A stretch of 64,000 bases of DNA from Hexactinellida sp. DTS-2022 (lineage: Eukaryota; Porifera; Hexactinellida): NCBI GenBank assembly GCA_028753945.1, contig JAPNXP010000001.1:5198501-5262500 (forward strand), given 5' to 3'. Position 1 is the first letter of the stretch, and every line of letters starts with the position of its first letter. This document shows positions 1 through 64,000 of the stretch, piece by piece. The notes under the pieces are model-generated. The model was not told where the DNA came from, made no database searches, and saw nothing but the letters and a program-made list of their open reading frames with translations. Position numbers and translations under genes: made by a program.

Positions 1-472
1 CAGGAACTGTATGTCGCTGCAAAACTGAACATTAAGAGTTTAATTTAAACAATTATCTTTATGAAGAATGTCTTCACTCAACTTAATAGGACAAATTACA
101 ACGGTTGCCTTAAGATTTATAGGTAAAACAGGATAACCGCTTAATTAGAAATTTGCTAAAGACGCCCCAATAAACCCGAGTTAACCGTAATATCATCATG
201 TTAACTTCCAGAGACTGATGAGTAATTGAGTATAGTACAACAAAAGTATTGCCATTTATTATTAATGGTATTTAATGGGTTCAATAAAGATTAAAATAAG
301 ACGAATAATACATGTCTTAATTATAACTTAGAATAAGTACTGTATAAACTGAGGAGTGGTTTGCAATAGATACATCAAAAAGTCCTAATAAAATAGTCCT
401 ATAAAAATAAGAACAGTGTCTAAGTAGGCGGATGAAAGCAGGGTGTTGTCAATGTACAGCTACATAGGTGCG
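1..472. other. 3' flank of MAP3K20, no gene seen
   Basis: AT-rich sequence downstream of the minus-strand kinase gene. The only recognisable signal is TTTATT at 255-260, which is AATAAA on the minus strand about 215 bp past the stop and could be the polyadenylation signal. No repeat or ORF is supported. Confidence 0.5.
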
Positions 473-3346
473 TCAATAGTACCCACTCTTCAGTTTCGAT
501 TTGTTCTTGGCCACAACAGTCCATTCAGAATCCGACTCCTCGCCCGTCCCCGTCGGATTCTTCTGTTTTACTTCATTAGTGCTGGACACAGCAGATTGCT
601 GTGTTAGGGAGTCTCGGCGTTTCTGAGTAGACTCGTGTGTCCCTCCCTCCCTCCATTTGTCCCCCCTCCCCTCCTCCCTGCGGTCCCACCTCTTGTCCTC
701 TCTGCGGGGCTCCCTGTCCCTCCGGTTACCCGGCCGGTCATCTCTCCGAGTGTATATCCCCTTCTTGTCGTCTCTCCGGTATTCCCGCGTGTCCTCCCTG
801 CGGTTATTCTTTCGGGTGTAGTTCTCTCTCCTCTCGGTCCGGCGCTCTCTCTTGTCGCAGTCCCGGTTGCCCTGCTGCTGGGGCGTCCTGTGCCTCTCCT
901 CCCGTCTGAACACCCGCTCGTCCGTAGAACCGGTATCGCTGTTGTACTTCTGATGGAGCTCGTCCGGTCTGTGGTTACGGCCCTCCTGGGGAACCCTCAG
1001 GTCGGACCTGCTCCCCACCCCAGTCCCGTTCTGGGTGTCCTCTCCGTTGATCCCCTCATAGGGCGCGCGCTCTTCTACGCTGTCCACCCGACTGGAAGTG
1101 TCTGAGGGGTTGGGGTCATACTGGTAGGATCCTTGGTTCGGCTTGTTCCTCCTGTCCGGCAGGGAGGTCCGCTTGCTCGCGCTATTGTTGTGGCGGTAGG
1201 GAGACGGGCCTCTGTAGGGCTGCGTGGGCGAGTAGGAGTAGCGACTGTGCGGTCCTGATGTCCGGGAGCTGAAGCTGATGTTGGCAGAGTTAGAGGGCGA
1301 GGAGGCCATACTGCTGGACCCGTGGGAGAGGCGCGGCGACACGTGGGACATGCTGGACTGGGACCGGGGGTTGGAGCTGGGATGCAGATTAGAGCTGCTG
1401 TAGGAGGGGACCGGCCCGCCTCTGACGATCCGCTTGGGAGAGTTCTGGCTTGAGATCATACGGGCCAGACTCCCGGGATTCTTGTTAGCCCAGCACCCGA
1501 TCAGCTCCAGGCCCTTGTACTCAGAGATGTTCGCGCAGGAAGAGTGGGTACGAGATATGTCGCTGGGAGAGTACTCGAACTGACTTTGTGACGTCACGAT
1601 GGGAGGGGCGGATATGTCAAGTCCGGACAGAGAGTTCTGTGGAGTCATGCGTGTCATGCTGGTGGTCTTAATCTTGAGGCTAACCTTAAGCTCGGTCGTG
1701 TCGTCTCCGCGGTCAGGTGTGAATAGGTGGTTGATCTCCACCGGCGTCACAACGATGAGGTCATCAAAGCAGACCTTACACTCTGCCATGCCCAGCTTCT
1801 CTGATGCGATCCAGTTGTTCATGATGAAGGGAGGTCTGCTTAGGGAGATGTTCCAGTTCTTGTCGCACAGCACAAACTCCACTCTCTGTACAGTAGGGAT
1901 AGCGCTCTCGTCTCCGTCCAACTCCATGTACAGCTTCCACTTGGTCTCCTTGGGAATGTCCGGGTTGGGTCTGCAAATGCTCCCGAATATGAGAATTAGC
2001 TCTACCGTCTTAAGAGACTGGTTCTGCACTGTCTGAGGTGTGAACTCCTGGAGGGTGGCGGCTAGCGGTGGGAAGTTCATCATGTTCTGGTTGGAGACTC
2101 GGAGCTCCTTTATGGAGTCCAGCAGGTCTATTCGAACCCCCAGGGCTGTTATATTCATCTTTGTCAGCTCCTCTTCCCCCAGGAGCATCAGCGCCCGCCC
2201 GTCAATGCTCTCGGAGTAGAACCGGTTAGCCAGCTCCATGAACTGATCCTCCACCTCGTCCCCGTGCCCCTTGCGGAGCTCCCGCACCCACTCGTACACC
2301 CGTCTTGGGGTCCACTTGTCCAGGGATTCGTATGAGCTGCGGGAGTGGTGTCGCTGCTCCTTCTGGAAGAGTTTCTTCTCCTTGATGGTCAGCTGTCTCT
2401 CCCAGATCTGCAGCTGCTTCTCCTTGTCCGTAAGCTCGTTGCTCTGCTTCATAAGCTTGTCGTTCTTGTCACCGATGTCCCCGCGCCACTTGTCCGGGTT
2501 GTCCAGGAAGACAGCTGTCTTCTCCTGCAGGTCTCGGTCCAGCCGCAGGTTGTCCAGGTTCTTGACTAAGAACTGGAAGTTGGGCCGCTGCTTGTGGTCT
2601 TCCTTCCAGCAGGACTGAATTAAAGTCTTAAATTTGTGAGGAACCTCCGCGGGGAGGTGTGGCCTCTCTCCCTTCATGGCCACAAGCCAAGCCACCTGCA
2701 GGTTCTCCAGGGTGTCGTACGGGACCTTACACGTCAGGAGCTCCCAGAATACAATCGCGAATGAGTAGGTATCAGACGCCTCTATAACCAGGGACTCCTT
2801 TATAACCTCCGGAGCCATCCAGGCCATAGTACCTGCTATAGTGCTGGCTTCCCGCAGAGAGTTCTGTTGGAATTTGGAAGAACCAAAGTCGCACAGTTTG
2901 CAAACAAACTTGCTGTTTATGACGACATTCTTCGACTTGAGGTCTCTGTGTATGACGGTCTGTGGCGCCTGGAAGTGCAGGTACTCCATGCCGCGGGATA
3001 TGTCTAGTGCCCACAGTATAACTCGCTCGTAATCGAGCGTCTCGTTAGACTTGTTCTTCTTCCGCAGGAAGTCGTATAGAGACCCGTTCTCCGCCAGCTC
3101 TGTAACGATCCCGTACCCATTGTTATCACGGACTAGTCCGAAGAACTGTATAATGTTCTTGTGTCTGAGAGAGGTGAGGACCTGTATCTCGCGGTTCTCA
3201 GGGTTGAGGGTCGGCAAACGCTTGATAGCAACTTCCTTATCCTTGGTCTTCCAGCGTGCGCGGACTACAGTACCAAATGTGCCAACACCAATCGGACCAA
3301 TGTACTCGAAATCATCCTGTACAAGCTGCTGAATGAGTGCGGTCAT
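473..3346 (-). CDS. MAP3K20: MAP3K20/ZAK-type mixed-lineage kinase (kinase, coiled coil, SAM)
   Basis: A 957-residue protein in one uninterrupted exon. The kinase domain (about 14-270) has a glycine loop at 17-25, K42 in VAIK, HRD at D135, DFG at D153 and APE near 178-180. A charged coiled coil (~290-332) and a SAM domain (~343-416) follow. Next comes the ZAK-specific block (~445-550), recognisable from FGSICRP and WKLYMELDGDE, which parallel FGFHLKPG and WKMYMEMDGDE of human ZAK alpha. The long tail is Ser/Pro-rich, then Arg/Asp/Glu-rich (~815-905), and ends in SEWTVVAKNKSK, like the WTKVEYRKK-type end of ZAK alpha. Known family role: MAP3K for p38/JNK that senses stalled or collided ribosomes; in mammals the C-terminal tail contacts ribosomes. 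Domain order and both ends agree with ZAK alpha rather than MLK1-4, which have SH3 and leucine zipper regions. The first ATG precedes the kinase by about 12 residues, as in the family. Confidence 0.93.
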   Translation of the reverse strand: MTALIQQLVQDDFEYIGPIGVGTFGTVVRARWKTKDKEVAIKRLPTLNPENREIQVLTSLRHKNIIQFFGLVRDNNGYGIVTELAENGSLYDFLRKKNKSNETLDYERVILWALDISRGMEYLHFQAPQTVIHRDLKSKNVVINSKFVCKLCDFGSSKFQQNSLREASTIAGTMAWMAPEVIKESLVIEASDTYSFAIVFWELLTCKVPYDTLENLQVAWLVAMKGERPHLPAEVPHKFKTLIQSCWKEDHKQRPNFQFLVKNLDNLRLDRDLQEKTAVFLDNPDKWRGDIGDKNDKLMKQSNELTDKEKQLQIWERQLTIKEKKLFQKEQRHHSRSSYESLDKWTPRRVYEWVRELRKGHGDEVEDQFMELANRFYSESIDGRALMLLGEEELTKMNITALGVRIDLLDSIKELRVSNQNMMNFPPLAATLQEFTPQTVQNQSLKTVELILIFGSICRPNPDIPKETKWKLYMELDGDESAIPTVQRVEFVLCDKNWNISLSRPPFIMNNWIASEKLGMAECKVCFDDLIVVTPVEINHLFTPDRGDDTTELKVSLKIKTTSMTRMTPQNSLSGLDISAPPIVTSQSQFEYSPSDISRTHSSCANISEYKGLELIGCWANKNPGSLARMISSQNSPKRIVRGGPVPSYSSSNLHPSSNPRSQSSMSHVSPRLSHGSSSMASSPSNSANISFSSRTSGPHSRYSYSPTQPYRGPSPYRHNNSASKRTSLPDRRNKPNQGSYQYDPNPSDTSSRVDSVEERAPYEGINGEDTQNGTGVGSRSDLRVPQEGRNHRPDELHQKYNSDTGSTDERVFRREERHRTPQQQGNRDCDKRERRTERRENYTRKNNRREDTREYRRDDKKGIYTRRDDRPGNRRDREPRREDKRWDRREEGRGDKWREGGTHESTQKRRDSLTQQSAVSSTNEVKQKNPTGTGEESDSEWTVVAKNKSKLKSGYY

Positions 3347-4068
3347 TATGAACTACAAAGTCCTCGGATTTATTAAATATTCGAAAAAGAGCAATATTCA
3401 ATAGGATCTCCAGTTAGTTGTCCTCATTAGCTAATTACAATCAACTTTATATTGTCTCTGGATTTCTAATACCATAAAAGTGAATTTGGTAACAATAAGA
3501 AAGTGGAACACACAATTAATGAATACAAAAGCTGGTAGGTAGGAGGGCAATACCACAATAGTAATGTTTGTAGTTCAATAAGGAAAGGTGCAGAGAGTGT
3601 TTCTAATTAAAACAAAGAGGCAATTAAATGAGTGGAAGAACTAAACCTACTCTGATGCAATAATGAGGAAAGGAAATTAAATTGTTAAACTTCTGATAGC
3701 TGATTGAACAATTAGGAAATTTTGCCAAAGAAATTGCTAAAAATGTTTAGATACCATATATTAACATTTGCATTCCAATTTCCAAATCGAAATGTATGCA
3801 GTGTACATGTAAACTCTCTAAGAAACACTGAAAATTGTTCCAGAATAAGAAAGTGCTTTAAGCGAGTTGACTGTCAGTTCCAAAAGACCCACTCAAAAAG
3901 TTCGATTTTAATTTTTAATCTTTTCGAATTGCTCAAGTTCAGGAATATTAAAAACTCTTCATTAAAATATTCAAATAGTTCAGGTTAACTACTGTTGTTG
4001 GTATTATAGATTACTATAGTACAGTCTGTTCTCTCTAATAGTCCACTTCTACTTGTCCAAATCAACTA
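3347..4068. other. 5' flank of MAP3K20
   Basis: AT-rich DNA upstream of the kinase start. No coding signal. Near 4,019-4,045 a CAGTCTGTTCTCTCTAATAG end pairs with CTATTAGAGAGAG near 4,283-4,296, suggesting an outer MITE into which the element at 4,069-4,239 inserted. Confidence 0.4.
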
Positions 4069-4239
4069 CAGTGGAGTTTGCTTATTAGCAATATTCCTTT
4101 ATTAGCAACCGCTTACGCTTTTCGGGTCCCTAGCGTGATAATACTGTTAATTTCATTCCCTTATTAGTAACTTCGCCAATTAGCAACCAGATATCAGATT
4201 TAGTGGCAAACACGGGTTGCTATTAAGCGAACTCCACTG
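4069..4239. mobile_element. TA-flanked MITE (mariner type), CAGTGGAGT family
   Basis: A 171-bp non-coding element. Its ends CAGTGGAGTTTGCTTATTAGC and the complement of GCTATTAAGCGAACTCCACTG form inverted repeats, and a TA dinucleotide flanks each side (4,067-4,068 and 4,240-4,241), as expected for Tc1/mariner insertion. It appears nested in an older MITE with ends near 4,019 and 4,296. Confidence 0.75.
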
Positions 4240-4590
4240 TATTTCTATATTCCACTTTTGGCCATTTTCCCACTGTTGGACTATTAGAGAGAGTAATTAT
4301 ATCTGTAACGATGAACGGTGACACCTTATCAGTCTTTATAACTAAACACTTGACAATATTTTCTTTCAATTAGAATGCATAACTCCGTTACTGATAATGG
4401 CGTCATAAAAATAAAATTCCTCAATGCTTGAAATAATTATAATACTCAATTTCTTATTCTGATAAATCAATAAAATATTGCTTTTGATTTTATCACAATG
4501 AATAGACTAACAGTTTGTTAAATTGTTAATTAAATTTAATCCTTAATTTTTCAGTAAAATATTGAAATTTATCAAAGAGGCTGAGCTAAG

Positions 4591-4705
4591 AATTTATTAA
4601 CCTAATATATTAGGTTAATAAATTATTAGCTCTTAAAATATTTTGAATTCTTAAATAAATTCTTAAAATATTTTGTGTATATTATAATATACACAAAATA
4701 TTTTA
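4591..4705. repeat. Two long perfect AT-rich palindromes
   Basis: Positions 4,591-4,624 form a perfect 34-bp palindrome (AATTTATTAACCTAATA followed by its exact complement). Positions 4,664-4,705 form a perfect 42-bp palindrome centred on TATATTATAATATA. They are about 40 bp apart. Cruciform-prone; no function is inferred. Confidence 0.85.
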
Positions 4706-4758
4706 TCGGTTTACTTATATGGCGGCTGCCTACAAATAAGGATTTAGGCGACACAGGG

Positions 4759-4814
4759 TGTGATACAGAGGGGGGGGGGGGCTGGGATTTCCCCCCACCC
4801 CCCTCTGTATCACA
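4759..4814. repeat. GC hairpin with 11-12 nt G run
   Basis: TGTGATACAGAG followed by a long G run pairs with a C run followed by CTCTGTATCACA, leaving a short CTGGGATTT spacer. The arms are about 20 bp. The strand asymmetry (pure G versus pure C tracts) may allow G-quadruplex or i-motif folding. Confidence 0.7.
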
Positions 4815-5167
4815 GAAGGGGGAAAGATGCCCCATCTCAGGAATTGTCTTAACTTTGCCTCATAGTTATTAAATAAAGGATAAGTAATTGCTAATATAAA
4901 CAGGATTAAAGCATAGAATGATTATGCCACCTAAATACATTAATTTTGGCCTATACAAATTTCGCCGACATATAAGGAATTCATCTAAAATTGAACGAAT
5001 TAGAGGAAAAGTACCTGTAAGATTGGAAATAAATAATCTATTATGGAGGAAAAAGAACCTAGCTAGTAAGAAGCGACAATGGATTGTGAGCGACCAAAAG
5101 CCAAAACTTTTAAAAGTGAGTATTATGGAGTATTAGAGGAAAGGTCGCGAATCAACTCGGCCAATTC

Positions 5168-5237
5168 CTTATTTGTCGGCGACATTTGCTTTTATGTCGG
5201 CTAGCCGACTTGTAGGCGGCCGCGGCCGACAAATAAG
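5168..5237. repeat. Short inverted-repeat element (GTCGGC hairpin)
   Basis: Perfect 13-bp terminal inverted repeats CTTATTTGTCGGC / GCCGACAAATAAG enclose 44 bp with internal palindromes such as GTCGGCTAGCCGAC and GCGGCCGC. Probably a tiny MITE; no clear target duplication. Confidence 0.55.
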
Positions 5238-5850
5238 TAATTCCATATTTTACCGACATATCTCAAAAGCTCCTTTTATTTGAGTTTGTATTATGCCTAG
5301 TTCGCTTATTATGAACTCTCATATTATGAACACCTTTATCATGAACACAATAATTAGTACATAGTATTAGTATGAACAAAAGTTCGTCTATAATGAACTT
5401 TTCTCTACAAACATAAAAATGAAAGCTTGTGTATTGTAAGTAAAAGTCAACATAAAGTTTCTCTAATATGAAATCAGAAATCTTATTGAGTATTCGGAAA
5501 TTCTTGTATTATTAATGAGAACAAGGTTACGGACCGCAGCGTATTTTAATTAATAATAATCGACCTGATTGTTCATATTTCAAATAATTAAAAGTTTGCA
5601 AAAGTTTCTATACACACCATTTATTTTTATTTGAAAACGAAATAAGTAACCAAGTTCACAAAATAATAACTCGAAAATAAAGCGCAACTCAAACAATCAT
5701 TACTCAAATTTACAAATACATTTATATATTATACATAATAAGGTGCAATAAAATAAAAATATACAAACAGCATACACAACAATTAAAAGCATTCTTTATG
5801 CTAAAATGATTTAACTTAAAAGAACACATTCCAATGGGTAGTAGAAGTTG
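5238..5850. other. 3' flank of the PX-SH3-SH2 gene, degenerate MITE
   Basis: Positions ~5,290-5,410 carry repeated TTATGAAC motifs like those in the MITE at 53,331-53,524, so this is probably a decayed relative. The remainder to 5,850 is AT-rich 3' flank. Confidence 0.4.
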
Positions 5851-8349
5851 TTAGGGGTTCTTATTAAGTGGGCGAGATAGGAATACATCAATTAACTTGT
5901 CTCCATGTTCTTTGTAAGACGCGATTGGTGTCTTCTGGAAATGAACTATTATTTCGCTGAGGGTTCGTACGCGAAAGTTTTCACCAATACAATACCAGTT
6001 GTCTTCCTGCTTAATATTGAAATGATGGACCCGGTAATGGTAGCGCATGGAGAGCACGAGCTCCCCCTCCCGATTTGTACTCTCTCGAAAAATGAACTCG
6101 CCCTGCTTAGCGCGCTGTAGCAGCAGGTCCTCACAGAACTTGCGTGTCATTTTCCCCCACAGGAACTGCACCGTGTCTTCTTTAGCCTTAGCGCCCTCCC
6201 GTGGGGCCGGCTGTGAGGGCGTGGCTAGAACCGTCATGGGAGATTTGGTCCGATAGGGGACCTCTGGCTGCTCGACAAATGGCTTCAGAGAGACGGGCTG
6301 AGGGGGGGCAGAGCCGTTCGATGGGGCAGCCTTTGACATGTTCCTTGCGGGGGGGACAGGGAGAAGCTTGTTCTCATGGGTACTCAGTCTCCGCAGAGCG
6401 GGAGAGGGGGCCTCTGTTGGGGTAACCGCTTTAGTGAGACGCGTTGGCTTAATGCTAGGGGGCGGGGCCTTCCCGGGTTTCTTGAGCGCGATAGGCTTCC
6501 AGTACTCAGACGGGGACCAGCCCTCCTCTCCGTTAACTCTCACAAAAGACCAAACAGCGTCCTCGCTCCGCTCTATGAGAGTGGCGTTGTCGCCGGCCGT
6601 GAATGATACACAGGCCTCGTTCTGAGCAGTGTACTGCTCTATCGCTACAAACATTTTAGGGAGAGTCTTCTGGGGCAGCGAGGAGGAGACTCGGAGACTC
6701 AGGTGCTGTCGGGTTTTGAGGGGAAACGGGGAATCTGCAGTGTTTTCGTTGACTTCATCAACGTTGATGGGGTCAATTGATGGCATCCAGTTGATATAGT
6801 CTATTTCTTCATCATCTTTGGAAGCACTACATTTGTTGTTATTCATTAACAAAGAGCGGTCACTCGAGTCGAACGGCCGACTGAGAATATTGGTGTGGCT
6901 CGCCCGCTCATAATTCTGATAAATCGAATTGTCGACGACGAAAGAAGGCGTGCTCGGAGACCTCTGCAGCAGGCTACTAACTTCTTGTGGGTTAACGTAC
7001 TTCCTAGGGGGCTTTGGGGGTTTGACATGTTTGGTTGGAAGTTGTGAATTCTGCAAGGACTGAGTGAGCTGCAATCCTTTAACCAATTCGTCGGAGAGTT
7101 CGTAGTTAATGGAAATGTCAGGATTTTCCTCTATATTTATGTCTAGCATCTTGTGGATAATTTCCTCCACCTCTGCGTTAACTTTCGTGTTCTTCTTTTC
7201 GTTCTTAGACTTGTTAATAAGCGCGTACTTAACACTGCTCTTCTTCGTGAAGTCCTGCGGTACCTCCTCTAGCACTGAGTACATAGACACTATGTCATGG
7301 CGCCTGAACGTCCCTCTCCGGGGAGGGGGATTGAAGTTGTTGGAGGGAGTAACGTAGAGTTCCTTCTTGGTGCTACGCTCCAGGGTCTCCTTCCTCTGCT
7401 GGTGCTCGCTCTCTGTCAGGTACAGGGAGGGGACTATCCCAGTCTCGCTCCCGCATTTCACGCGCCACCAACCGTCGTAGGACTTGAATACAACCTGAAC
7501 TGTCTGGCCTTTCTTCAGAGATAGCTCGTCGGAGTTGTTGGTTGTGAAGTCGGCATTGACTATGTACTGCTTGCAAGAGAAATTCTCAACCTTCTCGTTG
7601 TCATGGGAACCGTCTAGCGGCTGGAGAATGGAGGCCGGGAGGTAGCCCTGTTCGTTCTCTGCCACACACAGCCACCAGCCACTCAGACGCCTCTCCAGCA
7701 CCTGCAGCTTCGTGCCAGCAGTCACGGAGATCTGGTGCATGTTAGTCGGGTCGTAGTCCGCTATCGCTATAAACTCAGTGCACTCCAACTCCAGGTCGTC
7801 TTCCCCAGGCTGGGCGGAGTCTGAGCTGGGGGCGACGGCCGTGTCGTCTGGCCAGAGACTGAAGAACCGGGTGAATATGTCCGAGCGGATGAGCTCCTCC
7901 GGGAGCTTCATTATACTCTCGCAGAATTCCTCCAGGCGTTCCTTCCGCTTTTGCGCCACCTGTTTAACATTGCTACGCCCTATAAATGCCCTGCAAGGGA
8001 GGGAGGGGATTACGGTGTTTGTCACTTGAATACTGCTTCCCAGGCCGACTAGCAGCGACTGCTGTGCGCACAGTTGCACCTGAAACTCGAAAAAGTTAGA
8101 ATAACGACGAAATATATGGAGGTTGGCGCCAGAGGACCAAGCTACAACCAATTCGTAAATGTAATGTTTGTTGGGCTCACGTCGCTTGTGTATCTGCTTC
8201 ACCTCCAGAGATAGAATGTTCCCATCTGGTTGCGACAAATTGCTACGAACGGTGGAAGGGGGGGGAAGTGGCTTTTTCAATAGAGCGTTGGTTGCAACAC
8301 ACATTCTCTCGTAGACTAATTTCAATTCTTTTTTCTTACAACAAGACAT
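5851..8349 (-). CDS. TKS/p47phox-like PX-SH3-SH3-SH3 scaffold with C-terminal NCK-like SH2
   Basis: 832 residues, single exon. A PX domain (~45-168) with the phosphoinositide-binding RRY at 81-83 and the TKS-like stretch KRREPNKHYIYEL. SH3-1 ~191-246 (IADY, GWW), SH3-2 ~260-314 (DGWW, VPSLY) and SH3-3 ~565-620 follow. Class II SH3-ligand-like PPKPPRK lies at ~444-450. The C-terminal SH2 (~728-826) has the phosphotyrosine-binding arginine R755 in FIFRES and NCK-like features YCIG and TPIA. PX-SH3-SH3 order and sequence match p47phox/TKS organisers of NADPH oxidase and invadopodia; the SH2 most resembles NCK adaptors. Vertebrate TKS proteins have no SH2; known biology is that phosphorylated TKS5 recruits NCK. 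SH3-3 has VW where most SH3 domains have WW. Three pYxN-type sites (Y451 VNP, Y477 QNY, Y518 INW) resemble GRB2 docking motifs. The reading frame is continuous through all domains, so a chimaeric gene model is unlikely. Confidence 0.9.
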   Translation of the reverse strand: MSCCKKKELKLVYERMCVATNALLKKPLPPPSTVRSNLSQPDGNILSLEVKQIHKRREPNKHYIYELVVAWSSGANLHIFRRYSNFFEFQVQLCAQQSLLVGLGSSIQVTNTVIPSLPCRAFIGRSNVKQVAQKRKERLEEFCESIMKLPEELIRSDIFTRFFSLWPDDTAVAPSSDSAQPGEDDLELECTEFIAIADYDPTNMHQISVTAGTKLQVLERRLSGWWLCVAENEQGYLPASILQPLDGSHDNEKVENFSCKQYIVNADFTTNNSDELSLKKGQTVQVVFKSYDGWWRVKCGSETGIVPSLYLTESEHQQRKETLERSTKKELYVTPSNNFNPPPRRGTFRRHDIVSMYSVLEEVPQDFTKKSSVKYALINKSKNEKKNTKVNAEVEEIIHKMLDINIEENPDISINYELSDELVKGLQLTQSLQNSQLPTKHVKPPKPPRKYVNPQEVSSLLQRSPSTPSFVVDNSIYQNYERASHTNILSRPFDSSDRSLLMNNNKCSASKDDEEIDYINWMPSIDPINVDEVNENTADSPFPLKTRQHLSLRVSSSLPQKTLPKMFVAIEQYTAQNEACVSFTAGDNATLIERSEDAVWSFVRVNGEEGWSPSEYWKPIALKKPGKAPPPSIKPTRLTKAVTPTEAPSPALRRLSTHENKLLPVPPARNMSKAAPSNGSAPPQPVSLKPFVEQPEVPYRTKSPMTVLATPSQPAPREGAKAKEDTVQFLWGKMTRKFCEDLLLQRAKQGEFIFRESTNREGELVLSMRYHYRVHHFNIKQEDNWYCIGENFRVRTLSEIIVHFQKTPIASYKEHGDKLIDVFLSRPLNKNP

Positions 8350-9147
8350 AACAAAATATTAAAAATGAAAATGTTTTTTTTAATCAATAAATATTGATGA
8401 ATAAACTGAATGTAAGTTTCATTATTCGAATCGATTTATAGTAAATTATCCAACCACATAAGCTAGATTAAATTCGGAAAATCTTAGGAAATTCAATAAT
8501 GACGAACACACTTTACAGTCTGTAGTATATAATGAACACGTCAGTTAAATATATTCCAATCAATTTAAATACGTTGATCAAGTTTTTGATAAAAATGGAT
8601 GATGATTTTCTGGAATGAATAGCAGGGCAAATTTAAATATGACTATTTACGGTATTTCTGCAAAATATAAACTACGAATCAATACAGTTTTTACGATTGA
8701 CACATTGCACAATAATACTTTAAATACATGTGAATGAAATTAGAATTAAGATTAATATTAATAAGAACATTTATTCTATTAGCATTTAAAGACATGATTC
8801 TATAAATCTGACTGTGATTAGGGAGGATCTGACATTGAAACAGTTGTAATCATGAACACAGCTATCATTCAATAACGAATGCCCAATTAAGTGGTTTCTA
8901 ATTAATAAAGGTATTTTCAGTATTGAAGTACAATTTATATCCTTAATTTAAATTGGATATACGTACGTACATATATAGCTGTAATATTAATTATTTACTC
9001 TCTTGAGTGGGGGATGTCAAATACAAGGAATTAGAAATATATTTTGTGTGCATTCACAAAAATAACAAAATAATAAATAAACAATAAATTTTAACATTCA
9101 TTCAAATAAAAGTAATAAACATTATAAATATTAATTCAACTACTACC
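8350..9147. other. Intergenic AT-rich DNA
   Basis: Upstream of the PX-SH3-SH2 gene. I see no ORF, RNA gene or clear repeat apart from simple A/T-rich tracts. Confidence 0.5.
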
Positions 9148-9972
9148 ATGGCCTACTTAATATACGGCTAGATATGTCACCGAGAAGGCCATAAAACGAG
9201 AAGGCCATAAAACGAGAAGGCCATAAGACGAGAAGGCCAGTTTCAAATTTTCATTTTAGGATAAACTATGCCTCTTATTGTTGTTATTTGGGTTGTATAT
9301 GGGGTAATCAACCATTGCGAGTTCATTAGAACCACTTTTGAGAATCTCAGATTTGTGGTTAAGCTGTTTAGGCGCCATTTAATGATGACACCACAAATAT
9401 ACAAAAATGTAAAATTCGAGTCTAAAGAACTGCGAGAAAATGAAAATAATTTGCTAATATACTTAGAATACATTTTCCGAATATATAATGAGAATGAATA
9501 TATATAAACCAGCAATTATAAACGTTTTATGTACAAAAATAGTAAGTTTTAATTCGGATACTAGTACTTGTATTTTAGCATGTGGTAGTAGCTTAATAAT
9601 TTTTAAATTTTTTTAAAATGTCGCCATTTTGTGATTTAGTAGTCTTTGGGGTATGAAATATATCCCTATATTAGTATTCCTATTATAAAATTATTAGAAA
9701 ATAGGAAGAAACTGAAATTTATGATATTTGAATTTTTTTTCATTTTACCATAAATTGTTACCGTCATCATTAAATTGCGCCTAAACAGCTTAACCACAAA
9801 TCTGATATTCTCAAAAGTGGTTCTAATGGACTCGCAATGGTTGATTACCCCATATACAACCCAAATAACAACAATAGGAGGCATAGTTTATCCTAAAATG
9901 AAAATTTGAAACTGGCCTTCTCGTTTTATGGCCTTCTCGGTGACATATCTAGCCGTATATTAAGTAGGCCAT
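9148..9972. mobile_element. Foldback/TIR element with internal 16-bp tandem repeats
   Basis: Long terminal inverted repeats: the left arm (~9,148-9,390) and right arm (~9,766-9,972) start ATGGCCTACTTAATATACGG and match over more than 200 bp. CTACTAC lies next to each end (7-bp candidate target duplication). A 16-bp unit (CGAGAAGGCCATAAAA-like) occurs about four times in the left arm and twice in the right, so the arms differ in copy number. Short ORFs here read through the arms and are not genes. Superfamily unclear. Confidence 0.8.
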
Positions 9973-10016
9973 GCTACTACATAAATTATAACGTAATAAA
10001 TAAACAAAATTATTAA

Positions 10017-10539
10017 TCTATATTCTATAATATTAAAACACAAGCTGTATATTTGTGTATACACGTATATGTATATGTATATTTGTGTGTATGTTCAGAG
10101 TTGATTGAAGAAACTGGACGGTTTCCAATTCTGATTTTTGGCATATAGGGGTAACTTTTGGCACCCGACAACAAGTTGAGGTTTCAACTCGAAATTATCA
10201 CACCTCGCCAAGTTATGACGTCATTGTCACATTTTGAGAATCATGAAAATTCATTTAATCGCACATAATTCGCACCCTCAAATAGATAAAATCTGAAAAA
10301 ATAATATAACATGCACATTAATGATGCGGACACGTTGGTCACACCAGATTGCCAACATGCTTACTCATTAGCGCATGTTGACGTAATCACTAAATTTTAC
10401 ATTGTTAAATTTGACTATTTTATGCCTAATTCCGCTTTATAATCAATGTTAGAAGTATATAAACCATAAATTAACCGCGAAGCGGTTGGTGTGTGGTTGT
10501 GTTCTTCCGCGAAGCGACCTAAAAAGCGAAGCGCGCTAG
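10017..10539 (+). mobile_element. Non-autonomous Helitron-like element, CTAG 3' end
   Basis: Begins TCTATATTCTATAATATT directly after an A and ends GCGCGCTAG directly before a T, fitting the Helitron pattern of 5' TC, 3' CTRR and A|T insertion. The last 70 bp hold hairpins with GCGAAGC cores: AACCGCGAAGCGGTT (10,473-10,487), another at 10,509-10,515 and AGCGAAGCGC near 10,525. No coding capacity. Confidence 0.65.
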
Positions 10540-11461
10540 TCAAGGATAAAATTACAAAAACATTCAGCTGAGCCAGGTTATTATATCACAAAAATAACAA
10601 ATGTGATTAAAGTAATTGAAATATATTACTAGCAAGCTAACAAAATGTTGGTTGATTTATTGATATTTCAAAAATTCATTATATATGATTAACTGTTGCA
10701 CCTGAACAAACTAGGAAGGAATAATTCAATAAAAAATAATGATTCTACCTATAAAGTTAATTCTATAAATTTCTGATCTTATGTTAAACTCGGAACATTT
10801 ACAAAAGAGAGAGTAAGGACTAGACTAGTCAGGAAAATAACTAAAGGAAAAGTAGAATATTAAGGAACAATGACAATTGAAGTTTTAAATTAGAGAGAAC
10901 GTGTAGTGCCAACTTACAAGATAATTAAATCCCTCAAAACAAGTATTCATGAAATGAATGAATTAAAATTATTTTGTCAGAAAGAAAGATTCAATGCTAG
11001 GGTAATAACCAAGGTTATATAAAAAATGTATTAGTACAACAGGTCAGTCCTTTAGATAACAATATATAGTTCATTACTGGCATTTCAGCTCATTTTAATT
11101 TTCCATGCTCTATATAAGTGCAACTTAAAATAATGCTGAAATGACCTGAATTTGAATAGAAATTTTAGCTGATGTGGTATTGCGTCAGAATAGTATACCA
11201 AATTATTCGGGTTAGAAGAACTGACTTTTTACGGCTAGATGACCTGACAAGATCAATCAGGTCACTCGATTCAGATCATGAACTGACCTTATAACTGGTA
11301 ATAGCATAAGAGCAGAGCTATTCCTGGGTGGACATTAAAGAAAAATCCAACATTGGGGTCAAAGTGTAAACTCATCAGTCAATCAAGGAGAACACATTTC
11401 CAAGTTAAAATTCCCAAAATCATATTTTATAAATGTATTTGAATATTGACCATTATTAATA
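10540..11461. other. Intergenic, nothing recognised
   Basis: AT-rich sequence without supported ORF, RNA gene or paired terminal repeats. Confidence 0.4.
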
Positions 11462-11635
11462 CAGTCAACTCTCGTTAAACCGAAGTGCTTGGGACCTGTA
11501 AACTCCTTCGAGATATCCGGATATTCGTAAATAAGCATATAATAATCAATGCATTTATTGCACTGGGGGAAATCTCCACTTCGTTATAAGCGGGTAATTT
11601 GTTATATCCGACTTCGTAATAACGGGAGTTCACTG
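11462..11635. mobile_element. TA-flanked MITE, CAGTSAACTCTCG family copy 1
   Basis: 174 bp with ends CAGTCAACTCTCGTTAAACC and the complement of AACGGGAGTTCACTG, flanked by TA (11,460-11,461 and 11,636-11,637). A second copy lies at 61,069-61,223 and shares internal text such as GTGCTTGGGACCTGTAAA. Confidence 0.8.
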
Positions 11636-14600
11636 TACAACAATAAATAAGAAAAAAGAGTAGAACTAGGTAAATAGATTTCTTGTGAGACTGAAACAAA
11701 ATTAACTTTAATAATAATGTCTACTTTTATCTGAGTTATACTCTTCAAGAATTAAGTATTAATTACTTCACTAACTAGCTGAGATCCTGCATGACTATTA
11801 ATTTTGCTTAAATTGAAAAAATATCTCCATATTCCCGACAGATATTGTATACAATAACAATTGTACATAATTCTCATCTGATAATAGGGAATGAAATGAA
11901 TAGCGTTTGACTCCGGTCCAGTTTGCTAAAACATCATTAGAACAGGTAGAGAAACCACATATTTCAGAGAACTGAGATATGTTAATAGAATGACGCATTC
12001 CCTTCTCGAAAATAATTGAATAACGCCATAGACCCAAGTCAATTATTATTAATTATTAATTCAATTTAATCATTCTAATAAGAGACAAAATATCTCAGAA
12101 AAATGTCAATAATTATAAAGAAATGGATGATATTGTAAAGTGTATGCACAAGTAGAAACTCAATGGAATAGCTCGAGTAGACAAATTACAAATTAATTCG
12201 AATACCGTTCGTTAATACGAACAAGAATAGGAAATAACAATGGTTACTAAGTATAGAAGTTTCAATAAGAATTATAAAGTTCCTGGTGTCGAATTAATTA
12301 ATGAGAGTAATATTGCATCGGTAATTCTAATTACCTCAAGTTTAGAGGTTGTAGTAATTAAATATAATACAATGGAAACAATATTAATTAATAACTGTAA
12401 TATAGATAATTAAAAGTTTGACTTCTGATATACTTGTCAGGTGTGATGAATACAATAGAATATCATAATTAAATAGTTACTATTAAGTAAGTAATTATTC
12501 AAAGTTTATAAGATTAACTTTTCAAGTAAATTCTCACAAGAAAAAATACGCGTCACAATTACTAAATACGAAAAGAAAATCGAAGAGGACATTTGCTATA
12601 AATATTTCATATTAAAAAAATCACCGGTTAATTAAAGAGACCATAATTAGTCTTAAAATGTATTAGTCTAACTTGGGTCATGAATTAGAACTGGGCCACT
12701 ATACTATTAGTCGGCACAGTAAAAAGAGTCCTTCATATGAATTAGTACAATGGATTTGTCAAATGAATCAGTACAATGGATTTACATTACAGATTGTGCA
12801 ATTTGTACCTGTCCAGTTGTAAATATACGACATATATTCTTAGAACTGATTCAATAAAAAATTATGCAGTAGACCATCGCTAACCAAAACAGCGATGTTC
12901 TGATTCAAAAATTTCTTAATCCGATTAGTGAGATCGTTCAGATTAGTGATTTAATACATTTCTATAGGCATCACTTCGATGATCCGAACAAAACATCTGG
13001 TCCCCCGTTGTGATTAGTAAGGTTCGGATAAGGAGGTGTACTGCATTTGTTTAAAGAGATTTTCCCTTCTGCCATCCCGTTTTCTCCAAAGCTACCCTTG
13101 GTTATGGATGTTACAAATCATTTTAAAAATTAATATGTTATGATAACTACCAATGCGTTCAGATATGGTGAAAATTTAGACTTGTACTCGTTTCAACCAA
13201 CACATTAATAGGTTTCTTTCGAAAGGGATTTTTTGTGTAATTCCATGGATGATCAGTCTTTTACCATGGGCGAAAAGAAAAAATTTGAAAAAAATTTGAA
13301 AAAAATTGATTGTGAGATACCCAGATATCGATTTGTAACCATTCAAGAAACCAATAGAGTAACAAGTCCATACTAAAAATGTAAATATCCTAATATATTG
13401 GCAATGAAATTGCCAATATATTATATTATTTTTAATTAACTACAACAATTACACTGTGTTAACCTGTATTATATTAAACATTTTAATTTTTATCCAGAGG
13501 GCACAGTAACACCCCACACCATTAATGTTGTCCTCTTTCAACTTTTACGGGGGGCACATAAAATAGATAGTTTTTGAGTTATGGCTCATTTTAAGAAATA
13601 TCAGTAGGCTATTGAAATATGCATTTCCCTGGCAACCGAAGAATGTGTCAACATTCCATTTATAATTTCGATATATTTCATTCAACTAGTTATGGACATC
13701 CTCATGTTCCAATTTTGAACATTTAGAACGCGTTTAATCAATAGCTAGTATTGACAGATCTGAGAAATGCATTATAATTGTATAGGAAGTTAGGGACATG
13801 ATATCAAGGCATACATAACACCCTTTAGAATTGTGATATATCACCATTTGATTACTTAATCGCTATTTTTCGTGGGAATTTTCGTGTTTTTATAGCCTGC
13901 TTTTAACATAGAGATAAAGATATGTCAGCTAATAACCAATGGCCTTTAAGTAATCCATGGTCCAGCAAAATCTACTCAGTAGTAAGGCCTTATATAACGA
14001 AGGTCACCAGCAAACGTAATCTTAGTCACAAATTTACTAATATTTTCATATTTACGTATAGTTATATTTATACGTACGTATGTACATAATACCTTTCCAG
14101 TAATATCTTAAGTAATTAAGTTATGTCTTATCACGTCCAAAATGACCTCCTGAAGATGGTTTATCGTGACATGATTTGAGTAGCTTGTAATACTTCATTA
14201 TCACCATGCATCAATATTTCTTTTTTTTTAACTCATAAGGCTTAAAACTCTGAAGGAACTTTGATTTAGCATCAACTCGTTCATGCGCGCACTAAGACAG
14301 TAGATTGCTTCAGGATATTTGTTTTCTCTTGAGTAAATGATTGAAAATTTCATTGTAGGATTCAGTAGAGCAAATAGGGCAGGGGGGGGGGGCGTAAATC
14401 TGTTTTATGTAAACTTCAATATTTTGAGATAATGAGATTATTAGCACTTAATTCTTTATATGGTAAATTGGTAATACACACAATATTATACACCATTTTC
14501 ATCATAAAATATCAAATCTGTTTTCCAGCCACAATTGTTATCTGTATAAAATTAAATATCCGGCCGGATATCGGACTAGAACCGGATATCCGGTAAAGCT

Positions 14601-14640
14601 CTATTTACAATAACTGCTGTTTATCCAAATACCAATGTAT
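11636..14640. other. 3-kb gene-poor interval
   Basis: No coding region is supported. Contents: a MITE-like element at ~12,864-13,046 with ATGCAGTA/TACTGCAT ends, a perfect 14-bp-stem hairpin with GAA loop at 13,392-13,422, a poly-G run near 14,381, and a CCGGATAT-type palindromic patch near 14,560-14,592. The rest is AT-rich. Confidence 0.4.
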
Positions 14641-14726
14641 TACGAGTGCAACACACAACAACCGTTTCTCGGTTGTTGTGTGGGGTGCCCACGTCGCGAA
14701 GCTACCGAGCAAGCGTAGCGCGCTAG
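14641..14726 (+). mobile_element. Helitron-like 3' terminus (CTAG end)
   Basis: Contains a perfect 13-bp-stem hairpin (CACACAACAACCG at 14,652-14,664 pairing with 14,670-14,682), a GCGAAGC core (14,696-14,702) and the end GCGCGCTAG followed by T, the same terminus as the element ending at 10,539. I could not fix the 5' end. Confidence 0.5.
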
Positions 14727-15080
14727 TGTATTATAAATGTTTAAGTTTATTTCTTTTATAATAAATAAAGGAATTATAGTACAAATAAATTTGCTTTTCA
14801 TTAACTGATTAACAGAAACACGAGGGGGCCGGCCATCAGTTTAATCCGGCCCTGGATCCAACGGTACTTCTAAAGTGTCGTAATATCGTGGTGGATGTAT
14901 TACTGTAATATTCTAAAAATTATTAAATTAATGATACATATAGAAACAACTGATATTAATCAGAAAAGATCATTTACAGCCTAAATTTAATCTAAACACA
15001 ATAAGGCATTTCTATAATGGACCACGACCCACGAGATATTTACTCATTATTAACGACAATCGTATAAATAATCACGGCTA

Positions 15081-16538
15081 TTAATCCTCTCCACTCATCC
15101 ACTTTTCTATCTCATCGATCTCACGCGGCACTTCAGTCAGCAGCTCAGCTCCTCCATCAGTAATAACTACGTCATCCTCGATTCGGACCCCCCCAAACTT
15201 TCCAAACTTATCTATCTCCTCAGTAATTAGGAACTTGGCCAAGTTAGGGTCTGTCTTGGCTCCGTCTAATAAGTGCTTGACGAAGTAACAGCCTGGCTCT
15301 ATTGTGATAACCATACCGGCTTTGAGAGTCCTGGCAGTGCGCAGGGATTTTATGCCAGGGGGCTTGGGTCTCTCTGGACACCCCTCTAGGTACCCTCCCA
15401 CATCGTGTGTGTCACAGCCCATGAAGTGTCCTAGACCGTGTGGCATGAACACAGCCCCCAGATGGCAGCTCATCATAGCGTCAATATCCCCCTTGAGGAG
15501 ACCGCCGGCCCGGAGATCCTCCAGGAGAACCCGCTCAGCTGTTCGGTGCATGTCTACCCAGGATACCCCCGCCTTGGCTGAGGCCATTACGGCTCGAGAG
15601 GCGCGCAGTACTGCACTGTATACGAGCTTCTGCTGTTGAGAGAACTTCCCGCTGGCAGGGAACGAGCAGGTTATGTCGGACGTGTAGCAGTGGTACTCCC
15701 CGCCCATATCGAACAGACACATGTCTCCCTCCTCAATCACCCGGTCGTTAGGTGCCCCCGCGTGTCCGTAGTGCAGCACGGCTGCGTTACACCCCGTAGC
15801 CGCGATGCAGGTATAGCTAACGTGTCTGCAGCCGCCCTCCTGGTAGCAGACATGCTGGAAGAGACTCTCCAGCTGGTACTCCTTCATGCCGGGACGGACC
15901 GCACGCATGACCGCTTTGTGTGCGCGGCTGCTAACCTGGTTAACGTAGCGCAGGAGGGATATCTCCGCCGGGCTCTTCACCACGCGACACTCAGCGATAA
16001 CTGGATGCAGCAGCGTGCTGTTGACTCTAAACTCAGTTATACCTGTGAAACTGGCCTCTCTGCAGTAGAGCCTACTGTCTGTGTTCTGTCCGTAGAGAGT
16101 GAGCAGGAGAGAGGGGTTGGTCCGTCTGAAGTAGTCCCCTACCTCGTCTGCGAATAAGACCTCCTGAACAGCGTACTTAGCCCGGAAGTGGGAGGGCGGG
16201 AGGATATCTCCCATCCAGGTGGCATATTCCGCGGGGAGTTTGGGAACAAACAGTACAGAGTGCCCGGTGTCCACGTGTATAGCAGCTAGGCAGTCGGCTT
16301 CAGTTACGCCAAAGCACCAATGGAAGTAGGACTCCTGTCTGAACAGCACGTCTCTATCGGTGCAGTAGAGAGTGGTCTGCTCGCCGCCCTGCAGCAGGAC
16401 GCAGGAGCCAAGGGGGAGCGGCTCTTTGAGCTGCTTACTCAGAGAAGAACAGAGACGAGACCTGTTCTCCGCGTGGAGACTCATTGGGACTGAGTAGGGC
16501 CCGAGGGTGAAAGCAGGCTGGGGGGAGACCTCTGCCAT
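15081..16538 (-). CDS. PEPD: Xaa-Pro dipeptidase (prolidase)
   Basis: 485 residues, close to the ~493 of human prolidase, in one exon. It hydrolyses dipeptides with C-terminal proline or hydroxyproline in the cytosol, completing collagen and dietary peptide breakdown. An N-terminal aminopeptidase-P-like domain (~15-170) precedes the pita-bread M24 fold. The five metal ligands are visible: D277 (LFDMGG), D288 (TSDIT), H371 (HGLGH), E414 (TIEPG) and E454 (RIEDD), matching D276, D287, H370, E412 and E452 of the human enzyme. The conserved HDVGG follows. Active-site integrity and full length argue for a working enzyme. The ATG at 16,538 gives the family's usual N-terminus. Confidence 0.96.
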
Positions 16539-16984
16539 TCTTCGAAAAGAAATTAAATTTATAGTATTATAATAGGTTGCTTATTATCTCCTAAACATCA
16601 ATTATTCCTACATTATCCCATCTACATAGGCTACTTCTGATATGTGGCATAATATTTCAATGACATAGTAAAAGTATAGTAAATAGAGGCAAATCAGGGA
16701 TCAAGATGTTGGTCAAAGCGGACCTATGTTATAATCTGTATATTAAGGTGCTTATAACCGACATGTTCTTATAACCGACATAAATTATACAGGGTATATG
16801 GCAACCGTTTTCCAACATAGTGTGCTTATATCCGATGTTCTTATAACCGGTGTGCTTATATCCGACATCTACTGTGCTATCAAACTGATTTGTTTGGTCA
16901 ACAAGTAGCGCTTAGAGTCCTAATTAGCTAATGCATTGTTTATTTATTACACCTATATTGGCTTCTATAATAAGACTATCAATA
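16539..16984. mobile_element. PEPD 5' flank with MITE relative
   Basis: Positions ~16,744-16,874 hold the same sequence as the MITE at 42,480-42,652 but in opposite orientation (repeats of CTTATAACCGACAT; end ACATCTACTG). The TA flanks are not clean. The remainder is AT-rich promoter-proximal DNA. Confidence 0.6.
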
Positions 16985-17711
16985 GAACCTAGGATTTCTA
17001 CTAGAATGAATAATTAAGTTAAGTAATCTTTAAGTAATCTAAGATTTTGGTTCTGCTTAACGATGAGATTTATTAAGTTAATTATTCCTATCAATTAAAT
17101 TAAATAATTCACTAAACCAGCTCCTGCAAAATAAATAGTTTATGGAGGGATGTATAAATGTTTATTACTATTAAATCAAATATTTTGCAACCCTGAATGT
17201 ACCTCTGCATAATAATGGTTTAATGGTGAGAATAAGACCGCGAAGCGGTCTTATTCTCATCTTTAAACCATTATTATGCAGAGATTAAATCCAGAGTTGG
17301 TAAATTACTTTGCAATTTACTGAAATTAATTAATTGCGTGTAATTTACCAACACAGGTCTCAATTTATTTGAGCTAACAAGCTAACGTTTTAATATAGCT
17401 GAACGAGCTACCTTTAAGAATTATTGAGCTATTTATAATAATTAACTAATAATTATTAACTAATGAGCAATGAGAATAACTTACAAACATAATTTCCCAA
17501 AACAAATTACAGTAACTAATCAAAACCAAAAATGAATTTTAGGCACGGCCACAGGTGAACTCATTATTAATATTATTGCTTTTGGGGAGGGAAAGGCCGC
17601 GAAGCGGCCGTTAATTATAGCGCGTAGTGCCTAACACGAAGGAACAAAAGTCGCGAAGCGAATTTTGTGAGAGAGTGATCCGTCGCGAAGCGACCGAGAC
17701 CGAAGGGCTCG
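16985..17711 (+). mobile_element. GCGAAGC-hairpin Helitron-like repeat, copy A
   Basis: About 730 bp, sharing long collinear stretches with 26,335-27,043 (copy B). A large hairpin at 17,203-17,283 is capped by a 14-bp stem around GACCGC-GAA-GCGGTC. Further GCGAAGC cores lie at 17,599, 17,653 and 17,685. It ends GTCGCGAAGCGAC, then GACCGAAGGGCTCG, then T at 17,712. All five 3' ends of this type in the window finish CTCG|T, a variant of the Helitron CTRR|T rule. No coding capacity. Confidence 0.65.
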
Positions 17712-17950
17712 TATTATTAAAACTCGATTGTTGTTTGCTTGTTTGTTTGTCTGAATTGTATTAAAGTCATGGGGAATAGTACCCGAATTTATTATTGTGA
17801 TATATACTAACTCCAAAAATGTTATAATAGGTAAACATTTATGCTGATTTCAAAGTCCGCATTTGGAAATATATTTATTGTTGTTGTTTACAAAAAGAGG
17901 TAAAGAAATCTATTAAAAGTCAAAATGAACGTAGACTAATTTACAAATGG
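17712..17950 (+). mobile_element. Helitron-like 5' terminal segment joined head-to-tail to copy A
   Basis: TATTATTAAAACTCGATTG directly follows the CTCG end of copy A. It continues with the TTTGTTTGT tract, the ATTAAAGT motif and the TAGGTAAAC...GTTGTTTAC block also seen (reverse strand) at 51,940-52,458. The 5' TCTA present in other copies is missing at the junction. Confidence 0.55.
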
Positions 17951-17998
17951 GCAACAAATATGTTGACTACGAATTCAATCTAATATTTAATGTCCCAT

Positions 17999-18050
17999 TG
18001 AAAAATCCAAAATTGCAGCTGTGCCGACAGCATTTTCCTTGGAGGCACTA
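17999..18050. repeat. Fragment of CCAAAATTGCAG hairpin repeat
   Basis: Only the left arm is present (AAATCCAAAATTGCAGC to GGCACTATC). A hAT element interrupts it at 18,059 and the right arm is absent. Confidence 0.7.
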
Positions 18051-18058
18051 TCAATTAC

Positions 18059-18526
18059 CAGTGTTCGGAAAAAACCGCCCTTTTCTAGAAAATACCGGGG
18101 CAGGTGGAAAAAACCGGTTTTTCAAGAAAAAACTCCCTTTTCTGGACTTTTCTGTCTTTTTCTATTGACTGGCCTACGCATAATTAATATTTTAGAGTGA
18201 ACGTGCGGATTCTATTTACTGTGTACAGTTAATTAAATGCTTATTCCTTAACTTTGATATCTTTCACATCATATACGTAGATCTGTGTATTTAGTGGTTA
18301 ATTCACTAACCTTAGTTTAAGATTAGGGACCCACTCTCGTAAGTCCTAAATTTAACAATTGGTGAATTTCTGTCTCTTGCTTATAGAAGAGGACCATAAA
18401 TTGGCCTGCAGTGTTACCATACATGGTCATAAGTAGTTTTTTCCAAATTTACTGCCCTTTTCCGGGGTGGAAAAACCGTTTTTTCCAGGGGGCTTTTTCC
18501 GGGGTGGTCTTTTCTGGCAAACACTG
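18059..18526. mobile_element. hAT-type MITE, 8-bp target duplication TCAATTAC
   Basis: 468 bp from CAGTGTTCGG to AAACACTG. Perfect 8-bp direct repeats TCAATTAC lie at 18,051-18,058 and 18,527-18,534. Subterminal AAAAACCGGTTTTTC-like tracts occur at both ends. The single ORF in the left half is a non-coding read-through. Confidence 0.88.
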
Positions 18527-18995
18527 TCAATTACCCAACCAGTATTGATCATTAAGATGCAATGTTAATATATTAATTCTGATAGCGGATTTGAATTTCA
18601 CATGGTTAAATTACTCTAAGTGCATAATTTCGAATCATTCCGAATATTTTCTACTGTGATACAGCCACATTTGCTTTTGTGCCACTTATACCACAAGTGG
18701 CACGTGGCAGAAACACTTGTGCCACTTTGTTGAAGTTTTCTAAATTGAATTGAAATCACAATATTTTGTAATGTATATTTATAATAAGATATTTATAGTC
18801 ATTACAGAATAGTTTAGATAGCCGTTAATAAGTTACCAAACGAGTATTGTGTGTGCATTAAAATCCCTATTGTTCAAATACTTTTGGCTGGTTAGTGTAT
18901 ACCAAATAAAATAAATAGGTCGCTAACCAATTCTACGTTTATACGTTTATTATCATTACACTATATCTTTTGAACATATTGCATACTATACTGCT

Positions 18996-19710
18996 CAGTG
19001 GCGGCGGAAGCATTTCGATGTTGGTGCGAGCACTCCTCATTTAGGCCCAAATTTTCTTTAAATACTATGTAATTTATATTAATTTTCGTTTAATAAGTCA
19101 ATGCAATATATTTCAAATTTTGTAATACAGATTTTGCAATTCAGATTTTGTAATACACGAAACAACAGTAAGAGTTCTAAGTAGGTTTAAATAATTACTT
19201 ATATATTCATGATCAATACAATTAGAAATTCGCAAACAATTGTGACCTGTAACTCTTCTATGCGATAAATTAATTTAAAACTTTCTAATGTGCCAAAATC
19301 ATTTGTAAACTAAAAATAGGCCCAAATAATAGCTGCATAAGTGACTATTAATATAGTAATTACAGAATTTACAGTATATTCCGCTTAAATAATAGGGTCA
19401 CATTCGGGAGTCGGGTTCAGGCCATTTGAGCCAATTAAGCGGAATAAAGCTGTTGGCCCGATTAACTGGAGTAATTCAACACTCTTTACATGTTTCTATT
19501 TCTAGCCAAGTGACCCGATTAGTCAGGTTGATCCGATTAACCAGTTGCTCTATTAAGCGTAATCTACGTATCTATTTAACCCAAATAGAATATCTGAATT
19601 TTATGATCACTGATGTTATAAATGCAGTTGATGCCCTTAAAAATAGTTAGGCCCAAATTTTCTGAGAAAATATAGGTGCTCGCATGCTCGCAGTGCTTGC
19701 GCCACCTATG
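18996..19710. mobile_element. hAT-type MITE, 8-bp target duplication ATACTGCT
   Basis: Begins CAGTGGCGGCGGAAGC and ends GCGCCACCTATG with ATACTGCT on both sides (18,988-18,995; 19,711-19,718). Near both ends GGCCCAAATTTTCT repeats occur. A decayed MITE with CCGCTTAA / TTAAGCGTAATC ends lies inside at ~19,380-19,570. Confidence 0.85.
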
Positions 19711-20036
19711 ATACTGCTAGATAATGACTGTTATCTGATTGGTTGTAAGTGAAGCTGTTTCAAGCAAAATTAAAACACTTGGCACATTTTACATTTGATG
19801 ATGTCAATTCTATTATCCAAAATAATAAAGTAAATTACTTCACTTATTCCTATTTCTATTTGTAATAGTTAATCTTACTTTATTAATAAAAGATTTTAAA
19901 TCTTTACAATTCAAACATTAATTAAATTATATTAAATTAAAATAAAATGTAATTTGAATATTGAAATTATATTTAAATCAAACATTGGGTGCGGCCTGTG
20001 CAACCAGAAGAAGCACACTCCCATCCTGTCTGTGAC

Positions 20037-20596
20037 AGTGGCGTCGAACTTTTCCATTTTTCGGAAATGATGACAGGGCGAGCTACGAAATTTTTAAAAT
20101 ATCACCTAGTATAAAACTTGTCTTAGAAAAGTTGTTTTACCTATTGTATAACTTTTTTCCAAAGGTTGGGTTTATCTTGATGAAAATTTCCCGATAAATC
20201 GCTTTCTTTAATCTTTCTGACACAACAAATATATTGCATTATTGCTATAAACATGGCGGCTTTAGCGGTTCGAATTAAGTTCGGACATACCTAATTAGTT
20301 TAGTTCTCAACGAACTAAATAGGTTCATCCAAATCAAATAGGTTCGTGCTGAACTAGGATAAAAAAAAACTTTTCCCGAGGATGAATTTCAACTGTCACT
20401 AATTTATGTTAATTAATTACCTTTCGTACAGAGATAATATGGATCGATTTAGAATTTTTAGTTCAGCCGATACCAAAATTTTTGGGTTCCACTCGAATCC
20501 AATCGAATTTATGCCGGGGCGGAACAGTGGCCGCCCTGGCATGATTTTCTCATGCCGGGGCACGCCCCGACCGCCCCGGCATGGTCGACGCCTATG
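20037..20596. mobile_element. hAT-type MITE, 8-bp target duplication GTCTGTGA
   Basis: 560 bp, CAGTGGCGTCGAAC to GGTCGACGCCTATG, with GTCTGTGA at 20,029-20,036 and 20,597-20,604. The right end holds a GC-rich CATGCCGGGGC inverted-repeat cluster. It lies ~180 bp downstream of the P450 stop, so it may be in the transcribed 3' region. Confidence 0.88.
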
Positions 20597-20775
20597 GTCT
20601 GTGATGGTTTTTCTTTCATTCTCAGACGTACAGTTCGACGTAACTCTACATAATGAATAAGTTTATTCAATTACAGCTGCAAAATAAATAAGAAAGTATA
20701 AAAAATGAATTGGTAATAGCATTAAAAGTTTGTTATAATGTATAGTATATATATAACCTACACTAAAATATATAA

Positions 20776-22308
20776 TTATTTCGCTAATTTTAAACGTATT
20801 TTCAAATCTTCTTCCGGTTTCAAAATAACAACTGGAATCCGCTTCACCTCTTTCGTCAATGATTCAATTTCAAACTTATCAATTATTCTACTCAAAGACA
20901 CGAGCATTTCATTGAAAGCAAATTTCTGCCCGATACAATTTCTATGTCCGCCTGAAAATGGAATATATGCGAAGGGATGTCCCCCTGGTAACTCACAATC
21001 GAATCGCAAAGGATTAAATTCCCTTGAGTTTTTCCATACGTGAGGATTCCGATGGAGAGAGCCAATTGAAATATTTAAAGTAGCTCCTTTCGGTATAAGA
21101 TACCCGTTAATATGCATATCTTCAGTTGTATTCCTGTAAATATCATTAACTGGCAAGTAGAGTCTCATAGACTCTTTTATGCACATAGATAAGAAGGAAA
21201 GCTTTGACAAATCTTCATTTGCAATTCTATCAGAATTATGAGCCTTGAGAACTGATCTTATTTCTTCTCTACACATTGTTTGATATTTGGGATGCAAACC
21301 TAAAATATGAATAGTCCAGGACATTGCCGATGCCGTGGTATCATGACCGCGGAATAGGAATGTGGTGAGTTCTTCAACGATCCCTTCGTCTGAAAGTCCG
21401 TTTCCTGATGCATCTTTTGACATTAGGAGTATGTCTATAAAATCTTTGTACGTTCTGGTTGCAAACAAGTTATGGTTTTCAATCAGATATTTTCTCCGAG
21501 ACTCTACAACTCGTAGTGACTTTTCTTTCACAATCCTACAATTCTTCCTCCAAGCAGCGCCGTCAGGAGAGAGGTAGAAAATAGGTTTAATGTTATAGGG
21601 AAGAAAGATAACCTGTTTGTATATCAAATCTGTACTGGTCCTGACGGCAGTGACGTACTCGTCCTCTCTGCTCTCGGTCTGGCAGCCGCTCTCGTAGGAG
21701 CACGCGCACTGTAGAATAACATCCAAGGTCAGCAGAGTCATATTCTCGAACACAGATATCACGTCTTCACCTTTCTCGAGCTTTCTCTCACACTTGCGTA
21801 TAAACACTTCAACTATATCGTTGTATAAAGAGATATAAGCTTTCAGGATGTCGTAATGGAATCCAGGCGTGAGCATCTTTCTTCTGGTTAGCCATTTGTC
21901 AAAATTTGAAATGAGCAGTCCATCTCCCAAATATGGCTTGAGAATTCCATATATGTACTCATCCTTTGGTAGTTCTGTCTGCTTCATGCAGAGCAGCTCG
22001 CCTATTTCCTCAGGAAATTCAAAGCGTATGAAGTAAATGAATGGACCGATTCGAAATAGTTTAACTCTCTGATCAGGATTATTTAACATGTAAATAAACC
22101 AGTTTTCAATTCCTTTTTCATTTGGGGAATATTTATCCATGTTACCCCAGAGTGGGTGTGGGGGCGGGCCAGGGATCTTGCGAATAATATTTACAAACTT
22201 CCAGTAAGAGTAGGCACGCCGGAAGCAAGCAATACACACGACAAAAAGCAACAGTAGTAAGAAAGCAACCCCGCCATTGAAAGATAGGAGTTTATACACA
22301 ATGTCCAT
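20776..22308 (-). CDS. CYP4-like cytochrome P450, microsomal
   Basis: 510 residues, single exon. An N-terminal signal anchor (~13-30) is followed by the basic/proline hinge IRKIPGPPP, which places the enzyme on the ER membrane. Helix I motif GHDTT at 321-325, ExxR at E379-R382, the PERF region as FNPLRF (431-436), and heme-binding FSGGHRNCIG with axial C458 are all intact. KWLTRRKMLTPGFHYDILK matches the CYP4 helix C segment and the CYP4 clan is the best fit (fatty-acid omega-hydroxylation is typical of the clan), but substrate cannot be read from sequence. CYP4F/4V subfamily assignment would need a tree. The gene is more AT-rich than its neighbours. Confidence 0.92.
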   Translation of the reverse strand: MDIVYKLLSFNGGVAFLLLLLFVVCIACFRRAYSYWKFVNIIRKIPGPPPHPLWGNMDKYSPNEKGIENWFIYMLNNPDQRVKLFRIGPFIYFIRFEFPEEIGELLCMKQTELPKDEYIYGILKPYLGDGLLISNFDKWLTRRKMLTPGFHYDILKAYISLYNDIVEVFIRKCERKLEKGEDVISVFENMTLLTLDVILQCACSYESGCQTESREDEYVTAVRTSTDLIYKQVIFLPYNIKPIFYLSPDGAAWRKNCRIVKEKSLRVVESRRKYLIENHNLFATRTYKDFIDILLMSKDASGNGLSDEGIVEELTTFLFRGHDTTASAMSWTIHILGLHPKYQTMCREEIRSVLKAHNSDRIANEDLSKLSFLSMCIKESMRLYLPVNDIYRNTTEDMHINGYLIPKGATLNISIGSLHRNPHVWKNSREFNPLRFDCELPGGHPFAYIPFSGGHRNCIGQKFAFNEMLVSLSRIIDKFEIESLTKEVKRIPVVILKPEEDLKIRLKLAK

Positions 22309-23159
22309 ATTATCAGATAGATCTGTGCAGTCAATTCAAGTCAATCGTTTCTTATTCTTCGAAGTACCGGAATTATTTTAACTTAAGCTCTAACAGAGGT
22401 CTATCAGAATTTATAATTCACGATTAATACATAGTACTGTTATTGTTTTGATAGTTGTGGAACTTATTTTAAAGTAATTGGATCTGCGCCGCGAGTTGCA
22501 GCTGTCCAGAATATTATATTTAGGTGGTTTCTAATGGTTCTCAGCGACAGAAACCATACCGAAATTTCCCGAATCAATCTAATTACACTTCAGTTATCAA
22601 CTAATGGGTATTAATTTTATCATACAAATGTAATTCATATCATACACACAGTCAATTCCACTTTTAATGGGGTCATTTTGGTCCAAAGGTTGCTTGACCC
22701 GATTAAGCGGACAACTCAATTAAATAGCTTAATGAGTTCTCACTTATTTGTAAGACTGTCGATTTATAATGTTATTATAACTTCATTCAGAGATCATTGC
22801 ATTCATGAGTCACATCGAAAATAAACTTCAATAATTAAGAATGTGAATAATCTTGTGATAATTATAATACCTTAGGGGAGGCATCTACATTAGAAACATT
22901 CCATTTTCACCAACAATCCTGGATGTAGTACTTTTATATACTGTGCACTAAACTCTGACATTAGGGGACTATGTTCAGGGATTAAATTGCAACTCGACAT
23001 GCTATATATTCATTCAGTTATAATTATATGTGGTAAATTGATTGTATTCAGATTTGTATGGTCTCTAAAAATCCAGTATTGTCTGTATTGAGATTTTGTC
23101 CCAACGTTCGGGGTGCCTCGAAATTGGAAAATTGGGAGAGATATAAAAGTATAGTATAA
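22309..23159. other. P450 5' flank with degenerate MITE
   Basis: Positions ~22,650-22,735 resemble one end of the CCGCTTAATCGG MITE family (CAGTCAATTCC..., TTGACCCGATTAAGCGG). No ORF is supported; otherwise AT-rich. Confidence 0.35.
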
Positions 23160-23340
23160 AATCCAAAATTGCAGCTGTGCCGACGTATTTTCCTTTGGTG
23201 GCACTATCTATTGGTGGCTACCGGTTGAGTAATTGATAGTGCCTCCAAGGGAATACTGTCGGCACAGCTGCAATTTTGGATTTTTTTTTCGCCATGCCAT
23301 CAATACTATGAAGGTGTTAAACCATTTCAGAAAGTGAAAT
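23160..23340. repeat. CCAAAATTGCAG hairpin repeat, copy H1
   Basis: An imperfect palindrome (23,160-23,284): ATCCAAAATTGCAGCTGTGC pairs with GGCACAGCTGCAATTTTGGAT, and GGCACTATC pairs with GATAGTGCC. The following CGCCATG...GAAGGTGTTAAA tail (to 23,340) is shared with copies near 54,160 and 62,930. Confidence 0.8.
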
Positions 23341-23641
23341 AATGAAAAAAATAACAATTATATAAATTTATATTTTAATTTATACTTCGCTAGAATTAAT
23401 TTGTACTTTAATAGAATTAGCTAAACTGAAATGATGCAGGTGGAGTCATGCAAGTAATGACTAAAAATCAATATGTGCAGAGTTAAAGACTTCTTACTCT
23501 CGACCAATTAAATTACAGCTTCGGTTAGGCATTCTATATGCACACTAACAATTGATAGAAAATCCTTTTATACTAATTGGATGCTAGCTGCTAATCCATA
23601 CTGGGACAACCCTCGAATTTAATTGGCTAAGCCATAATTGG

Positions 23642-24889
23642 ATTAAATAGGTGTTAAAATTATTTGATCATAAATCGTAACCCCAGGTGCAAATTAGAAG
23701 GGCACTCCGCACCTACATGCCAAGTTTCAGCTCTCTATGTATAAAGGTGTGGCCAGGGCACCGTCTACGGAGAAAAAAAAAAAAATCCAAAATTGCAGCC
23801 TGCGCCGACGCATGTTCCTTTGGTGGCACTATATTTTGTTGGTGGTTTATTGATAGTGCCTCCAAAGGAACATGCTGTCGGCGCAGGCTGCAATTTTGGA
23901 TTTTTTTCGCCAAGTCATCAACGCCCAAGGTGTGAAGAATCATTTGTTAAGTGGTCGGAGTTACAAGGAACGATTGTTGAAGTTGAAGTTTGTTTCTATC
24001 ATAAACCATCTAGAGTTTATTGCCATTCATTCATTTTGTATTGATAATAAAATATATTAGTAGTAATTTATTTTAGCAATGTTATCCACGGTTGGTTGAG
24101 TTGAGTCAACAAATTCCTTATATTATATAATTTAATTTAATCCATTGTATAGTAATACTAGAATTAAATAGAAGCCAGCTGGAATTTATAAGTTAAATCA
24201 ATATAATTATCGCGAGTTGAATCAATAGAGTAAGATTTAACAAGTTAAATCAATAAAATTATTACAAGTTGAAACAATAGAATTAGATTTAACAGTTTTA
24301 CTGAATCTGAAGTGTGAGGAAACACAGGAGATTGGCACCCCAATTATGGCACAAACCTAGGCTAAGTTGAACATTTGCGAATTGCCAAAAGGTGTAGAAT
24401 TTAATTCTCTGTCCGTATATGTAAAATCTATCAAGTTAACTATTAAATATTTAATGCTATGAGCCATAATTAGTTTAAATAGGTGTTAAAATTATTTGAT
24501 CAAAAATCGTAACCCCAGGTGCAAATTAGACGGTCACTCCGCAACTACATGCCAAATTTCAGCCCTTGATGTGTACAGGTGTGGCCAGGGCACCTGCTAC
24601 GGAGAAATAAAAATAATAATAATAAAATCCAAAATTGCAGCCTGTGCCGACGCGTGTTCCTTTGGTGGCACTATATTTTGTTGGTGGTTTATTGATAGTG
24701 CCTCCAAAGGAACATGTTGTCGGCGCAGGCTGCAATTTTAGATTTTTTTCGCCAAGTCATCAACGCCCAAGGTGACAAGACCCATTTTTAATTGGTCCGA
24801 GTCAAAAGGAACGGTAGATAAATTTGAAGTTTGTTTCTATCATAAACCACCTTGAGTTTACTGCCATTCATTCATTATGTATTGATAAT
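23642..24889. repeat. Two tandem copies of a ~0.85-kb multi-hairpin repeat
   Basis: Unit 1 (~23,642-24,050) and unit 2 (~23,995-24,889) both contain TCGTAACCCCAGGTGCAAAT, the GTGTGGCCAGGGCACC segment, a CCAAAATTGCAG hairpin (23,784-23,903 and 24,625-24,745) and a TTTCTATCATAAACC...ATTGATAAT end. A further copy is at 62,171-63,270 and a partial one at 53,281-54,535. ORFs crossing it are palindrome read-through. No target duplication or transposase; non-autonomous element of unknown class. Confidence 0.75.
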
Positions 24890-25004
24890 GTTGCAGCCCA
24901 AATGCGAATTTGGCCCGTTCGCGAATGGGCTGGCCCTTTTGAAATTTGGCCAACAAATTGGTCTATTCGCGAATGGGTCAAGCTAGCTTGGCCCATCTGC
25001 GAAA
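24890..25004. repeat. Half copy of the 190-bp GTTGCAGCCC palindrome
   Basis: Matches 27,067-27,181 (left arm plus centre AAGCTAGCTT) with one or two differences and stops about 15 bp past the centre. It lies immediately after the tandem repeat. Confidence 0.8.
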
Positions 25005-25300
25005 TATTCTAAAATATTTTCATTTGGTTTATTAATAATATCCTAACTGTATTGGTAATGATTTTAATACAAGGTTCCAACCGAATACTGATCTATTTGG
25101 TTGAACCGAATATTATTTGCCGAATAGTTGATATTTGGTTGAACAGAATATTATTTGCCGAATAGTTGATATTTGGTTGCCCTGATATCAGTATTCTTAT
25201 TCGGTTACTCAGCCGAATATCAGTATTCGTATTCGGTAGGGCAACTATTCATGAATACTGATATTCGTCGGTTCGAGCGATTTCAACCTTGGTTTAGTGA
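25005..25300. repeat. CCGAATA-rich degenerate tandem region
   Basis: Repeated CCGAATATT, TTTGCCGAATAGTTGATATTTGGTT (two tandem units) and GAATACTGATAT motifs on both strands. Probably the remains of an inverted-repeat element; termini not resolved. Confidence 0.4.
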
Positions 25301-25305
25301 TATTG

Positions 25306-26275
25306 TTTTGCTGAAATTGATCTCCCATAAATTGTTTCGGCGGGATCAATTTCTGCAAATTCAACTTTCAATGCAGAAATTGATCCCCTCTTGCAGAATT
25401 TGTTCCACCTTTACATGCATAGTTTAGACAGCCATTGAAAGTGACTTTATATATTTTCAGAACTGAGCATGACTATTACTATACTTCAAAGTTTTCCTTT
25501 AACTAATTTATCTAGTGAGTATTCCAACACGTTAAGCAATACATACAAGCTAGTGGTCATAGACGCCTTAAACCACCCGAGCACTCGGGCATGTCCGGGT
25601 CCAGAGGAGCTAGCCGAAGCCCGGGTAAATTCCGGGATATAGTAACCTATATAGTTTTGGATCGAACTATGGTCCTCAAGCGGTTGGCACGGCCCTAGAT
25701 TAGATTGATCGGGCGGCTCAAAGGGCCAACCCTCGTATTTACGACGCCAATGCTAGTGTTTACCTATTATAACTTTTGGAAGTTAGTTTGTATCTCAAAT
25801 ATAAATCCATCACTTTAATATAATCCGGACAAACAAACACACACACAAACACAACAATCGAGTTTTAATAATATAGATATATGTGGCCGTGTGGATATAT
25901 CTGCCCTCCTAGGGTATATGAAAACTCTAAAGTTCTTATACTTATGTTCAGTCAAGGCGGTTACTATTCGAGCAAATACAGGGTATCAACTACAAGAGAC
26001 TCCCACTCACAGTTACCATCAGTACAATATTATATTATTGGTGATTTAACAGTAGCTTGTCTGTAATATGTTAAAGGAAAACTAATAATAGACATGCTCA
26101 GTTCTGAAAATATACAGTCACTTTCGATGACGGTCTAAACTATGCATGTAAAGTTGGAACGAATTCTGCAAGAAGGGATCAATAGCTGCATTGAAAGTTG
26201 AATTTGCAGAAATTGATCCCGCCGGAAGAATTTTATAGGGGGGGGGGGGAACAATTTCTGCAAAACAATATATTG
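25306..26275. mobile_element. Long-TIR element enclosing a Helitron-like end
   Basis: Left arm 25,306-25,510 and right arm 26,063-26,275 are inverted repeats of ~200 bp (shared: GGCGGGATCAATTTCTGCAA, ATGCATAGTTTAGAC, TTTTCAGAACTGAGCATG). The interior has a GC-rich block (25,560-25,740) followed at ~25,755-25,878 by the Helitron-like 5' end on the reverse strand (CAACAATCGAGTTTTAATAATATAGA, then T). The right arm carries a 12-nt G run. Target duplication not clear. Confidence 0.65.
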
Positions 26276-26334
26276 GGTTGAATTTATTTGACTTAGATGG
26301 CTAATACCAAAAAAAATCCGTTCTGCCTCCTTTT

Positions 26335-27043
26335 CTAAACAGGATTTCTACTAGAAATGAAATTAAGTTAAGTAATCTAGGATTTTGGTTCTGCCTAACG
26401 ATGAGATTTATTATGTTAATTATTGCTAACCCAGCTCCTGCAAAAAGAATTGTTTATTGAGATGTCGAACTTTAATACTATTTATAAATCAAATATTTTG
26501 CAACCCTGGATTTACCTCTCCATAATAATGGTTTAATGGTGAGAATAAGACCGCGAAGATGTATTATTCTCATCTTTAAACCATTATTATGGAGAGATAC
26601 ACCCAAAGTTAGTAGTAATTACTTTGCAATACAATTTTTACTGAAATTATAATTGCGTATAATATACCAACCACAGGTCTCAATTTATTTGAGCTAACAA
26701 GCTGAACCTTTAATATAGCTGAACGAGCTATCCTTAAGAATTATTGAGCTATTAATTAACTATAACTATTGAGCAATGAGAATAACTTACTCAACATAAT
26801 TCCCAAAACAAATTACAGTAATCACAACCCAAAATGAATTTTAGGCACGCATTATTAAATAATAGTGTATAATTCACTAGCCACAGGTGAACTCATTAGT
26901 AATATTATAGCTTTTTGGGAAGGGAAAGGCCGCGAAGCGGCGTTAATTGCATTGCGTAGTGCCTAACACGAACGAACAAAAGTCGCGAAGCGACTTTTGT
27001 GAGAGAGTGATCCGTCGCGAAGCGACCGAGACCGAAGGGCTCG
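26335..27043 (+). mobile_element. GCGAAGC-hairpin Helitron-like repeat, copy B
   Basis: Collinear with copy A (16,985-17,711) from AGGATTTCTACTAGAA to the end GACCGAAGGGCTCG followed by T. The large hairpin is at 26,516-26,596; its outer stem differs from copy A by a paired change (C520:G592 instead of G:C). The apical stem has decayed. GCGAAGC cores lie near 26,932, 26,983 and 27,016. Confidence 0.65.
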
Positions 27044-27066
27044 TAGAGTTAAATGCAGTAGATACT

Positions 27067-27256
27067 GTTGCAGCCCAAATGCGAATTTGGCCCGTTCGCG
27101 AATGGGCTGGCCCTTTTGCAATTTGGCCAACAAATTGGTCTATTCGCGAATGGGTCAAGCTAGCTTGGCCCATCTGCGAATAGACCAATTTGTTGGCCAA
27201 ATTGCAAAAGGGCCAGCCCATTCGCGAACGGGCCAAATTCGCATTTGGGCTGCAAC
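27067..27256. repeat. 190-bp near-perfect palindrome
   Basis: Both arms start GTTGCAGCCCAAATGCGAAT and meet at AAGCTAGCTT (centre between 27,161 and 27,162). I count three mismatched positions per arm, all transitions within 20 bp of the centre. Equivalent ORFs appear on both strands because of the symmetry and are not genes. A truncated half copy is at 24,890-25,004. Confidence 0.9.
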
Positions 27257-28134
27257 ATATACATACCCGTTACTAAATAAGCATTGTATTACAAATAATG
27301 TAATTCTTTAAGAAAATAATTATCACAAATAGTGTTAATAATATTTATTTGCTACTTTGGGGGTGCGGCGATGCTACTTTTCCAGATATACAGTAACAAT
27401 ATGTATGTTTTGATGAAAATGGAGCGAGCGAGCTAAAATTTTTAGACCGCAAGCCTCTAGAAATTTGTCCAGGGGAATGAGTAAATTTTAAGGGATTTCT
27501 TGGCATGAGTCCAGGGATTTGCCTGGGCGAAGTTTTCGCATATGATTTAAACTTGAGAATACCTTAAAATCCTACCCCCCCCCCTCTGGCGCCGCGCCTG
27601 GGTATGGGCCCTAGGTATTGAAGGAAAATTTCATAATCTGGAAGTGCTACTCATCTTGCCCAAAGTATTTAAATTGACTTCGAATATGTAGATCAATTGT
27701 TATAACTTATAAGTACGTACGTAGTAAGAAATATTGTATGTAAAATAAAAATGAAACTGATACAGTTAGCAGAATGTTCATTTAATTAAATTGACTATTG
27801 ATCCGTTTGGTAATGCCATAGTGGCACTAATTAGACTCTATTAAATTAGTGTATTTACCTGGAAAAATTTATGCGCACCTAGATTTCGGTAAGCTTGCTC
27901 ACACGCGCCTAAATTAATCATTTTGTAGTATTGGGATGGGAGTGAGTACTTTCCGATTTTCGCATTGGGAAGAAAAATTCGAGTTAAACTTTGGAAACTA
28001 TGGAGCGGAGAAATAAAATCAAGAGAGCCGAATTATTTAGACAGATATACGTTTAATAGTAAATTCGAAATAGATAAGTACAATAATTAGAATATATTAA
28101 ATACTAATAATAATAAAACTAAATGTAAGAGATC
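27257..28134. other. Intergenic, nothing recognised
   Basis: AT-rich with a GC-rich patch at ~27,570-27,615 (poly-C and GGCGCCGCGCC) that may be an element end. No supported gene. Confidence 0.35.
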
Positions 28135-28238
28135 AGAGGATGGGTGGGTGCAGGAGTATTGTTAAGATGTCAGTGAGATGGTCTTTTAGGAGTGCCAAGT
28201 TTGTTGAATTGAGCTCATATATTTCACACAGTTAGAAA

Positions 28239-30728
28239 ATGTACCAGAGAGAAGGAGAGAAAAAACCGCTGGAAGTAGGGGGATCCACATCCTGCCCATG
28301 CCCCCTACCCCTCAGGGGACCTCCACATGGGACATGTGCGTGTGTACACTATCAGTGATACACTGGCACGATACCACAGGGCCAGAGGTGAGAGCGTGCT
28401 ACACCCCATGGGCTGGGATGCGTTCGGCCTGCCAGCAGAGAACGCAGCTATCGAGAGAGGCTTGAGCCCAGTGGACTGGACACAGACCAATATAGGCCAG
28501 ATGCGACGGCAGCTGGATCAGCTGAACTTCCAGTTTGACTGGGAGAGGCAAGTGACCACGTGTACTCCGGAGTACTACCGATGGACCCAGTGGTTGTTCA
28601 CACAGCTGTACCGACACGATCTCGCCTACCAGAGGGAGGCCTACGTCAACTGGGACCCCGTAGACGGGACGGTACTGGCTAATGAACAGGTGGATGCTGA
28701 GGGCAGATCGTGGCGCTCTGGCTCGAGGGTAGAGCGGAGGAAACTGAGGCAGTGGTTCTTGCGTCTGACTCACTACAGAGATGCCCTGCTGAAGGGACTG
28801 GCTGAGCTCGACTGGCCCGAGAAGGTGAAGCAGATGCAGACACACTGGATTGGGCGATCTGACGGGTATCTGATCAGTTTCCAGCTGCAGGGAGGCGACA
28901 GCCAGGCAAAGGAGCAACTGCACGTGTTCACCACCACTCCGGAGAAGCTCCTGGATGCTAGCTTTCTTGCTGTGTCCCGGGAGCACGAGTTGACTGAGAG
29001 GTACTCACGCGGTGCCTACCTCACGCACACATCCAGCAGCGAGAGCGGTTGCGTGGAAGGCGGACATAGTGAAGTGGTCAGGGGGGAGTTGCTACCCGTT
29101 CGAGCTGTCCATCCCATCAGTGGGGAGCTACTGCCTGTACTCAAGCTGGACCACGTGGTGCAGGAGTATGGCACAGGCGCAGTGATGGGTGTGCCGACTC
29201 ACAACAAGAGGGATGCTCGCGTGGCAGAGAAGTGGGGCTGTGTTGTACCGCAGCAGGCTATCTCTCCGGACGGGCGCACTGTAGAGTCAGGTTGCATGCG
29301 CGGAATGAGTGCTGAGGAGGCACGAGGGGCCATGCTATCACAGGACTGGATGCAAGTCAGCGAGCATTTTCGCCTGCGCGACTGGCTTATCTCGCGACAG
29401 CGCTACTGGGGCTGTCCCATCCCGATGGTGCACTGTCCCGCGTGTGGAACTATCCCTGTCCGTGAGACGGAGTTGCCGGTTCTCCTGCCGACTAACCTAC
29501 ACTTGACAGGCAGAGGGACCTCTCCTCTGAGCACGTGTGCGGAGTTCCTCTCGACTGTCTGCCCCCAGTGCGGTAGCCTACACGCACAGCGGGAAACAGA
29601 CACCATGGACACGTTCATCGACTCATCCTGGTATTATATGCGCTACTGCGATCCTCACAACACGTCGGCACTCTGCCGTGCAGAGGCAGCACGCCGGTGG
29701 CTACCGGTAGACCTGTACATCGGTGGGGTTGAGCATGCGGTGCTGCACTTGTTGTATGCACGCTTCATTAGCCACTTCCTCTACGACCTTGGACTGTCGC
29801 CGCAGCGAGAGCCCTTCACCAAGCTGATAACCCAGGGCATGGTGACCGGCAGGACGTACCGGCTACTCGGCTCTCAGCGCTACATCCGGGCAGATCAGGT
29901 GGAGGCAGGACCCTCTGGGGGGCTGGTGGAGCGGGGCACACAGAAGGGGGTGGAGGTGTTCTGGGAGAAAATGTCCAAGTCCAAGCACAACGGTGTTAAC
30001 CCGCAGGCTATGGTGGAGAAGTACGGAGCAGATGTGGTGAGGCTATTCCTTCTCTTCAAGTCGCCGCCACACAGGGACCTACAGTGGGACGAGACAGGGA
30101 TCGTAGGTATTGTACGCTGGAAGGCTAGCCTTGAGCAGGTACTCTGCCTACACACTAACCTCTACCACAGCAGTGCAGAGGTGGCTGCTTTTAACGAGGA
30201 GGTACACGCCTCTCTGGCTAGCCTCACCCAGAGAGCAGTACACTTCTCAACACAAGCGATGGAGCACAAGTTCAACTTCAACATGCTAATCTCCAATCTT
30301 ATGATGCTAACCAACTATATGCTCAAGCACAAGCATATGCTCTGCGGGACACAGGCATGCCACGAGAGCCTGAGGGTACTGCTAGCCCTCCTGCACCCCA
30401 TGGCACCCAGCATTTCCGCTGAGCTGTGGGAGCAGCTAGAGGAGGGTGCACAGACGCCCACCATCAGTATGGTATGCCGCGCAATCAGGGAGGACTGTGA
30501 GAAGCAGCAACACCAGGTCAAGGGGCAGACTACCACGTTATCTGTCCTGCTGGACAACAGGTGGGTCTGCTCTGTGCATGTACCCATGAGCGGGGGCACA
30601 TCGGAAGAATAAATACGCCAGGTAGCACTAACCAACCCTCAGATACAACGGTACCTAAAGAATCAGCAGCCCCCCAGGGCGGTACTAAAGTAAATCAAGA
30701 GACAATTGTTATAATCACAAAGAATTAA
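28239..30728 (+). pseudogene. Second LARS2 copy with converted core and broken ends
   Basis: An open frame of 761 codons (28,327-30,612) encodes HMGH and KMSKS intact. Upstream the homologue of the family's SMFPYPSG has lost one base (atg-ttt-ccc became atg-ccccc), shifting the frame out of the N-terminal segment. Downstream a TAC-to-TAA change after TSEE stops translation about 50 residues early; beyond it homology continues to a stop at 30,726-30,728 with many substitutions. Without the first strand of the Rossmann fold before HMGH and without a targeting sequence it is unlikely to make an active enzyme. Its core remains open because it matches the functional copy, which I attribute to gene conversion. 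Confidence 0.8.
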
Positions 30729-30777
30729 AGTAGACAACATAGTGAGGTAGTGTGAGTACCTCAAAAAGTTGCTACAA

Positions 30778-33327
30778 TTAATCCTTTGTAAATATTTCAA
30801 CTGTCTTTCGATTTAACTTTAATACCACCTTGTGAGACTGTCGATCCTTCAGAAACCGCTGCACCTCAGGATTGGCTAATACTACCTGACGTACGTATTC
30901 TTCCGATGTGCCCCCGCTCATGGGTACATGCACAGAGCAGACCCACCTGTTGTCCAGCAGGACAGATAACGTGGTAGTCTGCCCCTTGACCTGGTGTTGC
31001 TGCTTCTCACAGTCCTCCCTGATTGCGCGGCATACCATACTGATGGTGGGCGTCTGTGCACCCTCCTCTAGCTGCTCCCACAGCTCAGCGGAAATGCTGG
31101 GTGCCATGGGGTGCAGGAGGGCTAGCAGTACCCTCAGGCTCTCGTGGCATGCCTGTGTCCCGCAGAGCATATGCTTGTGCTTGAGCATATAGTTGGTTAG
31201 CATCATAAGATTGGAGATTAGCATGTTGAAGTTGAACTTGTGCTCCATCGCTTGTGTTGAGAAGTGTACTGCTCTCTGGGTGAGGCTAGCCAGAGAGGCG
31301 TGTACCTCCTCGTTAAAAGCAGCCACCTCTGCACTGCTGTGGTAGAGGTTAGTGTGTAGGCAGAGTACCTGCTCAAGGCTAGCCTTCCAGCGTACAATAC
31401 CTACGATCCCTGTCTCGTCCCACTGTAGGTCCCTGTGTGGCGGCGACTTGAAGAGAAGGAATAGCCTCACCACATCTGCTCCGTACTTCTCCACCATAGC
31501 CTGCGGGTTAACACCGTTGTGCTTGGACTTGGACATTTTCTCCCAGAACACCTCCACCCCCTTCTGTGTGCCCCGCTCCACCAGCCCCCCAGAGGGTCCT
31601 GCCTCCACCTGATCTGCCCGGATGTAGCGCTGAGAGCCGAGTAGCCGGTACGTCCTGCCGGTCACCATGCCCTGGGTTATCAGCTTGGTGAAGGGCTCTC
31701 GCTGCGGCGACAGTCCAAGGTCGTAGAGGAAGTGGCTAATGAAGCGTGCATACAACAAGTGCAGCACCGCATGCTCAACCCCACCGATGTACAGGTCTAC
31801 CGGTAGCCACCGGCGTGCTGCCTCTGCACGGCAGAGTGCCGACGTGTTGTGAGGATCGCAGTAGCGCATATAATACCAGGATGAGTCGATGAACGTGTCC
31901 ATGGTGTCTGTTTCCCGCTGTGCGTGTAGGCTACCGCACTGGGGGCAGACAGTCGAGAGGAACTCCGCACACGTGCTCAGAGGAGAGGTCCCTCTGCCTG
32001 TCAAGTGTAGGTTAGTCGGCAGGAGAACCGGCAACTCCGTCTCACGGACAGGGATAGTTCCACACGCGGGACAGTGCACCATCGGGATGGGACAGCCCCA
32101 GTAGCGCTGTCGCGAGATAAGCCAGTCGCGCAGGCGAAAATGCTCGCTGACTTGCATCCAGTCCTGTGATAGCATGGCCCCTCGTGCCTCCTCAGCACTC
32201 ATTCCGCGCATGCAACCTGACTCTACAGTGCGCCCGTCCGGAGAGATAGCCTGCTGCGGTACAACACAGCCCCACTTCTCTGCCACGCGAGCATCCCTCT
32301 TGTTGTGAGTCGGCACACCCATCACTGCGCCTGTGCCATACTCCTGCACCACGTGGTCCAGCTTGAGTACAGGCAGTAGCTCCCCACTGATGGGATGGAC
32401 AGCTCGAACGGGTAGCAACTCCCCCCTGACCACTTCACTATGTCCGCCTTCCACGCAACCGCTCTCGCTGCTGGATGTGTGCGTGAGGTAGGCACCGCGT
32501 GAGTACCTCTCAGTCAACTCGTGCTCCCGGGACACAGCAAGAAAGCTAGCATCCAGGAGCTTCTCCGGAGTGGTGGTGAACACGTGCAGTTGCTCCTTTG
32601 CCTGGCTGTCGCCTCCCTGCAGCTGGAAACTGATCAGATACCCGTCAGATCGCCCAATCCAGTGTGTCTGCATCTGCTTCACCTTCTCGGGCCAGTCGAG
32701 CTCAGCCAGTCCCTTCAGCAGGGCATCTCTGTAGTGAGTCAGACGCAAGAACCACTGCCTCAGTTTCCTCCGCTCTACCCTCGAGCCAGAGCGCCACGAT
32801 CTGCCCTCAGCATCCACCTGTTCATTAGCCAGTACCGTCCCGTCTACGGGGTCCCAGTTGACGTAGGCCTCCCTCTGGTAGGCGAGATCGTGTCGGTACA
32901 GCTGTGTGAACAACCACTGGGTCCATCGGTAGTACTCCGGAGTACACGTGGTCACTTGCCTCTCCCAGTCAAACTGGAAGTTCAGCTGATCCAGCTGCCG
33001 TCGCATCTGGCCTATATTGGTCTGTGTCCAGTCCACTGGGCTCAAGCCTCTCTCGATAGCTGCGTTCTCTGCTGGCAGGCCGAAGGCATCCCAGCCCATG
33101 GGGTGTAGCACACTCTCACCTCTGGCCCTGTGGTATCGTGCCAGTGTATCACTGATAGTGTACACACGCACATGTCCCATGTGGAGGTCCCCTGAGGGGT
33201 AGGGAAACATGGACAGAACGTAGACCCCCCCAGCCCCAGCGGTTTCTCCCCCCTTCTCGTTCTGGTACATTCTCAGGTTTGTGTGAAATACGGATGAGCT
33301 CAATTTATGGTTACTGTTTGTGGGCAC
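30778..33327 (-). CDS. LARS2: Mitochondrial leucyl-tRNA synthetase
   Basis: Class Ia synthetase that charges mitochondrial tRNA-Leu. From the codon at 33,327 it is 849 residues; that codon is GTG, and the first in-frame ATG is at 33,270 (MYQNEK). Motifs: [20 protein letters not shown] (HIGH box), [34 protein letters not shown], and KMSKSKHNG. The CP1 editing region between ~230 and 350 is short, as in mitochondrial LeuRS. The C-terminus ends like human LARS2. In-frame sequence upstream of 33,327 stays open to ~33,504 without an ATG and encodes an Arg-rich segment lacking acidic residues ([19 protein letters not shown]), plausibly a targeting peptide supplied through an unseen upstream exon or start. 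So the exact start is uncertain. It is the intact partner of the inverted copy to its left. Confidence 0.92.
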
Positions 33328-33425
33328 TGTGATGATAGAATGTTTGGATCTGTACTGCTGAACTGACTTTGGCAGTATAAATTGGGAAAGTTTTGAAATG
33401 TGAAAGCCTCCTGCACCCCATATCC

Positions 33426-34060
33426 CCTCAATCTGTCGTGATCGTTGAAGGTATCGATGCAGGGCAAATAGAATAAGTCTTCTCCTTTGAAGTGACCCCT
33501 CTTATGGCAGGGTATACCAATAAATAAATTGCGAGTGTGCGAATAAAAGAAATTACTAAGTTTTTGACTTTGAAAGTCAAGTGTAATTGTTGCTAGCAAT
33601 ATGGTATAACTTCTAAAACACTACTTTATGGTTTTCTAAAATTTCAAGTATAAAAGCCGCAAAATAATTCTAATAATAAGTTATCAAAATGAGATTCGTA
33701 ATCAACTCTTAGAAACCAATCAAACTAACATTTCCTTTTGAAAGAGATTGGATCTGATTTCACTTATTACGTAAACAGAAAAAGCGCCAGGTCAAGAAAA
33801 ATGGCTAAAATTAATACCCAGTAGTTGATAACTTAACTGTAATTATATTGACGAGCCCTTCGGTCTCGGTCGCTTCGCGATGGATCATTCCCTCAATAAA
33901 GGTGCTTCGCAACCATTGTTCGTTCGGGTTAGACACTACTCAACACAATTAATTAACGGCCGCTTCGGGTCCTACCCTCCTCAAAATATCACTCGTAATA
34001 ATTAAGTTAAGTCATTTGTTATGAAGCAACCGAGCGAATTGTCGTGGTGCGAATTGTCGG
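33426..34060. mobile_element. LARS2 5' flank with Helitron-like 3' end fragment
   Basis: Positions 33,852-~33,990 on the reverse strand match the terminal 140 bp of the GCGAAGC repeat (CGAGCCCTTCGGTCTCGG, CGCTTCGCG, GGCCGCTTCGG). It starts right after an A, equal to the CTCG|T end. The rest has no feature. Confidence 0.6.
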
Positions 34061-34119
34061 ACTTCCATAATACGTATTAACCTAATGATGTTAGTATTAA
34101 TTCATAAAAGATAGGACAA

Positions 34120-34158
34120 CTTGCATAACTATCCTACATACGAGGATAGTTATGCAAG
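34120..34158. repeat. Perfect 16-bp-stem hairpin
   Basis: CTTGCATAACTATCCT (34,120-34,135), loop ACATACG, then the exact complement to 34,158. A stable hairpin of unknown role; may be part of a decayed element. Confidence 0.75.
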
Positions 34159-34285
34159 AAAACGCAAAATTTGGAGAAGCGAGCGTTTTTATTATCGGTG
34201 CTCGGTGGCCCAGATTATTTATAAATACGTTGTATGTGTATATATAAGGTCAGGTAAAATACATTAATTGTATATCATCCATATA

Positions 34286-34467
34286 CAGTCAACTCCGCTT
34301 AATAGAGCCACCGGTTAATCGGTTTCTCCGCTTAATCGGGTCAAAATTTCACAGGATTTACAGGACAGAATTACAGTTTGGCTTGCAATATATTCGGTTA
34401 ATCGGTTTCTCCGCTTAATCGAGTCAAAACAACCTCCCGAGGTGGCTCTATTAAGCGGAGTCGACTG
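34286..34467. mobile_element. TA-flanked MITE, CCGCTTAATCGG family copy 1
   Basis: 182 bp; ends CAGTCAACTCCGCTTAATAG and complement of TTAAGCGGAGTCGACTG; TA on both sides. Internally CGGTTTCTCCGCTTAATCG occurs twice. A second copy is at 36,801-36,985. Confidence 0.85.
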
Positions 34468-34535
34468 TATTTTCAGATAATACGGACGTCGGACGGGATT
34501 TAATTTTAATTTTTTTTGTTTCCATTAATATGCAA

Positions 34536-35114
34536 CAGAGTGGACCATGGGTGGATGGGTCATGGGTCAGATGGGTCACCTAAATTGATGGGTCATGGGT
34601 CACGGCACTGTGACCCATGACCCATGACCCATTGGAATTCGGTGTTTGTCCAGTTATAGTACGAATCAAATTAACCCAGAAACATTACAGGCAGTGTTTT
34701 TTTTAAGGAAAATTAGAGGCCCAAAATGGGCTTCTAATTTTTCTCAATGGGCCTCTAATTTTTAACGTGCTAAGTACTCAATATCATGAAATGTAGAGTG
34801 AGGGCCTCTAATTGTTGGGGTGAGGGCCTCTAATTGTTGGTAGGACCCTCTAAGCAAATCCTTAAAAAAAACACTGATTACAGGGTATTTCTTTGGTATT
34901 AGAAGTCTACTAAAATTAATTGATTGACAAGCATCATACATTTACAGTCGGATCGTGCTACATAATGTTTAGATATTAAAAATTATATATTTAAAAAGGT
35001 CAATGGGTACACGATGGGTCAAAGCGTTACTTGATGAGTCAATGGGTCATGGGTCACAAATGCGATGGGTCAGATGGGTCATGGGTCACCATTGTTGACC
35101 CATGGTCCACTCTG
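34536..35114. mobile_element. hAT-type MITE, 8-bp target duplication ATATGCAA
   Basis: Ends CAGAGTGGACCATGGGT and the complement GACCCATGGTCCACTCTG; ATATGCAA at 34,528-34,535 and 35,115-35,122. The subterminal regions are arrays of GATGGGTCATGGGTCA. It contains a younger hAT insertion at 34,692-34,876. Confidence 0.92.
34692..34876. mobile_element. hAT-type MITE nested in another hAT MITE, duplication ATTACAGG
   Basis: 185 bp from CAGTGTTTTTTTTAAGGA to TCCTTAAAAAAAACACTG; ATTACAGG repeats at 34,684-34,691 and 34,877-34,884. Internal GAGGGCCTCTAATT repeats on both sides. The younger insertion into 34,536-35,114. Confidence 0.92.
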
Positions 35115-35122
35115 ATATGCAA

Positions 35123-35749
35123 ATAACATTATCCATGGCCATGCATTATCCTATGCAAATCAATAAATATAATTTAATTTAATTAGAAAATCACATGACA
35201 ATGCTTAAATAATTAAAGTGATGCTATAAAATACAAGACTTATTAAAAATTGATACATTAGGAGTACTTTACACACATTTACAGCTAATATTTTGTACTT
35301 TTACATTCATAAGATAACATTAAAATATATTCGGACGGAGGGTAAAATTTAGGATGGACGGGGATGATAAACAAGTTATTTATTGTATATGGCTTAGTGT
35401 GTCGATATTTAACAATTCAATTTTATATTAGCACTAGAAAAGTATCCTTGCAAGCTAAATAACGAGTATATTGTTTGTTAACAAGGTTTAAAATCTGGAG
35501 GGACGCCTCCCTTTGCCCCCAACTTTCTGCCTATGCTTTAATAACAAGTTGTAGACTGGTAATGACAAATTTAGCAAAACTGGCGTATGTATGTATCTAT
35601 GGGAAGTACAACCTCGTAGTTACAATCTAATGCAGTAGCAATAAAATAATCCAAGCAAAGTACAATCAAATCTTTTCAATCCAATCTCAAATAAATAATG
35701 AGAGTATACTAACACACAATTGTTGATATAGTTTATAGGAGTTTATGGG
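35123..35749. other. 3' flank of calcineurin B
   Basis: AT-rich; contains TTTATT near 35,380 (AATAAA on the minus strand, ~370 bp past the stop). No other feature recognised. Confidence 0.4.
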
Positions 35750-36250
35750 TTAAACTTGAACAGACATCTTTTCAGTTACCTCAATCTCGATCGGCTTAAC
35801 AACCTCCAAGAACTCTTCAAAAGATATTTTCCCGTCCCTATCTTTATCAGCAAACAAGATAGTCTTATCAACTATCTGTTGCAACTGAGCATCTTTGAGG
35901 TTATTACCCACCATCATCTTCAGAACTAGAAACAACTCTCCATTGCTTATGTAGTTATCTCGATCAATATCGTAGATGTTGAATGCAAACCGAAGTTTGC
36001 TGTCGCTATCTCCTAGCATGCTAAATTGAGAAATGCCCTGTATGAACTCTTGGAAGTCAACCTCTCCATTCCCGTCTCTGTCGAATAACTCGATTACGCG
36101 CGGTACAATTGGATTGTTCTTCAGTTCAGGGATAGCCATAAACTCTTTTGCCGAAATTGCGCCGTTTTTGTCCAAGTCTAACTTCTTGAATTTACGTTTC
36201 AGACGCTTGATTTCTGCATCACTGAACTGAGTGGCTGGCGTATTTCCCAT
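35750..36250 (-). CDS. Calcineurin regulatory subunit B
   Basis: 166 residues from the ATG at 36,250 (MGNTPATQ); human CNB1 has 170. The open frame extends 13 codons further upstream, but the internal start gives the N-terminal MGN needed for N-myristoylation. Four EF hands with canonical DxDxxG-type loops: [36 protein letters not shown] and [12 protein letters not shown]. The stretch [21 protein letters not shown] is nearly identical to vertebrate CNB, the calcineurin A docking region. Function: Ca2+-binding subunit of the PP2B phosphatase. EF3 has N where many have G at loop position 6 (DIDRDNY). Confident at family level; CNB1 versus testis-type CNB2 cannot be told. Confidence 0.95.
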
Positions 36251-36800
36251 ATCTCGTATGATAACACACAAATGAAAAAGTACTAACAAATACGATTAAA
36301 AGTAAACAAACTAAATAATTAAAATAAGTTAAACTGTTTCTAATCAAACATTCTATGATGGACTTTCAAAGGCAATAATTGCATTGTGATGTAAAAATCA
36401 TTTTGGACACACAGTTAAAAATCAGATGCAAAAAAATGGCATCTGTAAAAATTTCAGGTAATATTTTAACTTAATGAACTGATTCCTCGAGGAATTGTAC
36501 ATGAAATACTAGACATGTTGTTACAGAAATTGATATAATTAATTAAAACTCGATTGTTGTTGTTCGTTTGTCACGATTACATTAAAGTAATGGGGAATAG
36601 AAACCGCATTAATAATTGAGATATACAATAATTCCAAATGTTATAATGATAAATAAGATGCTGAACACGAATTTCACATCATATACGTAGTTCTAATATG
36701 AAAATTTAGTCTTTCTATACAAAAATAGGTGAACAAATATAAATAATGAAAATTCAAATGAACCTAGTCTAGTTCCAACGAGTTTATAGGTAAACAAGTA
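36251..36800. other. Calcineurin B upstream region with Helitron-like 5' end
   Basis: Positions ~36,546-36,760 repeat the Helitron-like 5' block (TTAAAACTCGATTGTTG, ATTAAAGTAATGGGGAATAG, ATGCTGAACACGAATTTC). No intact terminal hairpin is visible. The proximal 300 bp show no clear core promoter motif. Confidence 0.5.
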
Positions 36801-36985
36801 CAGTCGACTCCGCTTAATAGAGACCACCGGTTAATCGGTTTCTCCGCTTAATCGGGTCAAAGTTTCACAGGATTTTAGGACAAAATTACATTTTGGCTTA
36901 CAATATTTTCGGTTAATCGGTTTCTCCGCTTAATCGGGTCAAAACAACCTGGTACCGACGTGGCTCTAGCAAGCGGAGTCGACTG
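36801..36985. mobile_element. TA-flanked MITE, CCGCTTAATCGG family copy 2
   Basis: 185 bp, CAGTCGACTCCGCTTAATAG to GCGGAGTCGACTG with TA at both sides (36,799-36,800; 36,986-36,987); near-identical to 34,286-34,467. Confidence 0.88.
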
Positions 36986-37322
36986 TAAACTGATCTCGAG
37001 TTTCGCATTCGCATTTATAAAATGAACATTTATTGGTAATCAACTATATTTCCACGTATGAATTGAATAAATCGACATCTGAAAATTTCTAATAAATATT
37101 TTCTACATTTGAAAAACTGGAAGTTTGCTAAATGACTGAGAGTGAAGCAAAAGCAATGTAATGGGACAAAATACTGTATTTATGCGTTAAAAGTGATAAT
37201 TACAAACTAAAGTGATAATGTGGCTATTGAATTAGTTCTGATAGTAGTAATAAGTACACAATAAATTAAATCCTGGCGGAGCGAAATTAATTAAGCAAAC
37301 AAGTAATTGTAGCGGTAATAAG
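36986..37322. other. BORA 3' flank
   Basis: AT-rich; nothing recognised beyond possible polyadenylation signals. Confidence 0.35.
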
Positions 37323-39260
37323 CTAGGAAAGGTTAGTTCTCTGTTCGATGTTTTTCTTGTGAGCCGTCCATTTACTTAAGTTCCTTAACTTCTCGATTGT
37401 CTCTATGTGCTTAGCTTGTTGCTGCACTAAGCTTGGATTGGCCGCGAGTGGATCAGCTGACTCAGACTCTGCTTCTTTGAGGGAAGAGGAAGAGGGACAG
37501 CTGTCTGAGAATGACTCGTGAAGAGTGCTGTCAGGCTGGTACCGCTTCGACTCGTTCGGTGCAGGGGGCTGAGCGCAGTGCACGATCGAGAGGAGAGACC
37601 CGTCTCCCTTCAGGCACCCTCGCTTGCTCCTCAGCTTATCACCGGGGAGACTGGACCCCTGGGGCAGGGACTTGTTGGGAGGTTTGTCCGGACAGAAACT
37701 AAAAGATAGCTGGTGCTCGCCGCTCGCAGGCTTAGCTCGGCTCCGAAACTGACTCTGCATGAGAGAGCTCTGCTCCCCGTACGAGCTCCCAATGCCAGAG
37801 TCGCACTCGAGTGATTGGGTTGTCAGCAGCCTATCAGGGACATGCGAGGACGTTACTGGGCTAGCCGGAGGTCCGGGGTCCTCTTGCATCACGATCTCCT
37901 CCTGGCAGAAAGCGGGATACTCTACGTGTATGTGGGGCGTGTCCTGCAGGGGGGACAGCGTGGGGGGCAATAGGTGTCGTGCCTTGGGGGTCTTGGGCTC
38001 TGCGTGGACAAAGGGAGTGGAAGTGGACTTGTAGACAGTTGGGGAGGTGTTTGCGCCCGATATAGCGGGGTTGCAACTAGTTATAGGAGACATCTGGGCG
38101 TTGTTGAGCTCCTGGAGGAGAGGAGAGGGACATTCCTCATAAACGTATGAATTCCTAGGTGGCGTCATGTCTCCAGGCAGCCTATCTAGCTCCAGTCGAC
38201 CCAGGTCAGGGTCCGTGTGGGAGAGAATGGGGGAGAGGAAGGGCGCGGCGCTGATCGGGGTCGGCAGGTTAGAGCACTCCAGCTTCCCGGACATGAGCGA
38301 GAGCAGGAAAGAGCTGGGCGTGGAGGAGGTGTTAAGAGAGGATACGGGGTGCCGTTTCATGAGTCGGGACTTGAGAATTGATTTGGAATGCGACCGGTGG
38401 AGATGTTTTGAGGTCCTTGGCGTCTCCTGGGGATCCGTTTTGTGGTTGCGAGGTGTGGATACGCTGTTGCGGGAGAGGGTAGCAGGAGAGGGGGGCCGCT
38501 CCTTGCTGGGGCGTGTCCGTTGTGGGGAGGGGGAGGAGTGGAACAAGATCCGGCGCAGAGAAGTGTTAGCCATCTCCTCCCCCTGATAGAAGGCGTAGCG
38601 CCCAAGCGCTCTCTCCAGGTCAAACTCTGACGGCAGCGTTAACATCGTCTGTACGCCCACGTCTACCCCAGCCTCCTTTGAGGGGCGTGTCTCTCCGCCG
38701 GGCGGGGGGCAGTGGGGACTAGGGACGATGCACTCTCTGGACTTGTTTGGGAGGGAGGATACCTGGGGGTCCCCCTCGGCTGCAGGGGACTTTTCCCTAT
38801 TGGGGGTGGGGCTGCTGAGCATCTCCGGGGGGCGGGAGAAGGAGTAGGCGTTAGGCGTCTCAGTGGAGAGTGTAAGGTTGGAAACTGTTCGGCTGGTGGC
38901 ACAAGTAGAGCGAGATGAGCTGCATGGAGACATCAAACTGGGAATGGAATGTACCCCTGAAAAGAACTTGGTGGATGCCTCAGCGCGTCTGGGCGTTAGG
39001 AAGTAGCTGTTTTCAACAACTTCCTGGTTCGGAAACTCCTCTATATCGACAGGCTGCAGAATAGCCATCTCCTCCACAGACCATTTGAAGGGCTTCGCAG
39101 TGGTGAGAGGAGTGGACTGAACTCTGAATACAGAGGGACTGTTGAAGTCTGGGAAACTAGTCTTGAGTCGGTCGTGGAATGGGTTCTTCTGCTTGCAACT
39201 CTCCTTCTCTGGGAGTTCGTATTGGATGTGAGGATCATCGACAATTGTAGTCATTTCCAT
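37323..39260 (-). CDS. BORA: Protein aurora borealis (Aurora A/PLK1 cofactor)
   Basis: 645 residues in one exon (human BORA ~559). The conserved N-terminal block spans ~24-80: KNPFHDRL, SPSVFRV, FKWSVEEMAILQPVDIEEFP, which matches the LNPFE...SPSVF...FxWSIDQLAxxxPVDI signature of BORA, the segment that binds and activates Aurora A toward PLK1 in G2. A second family-like patch, TSLRRILFH, is at ~233-241. The rest is Ser/Pro-rich and presumably disordered, with numerous SP/TP sites suited to CDK and PLK1 docking. DSGIGS at 487-492 fits the beta-TrCP phosphodegron DSGxxS; vertebrate BORA is degraded through such a site. Identification rests mainly on the N-terminal block. Confidence 0.9.
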   Translation of the reverse strand: MEMTTIVDDPHIQYELPEKESCKQKNPFHDRLKTSFPDFNSPSVFRVQSTPLTTAKPFKWSVEEMAILQPVDIEEFPNQEVVENSYFLTPRRAEASTKFFSGVHSIPSLMSPCSSSRSTCATSRTVSNLTLSTETPNAYSFSRPPEMLSSPTPNREKSPAAEGDPQVSSLPNKSRECIVPSPHCPPPGGETRPSKEAGVDVGVQTMLTLPSEFDLERALGRYAFYQGEEMANTSLRRILFHSSPSPQRTRPSKERPPSPATLSRNSVSTPRNHKTDPQETPRTSKHLHRSHSKSILKSRLMKRHPVSSLNTSSTPSSFLLSLMSGKLECSNLPTPISAAPFLSPILSHTDPDLGRLELDRLPGDMTPPRNSYVYEECPSPLLQELNNAQMSPITSCNPAISGANTSPTVYKSTSTPFVHAEPKTPKARHLLPPTLSPLQDTPHIHVEYPAFCQEEIVMQEDPGPPASPVTSSHVPDRLLTTQSLECDSGIGSSYGEQSSLMQSQFRSRAKPASGEHQLSFSFCPDKPPNKSLPQGSSLPGDKLRSKRGCLKGDGSLLSIVHCAQPPAPNESKRYQPDSTLHESFSDSCPSSSSLKEAESESADPLAANPSLVQQQAKHIETIEKLRNLSKWTAHKKNIEQRTNLS

Positions 39261-39677
39261 ATAAAAAATTATAACTGTACCAAACTAGGAATTAGAATGA
39301 GCTCATGGGACAAATAAAATGGACAGTATCTGTCTAATGGAGCTATTTAAACACTCTATATGTACAGTACAGTACAGCAATCAGGTCTGCTAATTGTGAA
39401 AAAAAATTCGTTTGCTTAATATGAAGCTTTAAAAAAATTATGAACAAGCTCTATGGACCCAATTTAACAACTTCTAAAGGCTTTGTATTAAGTCTCACCA
39501 TTATTAAAACAATTTTGGGTCTCTTGAAAGTTTATAATAAAAGAATCTGAGTGGAATAGTAAACTATCCCTCTATTTATGAACATAGATTTATGAAACAT
39601 TAAATTCTGACTATCGTAACAAACAAGTGAGCAAACTCCGCATTTAAATCAAAAATCAAAATATTTAACTCAACACC
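39261..39677. mobile_element. RAD17/BORA spacer with degraded TA-type MITE
   Basis: Positions ~39,365-39,570 match the MITE at 53,331-53,524 (CAATCAGGTCTGC, TTATGAACAAGCTCTATGGACCC, TTTGTATTAAG, AATAAAAGAATCTGA) with substantial divergence. It lies just upstream of BORA and ~110 bp downstream of RAD17's stop. Confidence 0.6.
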
Positions 39678-42600
39678 TCACCAGTTGTCGTTGTCATTAA
39701 AATTGTCTACAACAAGAGACTGGTCCTCCTGAGAGAGCTCTGTGGAGCCCCCTGGACTCAGCTGGGTCTGGGGGCTGTCCCCGGGATGTGGAGAGGGAGG
39801 GGATTCTGAATTGGAGAACACAGGCTTGTGTATGAACAGGAATGAGCTAATCGCTTCGTGTACGCGTGTGGGGTACTTCTGCCGGGCAATGAGCTGGGAA
39901 TAGGAGAGCAGCTCTGTCGCTAGTCGGGTAGGATCAGTCTCAGGCTGTGAGCTACCAATTGCTATCTCTCTCAGAAGCAATTTCTTAATGGATAGTTTAT
40001 CCTTAAAACCTTTGTCGATGGGTCCGAGTACTTTGAACTTTGAAGACGCGCACTGAGTGAGGGAGTGGGACACTCCCACACTGGCCACGTGCGGCGCGTA
40101 GTGGGACGGAGAGTAGAATAACCTGCGACTGAGGGGGGACAGGAGATCGGAGGAGCTCAGGTAGCAGCAGGCGGAGCTCAGCTCACTCATGTCCAATGAA
40201 TAGTCGGGCAGGTTCCTGTGTATGTAGGCTAGGTAGAGATCACTGGAGAGGGCGGAGGTGTCGAACACGTGATCGGGTTGGTACTGGAGCTCGTCTCGCG
40301 CGTGGAAAGCGAGATGCGGGGGGAGAGGCGCGGGGGCTGCTGACGATGTCCATGGCTGTCTCTTTGAGTGCAGGACTTTGCCGATAGCGTGTAGAGAGGC
40401 GAGAGGTTGGTTCTTGGAAGACACGCCGACTGAAGGGAGCGGTTGCTCCGAGGTAAATTTAGAATTTTTCTTTTTAACTCGTTTTGTAAGCTTTGTAGGT
40501 TTCTAAGAAAAACTAGTAAACAGAATAAGGATCCAGACAGTTCACATTACCTCGGTAGAGGGCTTAGAACCGAAGAGGTAGAAGTGTAGCGTATTGAGAG
40601 CAAACCGAATGTCCCCAGCGGCGGCCGCCAGCACCTCCTCCAGCATGGCAGTATCCACCTGGCCGCACTGCCGCAGCATTACCCGAGTTATGAACTTCTT
40701 CATGCCTTGCGAGTGAGCAGAGTTGAAAACTATACTGGCGATGCCAAACTTCTGCAGCACTTCTGTAGGGAACATCTTGAAGTAGGGGTTTGCCGGCCCG
40801 TGAGAGGAGGGGACTACGAATGCCAGCAGATGTCTGCCTCGGTCCTTGTAGAGTGTGAGCACCTCGCACATGAGGCGGGGAGTCAGTAAGAAAGTGTTCG
40901 GGATATCCCTAACAATAAGGAGTCTCTTCTTGGACGCAGATTGTTTCTGTCGCTTCGATTCTACAGGAAGATGAAAATGGAATGCTTCATTATATACAGT
41001 GTATAATCACTCAGGATTAATACTAAGATCTATTTAAATTAAATTAGCACAAAGCTTATTAGCTAATTAGCACTCAAACATCCTTGTATTGGAATTTTTA
41101 GTCTTGTGTAATAACAAAAAAACAATCTTACTTGGAATGCATCAGGCCAAGATTATGAAAATACTAGTTATACAAAAAGTCAATAGTAGATAGACATTTA
41201 GGAAATATTACTATAATTTGCCCTATTCAATGTCAAGAGAAATGAAATAAGTTTTAGTAATAGTGTTAATATTATACTACTAATACGTATATGTATCCTG
41301 AATAGATGAAGGGGTATTGCAGAATTGTAAAATCAACTTCAGTCAAGGCCGCAAGAAGATCCCAGGCAGGGGCACTGCAAACACTCAAACATTATAATAT
41401 TTGCAAAGTGAATTATCCATTAATTAATTTTAACTCGAACCATGACGGTGTTATTAATAACTTAATTAATAATGAGATAATTATGATAAGAGCTGAATCA
41501 AGATCACAGGCCATATATTATGTCATAATGGTTTAACTAACTAACTATAACTCGGACAAATCTGGGAAACCTGGGCCAGAGATGCAACCGGTCGGGATTT
41601 TCATGACCCGACCCGACCGGTGCAGTTGGAAATTTGACCCAACCCGACCGGCCGGTCGACCGGTCAATCATAGCTAGCAATAATTTATAAATAATAGAAA
41701 ACAAATTATGATATTATGATATCGAATAGATCATATAGAGATCTCGACCGGCCGGTCAAGGTTCCGACCGGTACCCGACCCGACCGGTTCCGTCTCTGAC
41801 CTGGGCCGTTTACGTTACTCGCAAGGCCTATATTAACGCATATAGGGAGTCATATTGTCACGCCGTATAGGGTCCGCCGCAGTAACTGGTCCCCACTTGC
41901 CGTATTTTGTCCACTTATTTATACGTATTGAATATAAAATTCATAAGAAAGGTTAAGTATATTACAGTAAACAACCTAAACACTTCGTACAGACGTTTCG
42001 GATGAACCAAACTTCATAATACCAGTTTAATTTGCAACCTACGTACTACGTAGCATTAATTAATTAATTAATTAATCCATCTAATTTCCGGGTCAAAGAA
42101 GAGTATTCAATTGAGGCAAAACTAAACGAGAATATTTTCCTGGGAACAGCCCCTTGGAAATTCTTATAGGGAACACCGTTCAAGTGCTCATACGTCATTT
42201 ACATAGCAGTTCCAGGTTGATCTGATTCTAATATAATGCTTTAATGAAACATTTATTACTAAATTGGATCAATATTGTCGCTTCAAAAGTATTATTGGAA
42301 AACGAATTCATTGACAGATGAAGCTAAGCAGCCGCATTGTCTATAAATGAACTTGCGGTCGAAGATAATCCTGGATACATCGTCATGCCAGAGTAGAGTT
42401 ACGGGACAATCCATGGGACCGCGAATGGTCCGGCGGACTAACCATAAAGGGAAGATATGGCATGACAGTATACTGTATACAGTAGATGTCGGATATAAGC
42501 TCACCGGTTATAAGAACATATCGGATATAAGAACACTCTGTTGGAAAACGGTTGGCATATACCTATATAATTTATGTCGGTTAAAAGAACATGCCGATTA

Positions 42601-43283
42601 TAAGCACATTAAGTGCAGTTCCCGACTATGTGCTTATAACCGGCATCCACTGTATAGTAGTATAATACAAACGCCCGATCAATGTGGCTGGTACAATAAC
42701 ATTCCAATATATTCTTATTGAACTAACTTGTAAACTGAGTAGAGAGAGAGACAGCTGTCTCCCTGACGGATGATGGAGAGCATACCTCTGTAATAGGGGA
42801 GTAGTTGTGCTGAATCAGAAATCGCTTGAAGCTCTTGAGCTGTCCCTCAGGATATTGAACTTGAGGGTCAATTATTTCAAAATCACTAGTCATCACGGTT
42901 GTGGGCACATTCCATTCCACCACATCCATCTCTAGCTCCTTCCCCAGTACTCTGAGAGCCGTGCTCTTGCCGCAGCCAGGAGGGCCCATCAGGAGGAGGA
43001 CAGAGGGATAGGGGTGAGTCAGAGAGTGTTTTAGGAAAAGATTCAGATCATTAATCTTGCCTTTATTCCCAACGAGCTCATCAGAGGATGTGGGAGAGAG
43101 CTCCTCGCACCAATCCCGCATCTCGATTCCAACTTGATGCCCACTACTGGTGAATACCCCCACCAACTCCAGGTCCCCTAACAGGGAGCAGTCCATCTGT
43201 TGACATCCCTCCTCTAAGTCGAGATGACCCTCAATTGAGTCAAAATTTCGCTTCCTTCTCAAAGGCTGTCCTACACCAATCAT
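39678..43283 (-). CDS. RAD17: RAD17 checkpoint clamp loader, three exons
   Basis: Exon 1 43,283-42,786, exon 2 40,952-40,551, exon 3 40,502-39,678; 574 residues after joining, all junctions in phase 0. Donors: GAG|GTATGC and GAG|GTAATG; acceptors: AATCGAAG|CGA (a preceding TTCCTGTAG gives the wrong phase) and TTTTTCTTAG|AAA. Exon 1 has the Walker A LLMGPPGCGKST. Exon 2 begins with KKRLLIVRDIPNTF, matching the Walker B region KKIILVEDLPNQF, and includes AAAGDIRFALNTL (sensor-type, human GDIRSAINSLQF). Exon 3 begins lysine-rich and contains LHAIGKVLHSKR (human LFRALGKILYCKR); the end SLVVDNFNDNDNW parallels the acidic tail IIIEDYESDGT, which binds the 9-1-1 clamp. Role: RFC-like loading of 9-1-1 at DNA damage to activate ATR. 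The N-terminus is ~50 residues shorter than human, so an upstream exon is possible. A 9.9-kb transposon begins 38 bp upstream of this ATG. Confidence 0.9.
41577..41798. mobile_element. hAT-type MITE in RAD17 intron, duplication ACCTGGGC
   Basis: 222 bp; ends CAGAGATGCAACCGGTCGGG and complement of GACCGGTTCCGTCTCTG. ACCTGGGC at 41,569-41,576 and 41,799-41,806. Dense CCGACCGG repeats make both halves self-complementary. Confidence 0.9.
42480..42652. mobile_element. TA-flanked MITE in RAD17 intron
   Basis: 173 bp; CAGTAGATGTCGGATATAAGC to GCTTATAACCGGCATCCACTG, with TA at 42,478-42,479 and 42,653-42,654. Internally the TCGGATATAAGAACA unit repeats. Opposite-orientation relative at 16,744-16,874. 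Confidence 0.85.
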
Positions 43284-46200
43284 TGTAATTTCCTAATAGC
43301 TCTGGAAGTGGGGGCGATAAGCAGAGCATTAAGCGCTCCTGATTTTTTGGAGCGCGATCCCGCTCCGCGCTCCTAATCATAAAAAGGAGCGGCGCTCCTG
43401 TTTTCGCTCCTCCGAAAAAAAGGAGCGCACACCCGCTCCCGCTCCTGAAAAATTGGAGCACGAACACTTTGCGCTCCTTCATTTCTTATGTACCAAAATG
43501 TGTTAAATAAACAAAGATATTTCTCTAATTTGCGCTGATTTGCGCTTAAATTGCGGAAACCTCATGAAACTTATATAATTACATTTACGTACCAAATTAT
43601 CAAGCTCTTCAAATTCAATAATTGTATCAGTAAAATTAAGGAAAAGGGACTAGCAAAGAAAGTTATACTCAAAAATGTTTAAATTCGAATTGTATATCGT
43701 ATTTACATAACAGTGAAATTTGACGAGTGTGAAGTTAGCAAAAGATTCAAGTGAGCACACTTCAAACGCCAATTTGACCCACTTATACATGCTCAATTGA
43801 CTTGATCTTTGTTTTGCTTGAAAGAGGGGATAAAGTGGATTAGGAATATCCCATATTTTACACAAAAAGGTGTGAAATTTGTACTTGAAAATTTTACATA
43901 AAGTTTCCTTTTTTTTTAAAAGTTTGTTTAGAAAATTGTCAATTTTTAATTTGAGCCTACAAATTTATGTAACAGTGAATTATAGATCTCAAAATGTCAT
44001 GAATAGATCAGTATTTCCAACTACCTCTGATAATTTCGAGTTCTACATTATTTGACTTTTCCGTAAACTTCGATACTCAATTGTTGATTAATTAATTAAT
44101 TCTTCATCACTATTAGATGATCAATGTGTTACTAATTTAGCAATGTCTATATAACCGTTGCCGTAAAGACATGATGATAGGTTAGTTGTGATTACGATTA
44201 CGATTAGGATAATAGCTAAATTGTGTGATCGATTAAAATTGATGAAGATTGTAATCGTAATCGGCCCCAACCTTAATATTCAAAGCGAATATTTTCATTA
44301 AAGCGAATATTCATTAACTTACAGCCAGTCCATAACATTCGGAATAATTGCGTTTGCAGTTCGTATTGACAAGCTGCTCCTCTGCGCTACGCGCGTTAAG
44401 GGTAATCTGTATTGATATTCGGGCGTTCACGGTGAATCTCAGAATTGCATAATTTACTACTAGGAATACTCTAGATGAGATAGAGTTTGACTTCTATGAT
44501 TTTTTTTTTCTTAATTTTCAATCAAGATGGTGTTTTTTAATAAAATAAGACGTCGAATTCCTTATATGGGCATGACATTTTTTCAAAATTGTTGAATCTT
44601 TTTGAATTTTTGAACATAATATTATGAGACTATTTCCTCTCAGTAATAATTTATATTTTATTTATTTTTGCAGAAGAAACGATGCTAAAGGGCATTTTTT
44701 CAAAATAATCATAAAACGCAGTCGTGCACTAAACTATCGTTATAAAATGTTAGAAGAAAAATTTTTCAATTCTAGTTCAAGGGTCTGAGGATGTATCATG
44801 TGTTACCCCAGAGAAATTTTTTGACTTTCTGATTATTATTTTTGGTTTTATAAGCATTCTAAGGCTGCGGCCCACGAATTTTTCCGAATTTCAACATCAA
44901 AAGAGGTGATAAAATTCTACACTGCCATATATTGTTCCCAAAATTAAAAATTTCGGAATCTACAGGTCAAAATATACAGGTTCACGTCAAAAAGTTCAGG
45001 AATATGTCAAAAATTAGGAAATTAGGGGCATAAAAGAATATGAAGGGTATGCAAGTACCCGGTGATCATATATTACTGTGGGAAATTGGACAGCAGAATA
45101 ATTCTGTTATTCTTCATAAAAATGCGCCAGCTTCTTATCTATGCGTAGCATTTGTTTTCAACACTTTTACAATAATATATCATGAGTTATGACCAATTTA
45201 TGACTATGGTTTTGTCTGTTTTGTCATATTTTCACACCTCAAGGCCCTCAAATATACAATAATGTATCATATAAAACACCAATTTGGTAATACAAATATG
45301 GAAATAGCATTTGCGCACAAAATGAGACGTTACACAACACGATCCAATCATTATTCGATAAGTTATGGACTTTTGGGCCACAGAAGGGGGCAAAAAATCT
45401 GACATTTCACACCTGTTGATATTTCAGAAACGCTTTGAGATAAAATGATCATAGGCATTAGAAAATACTGTAAATACCTGACTTGCTATACGTTTATAAT
45501 ACATTTTAGGACTCTAGGTGTCACACTTTTTAACATGACCATATATGGTAATTTGATGTGCCCAATTTTGATGACGAAGCAAATTTTGTAACTCTTGATC
45601 TCTGGACAGCAGAGACTAGCTCTAAAATTCTAGTCACATCATGATTCTATTTCTTACTCATTGGATAAACTTTTGGGATTATATTATAATTCGAATGACG
45701 TGTTCTGATTTCAAATGCCCAAATATGGTGGTGTCAAAGTGGCAATATGTTAAAAAGCTGACAAAAATCCAACTTCTGATCCAAATGTGCTAGAGCTTAG
45801 CTCTAAATTGCTAAAAATAGTCTAATTCAATTTAAAATGACATTTTCTATTTTATGCAGTTTAGGAACTCCTTTTCCTCGCACTTTCATATTCTGGACTC
45901 AGCCACTTCGACACAAATTAATTAAATGCTAATTATGAAGGTGTAAAAAAAGACCATTTGGGCATATGGATGTAAAAAAGAGAATTTTTATTCTAGAAAG
46001 TCAAACTTTTTTTTAAAATGCTCAGTATATGTAGGCGCATGTTTTAAAAGCGGGCAGTTTTGGCAATATAATACAAAAAAATTGAATTAGTATACTTTTA
46101 ATGAAAAATAGTGGTTTTTTTTTGACCAATTTCACAAAAATGACAATAACATAGAGTAGATTAAAGAAAAAGCATATTTCGGTTCGATTTAAACCATTGA

Positions 46201-47327
46201 GTATTGACTCAGGTATATTTTATAATTGACATGTTTCGCGCTAAAAACTAACATAAAAAAAAATATTTAATATTTGGCTAGTATGGATTAGGCCTATATT
46301 GACATTGTCTAGTTCATAACTAAGGATATATACATAGTAGAACTCTAATATTTTCAGGGATATCTTAGATATATTAGTACTATCCAAAAACGCAATAAAA
46401 ACATTAGGTCGTCGGGTGTCAAAATATCAGTACAGAGCACCCTTAAGACAACTTGCACTCGGGTCTGCGGGCCTCGCTTGTATTCAAAAGCATATACCTT
46501 TTCAAATGCTATGCCAATTGTAATTAAATATTGTGATATTTAATGAAATTTAATGAAAATTATGCATCCCCTCGCCCTACGCCGATACGTTTTTTCCCAT
46601 TTTGTAATAAAAAAAACATCGCGATTAATATATAAGATTATTGGGAAAACAATGTGTACTTCGTATAATCTACTCGGACGATTGGTTTTTTGTTCAAATC
46701 TTTATTTATAATGTAGTTATATCTACTGCTTACACACTTTTAGATTTACCACCCGATCTACAATGGTTACTTGAATTTATCATTGAAAATACATTTTCTC
46801 TCTCAAGTGCAATGGAACTTCTAAATCAAACTGACTCGCATCCTAACTCTATTTGGGGCAAAATTAGTAATGCTGTAAATGGCCGAAATCGTCCATTGTT
46901 GAGGAAGAAGATTTATCTCAAGTGGGTGAAGAATGTTTCTAAAATTCAGGATTGTGTAAACAAGCATTTTGAGGCTGTTACAATCCACCATAAACTATAT
47001 ATATATTTGTTCCAGCGAATAATAAAGATCGTCCTGAACCTTGTAAAACGGAGCAAGTTCGTCCCGTTTTTATTATTCAACTTCCACAATATTTGCCTAT
47101 TAACGAAGATTTACAAATAAGGTATGAACTCGAACGATTAACTGTACAATTTAGAACATCTCTATTTTCTAAACGTATATTGAAGGATATTAATACCACT
47201 ACCGTGAATTCTAATTGAATTTTGTATCAAATTTAACCCAATTCTTTCGTAAAATAGACCTAAAATGTGTAGAATCGGAGATAACTAATGATCATCTCTT
47301 CACTTTATGGGCATCAGGATCATGTGG

Positions 47328-47882
47328 CAGTGCTGCCAACCCTCCCGCTTTCGGCGGGAGGGTCCCGCTTTTTGATGTTTCCTCCCGCTCTCCCGCCTCC
47401 CCTCTCAAACCTCCCGCTTTTTGGATGATTGTATATGTAAATATTAGAATCTTAATTTTATAATTACAAGCAATATATTTTAGTAGTCTTCACTTAACTA
47501 ATTTACTCTAACCCGAGAAACAAATTTGTCTCTTTTAAAATACCATAATTCTGTATATTATCTTGTATTTCCAATTTTCCATTCTGACACATCATTTAGG
47601 GAATTTTTACAACACATCATTTAGGAAATTTTTATTTATTTATATATTTTATAATAATAATAAAATGCTCACTGCTACCTTATATTCAATATTAGAGGGT
47701 AGAAACTAATTGATAGGTAGAGAAATGTTTTTATAATGCCTTTTATTCAGGTATTCTTGCTAATTTAACTAAAATACTGACCTCCCGCTTTTTCTCCCGC
47801 TTTTAGAGTATCTACCTCCCGCTTTTAGATGAAACTCCCGCCACAGGTCCCACTTTTGGGATATTTTAGGTTGGCAGCACTG
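47328..47882. mobile_element. Small TIR element inside the MULE gene
   Basis: 14-bp inverted ends CAGTGCTGCCAACC / GGTTGGCAGCACTG with CCTCCCGCTTTT repeats near both ends. ATGTG flanks the element (47,322-47,326 plus one G; 47,883-47,887). Removing it with one ATGTG restores a continuous frame across the site, so it inserted into coding sequence. Confidence 0.8.
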
Positions 47883-47990
47883 ATGTGATATAGATTCGTA
47901 TTTGGATTCTGTTAAAGATATAAAAAGGCGCCTTAGCGAAAGAGAGATAGATCATGGCGATAATCTTGCCTATCTTAATAATTGCGATAG

Positions 47991-48030
47991 CCAAATTTGG
48001 TTCGACGGTATACCGTCGAACCAAATTTGG
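47991..48030. repeat. Perfect 40-bp palindrome in the MULE gene
   Basis: CCAAATTTGG TTCGACGGTA followed by its exact complement. It breaks the surrounding frame. Could be a snap-back duplication arising during repair. Confidence 0.9.
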
Positions 48031-48702
48031 CGGTATTAAACATTACGAATGTACAAATGAAGAAAATATTCATTTCGACAATGGTTTCATATTATTCAAG
48101 AAGATTACATATTCGATGTAATACAAAATTTTGTAAATGTTTTTATTGGAAAATATAAATCGAAGCTATTAGAAAGATCTCAAATAATGTCATTATGGCT
48201 AATGCACAAAAACATAGATAATCCTAATTATGTTTATTTATGGGGTAAATATTATATCTGGATCACGCAATCTGAAATAGCTAACTTTATTGGATGGATA
48301 ATTTGACCAATAGAGAAAAATGAGATTTTCTATAGAGAAAGATTAAGAAGCGTGTATACTGAAATTATTACTAAGATCAATAATAACTCTGGTTTTCTCC
48401 TGGATTCTTCCGAATCAAAATGCATAGATTTAGAAAATCATGAAAGTAATGATTCATGCGTAGAAGTCTCTAACCGAGATGATCATACCTCTTTATGTAG
48501 TTACTGACATTGATATTTCTTCAAACTCAGCAAATTTATTAGGGTCATGAGATAAATTGGAAATCAATGAAAATGGTGAATTCATTGTAAGTTTTGAAGA
48601 ATGGCAAAATATTACTTCAACGGATTCCGAAGGTATTACTAAATGTAATCAAAACTGGAACAATATTTTTGCAGAAAATTACTAGAATGTGTCCCGTACT
48701 GT

Positions 48703-50375
48703 GTGTTATTGTTCAAGATTCACTGGTTTAGCAAATTGAATAGTCGTAAACATAACTGTGCTTATTTTCAGGCTCGTGCTTATTGTAAATTTGATAACTG
48801 CCTTTCATTTCATATTTGTATTCAAGATAGACTAGATCCTTTAAATACTTGGGTTAGGGTTATCTATTCTACCCGAGGGGTGATATCTTCTCAACATTTT
48901 GAAGAAAAAACTGCTCATTCGAGACATCTATCAGGAAATTTGTGCTGTCAGGTCGCTCAAAAATTGGATAATTTGTCCACCAGTAAGTATTACTATTCCC
49001 AATTTGGCGATCCATTTGAACTTTCTCAATATAAATACGGTAATTTAACTCGCTTAAAATCACAAACATGTTTAAGGAAAGTTAAATCGGAAACAAGATC
49101 TGCAGCACGATTTTCTACTGATCAGTTAGTTGATATTTCAGAAACACGGTCATATTTTTGTCAATTATTACCTGGTAGCTTAATGTCAGGATATATACAA
49201 TACTTTGCTCAACATCCTTTTGTAATACACATGCATACAGAAGAACAGATTAGGTTATTTAATTGTTATAAAAAAGATATGATAGTTCTCAATTTAGATG
49301 CGACTGGATCAATTATCAGTAACCCTTTTCCTGGTTCTACAAGAATATTTTACTATGCCTTAACTCTACAACACCCAAAGTATAAAATGAGTCCGGTTCC
49401 AGTTGCGGAAATGATAAGTAATGACCATACAACAGCTGAAATAACCCATTTCCTATACAGATGGTTTTTAACATGCAAAAAAGTTATTTCCAAAGACCTA
49501 AATATAGCCCAAGTTGAAATGGATTACAGTTGGGCTATTTTACATAGCGCATGTACTGTGTTTAATAAATCTAGCTTGGTTGATTACCTTGAAAAGTGCT
49601 GGCGTATTATCGTCAACAAAGAAGAACTTAATTTGGAACCAGTCCTTCATATTTGTTCAGCACACATAATGCATAGATTTTCTCATCAAATAGCTAAGAA
49701 ATTCAAGGTTGACAAGAAATTAAAATCATTGATACTGTATGTTTTAGGATCAATGATTTCGTGTAAACAAATTTCAAAACTTGATACTTTGTTCACCTCA
49801 TTATGCTATGTGCTAGCTAGTGAATTTATTATTCCTTCAGTGAGTGAACATTGATTGTCCTAGAATCATTAATACAGGGGGAGTATTCCTTCGATTTGGA
49901 TGTAGAGGACATTGATAAAGAAAATGAATCCAATGAAAATGCTAAAACATATAAAGAAAAATCGCTATTTGGTCGACATTTTAGTTCCCTGTGGAATGAA
50001 TGTATTAATGACATACAGAAATATGAAACATCTATCAAAACCAAATTAAATTTTAATACCTGTTTTAATCCTAATATCTTAAAACATATCCTCACTTATT
50101 ACATGCCATTAGTTCCTTTGTGGAGTGGGCTAATTCTTAATATTATAAAACCTGATAATCATCCTACAGATAGTAATGCACCTGTTGAAAATTGGTTTAG
50201 GATTGTTAAATACAGTATTTTTGATGGCAAATTAAATATTAAAGCTGCAGATTTTATTCGACAAATATATCCAAATATTCAAGAGCGAATTGCGGCATAT
50301 AGATTTGGCTTTGAGGCTATAGCGAAAAAAGTCTTTGTACCTAAGAAGAGGAAGTTATCACAAGTTATCCCTTAA
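48703..50375 (+). pseudogene. MULE DDE transposase, frameshifted
   Basis: Two adjoining frames: 48,703-49,854 (383 codons) and 49,851-50,375 (174 codons). The first has a Cys/His-rich start (HNCAYFQARAYCKFDNC), first catalytic D199 in NLDATGS, second D274 in EMDYSW, and the MULE-type C318xxH321 (HICSAH). The second carries the probable catalytic E113 in APVENWFR. So the DDE triad is split by a frameshift or stop near 49,852. The frame upstream of 48,703 has a TAG at ~48,682 preceding CYCSRFTG. The protein cannot be produced as one chain without recoding; I treat it as dead. Confidence 0.85.
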
Positions 50376-51733
50376 GAGGAACTTTGTTATGAAAAATGGT
50401 CTAAACGAAAGAAATGCAATTCTAGTTATATATACCCTCAGATAAATAAAATTGAGAAAGCATTTGGACAATTTCCAAAAACGACATTATAGCAACGTGA
50501 CTAAAAGGTTTGTAAAAGACCAACTAGAAAATACCTTGCAACATTGCAATAATTAATTAATGTCCAATCTAAATAAAAGAACACCTAGTTTGAATTCACC
50601 CAAAGATAATGTACTTGTACTTAATATTAATCTACAAGTATGTAGTCCTTGCAGGTATAAAACATTGCAGGAGATGGGAATTGTCTATTTTCATCATTAT
50701 GTTATTGGATAACTGGCAGTGTTGATGACCAAACGACAGTACGCAATATAATAGTCAATAATATGGTAGGGAAGTATAGGGATGTCTGTATAATTATATT
50801 AAAAACAAGTATCCAGTCACAGTCAGTGGTTTCAGAAGTACCATAGATTACGTAAATAAAATCAGAATGAGAAGAGACAGAATATGGGGAATGATACTGA
50901 ATTGTTTTCCGCGGCCTTAATTTTCCAAACTGATATTTGGGTCTATTCAGTTGGAAACAAATGGGAAATATTCTCAGGATCAGGGAAAAGTATAGGTGAA
51001 GTGATACAATCACCACCATCTAACTATTTAGGGGGTATATACATTCATTACACAGGAAATCATTATGAACCCATTCTAGGAGTAGTAAAAGACAGTTAAT
51101 ACTTACTCTAGCATCTAAATTATGTAATAGGTACTTTAGTGGGGATTTGTATAGTTTATACAGTTCTATGCATATTATTAGTCTCTATTATCTTTATTAG
51201 TTATTATTCTTATTAAATGTTGTTTAATATGAATTAAATTAGTATTTCAAATTGTATCGAATGGGATCTATAAATTCTGAAGGTCTTAGGTTTACAATTG
51301 TAAGTGAATAAGTAGGAAAAACTAATTAATTCATGACATTTTGAGATCTATAATTCACTGTTACATAAATTTGTAGGCTCAAATTAAAAATTGACAATTT
51401 TCTAAACAAACTTTAAAAAAGAAAATGAAATTTTATGCAAAATTTTCAAGTACAAATTTCACACCTTTTTGTGTAAAATATGGGATATTCCTAATCCACT
51501 TTATCCCCTCTTTCAAGCAAAACAAAGATCAAGTCAATTGAGCATGTATAAGTGGGTCAAATTGGCGTTTGAAGTGTGCTCACTTGAATCTTTTGCTAAC
51601 TTCACACTCGTGAAATTTGAAACTAAATGATTATATAATAATATTTCAATTATTGCATTGGTCAGCATCTAGCTGTTAACAGCTTCGATTTTCATTTGCT
51701 GTTAACAGCTTGGCTGTTTCCATCTCTGGTAAG

Positions 51734-52797
51734 CAGTGATGTTTTTTGGGGGGGTCTCGGGGGGGGGCGCCCCCCCCACTTATTTCGCTAGGGGGGCGCT
51801 CCTTCCTATCAGTTATCTATAAAACGAGCCCTTCGGTCTCGGTCGCTTTGCGACAGATCGGTGCTACGCACCTCAAGTTAACGGCCACTGTGAGGCCTTA
51901 CTCCTCACATTTTCTACCATGGAAATGGTAGAAAGGGACGTTATGATTTTGAATTTTCATTAATTTGTTTACCTATTTTGTGTAAACAACAACAACAAAT
52001 ATTCATATTATAAATTAAAAAATGCGAAATTCGTGTTCAGCATACTTGTTAACCTATAATACCCGTTGGAAGCAAACTTCTAGGATGATTTTGAATTTCA
52101 TTAATTTGTTTACCTATTTTGTAAACAACAACAACAAATATTAATATTATAAATTTATAAACGCGAAATTCGTGTTCAGCATACTTGTTTACCTATAATA
52201 CCCGTTGAAAGCAAACTTTAGGTTGATTTTGAATTTTCATTAATTTGTTTACCTATTTTGTGTAAACAACAACAATAAAGATTCATAATATAAATTTATA
52301 AACGCGAAATTCGTGTTCAGCATACTTGTTTACCTATTATAACATTTGAAAGTTAGTTTATATCCCAATATTAATTGCGGTTTCTATTCCCCCGTCACTT
52401 TAATATAATCCGGACAAACACACAAACAAACAACAATCGAGATTTAATAATATAGATGTAACATCAAGTTAAAAAAATTTGTCGCAATTTTAACTTACCC
52501 TCATTTAATATCATTATAGACTTATAGTTCTCTATGGATCTATTATAACAGATTTACGATGATATTTTGAAAATTTCTAAATTTCCTATCATCCTATAAT
52601 AGTATATTTGTGAACTTTGAGCAGTGTTGACAGATTATGAACAAAGTTCCTAGATTTTGGCTTTGGCATGAACCTATGACATGTACATGTCCCCCACTTC
52701 ATTATGGGGGCCGTTTTCACCTAAGTTTTCTAAGAAAAGTCTAAATTTGAAAAGGGAGCGCCCCCCCCCCCACTTCTTTTTTGGCAAAACACTACTG
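51734..52797. mobile_element. hAT-like element within the 9.9-kb hAT, imperfect duplication
   Basis: Starts CAGTGATGTTTTTTGGGGGG and ends CCAC...GCAAAACACTACTG. Flanking octamers CTGGTAAG and CTTGTATG agree at 6 of 8. Poly-G/poly-C blocks lie next to both ends. Contains the Helitron-like element at 51,825-52,458. Confidence 0.6.
51825..52458 (-). mobile_element. Helitron-like element with three ~130-bp tandem units
   Basis: On the minus strand it starts TCTATATTATTAAATCTCG after A and ends GACCGAGACCGAAGGGCTCG before T, with a GTCGCAAAGCGAC hairpin 17 nt from the 3' end. Positions ~51,944-52,340 hold three direct repeats of ~130 bp (GATTTTGAATTTTCATTAAT ... GTTTACCTATAATACCCGTT). Single units of the same repeat occur at ~17,830 and ~36,650. 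Confidence 0.65.
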
Positions 52798-53330
52798 CTT
52801 GTATGGTTACGATTTAGTAAATTGATAAAACTAACTCAAATTTCCAATCAAAATGAATATATAATATATTATATATGTATATATTATCTGTTAATTCACT
52901 AGATATACTGAATTACATAATCAATTTCCTTCCTCCTTCCTCTATAACATCCAATCTATTGATGTTTCGTGATTACTAGTTACCTTCATAATATTAGTCA
53001 CCTATTTAGTCTAGAACTAAAGTTTTCGTATGCAGCCAATTAGAAATCAACTGATCCTATACGTTTCACTCCGTTCTCACCATTTCCAGCTCTTTGTCGT
53101 TCCCTCTAACTATTGTCTGTTTCCTATACATATTAAGAGGGGAGCGCGCTCCTAAATTTGGAGCGCACTCCAGCTTCCGCTCCTCAAATTTAAAAGGAGC
53201 GCTCCTTTAATGCTCTGGCGATAAGAGATTCCGTAATATACACATAAGTTAACGGAAATAGTGGGGAAGCGAGGTATTAAAAATCCAAAATTGCAGCTGT
53301 GCCGACGCATGTTTGTTTGGAGGCACTATA

Positions 53331-53524
53331 CAGTCAGGTCTGCTTATTATGAACAATATTTCGTCTGCTTAATATGAAGATTTTTTATTATGAACAAGCC
53401 CTATGGTCCCAATTTAACAACTTGCATAGGGTTTGTATTAAGTTGAGTTCGCTTATTATGAAGTCTCTCTATTATGAACATAATTTTTGGTCCCTTGAAT
53501 GTTCATAATAAAAGAACCTGACTG
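53331..53524. mobile_element. TA-flanked MITE, CAGTCAGGT family
   Basis: 194 bp; ends CAGTCAGGTCTGCTTATTATG and complement of CATAATAAAAGAACCTGACTG; TA on both sides (53,329-53,330; 53,525-53,526). Relatives at ~39,365-39,570 and perhaps 5,290-5,410. Confidence 0.87.
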
Positions 53525-53533
53525 TATTTAGTT

Positions 53534-54084
53534 CAGGGTTGGGTTCAAGTACAATTTACTTAAGTACTTCTGTAATTAAGTACATTTTTTGAGTACTAAG
53601 TACTTTCACCATTTTTCCGTTGTACTTGTACTTGTACTTAATTACTTTCCTCATTTTCTAAAGTACTTGCACTTGTACTTGAGTACTTGTTACTCGTGAC
53701 TTTTTTATCATTCAATATATTTCCAACACACATCATTGATGTTCCTCAAATCCCATCTCAAATAATGTAGTGTTACTTAATACTTAGTATATTAGGAATT
53801 GTGTTCGTGTCAAGGACTACTACTAAATCAATTAAATAGATTTGGATGATACTATATAAACTATGTATTTAGCAATTTCTACTATTAGTACGAGAGATTT
53901 ATCATAAGAGCTTGGGAAGTACTTGTACTTGTACTTAAGTATTTTCCTAATTTTTTCATCGTACTTGTACTTGTACTTAAGTACTTTAAGTTTACCTGTA
54001 CTTGTACTTGTATTGTACTTGAATATCTGAAAAGTAGTAGTACTTGTACTTAAGTACTTTCAAATGTACTTGAACCCAACCCTG
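53534..54084. mobile_element. hAT-type MITE with AAGTACTT arrays, duplication ATTTAGTT
   Basis: 551 bp; TIR CAGGGTTGGGTTCAAGTACA; ATTTAGTT at 53,526-53,533 and 54,085-54,092. Both ends consist of arrays of TACTTGTACTT/AAGTACTT, so the arms are strongly self-complementary. Confidence 0.93.
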
Positions 54085-54639
54085 ATTTAGTTGGTTGGTA
54101 AATTGATAGTGCCTCCAAAGGAAAATGCTGTCTGCACAGCTGCAATTTAGGATTTTTCTCGACATGTAATCATCACTATGAAGGTGTTAAACAATTTAAG
54201 AAAGGTGTTTCGGAAGGCAACAACTAAAACGAAACTTCCAACTTAGTGAGTTGGAAGTTTCGTTTTAGCTCACTTCATTTCAAAGATATTCAAGTTTCAG
54301 TAGAATATAATAAGTGATGAGTCAGCATTTTTTATGTGCGTGTTGGGTGATCAGTGATCACCCAACACCAACCAACCCATTCGAAATATAGAATTCACAA
54401 AATTGTAAAAACACAATTTCTTTACGTTGTCATCGTCACCTCAAGGTGTCAAGACCCACTTGTATAGGTGCTACGTGACGTAAGGACCAATTGATAAATT
54501 GAAAGTTTGTTTCTATCTTATGTAATTTCTGAGATTAATGAAAGTTTGCAAATTAGTATTAATAATTATTCAAATTATTAATAATTTAACACCATTATTA
54601 ATTTATGTACAGCCATAGCCGAGGCGCATGCATTAGTCC

Positions 54640-54800
54640 AAATTTTCTATGTTGTCGTTAGTCCAAATTTCAAAGTTGTCATTAGTCCAAAAATGTAGGA
54701 TGTTGTCGTCAGTCCAAATTTGCTATGTTGTCATTAGTCCAAATTTCAAAGTTGTCATTAGTCCAAATTTCAAAGTTGTCGTTAGTCCAAAAATATTGGA
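54640..54800. repeat. Minisatellite, TTAGTCCAAATTTCAAAGTTGTC unit
   Basis: About six imperfect direct copies of a ~23-26-bp unit (GTTGTCRTTAGTCCAAATT). The ORF through it is repeat-encoded. Confidence 0.8.
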
Positions 54801-55082
54801 ATTCTTTCAAAATCCTACCATTCACCAATACTTGTTAAAGATTTATTAGTATGTCCCATTGTGGTTTTATCGTATACAAGTTGCCGCTTTTTATAATTAC
54901 CACAGAGTGTCTAAATATAACTGTTTATCAATAACAGTAGCTATTGAATACTAAATGCTTCTTATAAAAACATGAGAATTTACAATATAACTAAAAGAAG
55001 TAACTATTATGGAATACAAGATTGAAGAATATCAACGCAAGGGAGGTAAGATTGCTTCCACCCCTGATGGGTCAAATATTTC

Positions 55083-56056
55083 TTGAACAGCCGACCGACA
55101 TCAACTTACATTTACTTAAAATGCGTGCTTTTCAGGAAAGCTTGCAAAGGGTCCGCTAAATTGATTCCTAAAGTTAATTTAATATTTCCTAATACAGAAC
55201 ATAATCATGAAGTAGAACAGGGGTGCCCAACCTGTGATTCGCGAATCAAATGTGATTCTTTTCCTGAAAAATATGATTCGCGAAGCATTTTGTAGCTTTT
55301 TTTTTAAATACACGTATAATAAAATTTTTGAAAAAAGCATTTTACTTATTTGATCGTAAATACAATTATTATTGAATACAGTTAAAATTGATGATTCTAC
55401 AATTATAATTACGTTATTTCGGTATTTTAAATCGTACGTTTATTTCTTCCAAAAACATTTGAGTAACTATAGTAACTTTGTTTATGGAAGTCAAGGAAGA
55501 TTGTATCAGCGAAAAATTATTTTGTTGGTATTTCTTTGCGAACAATTAACATTTTGACAGATATTTACGTTTTTATCGTAATTTTGGATAACACATGCAT
55601 ATGCTTTTTGTTTATTAATCTTAGTTGGTAAATTAGGGGTTTATGGAACCTCATTGTGGTCTATGATTCGAAAATTATATATCAGTTGAATTGTGATTCG
55701 CCACATGAGAAAGGTTGGGCAGCCCTGAAGTAGAAGAATACAAGGCAGAAGTTTTTGCGCTAAAAGCTAAATGCAGGAAAAGGGCAAGCTCTTCTAAGGA
55801 TAATCTTCGAGAAATATTCAACAATGTTACTAGGACAGATCAATCAGCTCATCAAATCACTTTCAAAGAATGTGAATCTATGATGTATAGAGCAAGATGT
55901 GACTCGCAACCTAGACTCCCTAAGTCTGCAGTTGAATTTTGCGAGATGTTACCGACAACAAACTTTGCTGCAAATTTAAAAGCTATTATCAAATTAGACG
56001 AGCGGATAGCGGTTATATTTTTCTCTGAAAAAATATTCATGTTAAGCAATTACTAA
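55083..56056 (+). pseudogene. FLYWCH-type zinc-finger transposase fragment split by hAT MITE
   Basis: After removing 55,218-55,727 plus one AAGTAGAA copy, a single reading frame passes from ~55,100 to ~56,000. It has CKGSAK...FPNTEHNHE (last Cys and HxH of a FLYWCH finger), then the helical region typical after FLYWCH in MULE-derived proteins (FKECESMMYRARCDSQPRLPKS). The 5' part with the first Cys residues and the DDE domain are not visible. Probably a fragment of another Mutator-type element. Confidence 0.65.
55218..55727. mobile_element. hAT-type MITE, duplication AAGTAGAA
   Basis: 510 bp; CAGGGGTGCCCAACCTGTGA to GGTTGGGCAGCCCTG; AAGTAGAA at 55,210-55,217 and 55,728-55,735. GTGATTCGCGAATCA-like repeats near both ends. 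Confidence 0.93.
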
Positions 56057-56658
56057 GAATTTACTTAACTTTAAGCATACATTAAGAAAAAAATTAAGTC
56101 ATGTCTATAGGTGACTTAACTTAGTTAGAATAATTGTCTAGTTGTAGTAATGGTGCTTAATTTTCTTCTTCACAAACATAGTTTATGTCTTAAAATGATA
56201 CTAAGCGTTTTGAGTTCAATCAGTAGTTAGATTTATTTATAAAATAAATTCTGTTCAATTCGCCTCTAATTCCTCAGAGTACTTTTATTCTATATTCACA
56301 CACGACGATGGCATCAGCGCTACATATACTTGAACTTGAAATTAGCTTACGTCGTCAAAGAGTTTTTATAGATCGGCTTAGCCCCCTAGAGCAATATTCA
56401 GATAGAGAATTTATTACCCGGTACCAGTGGCGGCGGAACCTAATAAAAACTAGGGGGGGCTAGCCTGTGTAACTATGTCCACCTTCAAATAGGAGAACGA
56501 AATATTTGGGCGACATATATACTCTATGACTATGACTCTATGAGTATTGTAAATCTTGCGATTGGCCACAAAATCCCAATTAGTATTCGAACTAAAAATT
56601 ACTACGGGGTTAGTGATATTTCTCCCACTCTTAGTTCACTACTAGGAATAATTAATAA

Positions 56659-57195
56659 CGAGCCCTTCGGTTCGGTCTCGGTCGCTTTGCGACAGATCGG
56701 TGCTACGCACCTCAAGATAACGGCCGCTACGCGGCCTTACTCCTCACTAAACAATGGGTACATAGTTAGTAATATTTGTGCATAGTTACCGTATTTCCCC
56801 GAATAAGCGCCCCGGCGCTTATTGTTTTCGTGGGCCAAAATTATCCTGAAATTTTTGTGAAAAATTCAGAATATGATATTTAGGTCGGTTCTAATGGTTT
56901 CCGCCAACAGTATACCGACCGAAGTTGCCAAAATCATGGAATTACATTACAGTGATCTACTAATATGTTCAAATTTTATCATTCCAATGTCATTTTTATT
57001 GACCCGGCGCTTATTCGGAGAAATACGGTATATCTTGTATATTAAATCGCTAGGGCTTTTTTTCCCGATTATAATATTTGCAAGTTAGTTTATATCTCAT
57101 ATATAAATGCAGTTTCTATTTCTCCATCACTTTAATACAATCCGGACAAACACACACACAAACAAACACACAACAATCAAGATTTAATACTTCAG
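56659..57195 (-). mobile_element. Helitron-like element, CTCG end, nested
   Basis: Minus strand: TCTGAAGTATTAAATCTTG after A, ending GACCGAACCGAAGGGCTCG before T, with GTCGCAAAGCGAC just inside. Contains the 240-bp MITE at 56,789-57,028. Confidence 0.6.
56789..57028. mobile_element. TA-flanked MITE with CCGTATTTCCCCGAATAAGC ends
   Basis: 240 bp; ends CCGTATTTCCCCGAATAAGC and complement of GCTTATTCGGAGAAATACGG; TA each side (56,787-56,788; 57,029-57,030). A single related end occurs near 61,955-61,975. Confidence 0.82.
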
Positions 57196-58274
57196 ATTTG
57201 GGCAATTACGCCTACTCAATATACAAGAGAACTCTTACGATTGTTTAAATAATAAAATACTAAGATCATAGCAAGGACTGACATTTCTTTTGTCATATTA
57301 TAGTTTCACTGTGAATTAATTAACTGATATTACAAAATTTAAATATTCAATTAATTTCTCAGATCATTCAAATAAATAACAAATCATCATATAAATTCAA
57401 AAACAACATAAAATAATTTGAATCAATTTTCAAGTTATTTTCTAAATATATAAAGTATTGAGAAAACAACATCAACAAATAATACAAATTGAATATCAAT
57501 TCACAACCAGATCAATTTTCAAGTATATTTCGATTACTTTCACGAATGCCTGGTGACACTAACGCAGATAGTTACTGAAATGTCCCTTACTACTATTATT
57601 TAAATTAGTATAATGTATATGAGCGGGAAAGTAGGGGAGCTGAGCCCCCCCCTATTTCAAAAGTAGGGGGGCTATAGCCCCCCTAGCCCCCCTGCTTCCG
57701 CCGCCCTTACCCGGTACAGAATTACGCGGTATATGTTCATTGAAATTCTAGATCAGATTTCGAGTAAAGTTCATCGATCAACTACTCGCTCCTATTCTAT
57801 TCCTGCAACAACACAATTGGCAGTAGCACTACAATTCTTAGCAACGGGCACATTTCAGACTGTTGTTGCATCTGCTCATGGAGTTTCACAGACGTCTGTA
57901 TCAAGATGCGTTACAGCTGTGTGTGATGGTTTAGCTTCTATTGCGCATAGATATATTCAATTTCCAAATGAAACTCGACAAAAGATTATCCAATAATCCA
58001 TGTTTCAACAAGGCGGATTTCCTTTAGTTTTTGGCTGTATAGATGGCTCACATATTCCTATCATAGCTCCCTCATGCAATGAAGACATTTATGTTAATAG
58101 AAAGTTATTCCATTCTATTAATATACAAGCTATTTGTGACCACGAATTTCGCTTCATTGATGCTGTCGTTAAGTGGCCCGGCTGCACTCATGATACGTTT
58201 ATATGGCGGCAATCAGGTTTAAACCGTAAAATAGCAAGTGGTCAATTTTCTACTGTCCATGGGTGGTTTTTGGG

Positions 58275-58419
58275 CAGGCCCGTCGTAGGCCAATTATTAT
58301 TGGTGCGGCCAAGTGACGTCACTTAATTGTTTCGCAGTGTAAACCCGAATTATGATGCGGGCACCTAAAATATTGGTGCGGCCTATGCCGCACCTGCCGC
58401 CCGTGTTCCTACGGCCCTG
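58275..58419. mobile_element. 145-bp insertion with TTGGG 5-bp flanks
   Basis: CAGGCCCGTCGTAGG to CCTACGGCCCTG, flanked by TTGGG (58,270-58,274; 58,420-58,424). Contains GGTGCGGC on both strands. Excision with one TTGGG restores the Harbinger frame. Confidence 0.72.
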
Positions 58420-58539
58420 TTGGGTGACAGTGCGTATGGATTACGAACTAATCTAATGACTTCCATACCTTCTCCCATCACCCCTGGGCAAAGAAGGTAT
58501 AATCGAGCGTTTGTAAAAGTTCGCAAGACCATCGAATGC

Positions 58540-58708
58540 AGTGTTGTAAATCAAATCAAATATTTCAAATATTTGATTTGATTTAATTGAAGAGAATTTG
58601 AATTCTCAAATGATTTGAAATGATTTGATTTGAAATCATTTTAAATCTAAAATGATTTGATTTGATTTGACTTGAGAAAAAAAAAATGATTTATTTACAA
58701 CCCTGAAT
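58540..58708. mobile_element. hAT-like MITE of AAATCATTT repeats, duplication TCGAATGC
   Basis: Ends AGTGTTGTAAATCAAATCA and complement of TGATTTATTTACAACCCTG; TCGAATGC at 58,532-58,539 and 58,709-58,716. The interior is almost wholly TGATTTGA/TCAAATCA arrays. It inserted within codons of the catalytic Glu motif. Confidence 0.8.
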
Positions 58709-59066
58709 TCGAATGCACTTTCGGGATTTGGAAAAGTCGTTGGAGGTCGATGGATAAAACTGGCGGTACCCTCTGTTATACTCCGGAAAGGGTTTGTAAA
58801 ATTATCTTGGCAACTATGTTATTACATAACATGTGTATCAACCATGGACTATTAACGTATATCGATATTGATGAAGAACTTACGCTAGATATTGATCTCC
58901 CGGAACCTTCAGCAAATGGAGTGACCATGAGACAAGAAATTGTATCGAATTTTTTTGATTAGCAAGTAACCCACCCTGATTTAGTTATTCTATAAATTAA
59001 AGAATGATTGACTAACATTTATTTTGTTAAGTATTGTAATTAGTACATTGAATGAAGCATAATGTA

Positions 59067-60098
59067 TTATAAATTATCAGGAGGAGGTGGCAAGAATGGA
59101 AAATTATAATAATTTTTGGGTACGCTAGGAATACCATAAGGTCCTAAAATATTAGGGTAGGAGGACTGTTGACTCAGTAGCGATATTATAATTTGCTGAT
59201 TTCTGAGTATTTCTGGGAGTGACTTTAGTTCCTGCAGTTGTTCTACTGTAAGTTTCAAATCATTTCCAATATTAGTTAACAACTTCAATTTTTGCTCCTC
59301 CTTTTCTAATAGAGTGTGTTTCGTGTTGTAAATATCTTCCGAATGTGGTGAACATTTTCTTTTCCTTCTGAAAGGGACTCCGTCATCTCCCGAGAAAGTA
59401 GGACTAATCACCATTTGATCAGACAGCTGAGAACTTTGAGGCTCAATGGATGTATCAATTCTGCAAGGAATTCCTTCGAAAATTTCTCTTCCCTTTATGC
59501 TATGGATTTTCTCCTCCAAGTAAGTTAATTGGGCCTCAGGTGAACCTCCTCCAGTCTTTCTCACTGATGCGAGTCAGGCGCGGCAAGTCTTTTAGGAAAG
59601 TGGTACGGCGGAGTATTTTACAACTTTTGTATGTGGCCCGATGAGGCTGCACCAGGTATTCGTATATGGTCCGGCGACGCTGCACCAGTTATTTGAATAA
59701 CATTCGGCTATTATTAATTTTTAAAATCATTAAATTATCAATGAATTGTTAATTTAGGTGGTACAGCAAAGCTGACCTCCTGAAAAGTGGTACGGCGCTC
59801 GCCGCACCAGCCGTACCGGGTATGCCGCCCCTGCGAGTTTATCCGAAATTAGCGGCTTCTGTTTTGTTAAGATATTCGCCCATTTCATTGTAATTTCATC
59901 TTTAGTCCTCAAAACTCCATGCAGTTGAGTTAATTTGGAAGCAATTTCTTTCCAAACTCTCGTCTTTTCCTCAAATGTTAGGGACGCACTAAGACTGCCA
60001 AATAATTTTGACCTATTCTCTTGGACTAAATCTACTAAAGAGTTAGTTTCTTCGAGGTTGAAGTTTTTTGATCGTGTCTTAGATTTCTCCTGCTGCAT
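59067..60098 (-). pseudogene. Harbinger Myb/MADF-like partner gene, split by insertion
   Basis: Two open parts, 60,098-59,834 and 59,569-59,067, join in frame when 59,575-59,833 and one CGAGT are removed. The N-terminal segment (FNLEETNSLVDLVQENRSKLFG...WKEIASKL...MKWANIL) has the tryptophan/helix pattern of Myb/SANT-like DNA-binding proteins of Harbinger elements. The C-terminal part is glutamine/leucine-rich (LLEKEEQKLKLLTNIGNDLKL) and coiled-coil-like, ending in a proline-rich tail. It faces the transposase gene, a common two-gene Harbinger layout. Confidence 0.8.
59575..59833. mobile_element. 259-bp insertion with CGAGT 5-bp flanks
   Basis: CAGGCGCGGCAAG to GGTATGCCGCCCCTG, flanked by CGAGT (59,570-59,574; 59,834-59,838). 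GGTACGGC and GGTGCGGC motifs link it to 58,275-58,419. Confidence 0.75.
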
Positions 60099-60152
60099 TG
60101 ATCCGAAAACACAATATTTCTTATTAATGTTGGTTGTTTTAGTGATTTTTAT

Positions 60153-60540
60153 TAGGGCTGAAACGAATATTCGAAACGTAACGAACGAACCTTTTTCTAA
60201 ACGAACGAATATTCGAATATTCGTTCGTTTGGATGACTAAGCATTAAATCAATTTCTAGAGACAAAATACATTGGAAAATAGGTTTTTGATACTGTTACA
60301 ATGGTATAATAATAGTTACAAAGTGTATTATACACAAGTTAACTAATAATCAGCTAGTTTAAGTGGGAATTTATATTTACGATATCTCTAAGCTATACAA
60401 AAGTCTTGTTGTTGTCCAAAATTAGTCAACGAATATCCGTTTCAATCTAATATTCGTCCAAACGAATATTCGTTTCGTAACGAATATTCGTTTGCAAACG
60501 AACGAATATTCGAATATTCGGTATATTCGTTTCAGCCCTA
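60153..60540. mobile_element. hAT-type MITE of CGAATATTCG arrays, duplication ATTTTTAT
   Basis: 388 bp; TIR TAGGGCTGAAACGAATAT; ATTTTTAT at 60,145-60,152 and 60,541-60,548. Both ends are arrays of the palindromic CGAATATTCG and AACGAACGAA. Confidence 0.93.
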
Positions 60541-60548
60541 ATTTTTAT

Positions 60549-60836
60549 AGTTTTGATCTTCTATATCATTCTGTGTTCAAATCATCGTAATGGTATCTTT
60601 TGTCACCATTCCTAACCACGACTATTAGTAGTTTACATTTATCACCATCTCTGAAAAGAAGAATCGAAGTAGTTTATTTTTGCCACCACTGCTTTGTAGC
60701 ATCTCGGGTGTTAAATTGTTATCATTTTGTCTGAATGCGTCTTGAGTGGTATCTTATTCACACAGCATGCAGAAGAATTAATGATCGTATACCATTTGAA
60801 AATCAAAGGTGCAGTTTCATTCCCTTTGTACATTGA
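60549..60836. other. Right flank of Harbinger region
   Basis: AT-rich; may contain the Harbinger's right end (terminal repeats not resolved). No gene seen. Confidence 0.3.
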
Positions 60837-61385
60837 CTAGGGGCGACCCGTAAAGCCCGTGGCCCGCTATTTAAAGCCCGCGGCCCGCATATTTATTTCG
60901 CCAGCCCGCGATTTAGGAAATTTGTCTATTTTATGGCATTGCTTACTGATAAGAATCAGCAGACAGTACATTGAAGCTGAGGCTACAGATAACACTGACA
61001 TGATTCTACCTCTCTATGAGGATTATTACATTTAACGAAAACAACATTTATAATACTTGTTTGTGATACAGTGAACTCTCGTTAAAACGAAGTGCTTGGG
61101 ACCTGTAAATTCCTTCGTTATATCCGGCTATTCGTTAGAAGCGGATAATAATTAATGCATTTAGTGTTCTGGGGGAAATATCCATTTCGTTATATCCGAC
61201 TTCGTTATAACGGGAGTTCACTGTACTTACATATAAAATAGTAATAATTTCATGACCAAATTACACTAATTCATTTGTAAAATTGATCGTTTTGACTCTT
61301 TTCGGACCGTTTTTGGGCCCGCGGTCCGTGGAGAAAGGCCCGCAGCCCGTGATTTACAATAAAGCCCGCACGGGTCGCAGCCTAG
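60837..61385. mobile_element. hAT-type MITE, duplication TACATTGA, with nested TA MITE
   Basis: 549 bp; CTAGGGGCGACCCGTAAAGC to CGGGTCGCAGCCTAG; TACATTGA at 60,829-60,836 and 61,386-61,393. Subterminal AAAGCCCGCGGCCCGC repeats. A TA-flanked MITE occupies 61,069-61,223. Confidence 0.93.
61069..61223. mobile_element. TA-flanked MITE, CAGTSAACTCTCG family copy 2
   Basis: 155 bp; CAGTGAACTCTCGTTAAAAC to AACGGGAGTTCACTG with TA flanks; matches 11,462-11,635. Nested in the hAT MITE. Confidence 0.87.
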
Positions 61386-61632
61386 TACATTGATCTTTCA
61401 TATTTCATCTCAATAATTCAGTGTTATAATACGTACGTTCCATTTTAATTTGTTGTATGTTATTTGTTTATCTTCATTAATAACCATGCTTTATGGAGTT
61501 ATACCACCTTCAGTCTGATTGTATATAAAATTATAAATAGATATATATTAATTGTAATTATAAGGACTATATTTGAGTAACCTATAAGGGCATATAAGAC
61601 TCTCCAGCAGGATCGTTATTATTGTATGGAAT
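61386..61632. other. Spacer between hAT elements
   Basis: AT-rich, no feature beyond the two target duplications at its edges. Confidence 0.4.
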
Positions 61633-62102
61633 CAGTGGCGGCGCTAGCATGGGGCTAGATGGGGCGCTAGCCCCATCACATAATTTTGTTAGCCCCATCA
61701 GTTGATGGGGCTGAGATTACACTAAATATGTAAAATTTTCATTATATCTCTACTTTAATTTTACATTTTGAAATAGTGAAGACTGAAGACAGTGAAGAGT
61801 AATCTAAAAATATCTAAAGTAAAGAAGAATTATAATTTTAAAGATCTGCCAAATAAATCTTACTAAAAAGCTTGTTGTAAGCTTATCTGAGGAGGGTCAC
61901 TTTGAATAGGTTAGTATACTTGGGATAATCTTGGTTGGGTAATTTTTATCTGCCAATCCGGGGCGCTTATTCGGGGAAAAAATAGTAATGCGAAACAAGT
62001 AAATACAATAGCATAATTTATATCAAGTTTGTGTTAGCCCCATTAAGAAAATTATCAGCCCTGGCTAGCCCCATTCGTTACAGTACGGTAGCGCCGCCAC
62101 TG
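61633..62102. mobile_element. hAT-type MITE, duplication TATGGAAT
   Basis: 470 bp; CAGTGGCGGCGCTAGC to GTAGCGCCGCCACTG; TATGGAAT at 61,625-61,632 and 62,103-62,110. TTAGCCCCAT repeats near both ends. Confidence 0.93.
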
Positions 62103-62170
62103 TATGGAATGCCATCATCAGCATGAAGTTTTATAATATTCTATTTTCCTGATGATTACAATATAAAAAA

Positions 62171-63270
62171 GGTATTTAATTTCTATCATAAACCTCTTGT
62201 GTTTAATGCCATTCATTCATTATGTATTGATAATAAGTTATATTATTAGTTATTTATTTTAGCAATGTGTTATCCATGGTTGGTTGAGTTGAGTCAACAA
62301 ATTCCTTATAATATATTATTTTATTTAATCCATTGTATTGTGATACTACAATTATATAGAAGCCAGCTGGAATTTATAAGTTGAATCAATATAGTTATCG
62401 CAAGTTGAATCACTAGAGTAGGATTTATCAAGTTAAATCAATAAAATTATTACAAGTTGAAACAATAGAATTAGATTTAACACTTTTACTGAATCTGAAG
62501 TGTGAGGAAACACAGGAGATTGGCACCCCAATTATAGCACAAACCTAGGCTAAATTGAACATTTGTGAATTGCCAAAAGGTGAAGAATTTAATTCTCTAT
62601 CCGTATATGTAAATTTTATCAAGCTCAATATTAATTATTTCATGTTATGAACCATAATTAGTTTAAATAGGTGTTGAATCATTTGATAAAAAATCGTAAC
62701 CCCAGGTGCAAATTAGACGGTCACTCCGCAACTACATGCCAAGTTTCAGCCCTCAATGTATACAAGTGTGGCCAGGGCACCTGCTACGGAGAAAAAATAA
62801 TAAAAAAATCCAAAATTGCAGCCTGTGCCGACGCATGTTCCTTTGGTGGCGCTATATTTTGGTTGTGGTTTATTGATAGTGCCTCCAAAGGAACATGCTG
62901 TCGGCCCAGCTGCAATTTTGGATTTTTTTCGCCATGTCATCATCACTATGAAGGTGTTAAATTATTTCAGAAAGGTTTTTCAGAAGGCATTGACCCTTAG
63001 AGTGGTGGAAGCTTCCATTTAGCTCATTTAATTTTAGAGATATTCTACTTTCAGTTGAATATAATAGTTGATCACTCAGCTTTTTTATGTGGGTGTTGGG
63101 TAATCACCCAACACCCACCAACCCATTCGAATTATATAATTCACAAAATTGTAAAAACACATTTTTTTGACGATGTCATCATCACCTCAAGGTGTCAAGA
63201 CCCATTTGTAGAGGTGTTAGGTGGCATATGGATCAATTGATAAATTTGAAGTTTATTCTAGCTTGTATAT
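62171..63270. repeat. Fullest copy of the multi-hairpin repeat
   Basis: About 1.1 kb: TTTCTATCATAAACC start, GTTGAGTTGAGTCAACAAAT palindromic patch, TCGTAACCCCAGGTGCAAAT, CCAAAATTGCAG hairpin (62,804-62,928), GTGTTGGGTAATCACCCAACAC hairpin (~63,093-63,114) and the GATGTCATCATCACCTCAAGG tail. Relatives at 23,160, 23,642-24,889 and 53,281-54,535. The class is unknown; no coding capacity or terminal duplication seen. Confidence 0.75.
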
Positions 63271-64000
63271 GTTGTAGGCGAAATTGAGTACCAGGCGAAA
63301 TGTTGTCATATTACTTATAGAAAATTTTTAACTAAATATTATGGGTTGTTATAAATTGATTATATCCAGATCTAATCCCGCTATTTGTTCACTTCCAAAT
63401 GTTAAAATACTAGGTAATCAAGTATGCTAAATACGAATTTGACACTCACAAATTTCTATTATGTCTATTTATTGTTGTTATTTACAATATAGTAAAGACT
63501 TACAACTGGAATTTGAAAACGATTGACCCATTTACAAATTTATATTACCTACAAATATTTATTCTTGTTATTGTTCTTGTTGTTATTGACAATATAGGTA
63601 ACAAGTTTGTAGAATATTATAATTGAACTAGAGACTAGCTTAAGACGATTATTTTAAGTAATTGCACATGCTAAATACGAATTTAGAATTAACTACTTGC
63701 AAATAAGGGCTGTTTGTTGTTAAACTTGGGGAATTAATTACTAAGAATAAGATTGAGATTTTAAAATATAACTAAGTAAGCAAACTAGTATCATATACTA
63801 GTTACGTATATAGATTAATATTTAAGACTTGACAAAATGAATACGAATCCTTTTGTAAGTTAATTATATTGCGTTGTAAAGTGTAAATTATACATGATAA
63901 TTAATTAAGTGGAATAGTTAAGTATTCCCTAGCAAATGCGAACGAGATTGTACTGTAGGCTCGTATTGCCTCCTAATAAATATTTATCCTAATCTACTCG
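63271..64000. repeat. Helitron-related tandem-like units, no gene
   Basis: Two or three divergent units of a ~140-bp motif (ATGCTAAATACGAATTT, TATTGTTGTTATTTACAATATAG, GGTAA...AAG) resembling the tandem units at 51,944-52,340 in reverse. Otherwise AT-rich. Confidence 0.4.

Follow-up and report, generated by a model that had tools for sequence, protein, structure and literature searches.

A p47phox/TKS-family organiser gene with a C-terminal NCK-like SH2 domain in one reading frame

A single gene in the window, the 64,000-nucleotide stretch of DNA analysed here (GC of the 64-kb window 38.9%), encodes a PX domain, three SH3 domains and a C-terminal SH2 domain as one chain in one frame. With slightly better than even confidence, it is read as the animal's organiser of the p47phox/TKS family, the only PX-SH3-SH3 gene found, with an NCK-type SH2 fused C-terminally and acting by the mechanism proposed below. 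In people, the p47phox scaffold helps to switch on the oxidant-making NADPH oxidase. As far as the searches show, the protein is a new domain combination inside a known family and not a new kind of system. No PX-SH3-SH2 protein was found in the accessible portions of the open-access PMC papers listed, including those of PMC2121648, PMC7663256, PMC10176882, PMC3143166, and PMC11521371. A natural fusion of an organiser with an NCK-like module for phosphotyrosine would mean that the link between TKS5 and NCK is either ancient or convergently useful. It would also offer a single protein in which to ask if docking on phosphotyrosine steers the assembly of the oxidase, and would enrich what is known of how phagocyte-type oxidases are controlled in an early-branching animal.

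Integrity of the reading frame

The gene and its parts, all on the minus strand, are as follows.

5851..8349 (-): PX-SH3-SH3-linker-SH3-linker-SH2 gene, one uninterrupted frame from ATG to TAA, 832 codons
7840..8217 (-): PX domain, by Pfam and iterated search; R82 corresponds to p47phox R43 and R135 to R90
7630..7770 (-): first SH3 of the p47phox-like pair; W225 corresponds to W193 and P238 to P206, both kept
7417..7563 (-): second SH3 of the pair; W294 corresponds to W263 and is kept, Y274 is replaced by I305
7294..7329 (-): segment PPPRRGTFRRHD, residues 341-352; phmmer pairs it with GAPPRRSSIRN of p47phox (1ng2)
7003..7023 (-): proline-rich motif KPPKPPR (PxxPx+) in the linker, from the sequence
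6502..6648 (-): third SH3, by iterated search; p47phox chains come first among solved structures
6343..6369 (-): proline-rich motif KLLPVPPAR between the third SH3 and the SH2, from the sequence
5935..6159 (-): NCK-like SH2, by Pfam and iterated search, ending in the NCK-type tail PIASYKEHGDK
6085..6087 (-): R755 codon, at the position of the arginine that binds phosphotyrosine, by SH2 alignment
5620..5631 (-): two AATAAA signals (5631 and 5625), some 220 nt beyond the stop

The first-pass annotation had described a single 832-codon frame with PX, three SH3, and a C-terminal SH2 including R755, which is borne out by the ORF, Pfam, and an iterated search. The domain search of the 832-aa protein that it had called for recovers all of these domains in the same frame, with PX at residues 71-164 (PF00787, E 2.1e-12), SH3_1 in three stretches (E 3.6e-30), and SH2 at residues 731-804 (E 3.3e-15). 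Under mononucleotide composition, the probability of a chance open run is 8e-17 for the whole frame and 2.5e-4 for codons 616-832.

The fusion could still be an illusion of annotation, in which the PX-SH3 and SH2 parts are two transcripts, or in which an in-frame intron or an assembly join has produced a false fusion. The roughly 114 codons of proline-rich linker between the third SH3 and the SH2 are in keeping with such an artefact, which is nevertheless considered very improbable. Codons 616-728 of this linker are open only in the coding frame, with no stops as against two to nine in each of the other five frames. GC by codon position is coding-like across the linker and drops to 0.17-0.28 in the 300-base flanks. 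Moreover, neither AATAAA nor ATTAAA occurs on the coding strand inside the ORF, and both AATAAA signals lie 3' of the stop. There is only one donor-like GT[AG]AG in codons 601-735; on sequence grounds, an in-frame intron within the ORF may still be present.

The PX and SH3 domains and the p47phox/TKS family

The N-terminal half of the protein has human p47phox (NCF1, 8wej) as its best match among solved structures (E 4.8e-39, residues 53-314), with 82 of the 256 aligned residues identical. The PX taken alone also has NCF1 as its best match, followed by PI3K-C2alpha and p40phox; no TKS PX is among the 14 solved-structure matches to the window PX, and hence this ranking holds no direct PX comparison with TKS. 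Three PX positions of p47phox are not kept, since K79, R70, and H51 are replaced by A121, T112, and Q90, respectively. The residues compared (R43, H51, R70, K79, R90, W193, P206, W263, and Y274) are ones with roles in NCF1. Directly after the SH3 pair, the polybasic and proline-containing stretch PPPRRGTFRR, a candidate autoinhibitory segment, aligns in phmmer with GAPPRRSSIRN from the autoinhibitory region of p47phox. For the third SH3, the p47phox (NCF1) chains are followed by the SH3 of myosin IB, and the SH3 domains of SH3PXD2A rank lower (2ega, 2.8e-5; 2ekh, 1.5e-4). A further match is 2dnu, named 'SH3 multiple domains 1' (3.1e-6), which is presumably the same protein as SH3PXD2A.

With an N-terminal PX and a tandem SH3 directly after it, the protein is filed under the p47phox/TKS organiser family, and by its domain content it is neither p47phox nor TKS in the narrow sense. 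It resembles p47phox/NCF1 in the order of PX and tandem SH3, in the polybasic proline segment directly after the pair, and in the presence of p22phox and NOX2-like genes in the same genome. In contrast, p47phox has two SH3 and no further domain in about 390 aa, whereas the window protein has 832 aa and an additional third SH3 and SH2, and lacks K79 and R70. TKS proteins have a PX, an SH3 pair, a long linker, and further SH3, with four or five SH3 in all. The window protein shares this layout with TKS4/TKS5 (SH3PXD2B/A), and its third SH3 resembles those of SH3PXD2A, but Pfam and the iterated search find only three SH3, and the chain ends in an SH2. No SH2 is shown for TKS in the legend of the family figure (PMC7663256). 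The likeness to NCK1/NCK2 lies in the C-terminal SH2 with its arginine and PI...(E)HGxK tail and in the SH3 domains upstream; NCK as a whole protein is SH3-SH3-SH3-SH2 and nothing else, whereas the window protein contains a PX and p47phox-type SH3 domains. The p40phox/NCF4 of the same genome is likewise a PX-SH3 oxidase subunit, but it carries a PB1 and is without SH2.

The SH2 domain and the origin of the fusion

The structure model and the matches give the C-terminal domain an SH2 fold with the phosphotyrosine arginine, and when 32 SH2 domains chosen from the 62 SH2 matches of the genome are aligned, the R755 column is the only one without variation. The domain is likely, though not proven, to be of the NCK type. 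Used as a query, it places human NCK2 and then human NCK1 at the top, and its C-terminal half matches NCK2 best and NCK1 next. With human NCK2 as the query, only one other domain of this genome in the set ranks above the window SH2. The NCK-type tail is missing from some other SH2 rows, which may reflect truncation. In a tree of 27 rows, a hand-picked subset, the window SH2 groups with NCK (89/88). In a 62-row tree its placement is not settled; that tree comprises 51 domains of this genome, the window included, and 11 human domains, with matches shorter than 65 residues or weaker than E 1e-8 dropped and two of nine short loci (L046-L054) added. The earlier description of the SH2 as NCK-like stands as regards its first matches and its tail, and the two trees favour NCK but fall short of proof.

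A real fusion whose SH2 stems from a different family (GRB2, SHP2-like, or orphan), in which the NCK likeness is mere resemblance, is regarded as rather unlikely. Such an origin would agree with the 62-row tree, with the finding that GRB2 and SHP2 groupings are not rejected, and with the human NCK1 query, which ranks the window SH2 below L012, GRB2, L002, L003, and the C-terminal rows of PLCG1 and PTPN11 (PLCG1 C, PTPN11 C). It is opposed by the results with the window SH2 and human NCK2 as queries, and by the NCK-like C-terminal half and tail motif.

The assembly (112,398,167 bases in 18 contigs) contains a separate SH3-SH3-SH3-SH2 gene, L012, in one frame of 374 aa. Its SH2 alone has human NCK1 first and the whole protein has GRB2 first, by the sum of domains; from its domain order and SH2, we call it the genome's own NCK. 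There are also two GRB2-like SH3-SH2-SH3 genes, L002 and L007. The proposal that both partner activities had been brought onto one polypeptide is unsupported in the sense of a replacement, given this separate NCK gene. Between the two origins first proposed, an ancestral architecture later split or a derived fusion, the derived fusion fits better, because NCK persists as its own gene and the surveyed p47phox-like genes are described without SH2. A p47phox/TKS organiser would thus have gained an NCK-type SH2. For choanoflagellate, cnidarian, mollusc, and deuterostome genes of the p47phox type, the accessible part of a survey describes PX and SH3, and the string SH2 is absent from its main text (PMC2121648). 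The alternative, that early animals had a PX-SH3-SH2 protein whose SH2 was lost in other lineages, sits poorly with both the separate NCK gene and this survey, and is held to be improbable. A scan of viral contigs found no relatives of the PX-SH3-SH2 gene, and in bacterial and archaeal genome contigs none of five pattern matches was confirmed.

Oxidase partners and the proposed role

Only three of the 22 PX exons in the genome have an SH3 within 5 kb (86 SH3 exons in the genome). They belong to the window gene, to the p40phox gene L043 (PX-SH3-PB1), and to a gene on C4 with an SH3 followed by a PX, which we read, by domain order alone, as SNX9-like. No second PX-SH3-SH3 gene was found in this screen of 22 PX exons. 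Three multi-SH3 genes, L062, L063, and L064, were considered as a second TKS and rejected, as the part examined contains no PX; by eye they encode an SH3D19-like protein with five SH3, a protein that begins PDZ-like and has three SH3, and a fragment with two SH3, respectively. This check covered these three of the multi-SH3 genes.

The genome also contains two p22phox genes (L041 and L044), a NOX2-like frame of 583 aa, read by eye (L045), and a further NOX-type gene in exons on C3, known from matches only. Since two p22phox genes, a NOX2-like gene, and a p40phox gene are found, most parts of a phagocyte-type oxidase appear to be present. No p67phox was recognised in the genome, which does not imply its absence. 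Of the two p22phox genes, L041 has a tail motif of the PSxPxPR type (PSEPAPR) and L044 is without it; the two may differ in organiser binding.

In the favoured reading of the gene as an organiser with a fused NCK-type SH2, the PPPRRGTFRR segment would hold the tandem SH3 pair in the resting state, as in p47phox. Phosphorylation would release the pair, which could then bind the proline-rich tail of p22phox and bring the complex to the NOX2-like oxidase, and the PX would anchor the scaffold at a phosphoinositide membrane. The SH2 would supply a second address, namely phosphotyrosine on receptors, on adaptors, or on the scaffold itself, and its docking would lead to oxidase assembly where tyrosine kinases are active. 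The third SH3 and the proline motifs may bring in further partners. A stronger version is put forward tentatively: as the sole p47phox/TKS gene, a single-chain organiser would combine NOX2 assembly via p22phox and phosphoinositides with phosphotyrosine reading, and would wire oxidant bursts directly to receptor tyrosine kinases.

The gene had first been viewed in terms of TKS and invadopodia. Its N-terminus does belong to the p47phox/TKS family, but that framing is only one option: among solved structures p47phox lies nearest, and the genome has NOX2-like, p22phox, and p40phox genes. It is possible, if doubtful, that the protein is a TKS-type podosome or adhesion scaffold with a built-in NCK-like arm, which would bring actin nucleators to phosphotyrosine-rich membrane, with oxidase control secondary. 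The TKS-like layout and the matches of the third SH3 to SH3PXD2A are consistent with such a scaffold, and in vertebrates phosphorylation by Src links TKS5 to the separate adaptor NCK (PMC3143166; PMC7663256). Against it, NCF1 is the nearest match across the PX and SH3 pair, oxidase partner genes occur in the genome, and the third SH3 ranks NCF1 and myosin IB above the SH3PXD2A chains. The p47phox and TKS readings overlap, because TKS proteins are counted within the p47 organiser family (PMC7663256).

Several other features of the window and the genome were noted. Adjoining the PX-SH3-SH2 gene, positions 473-3346 hold a single frame of 957 aa with kinase and SAM domains, ZAK-like by eye. At 28207-33305, two genes named by eye as mitochondrial leucyl-tRNA-synthetase-like lie inverted with little or no spacer; this palindrome, whose alignment reaches 96% across 2803 columns, stems either from an inverted duplication of recent date or from the joining of haplotypes. 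At L005 859-7010, two near-identical two-SH2 gene stretches stand in tandem about 5 kb apart and group with the SH2 domains of human SHP2. At least 16 homeodomain exons occur in the genome, and seven homeodomains are by eye of Msx, NK2, BarH-like, POU (two), paired, and LIM types. So small a number makes a sponge the most likely source; Xenoturbella bocki was considered and rejected in view of these homeodomains, of its GC of 43% (PMC11521371) as against 38.9% in the window, and of the many single-exon genes here. Several conserved animal genes are single-frame, for example those of 485, 510, and 849 aa in the window and the GRB2-like L002 and L007 and the NCK-like L012 elsewhere, which suggests intron loss or retroposition behind them.
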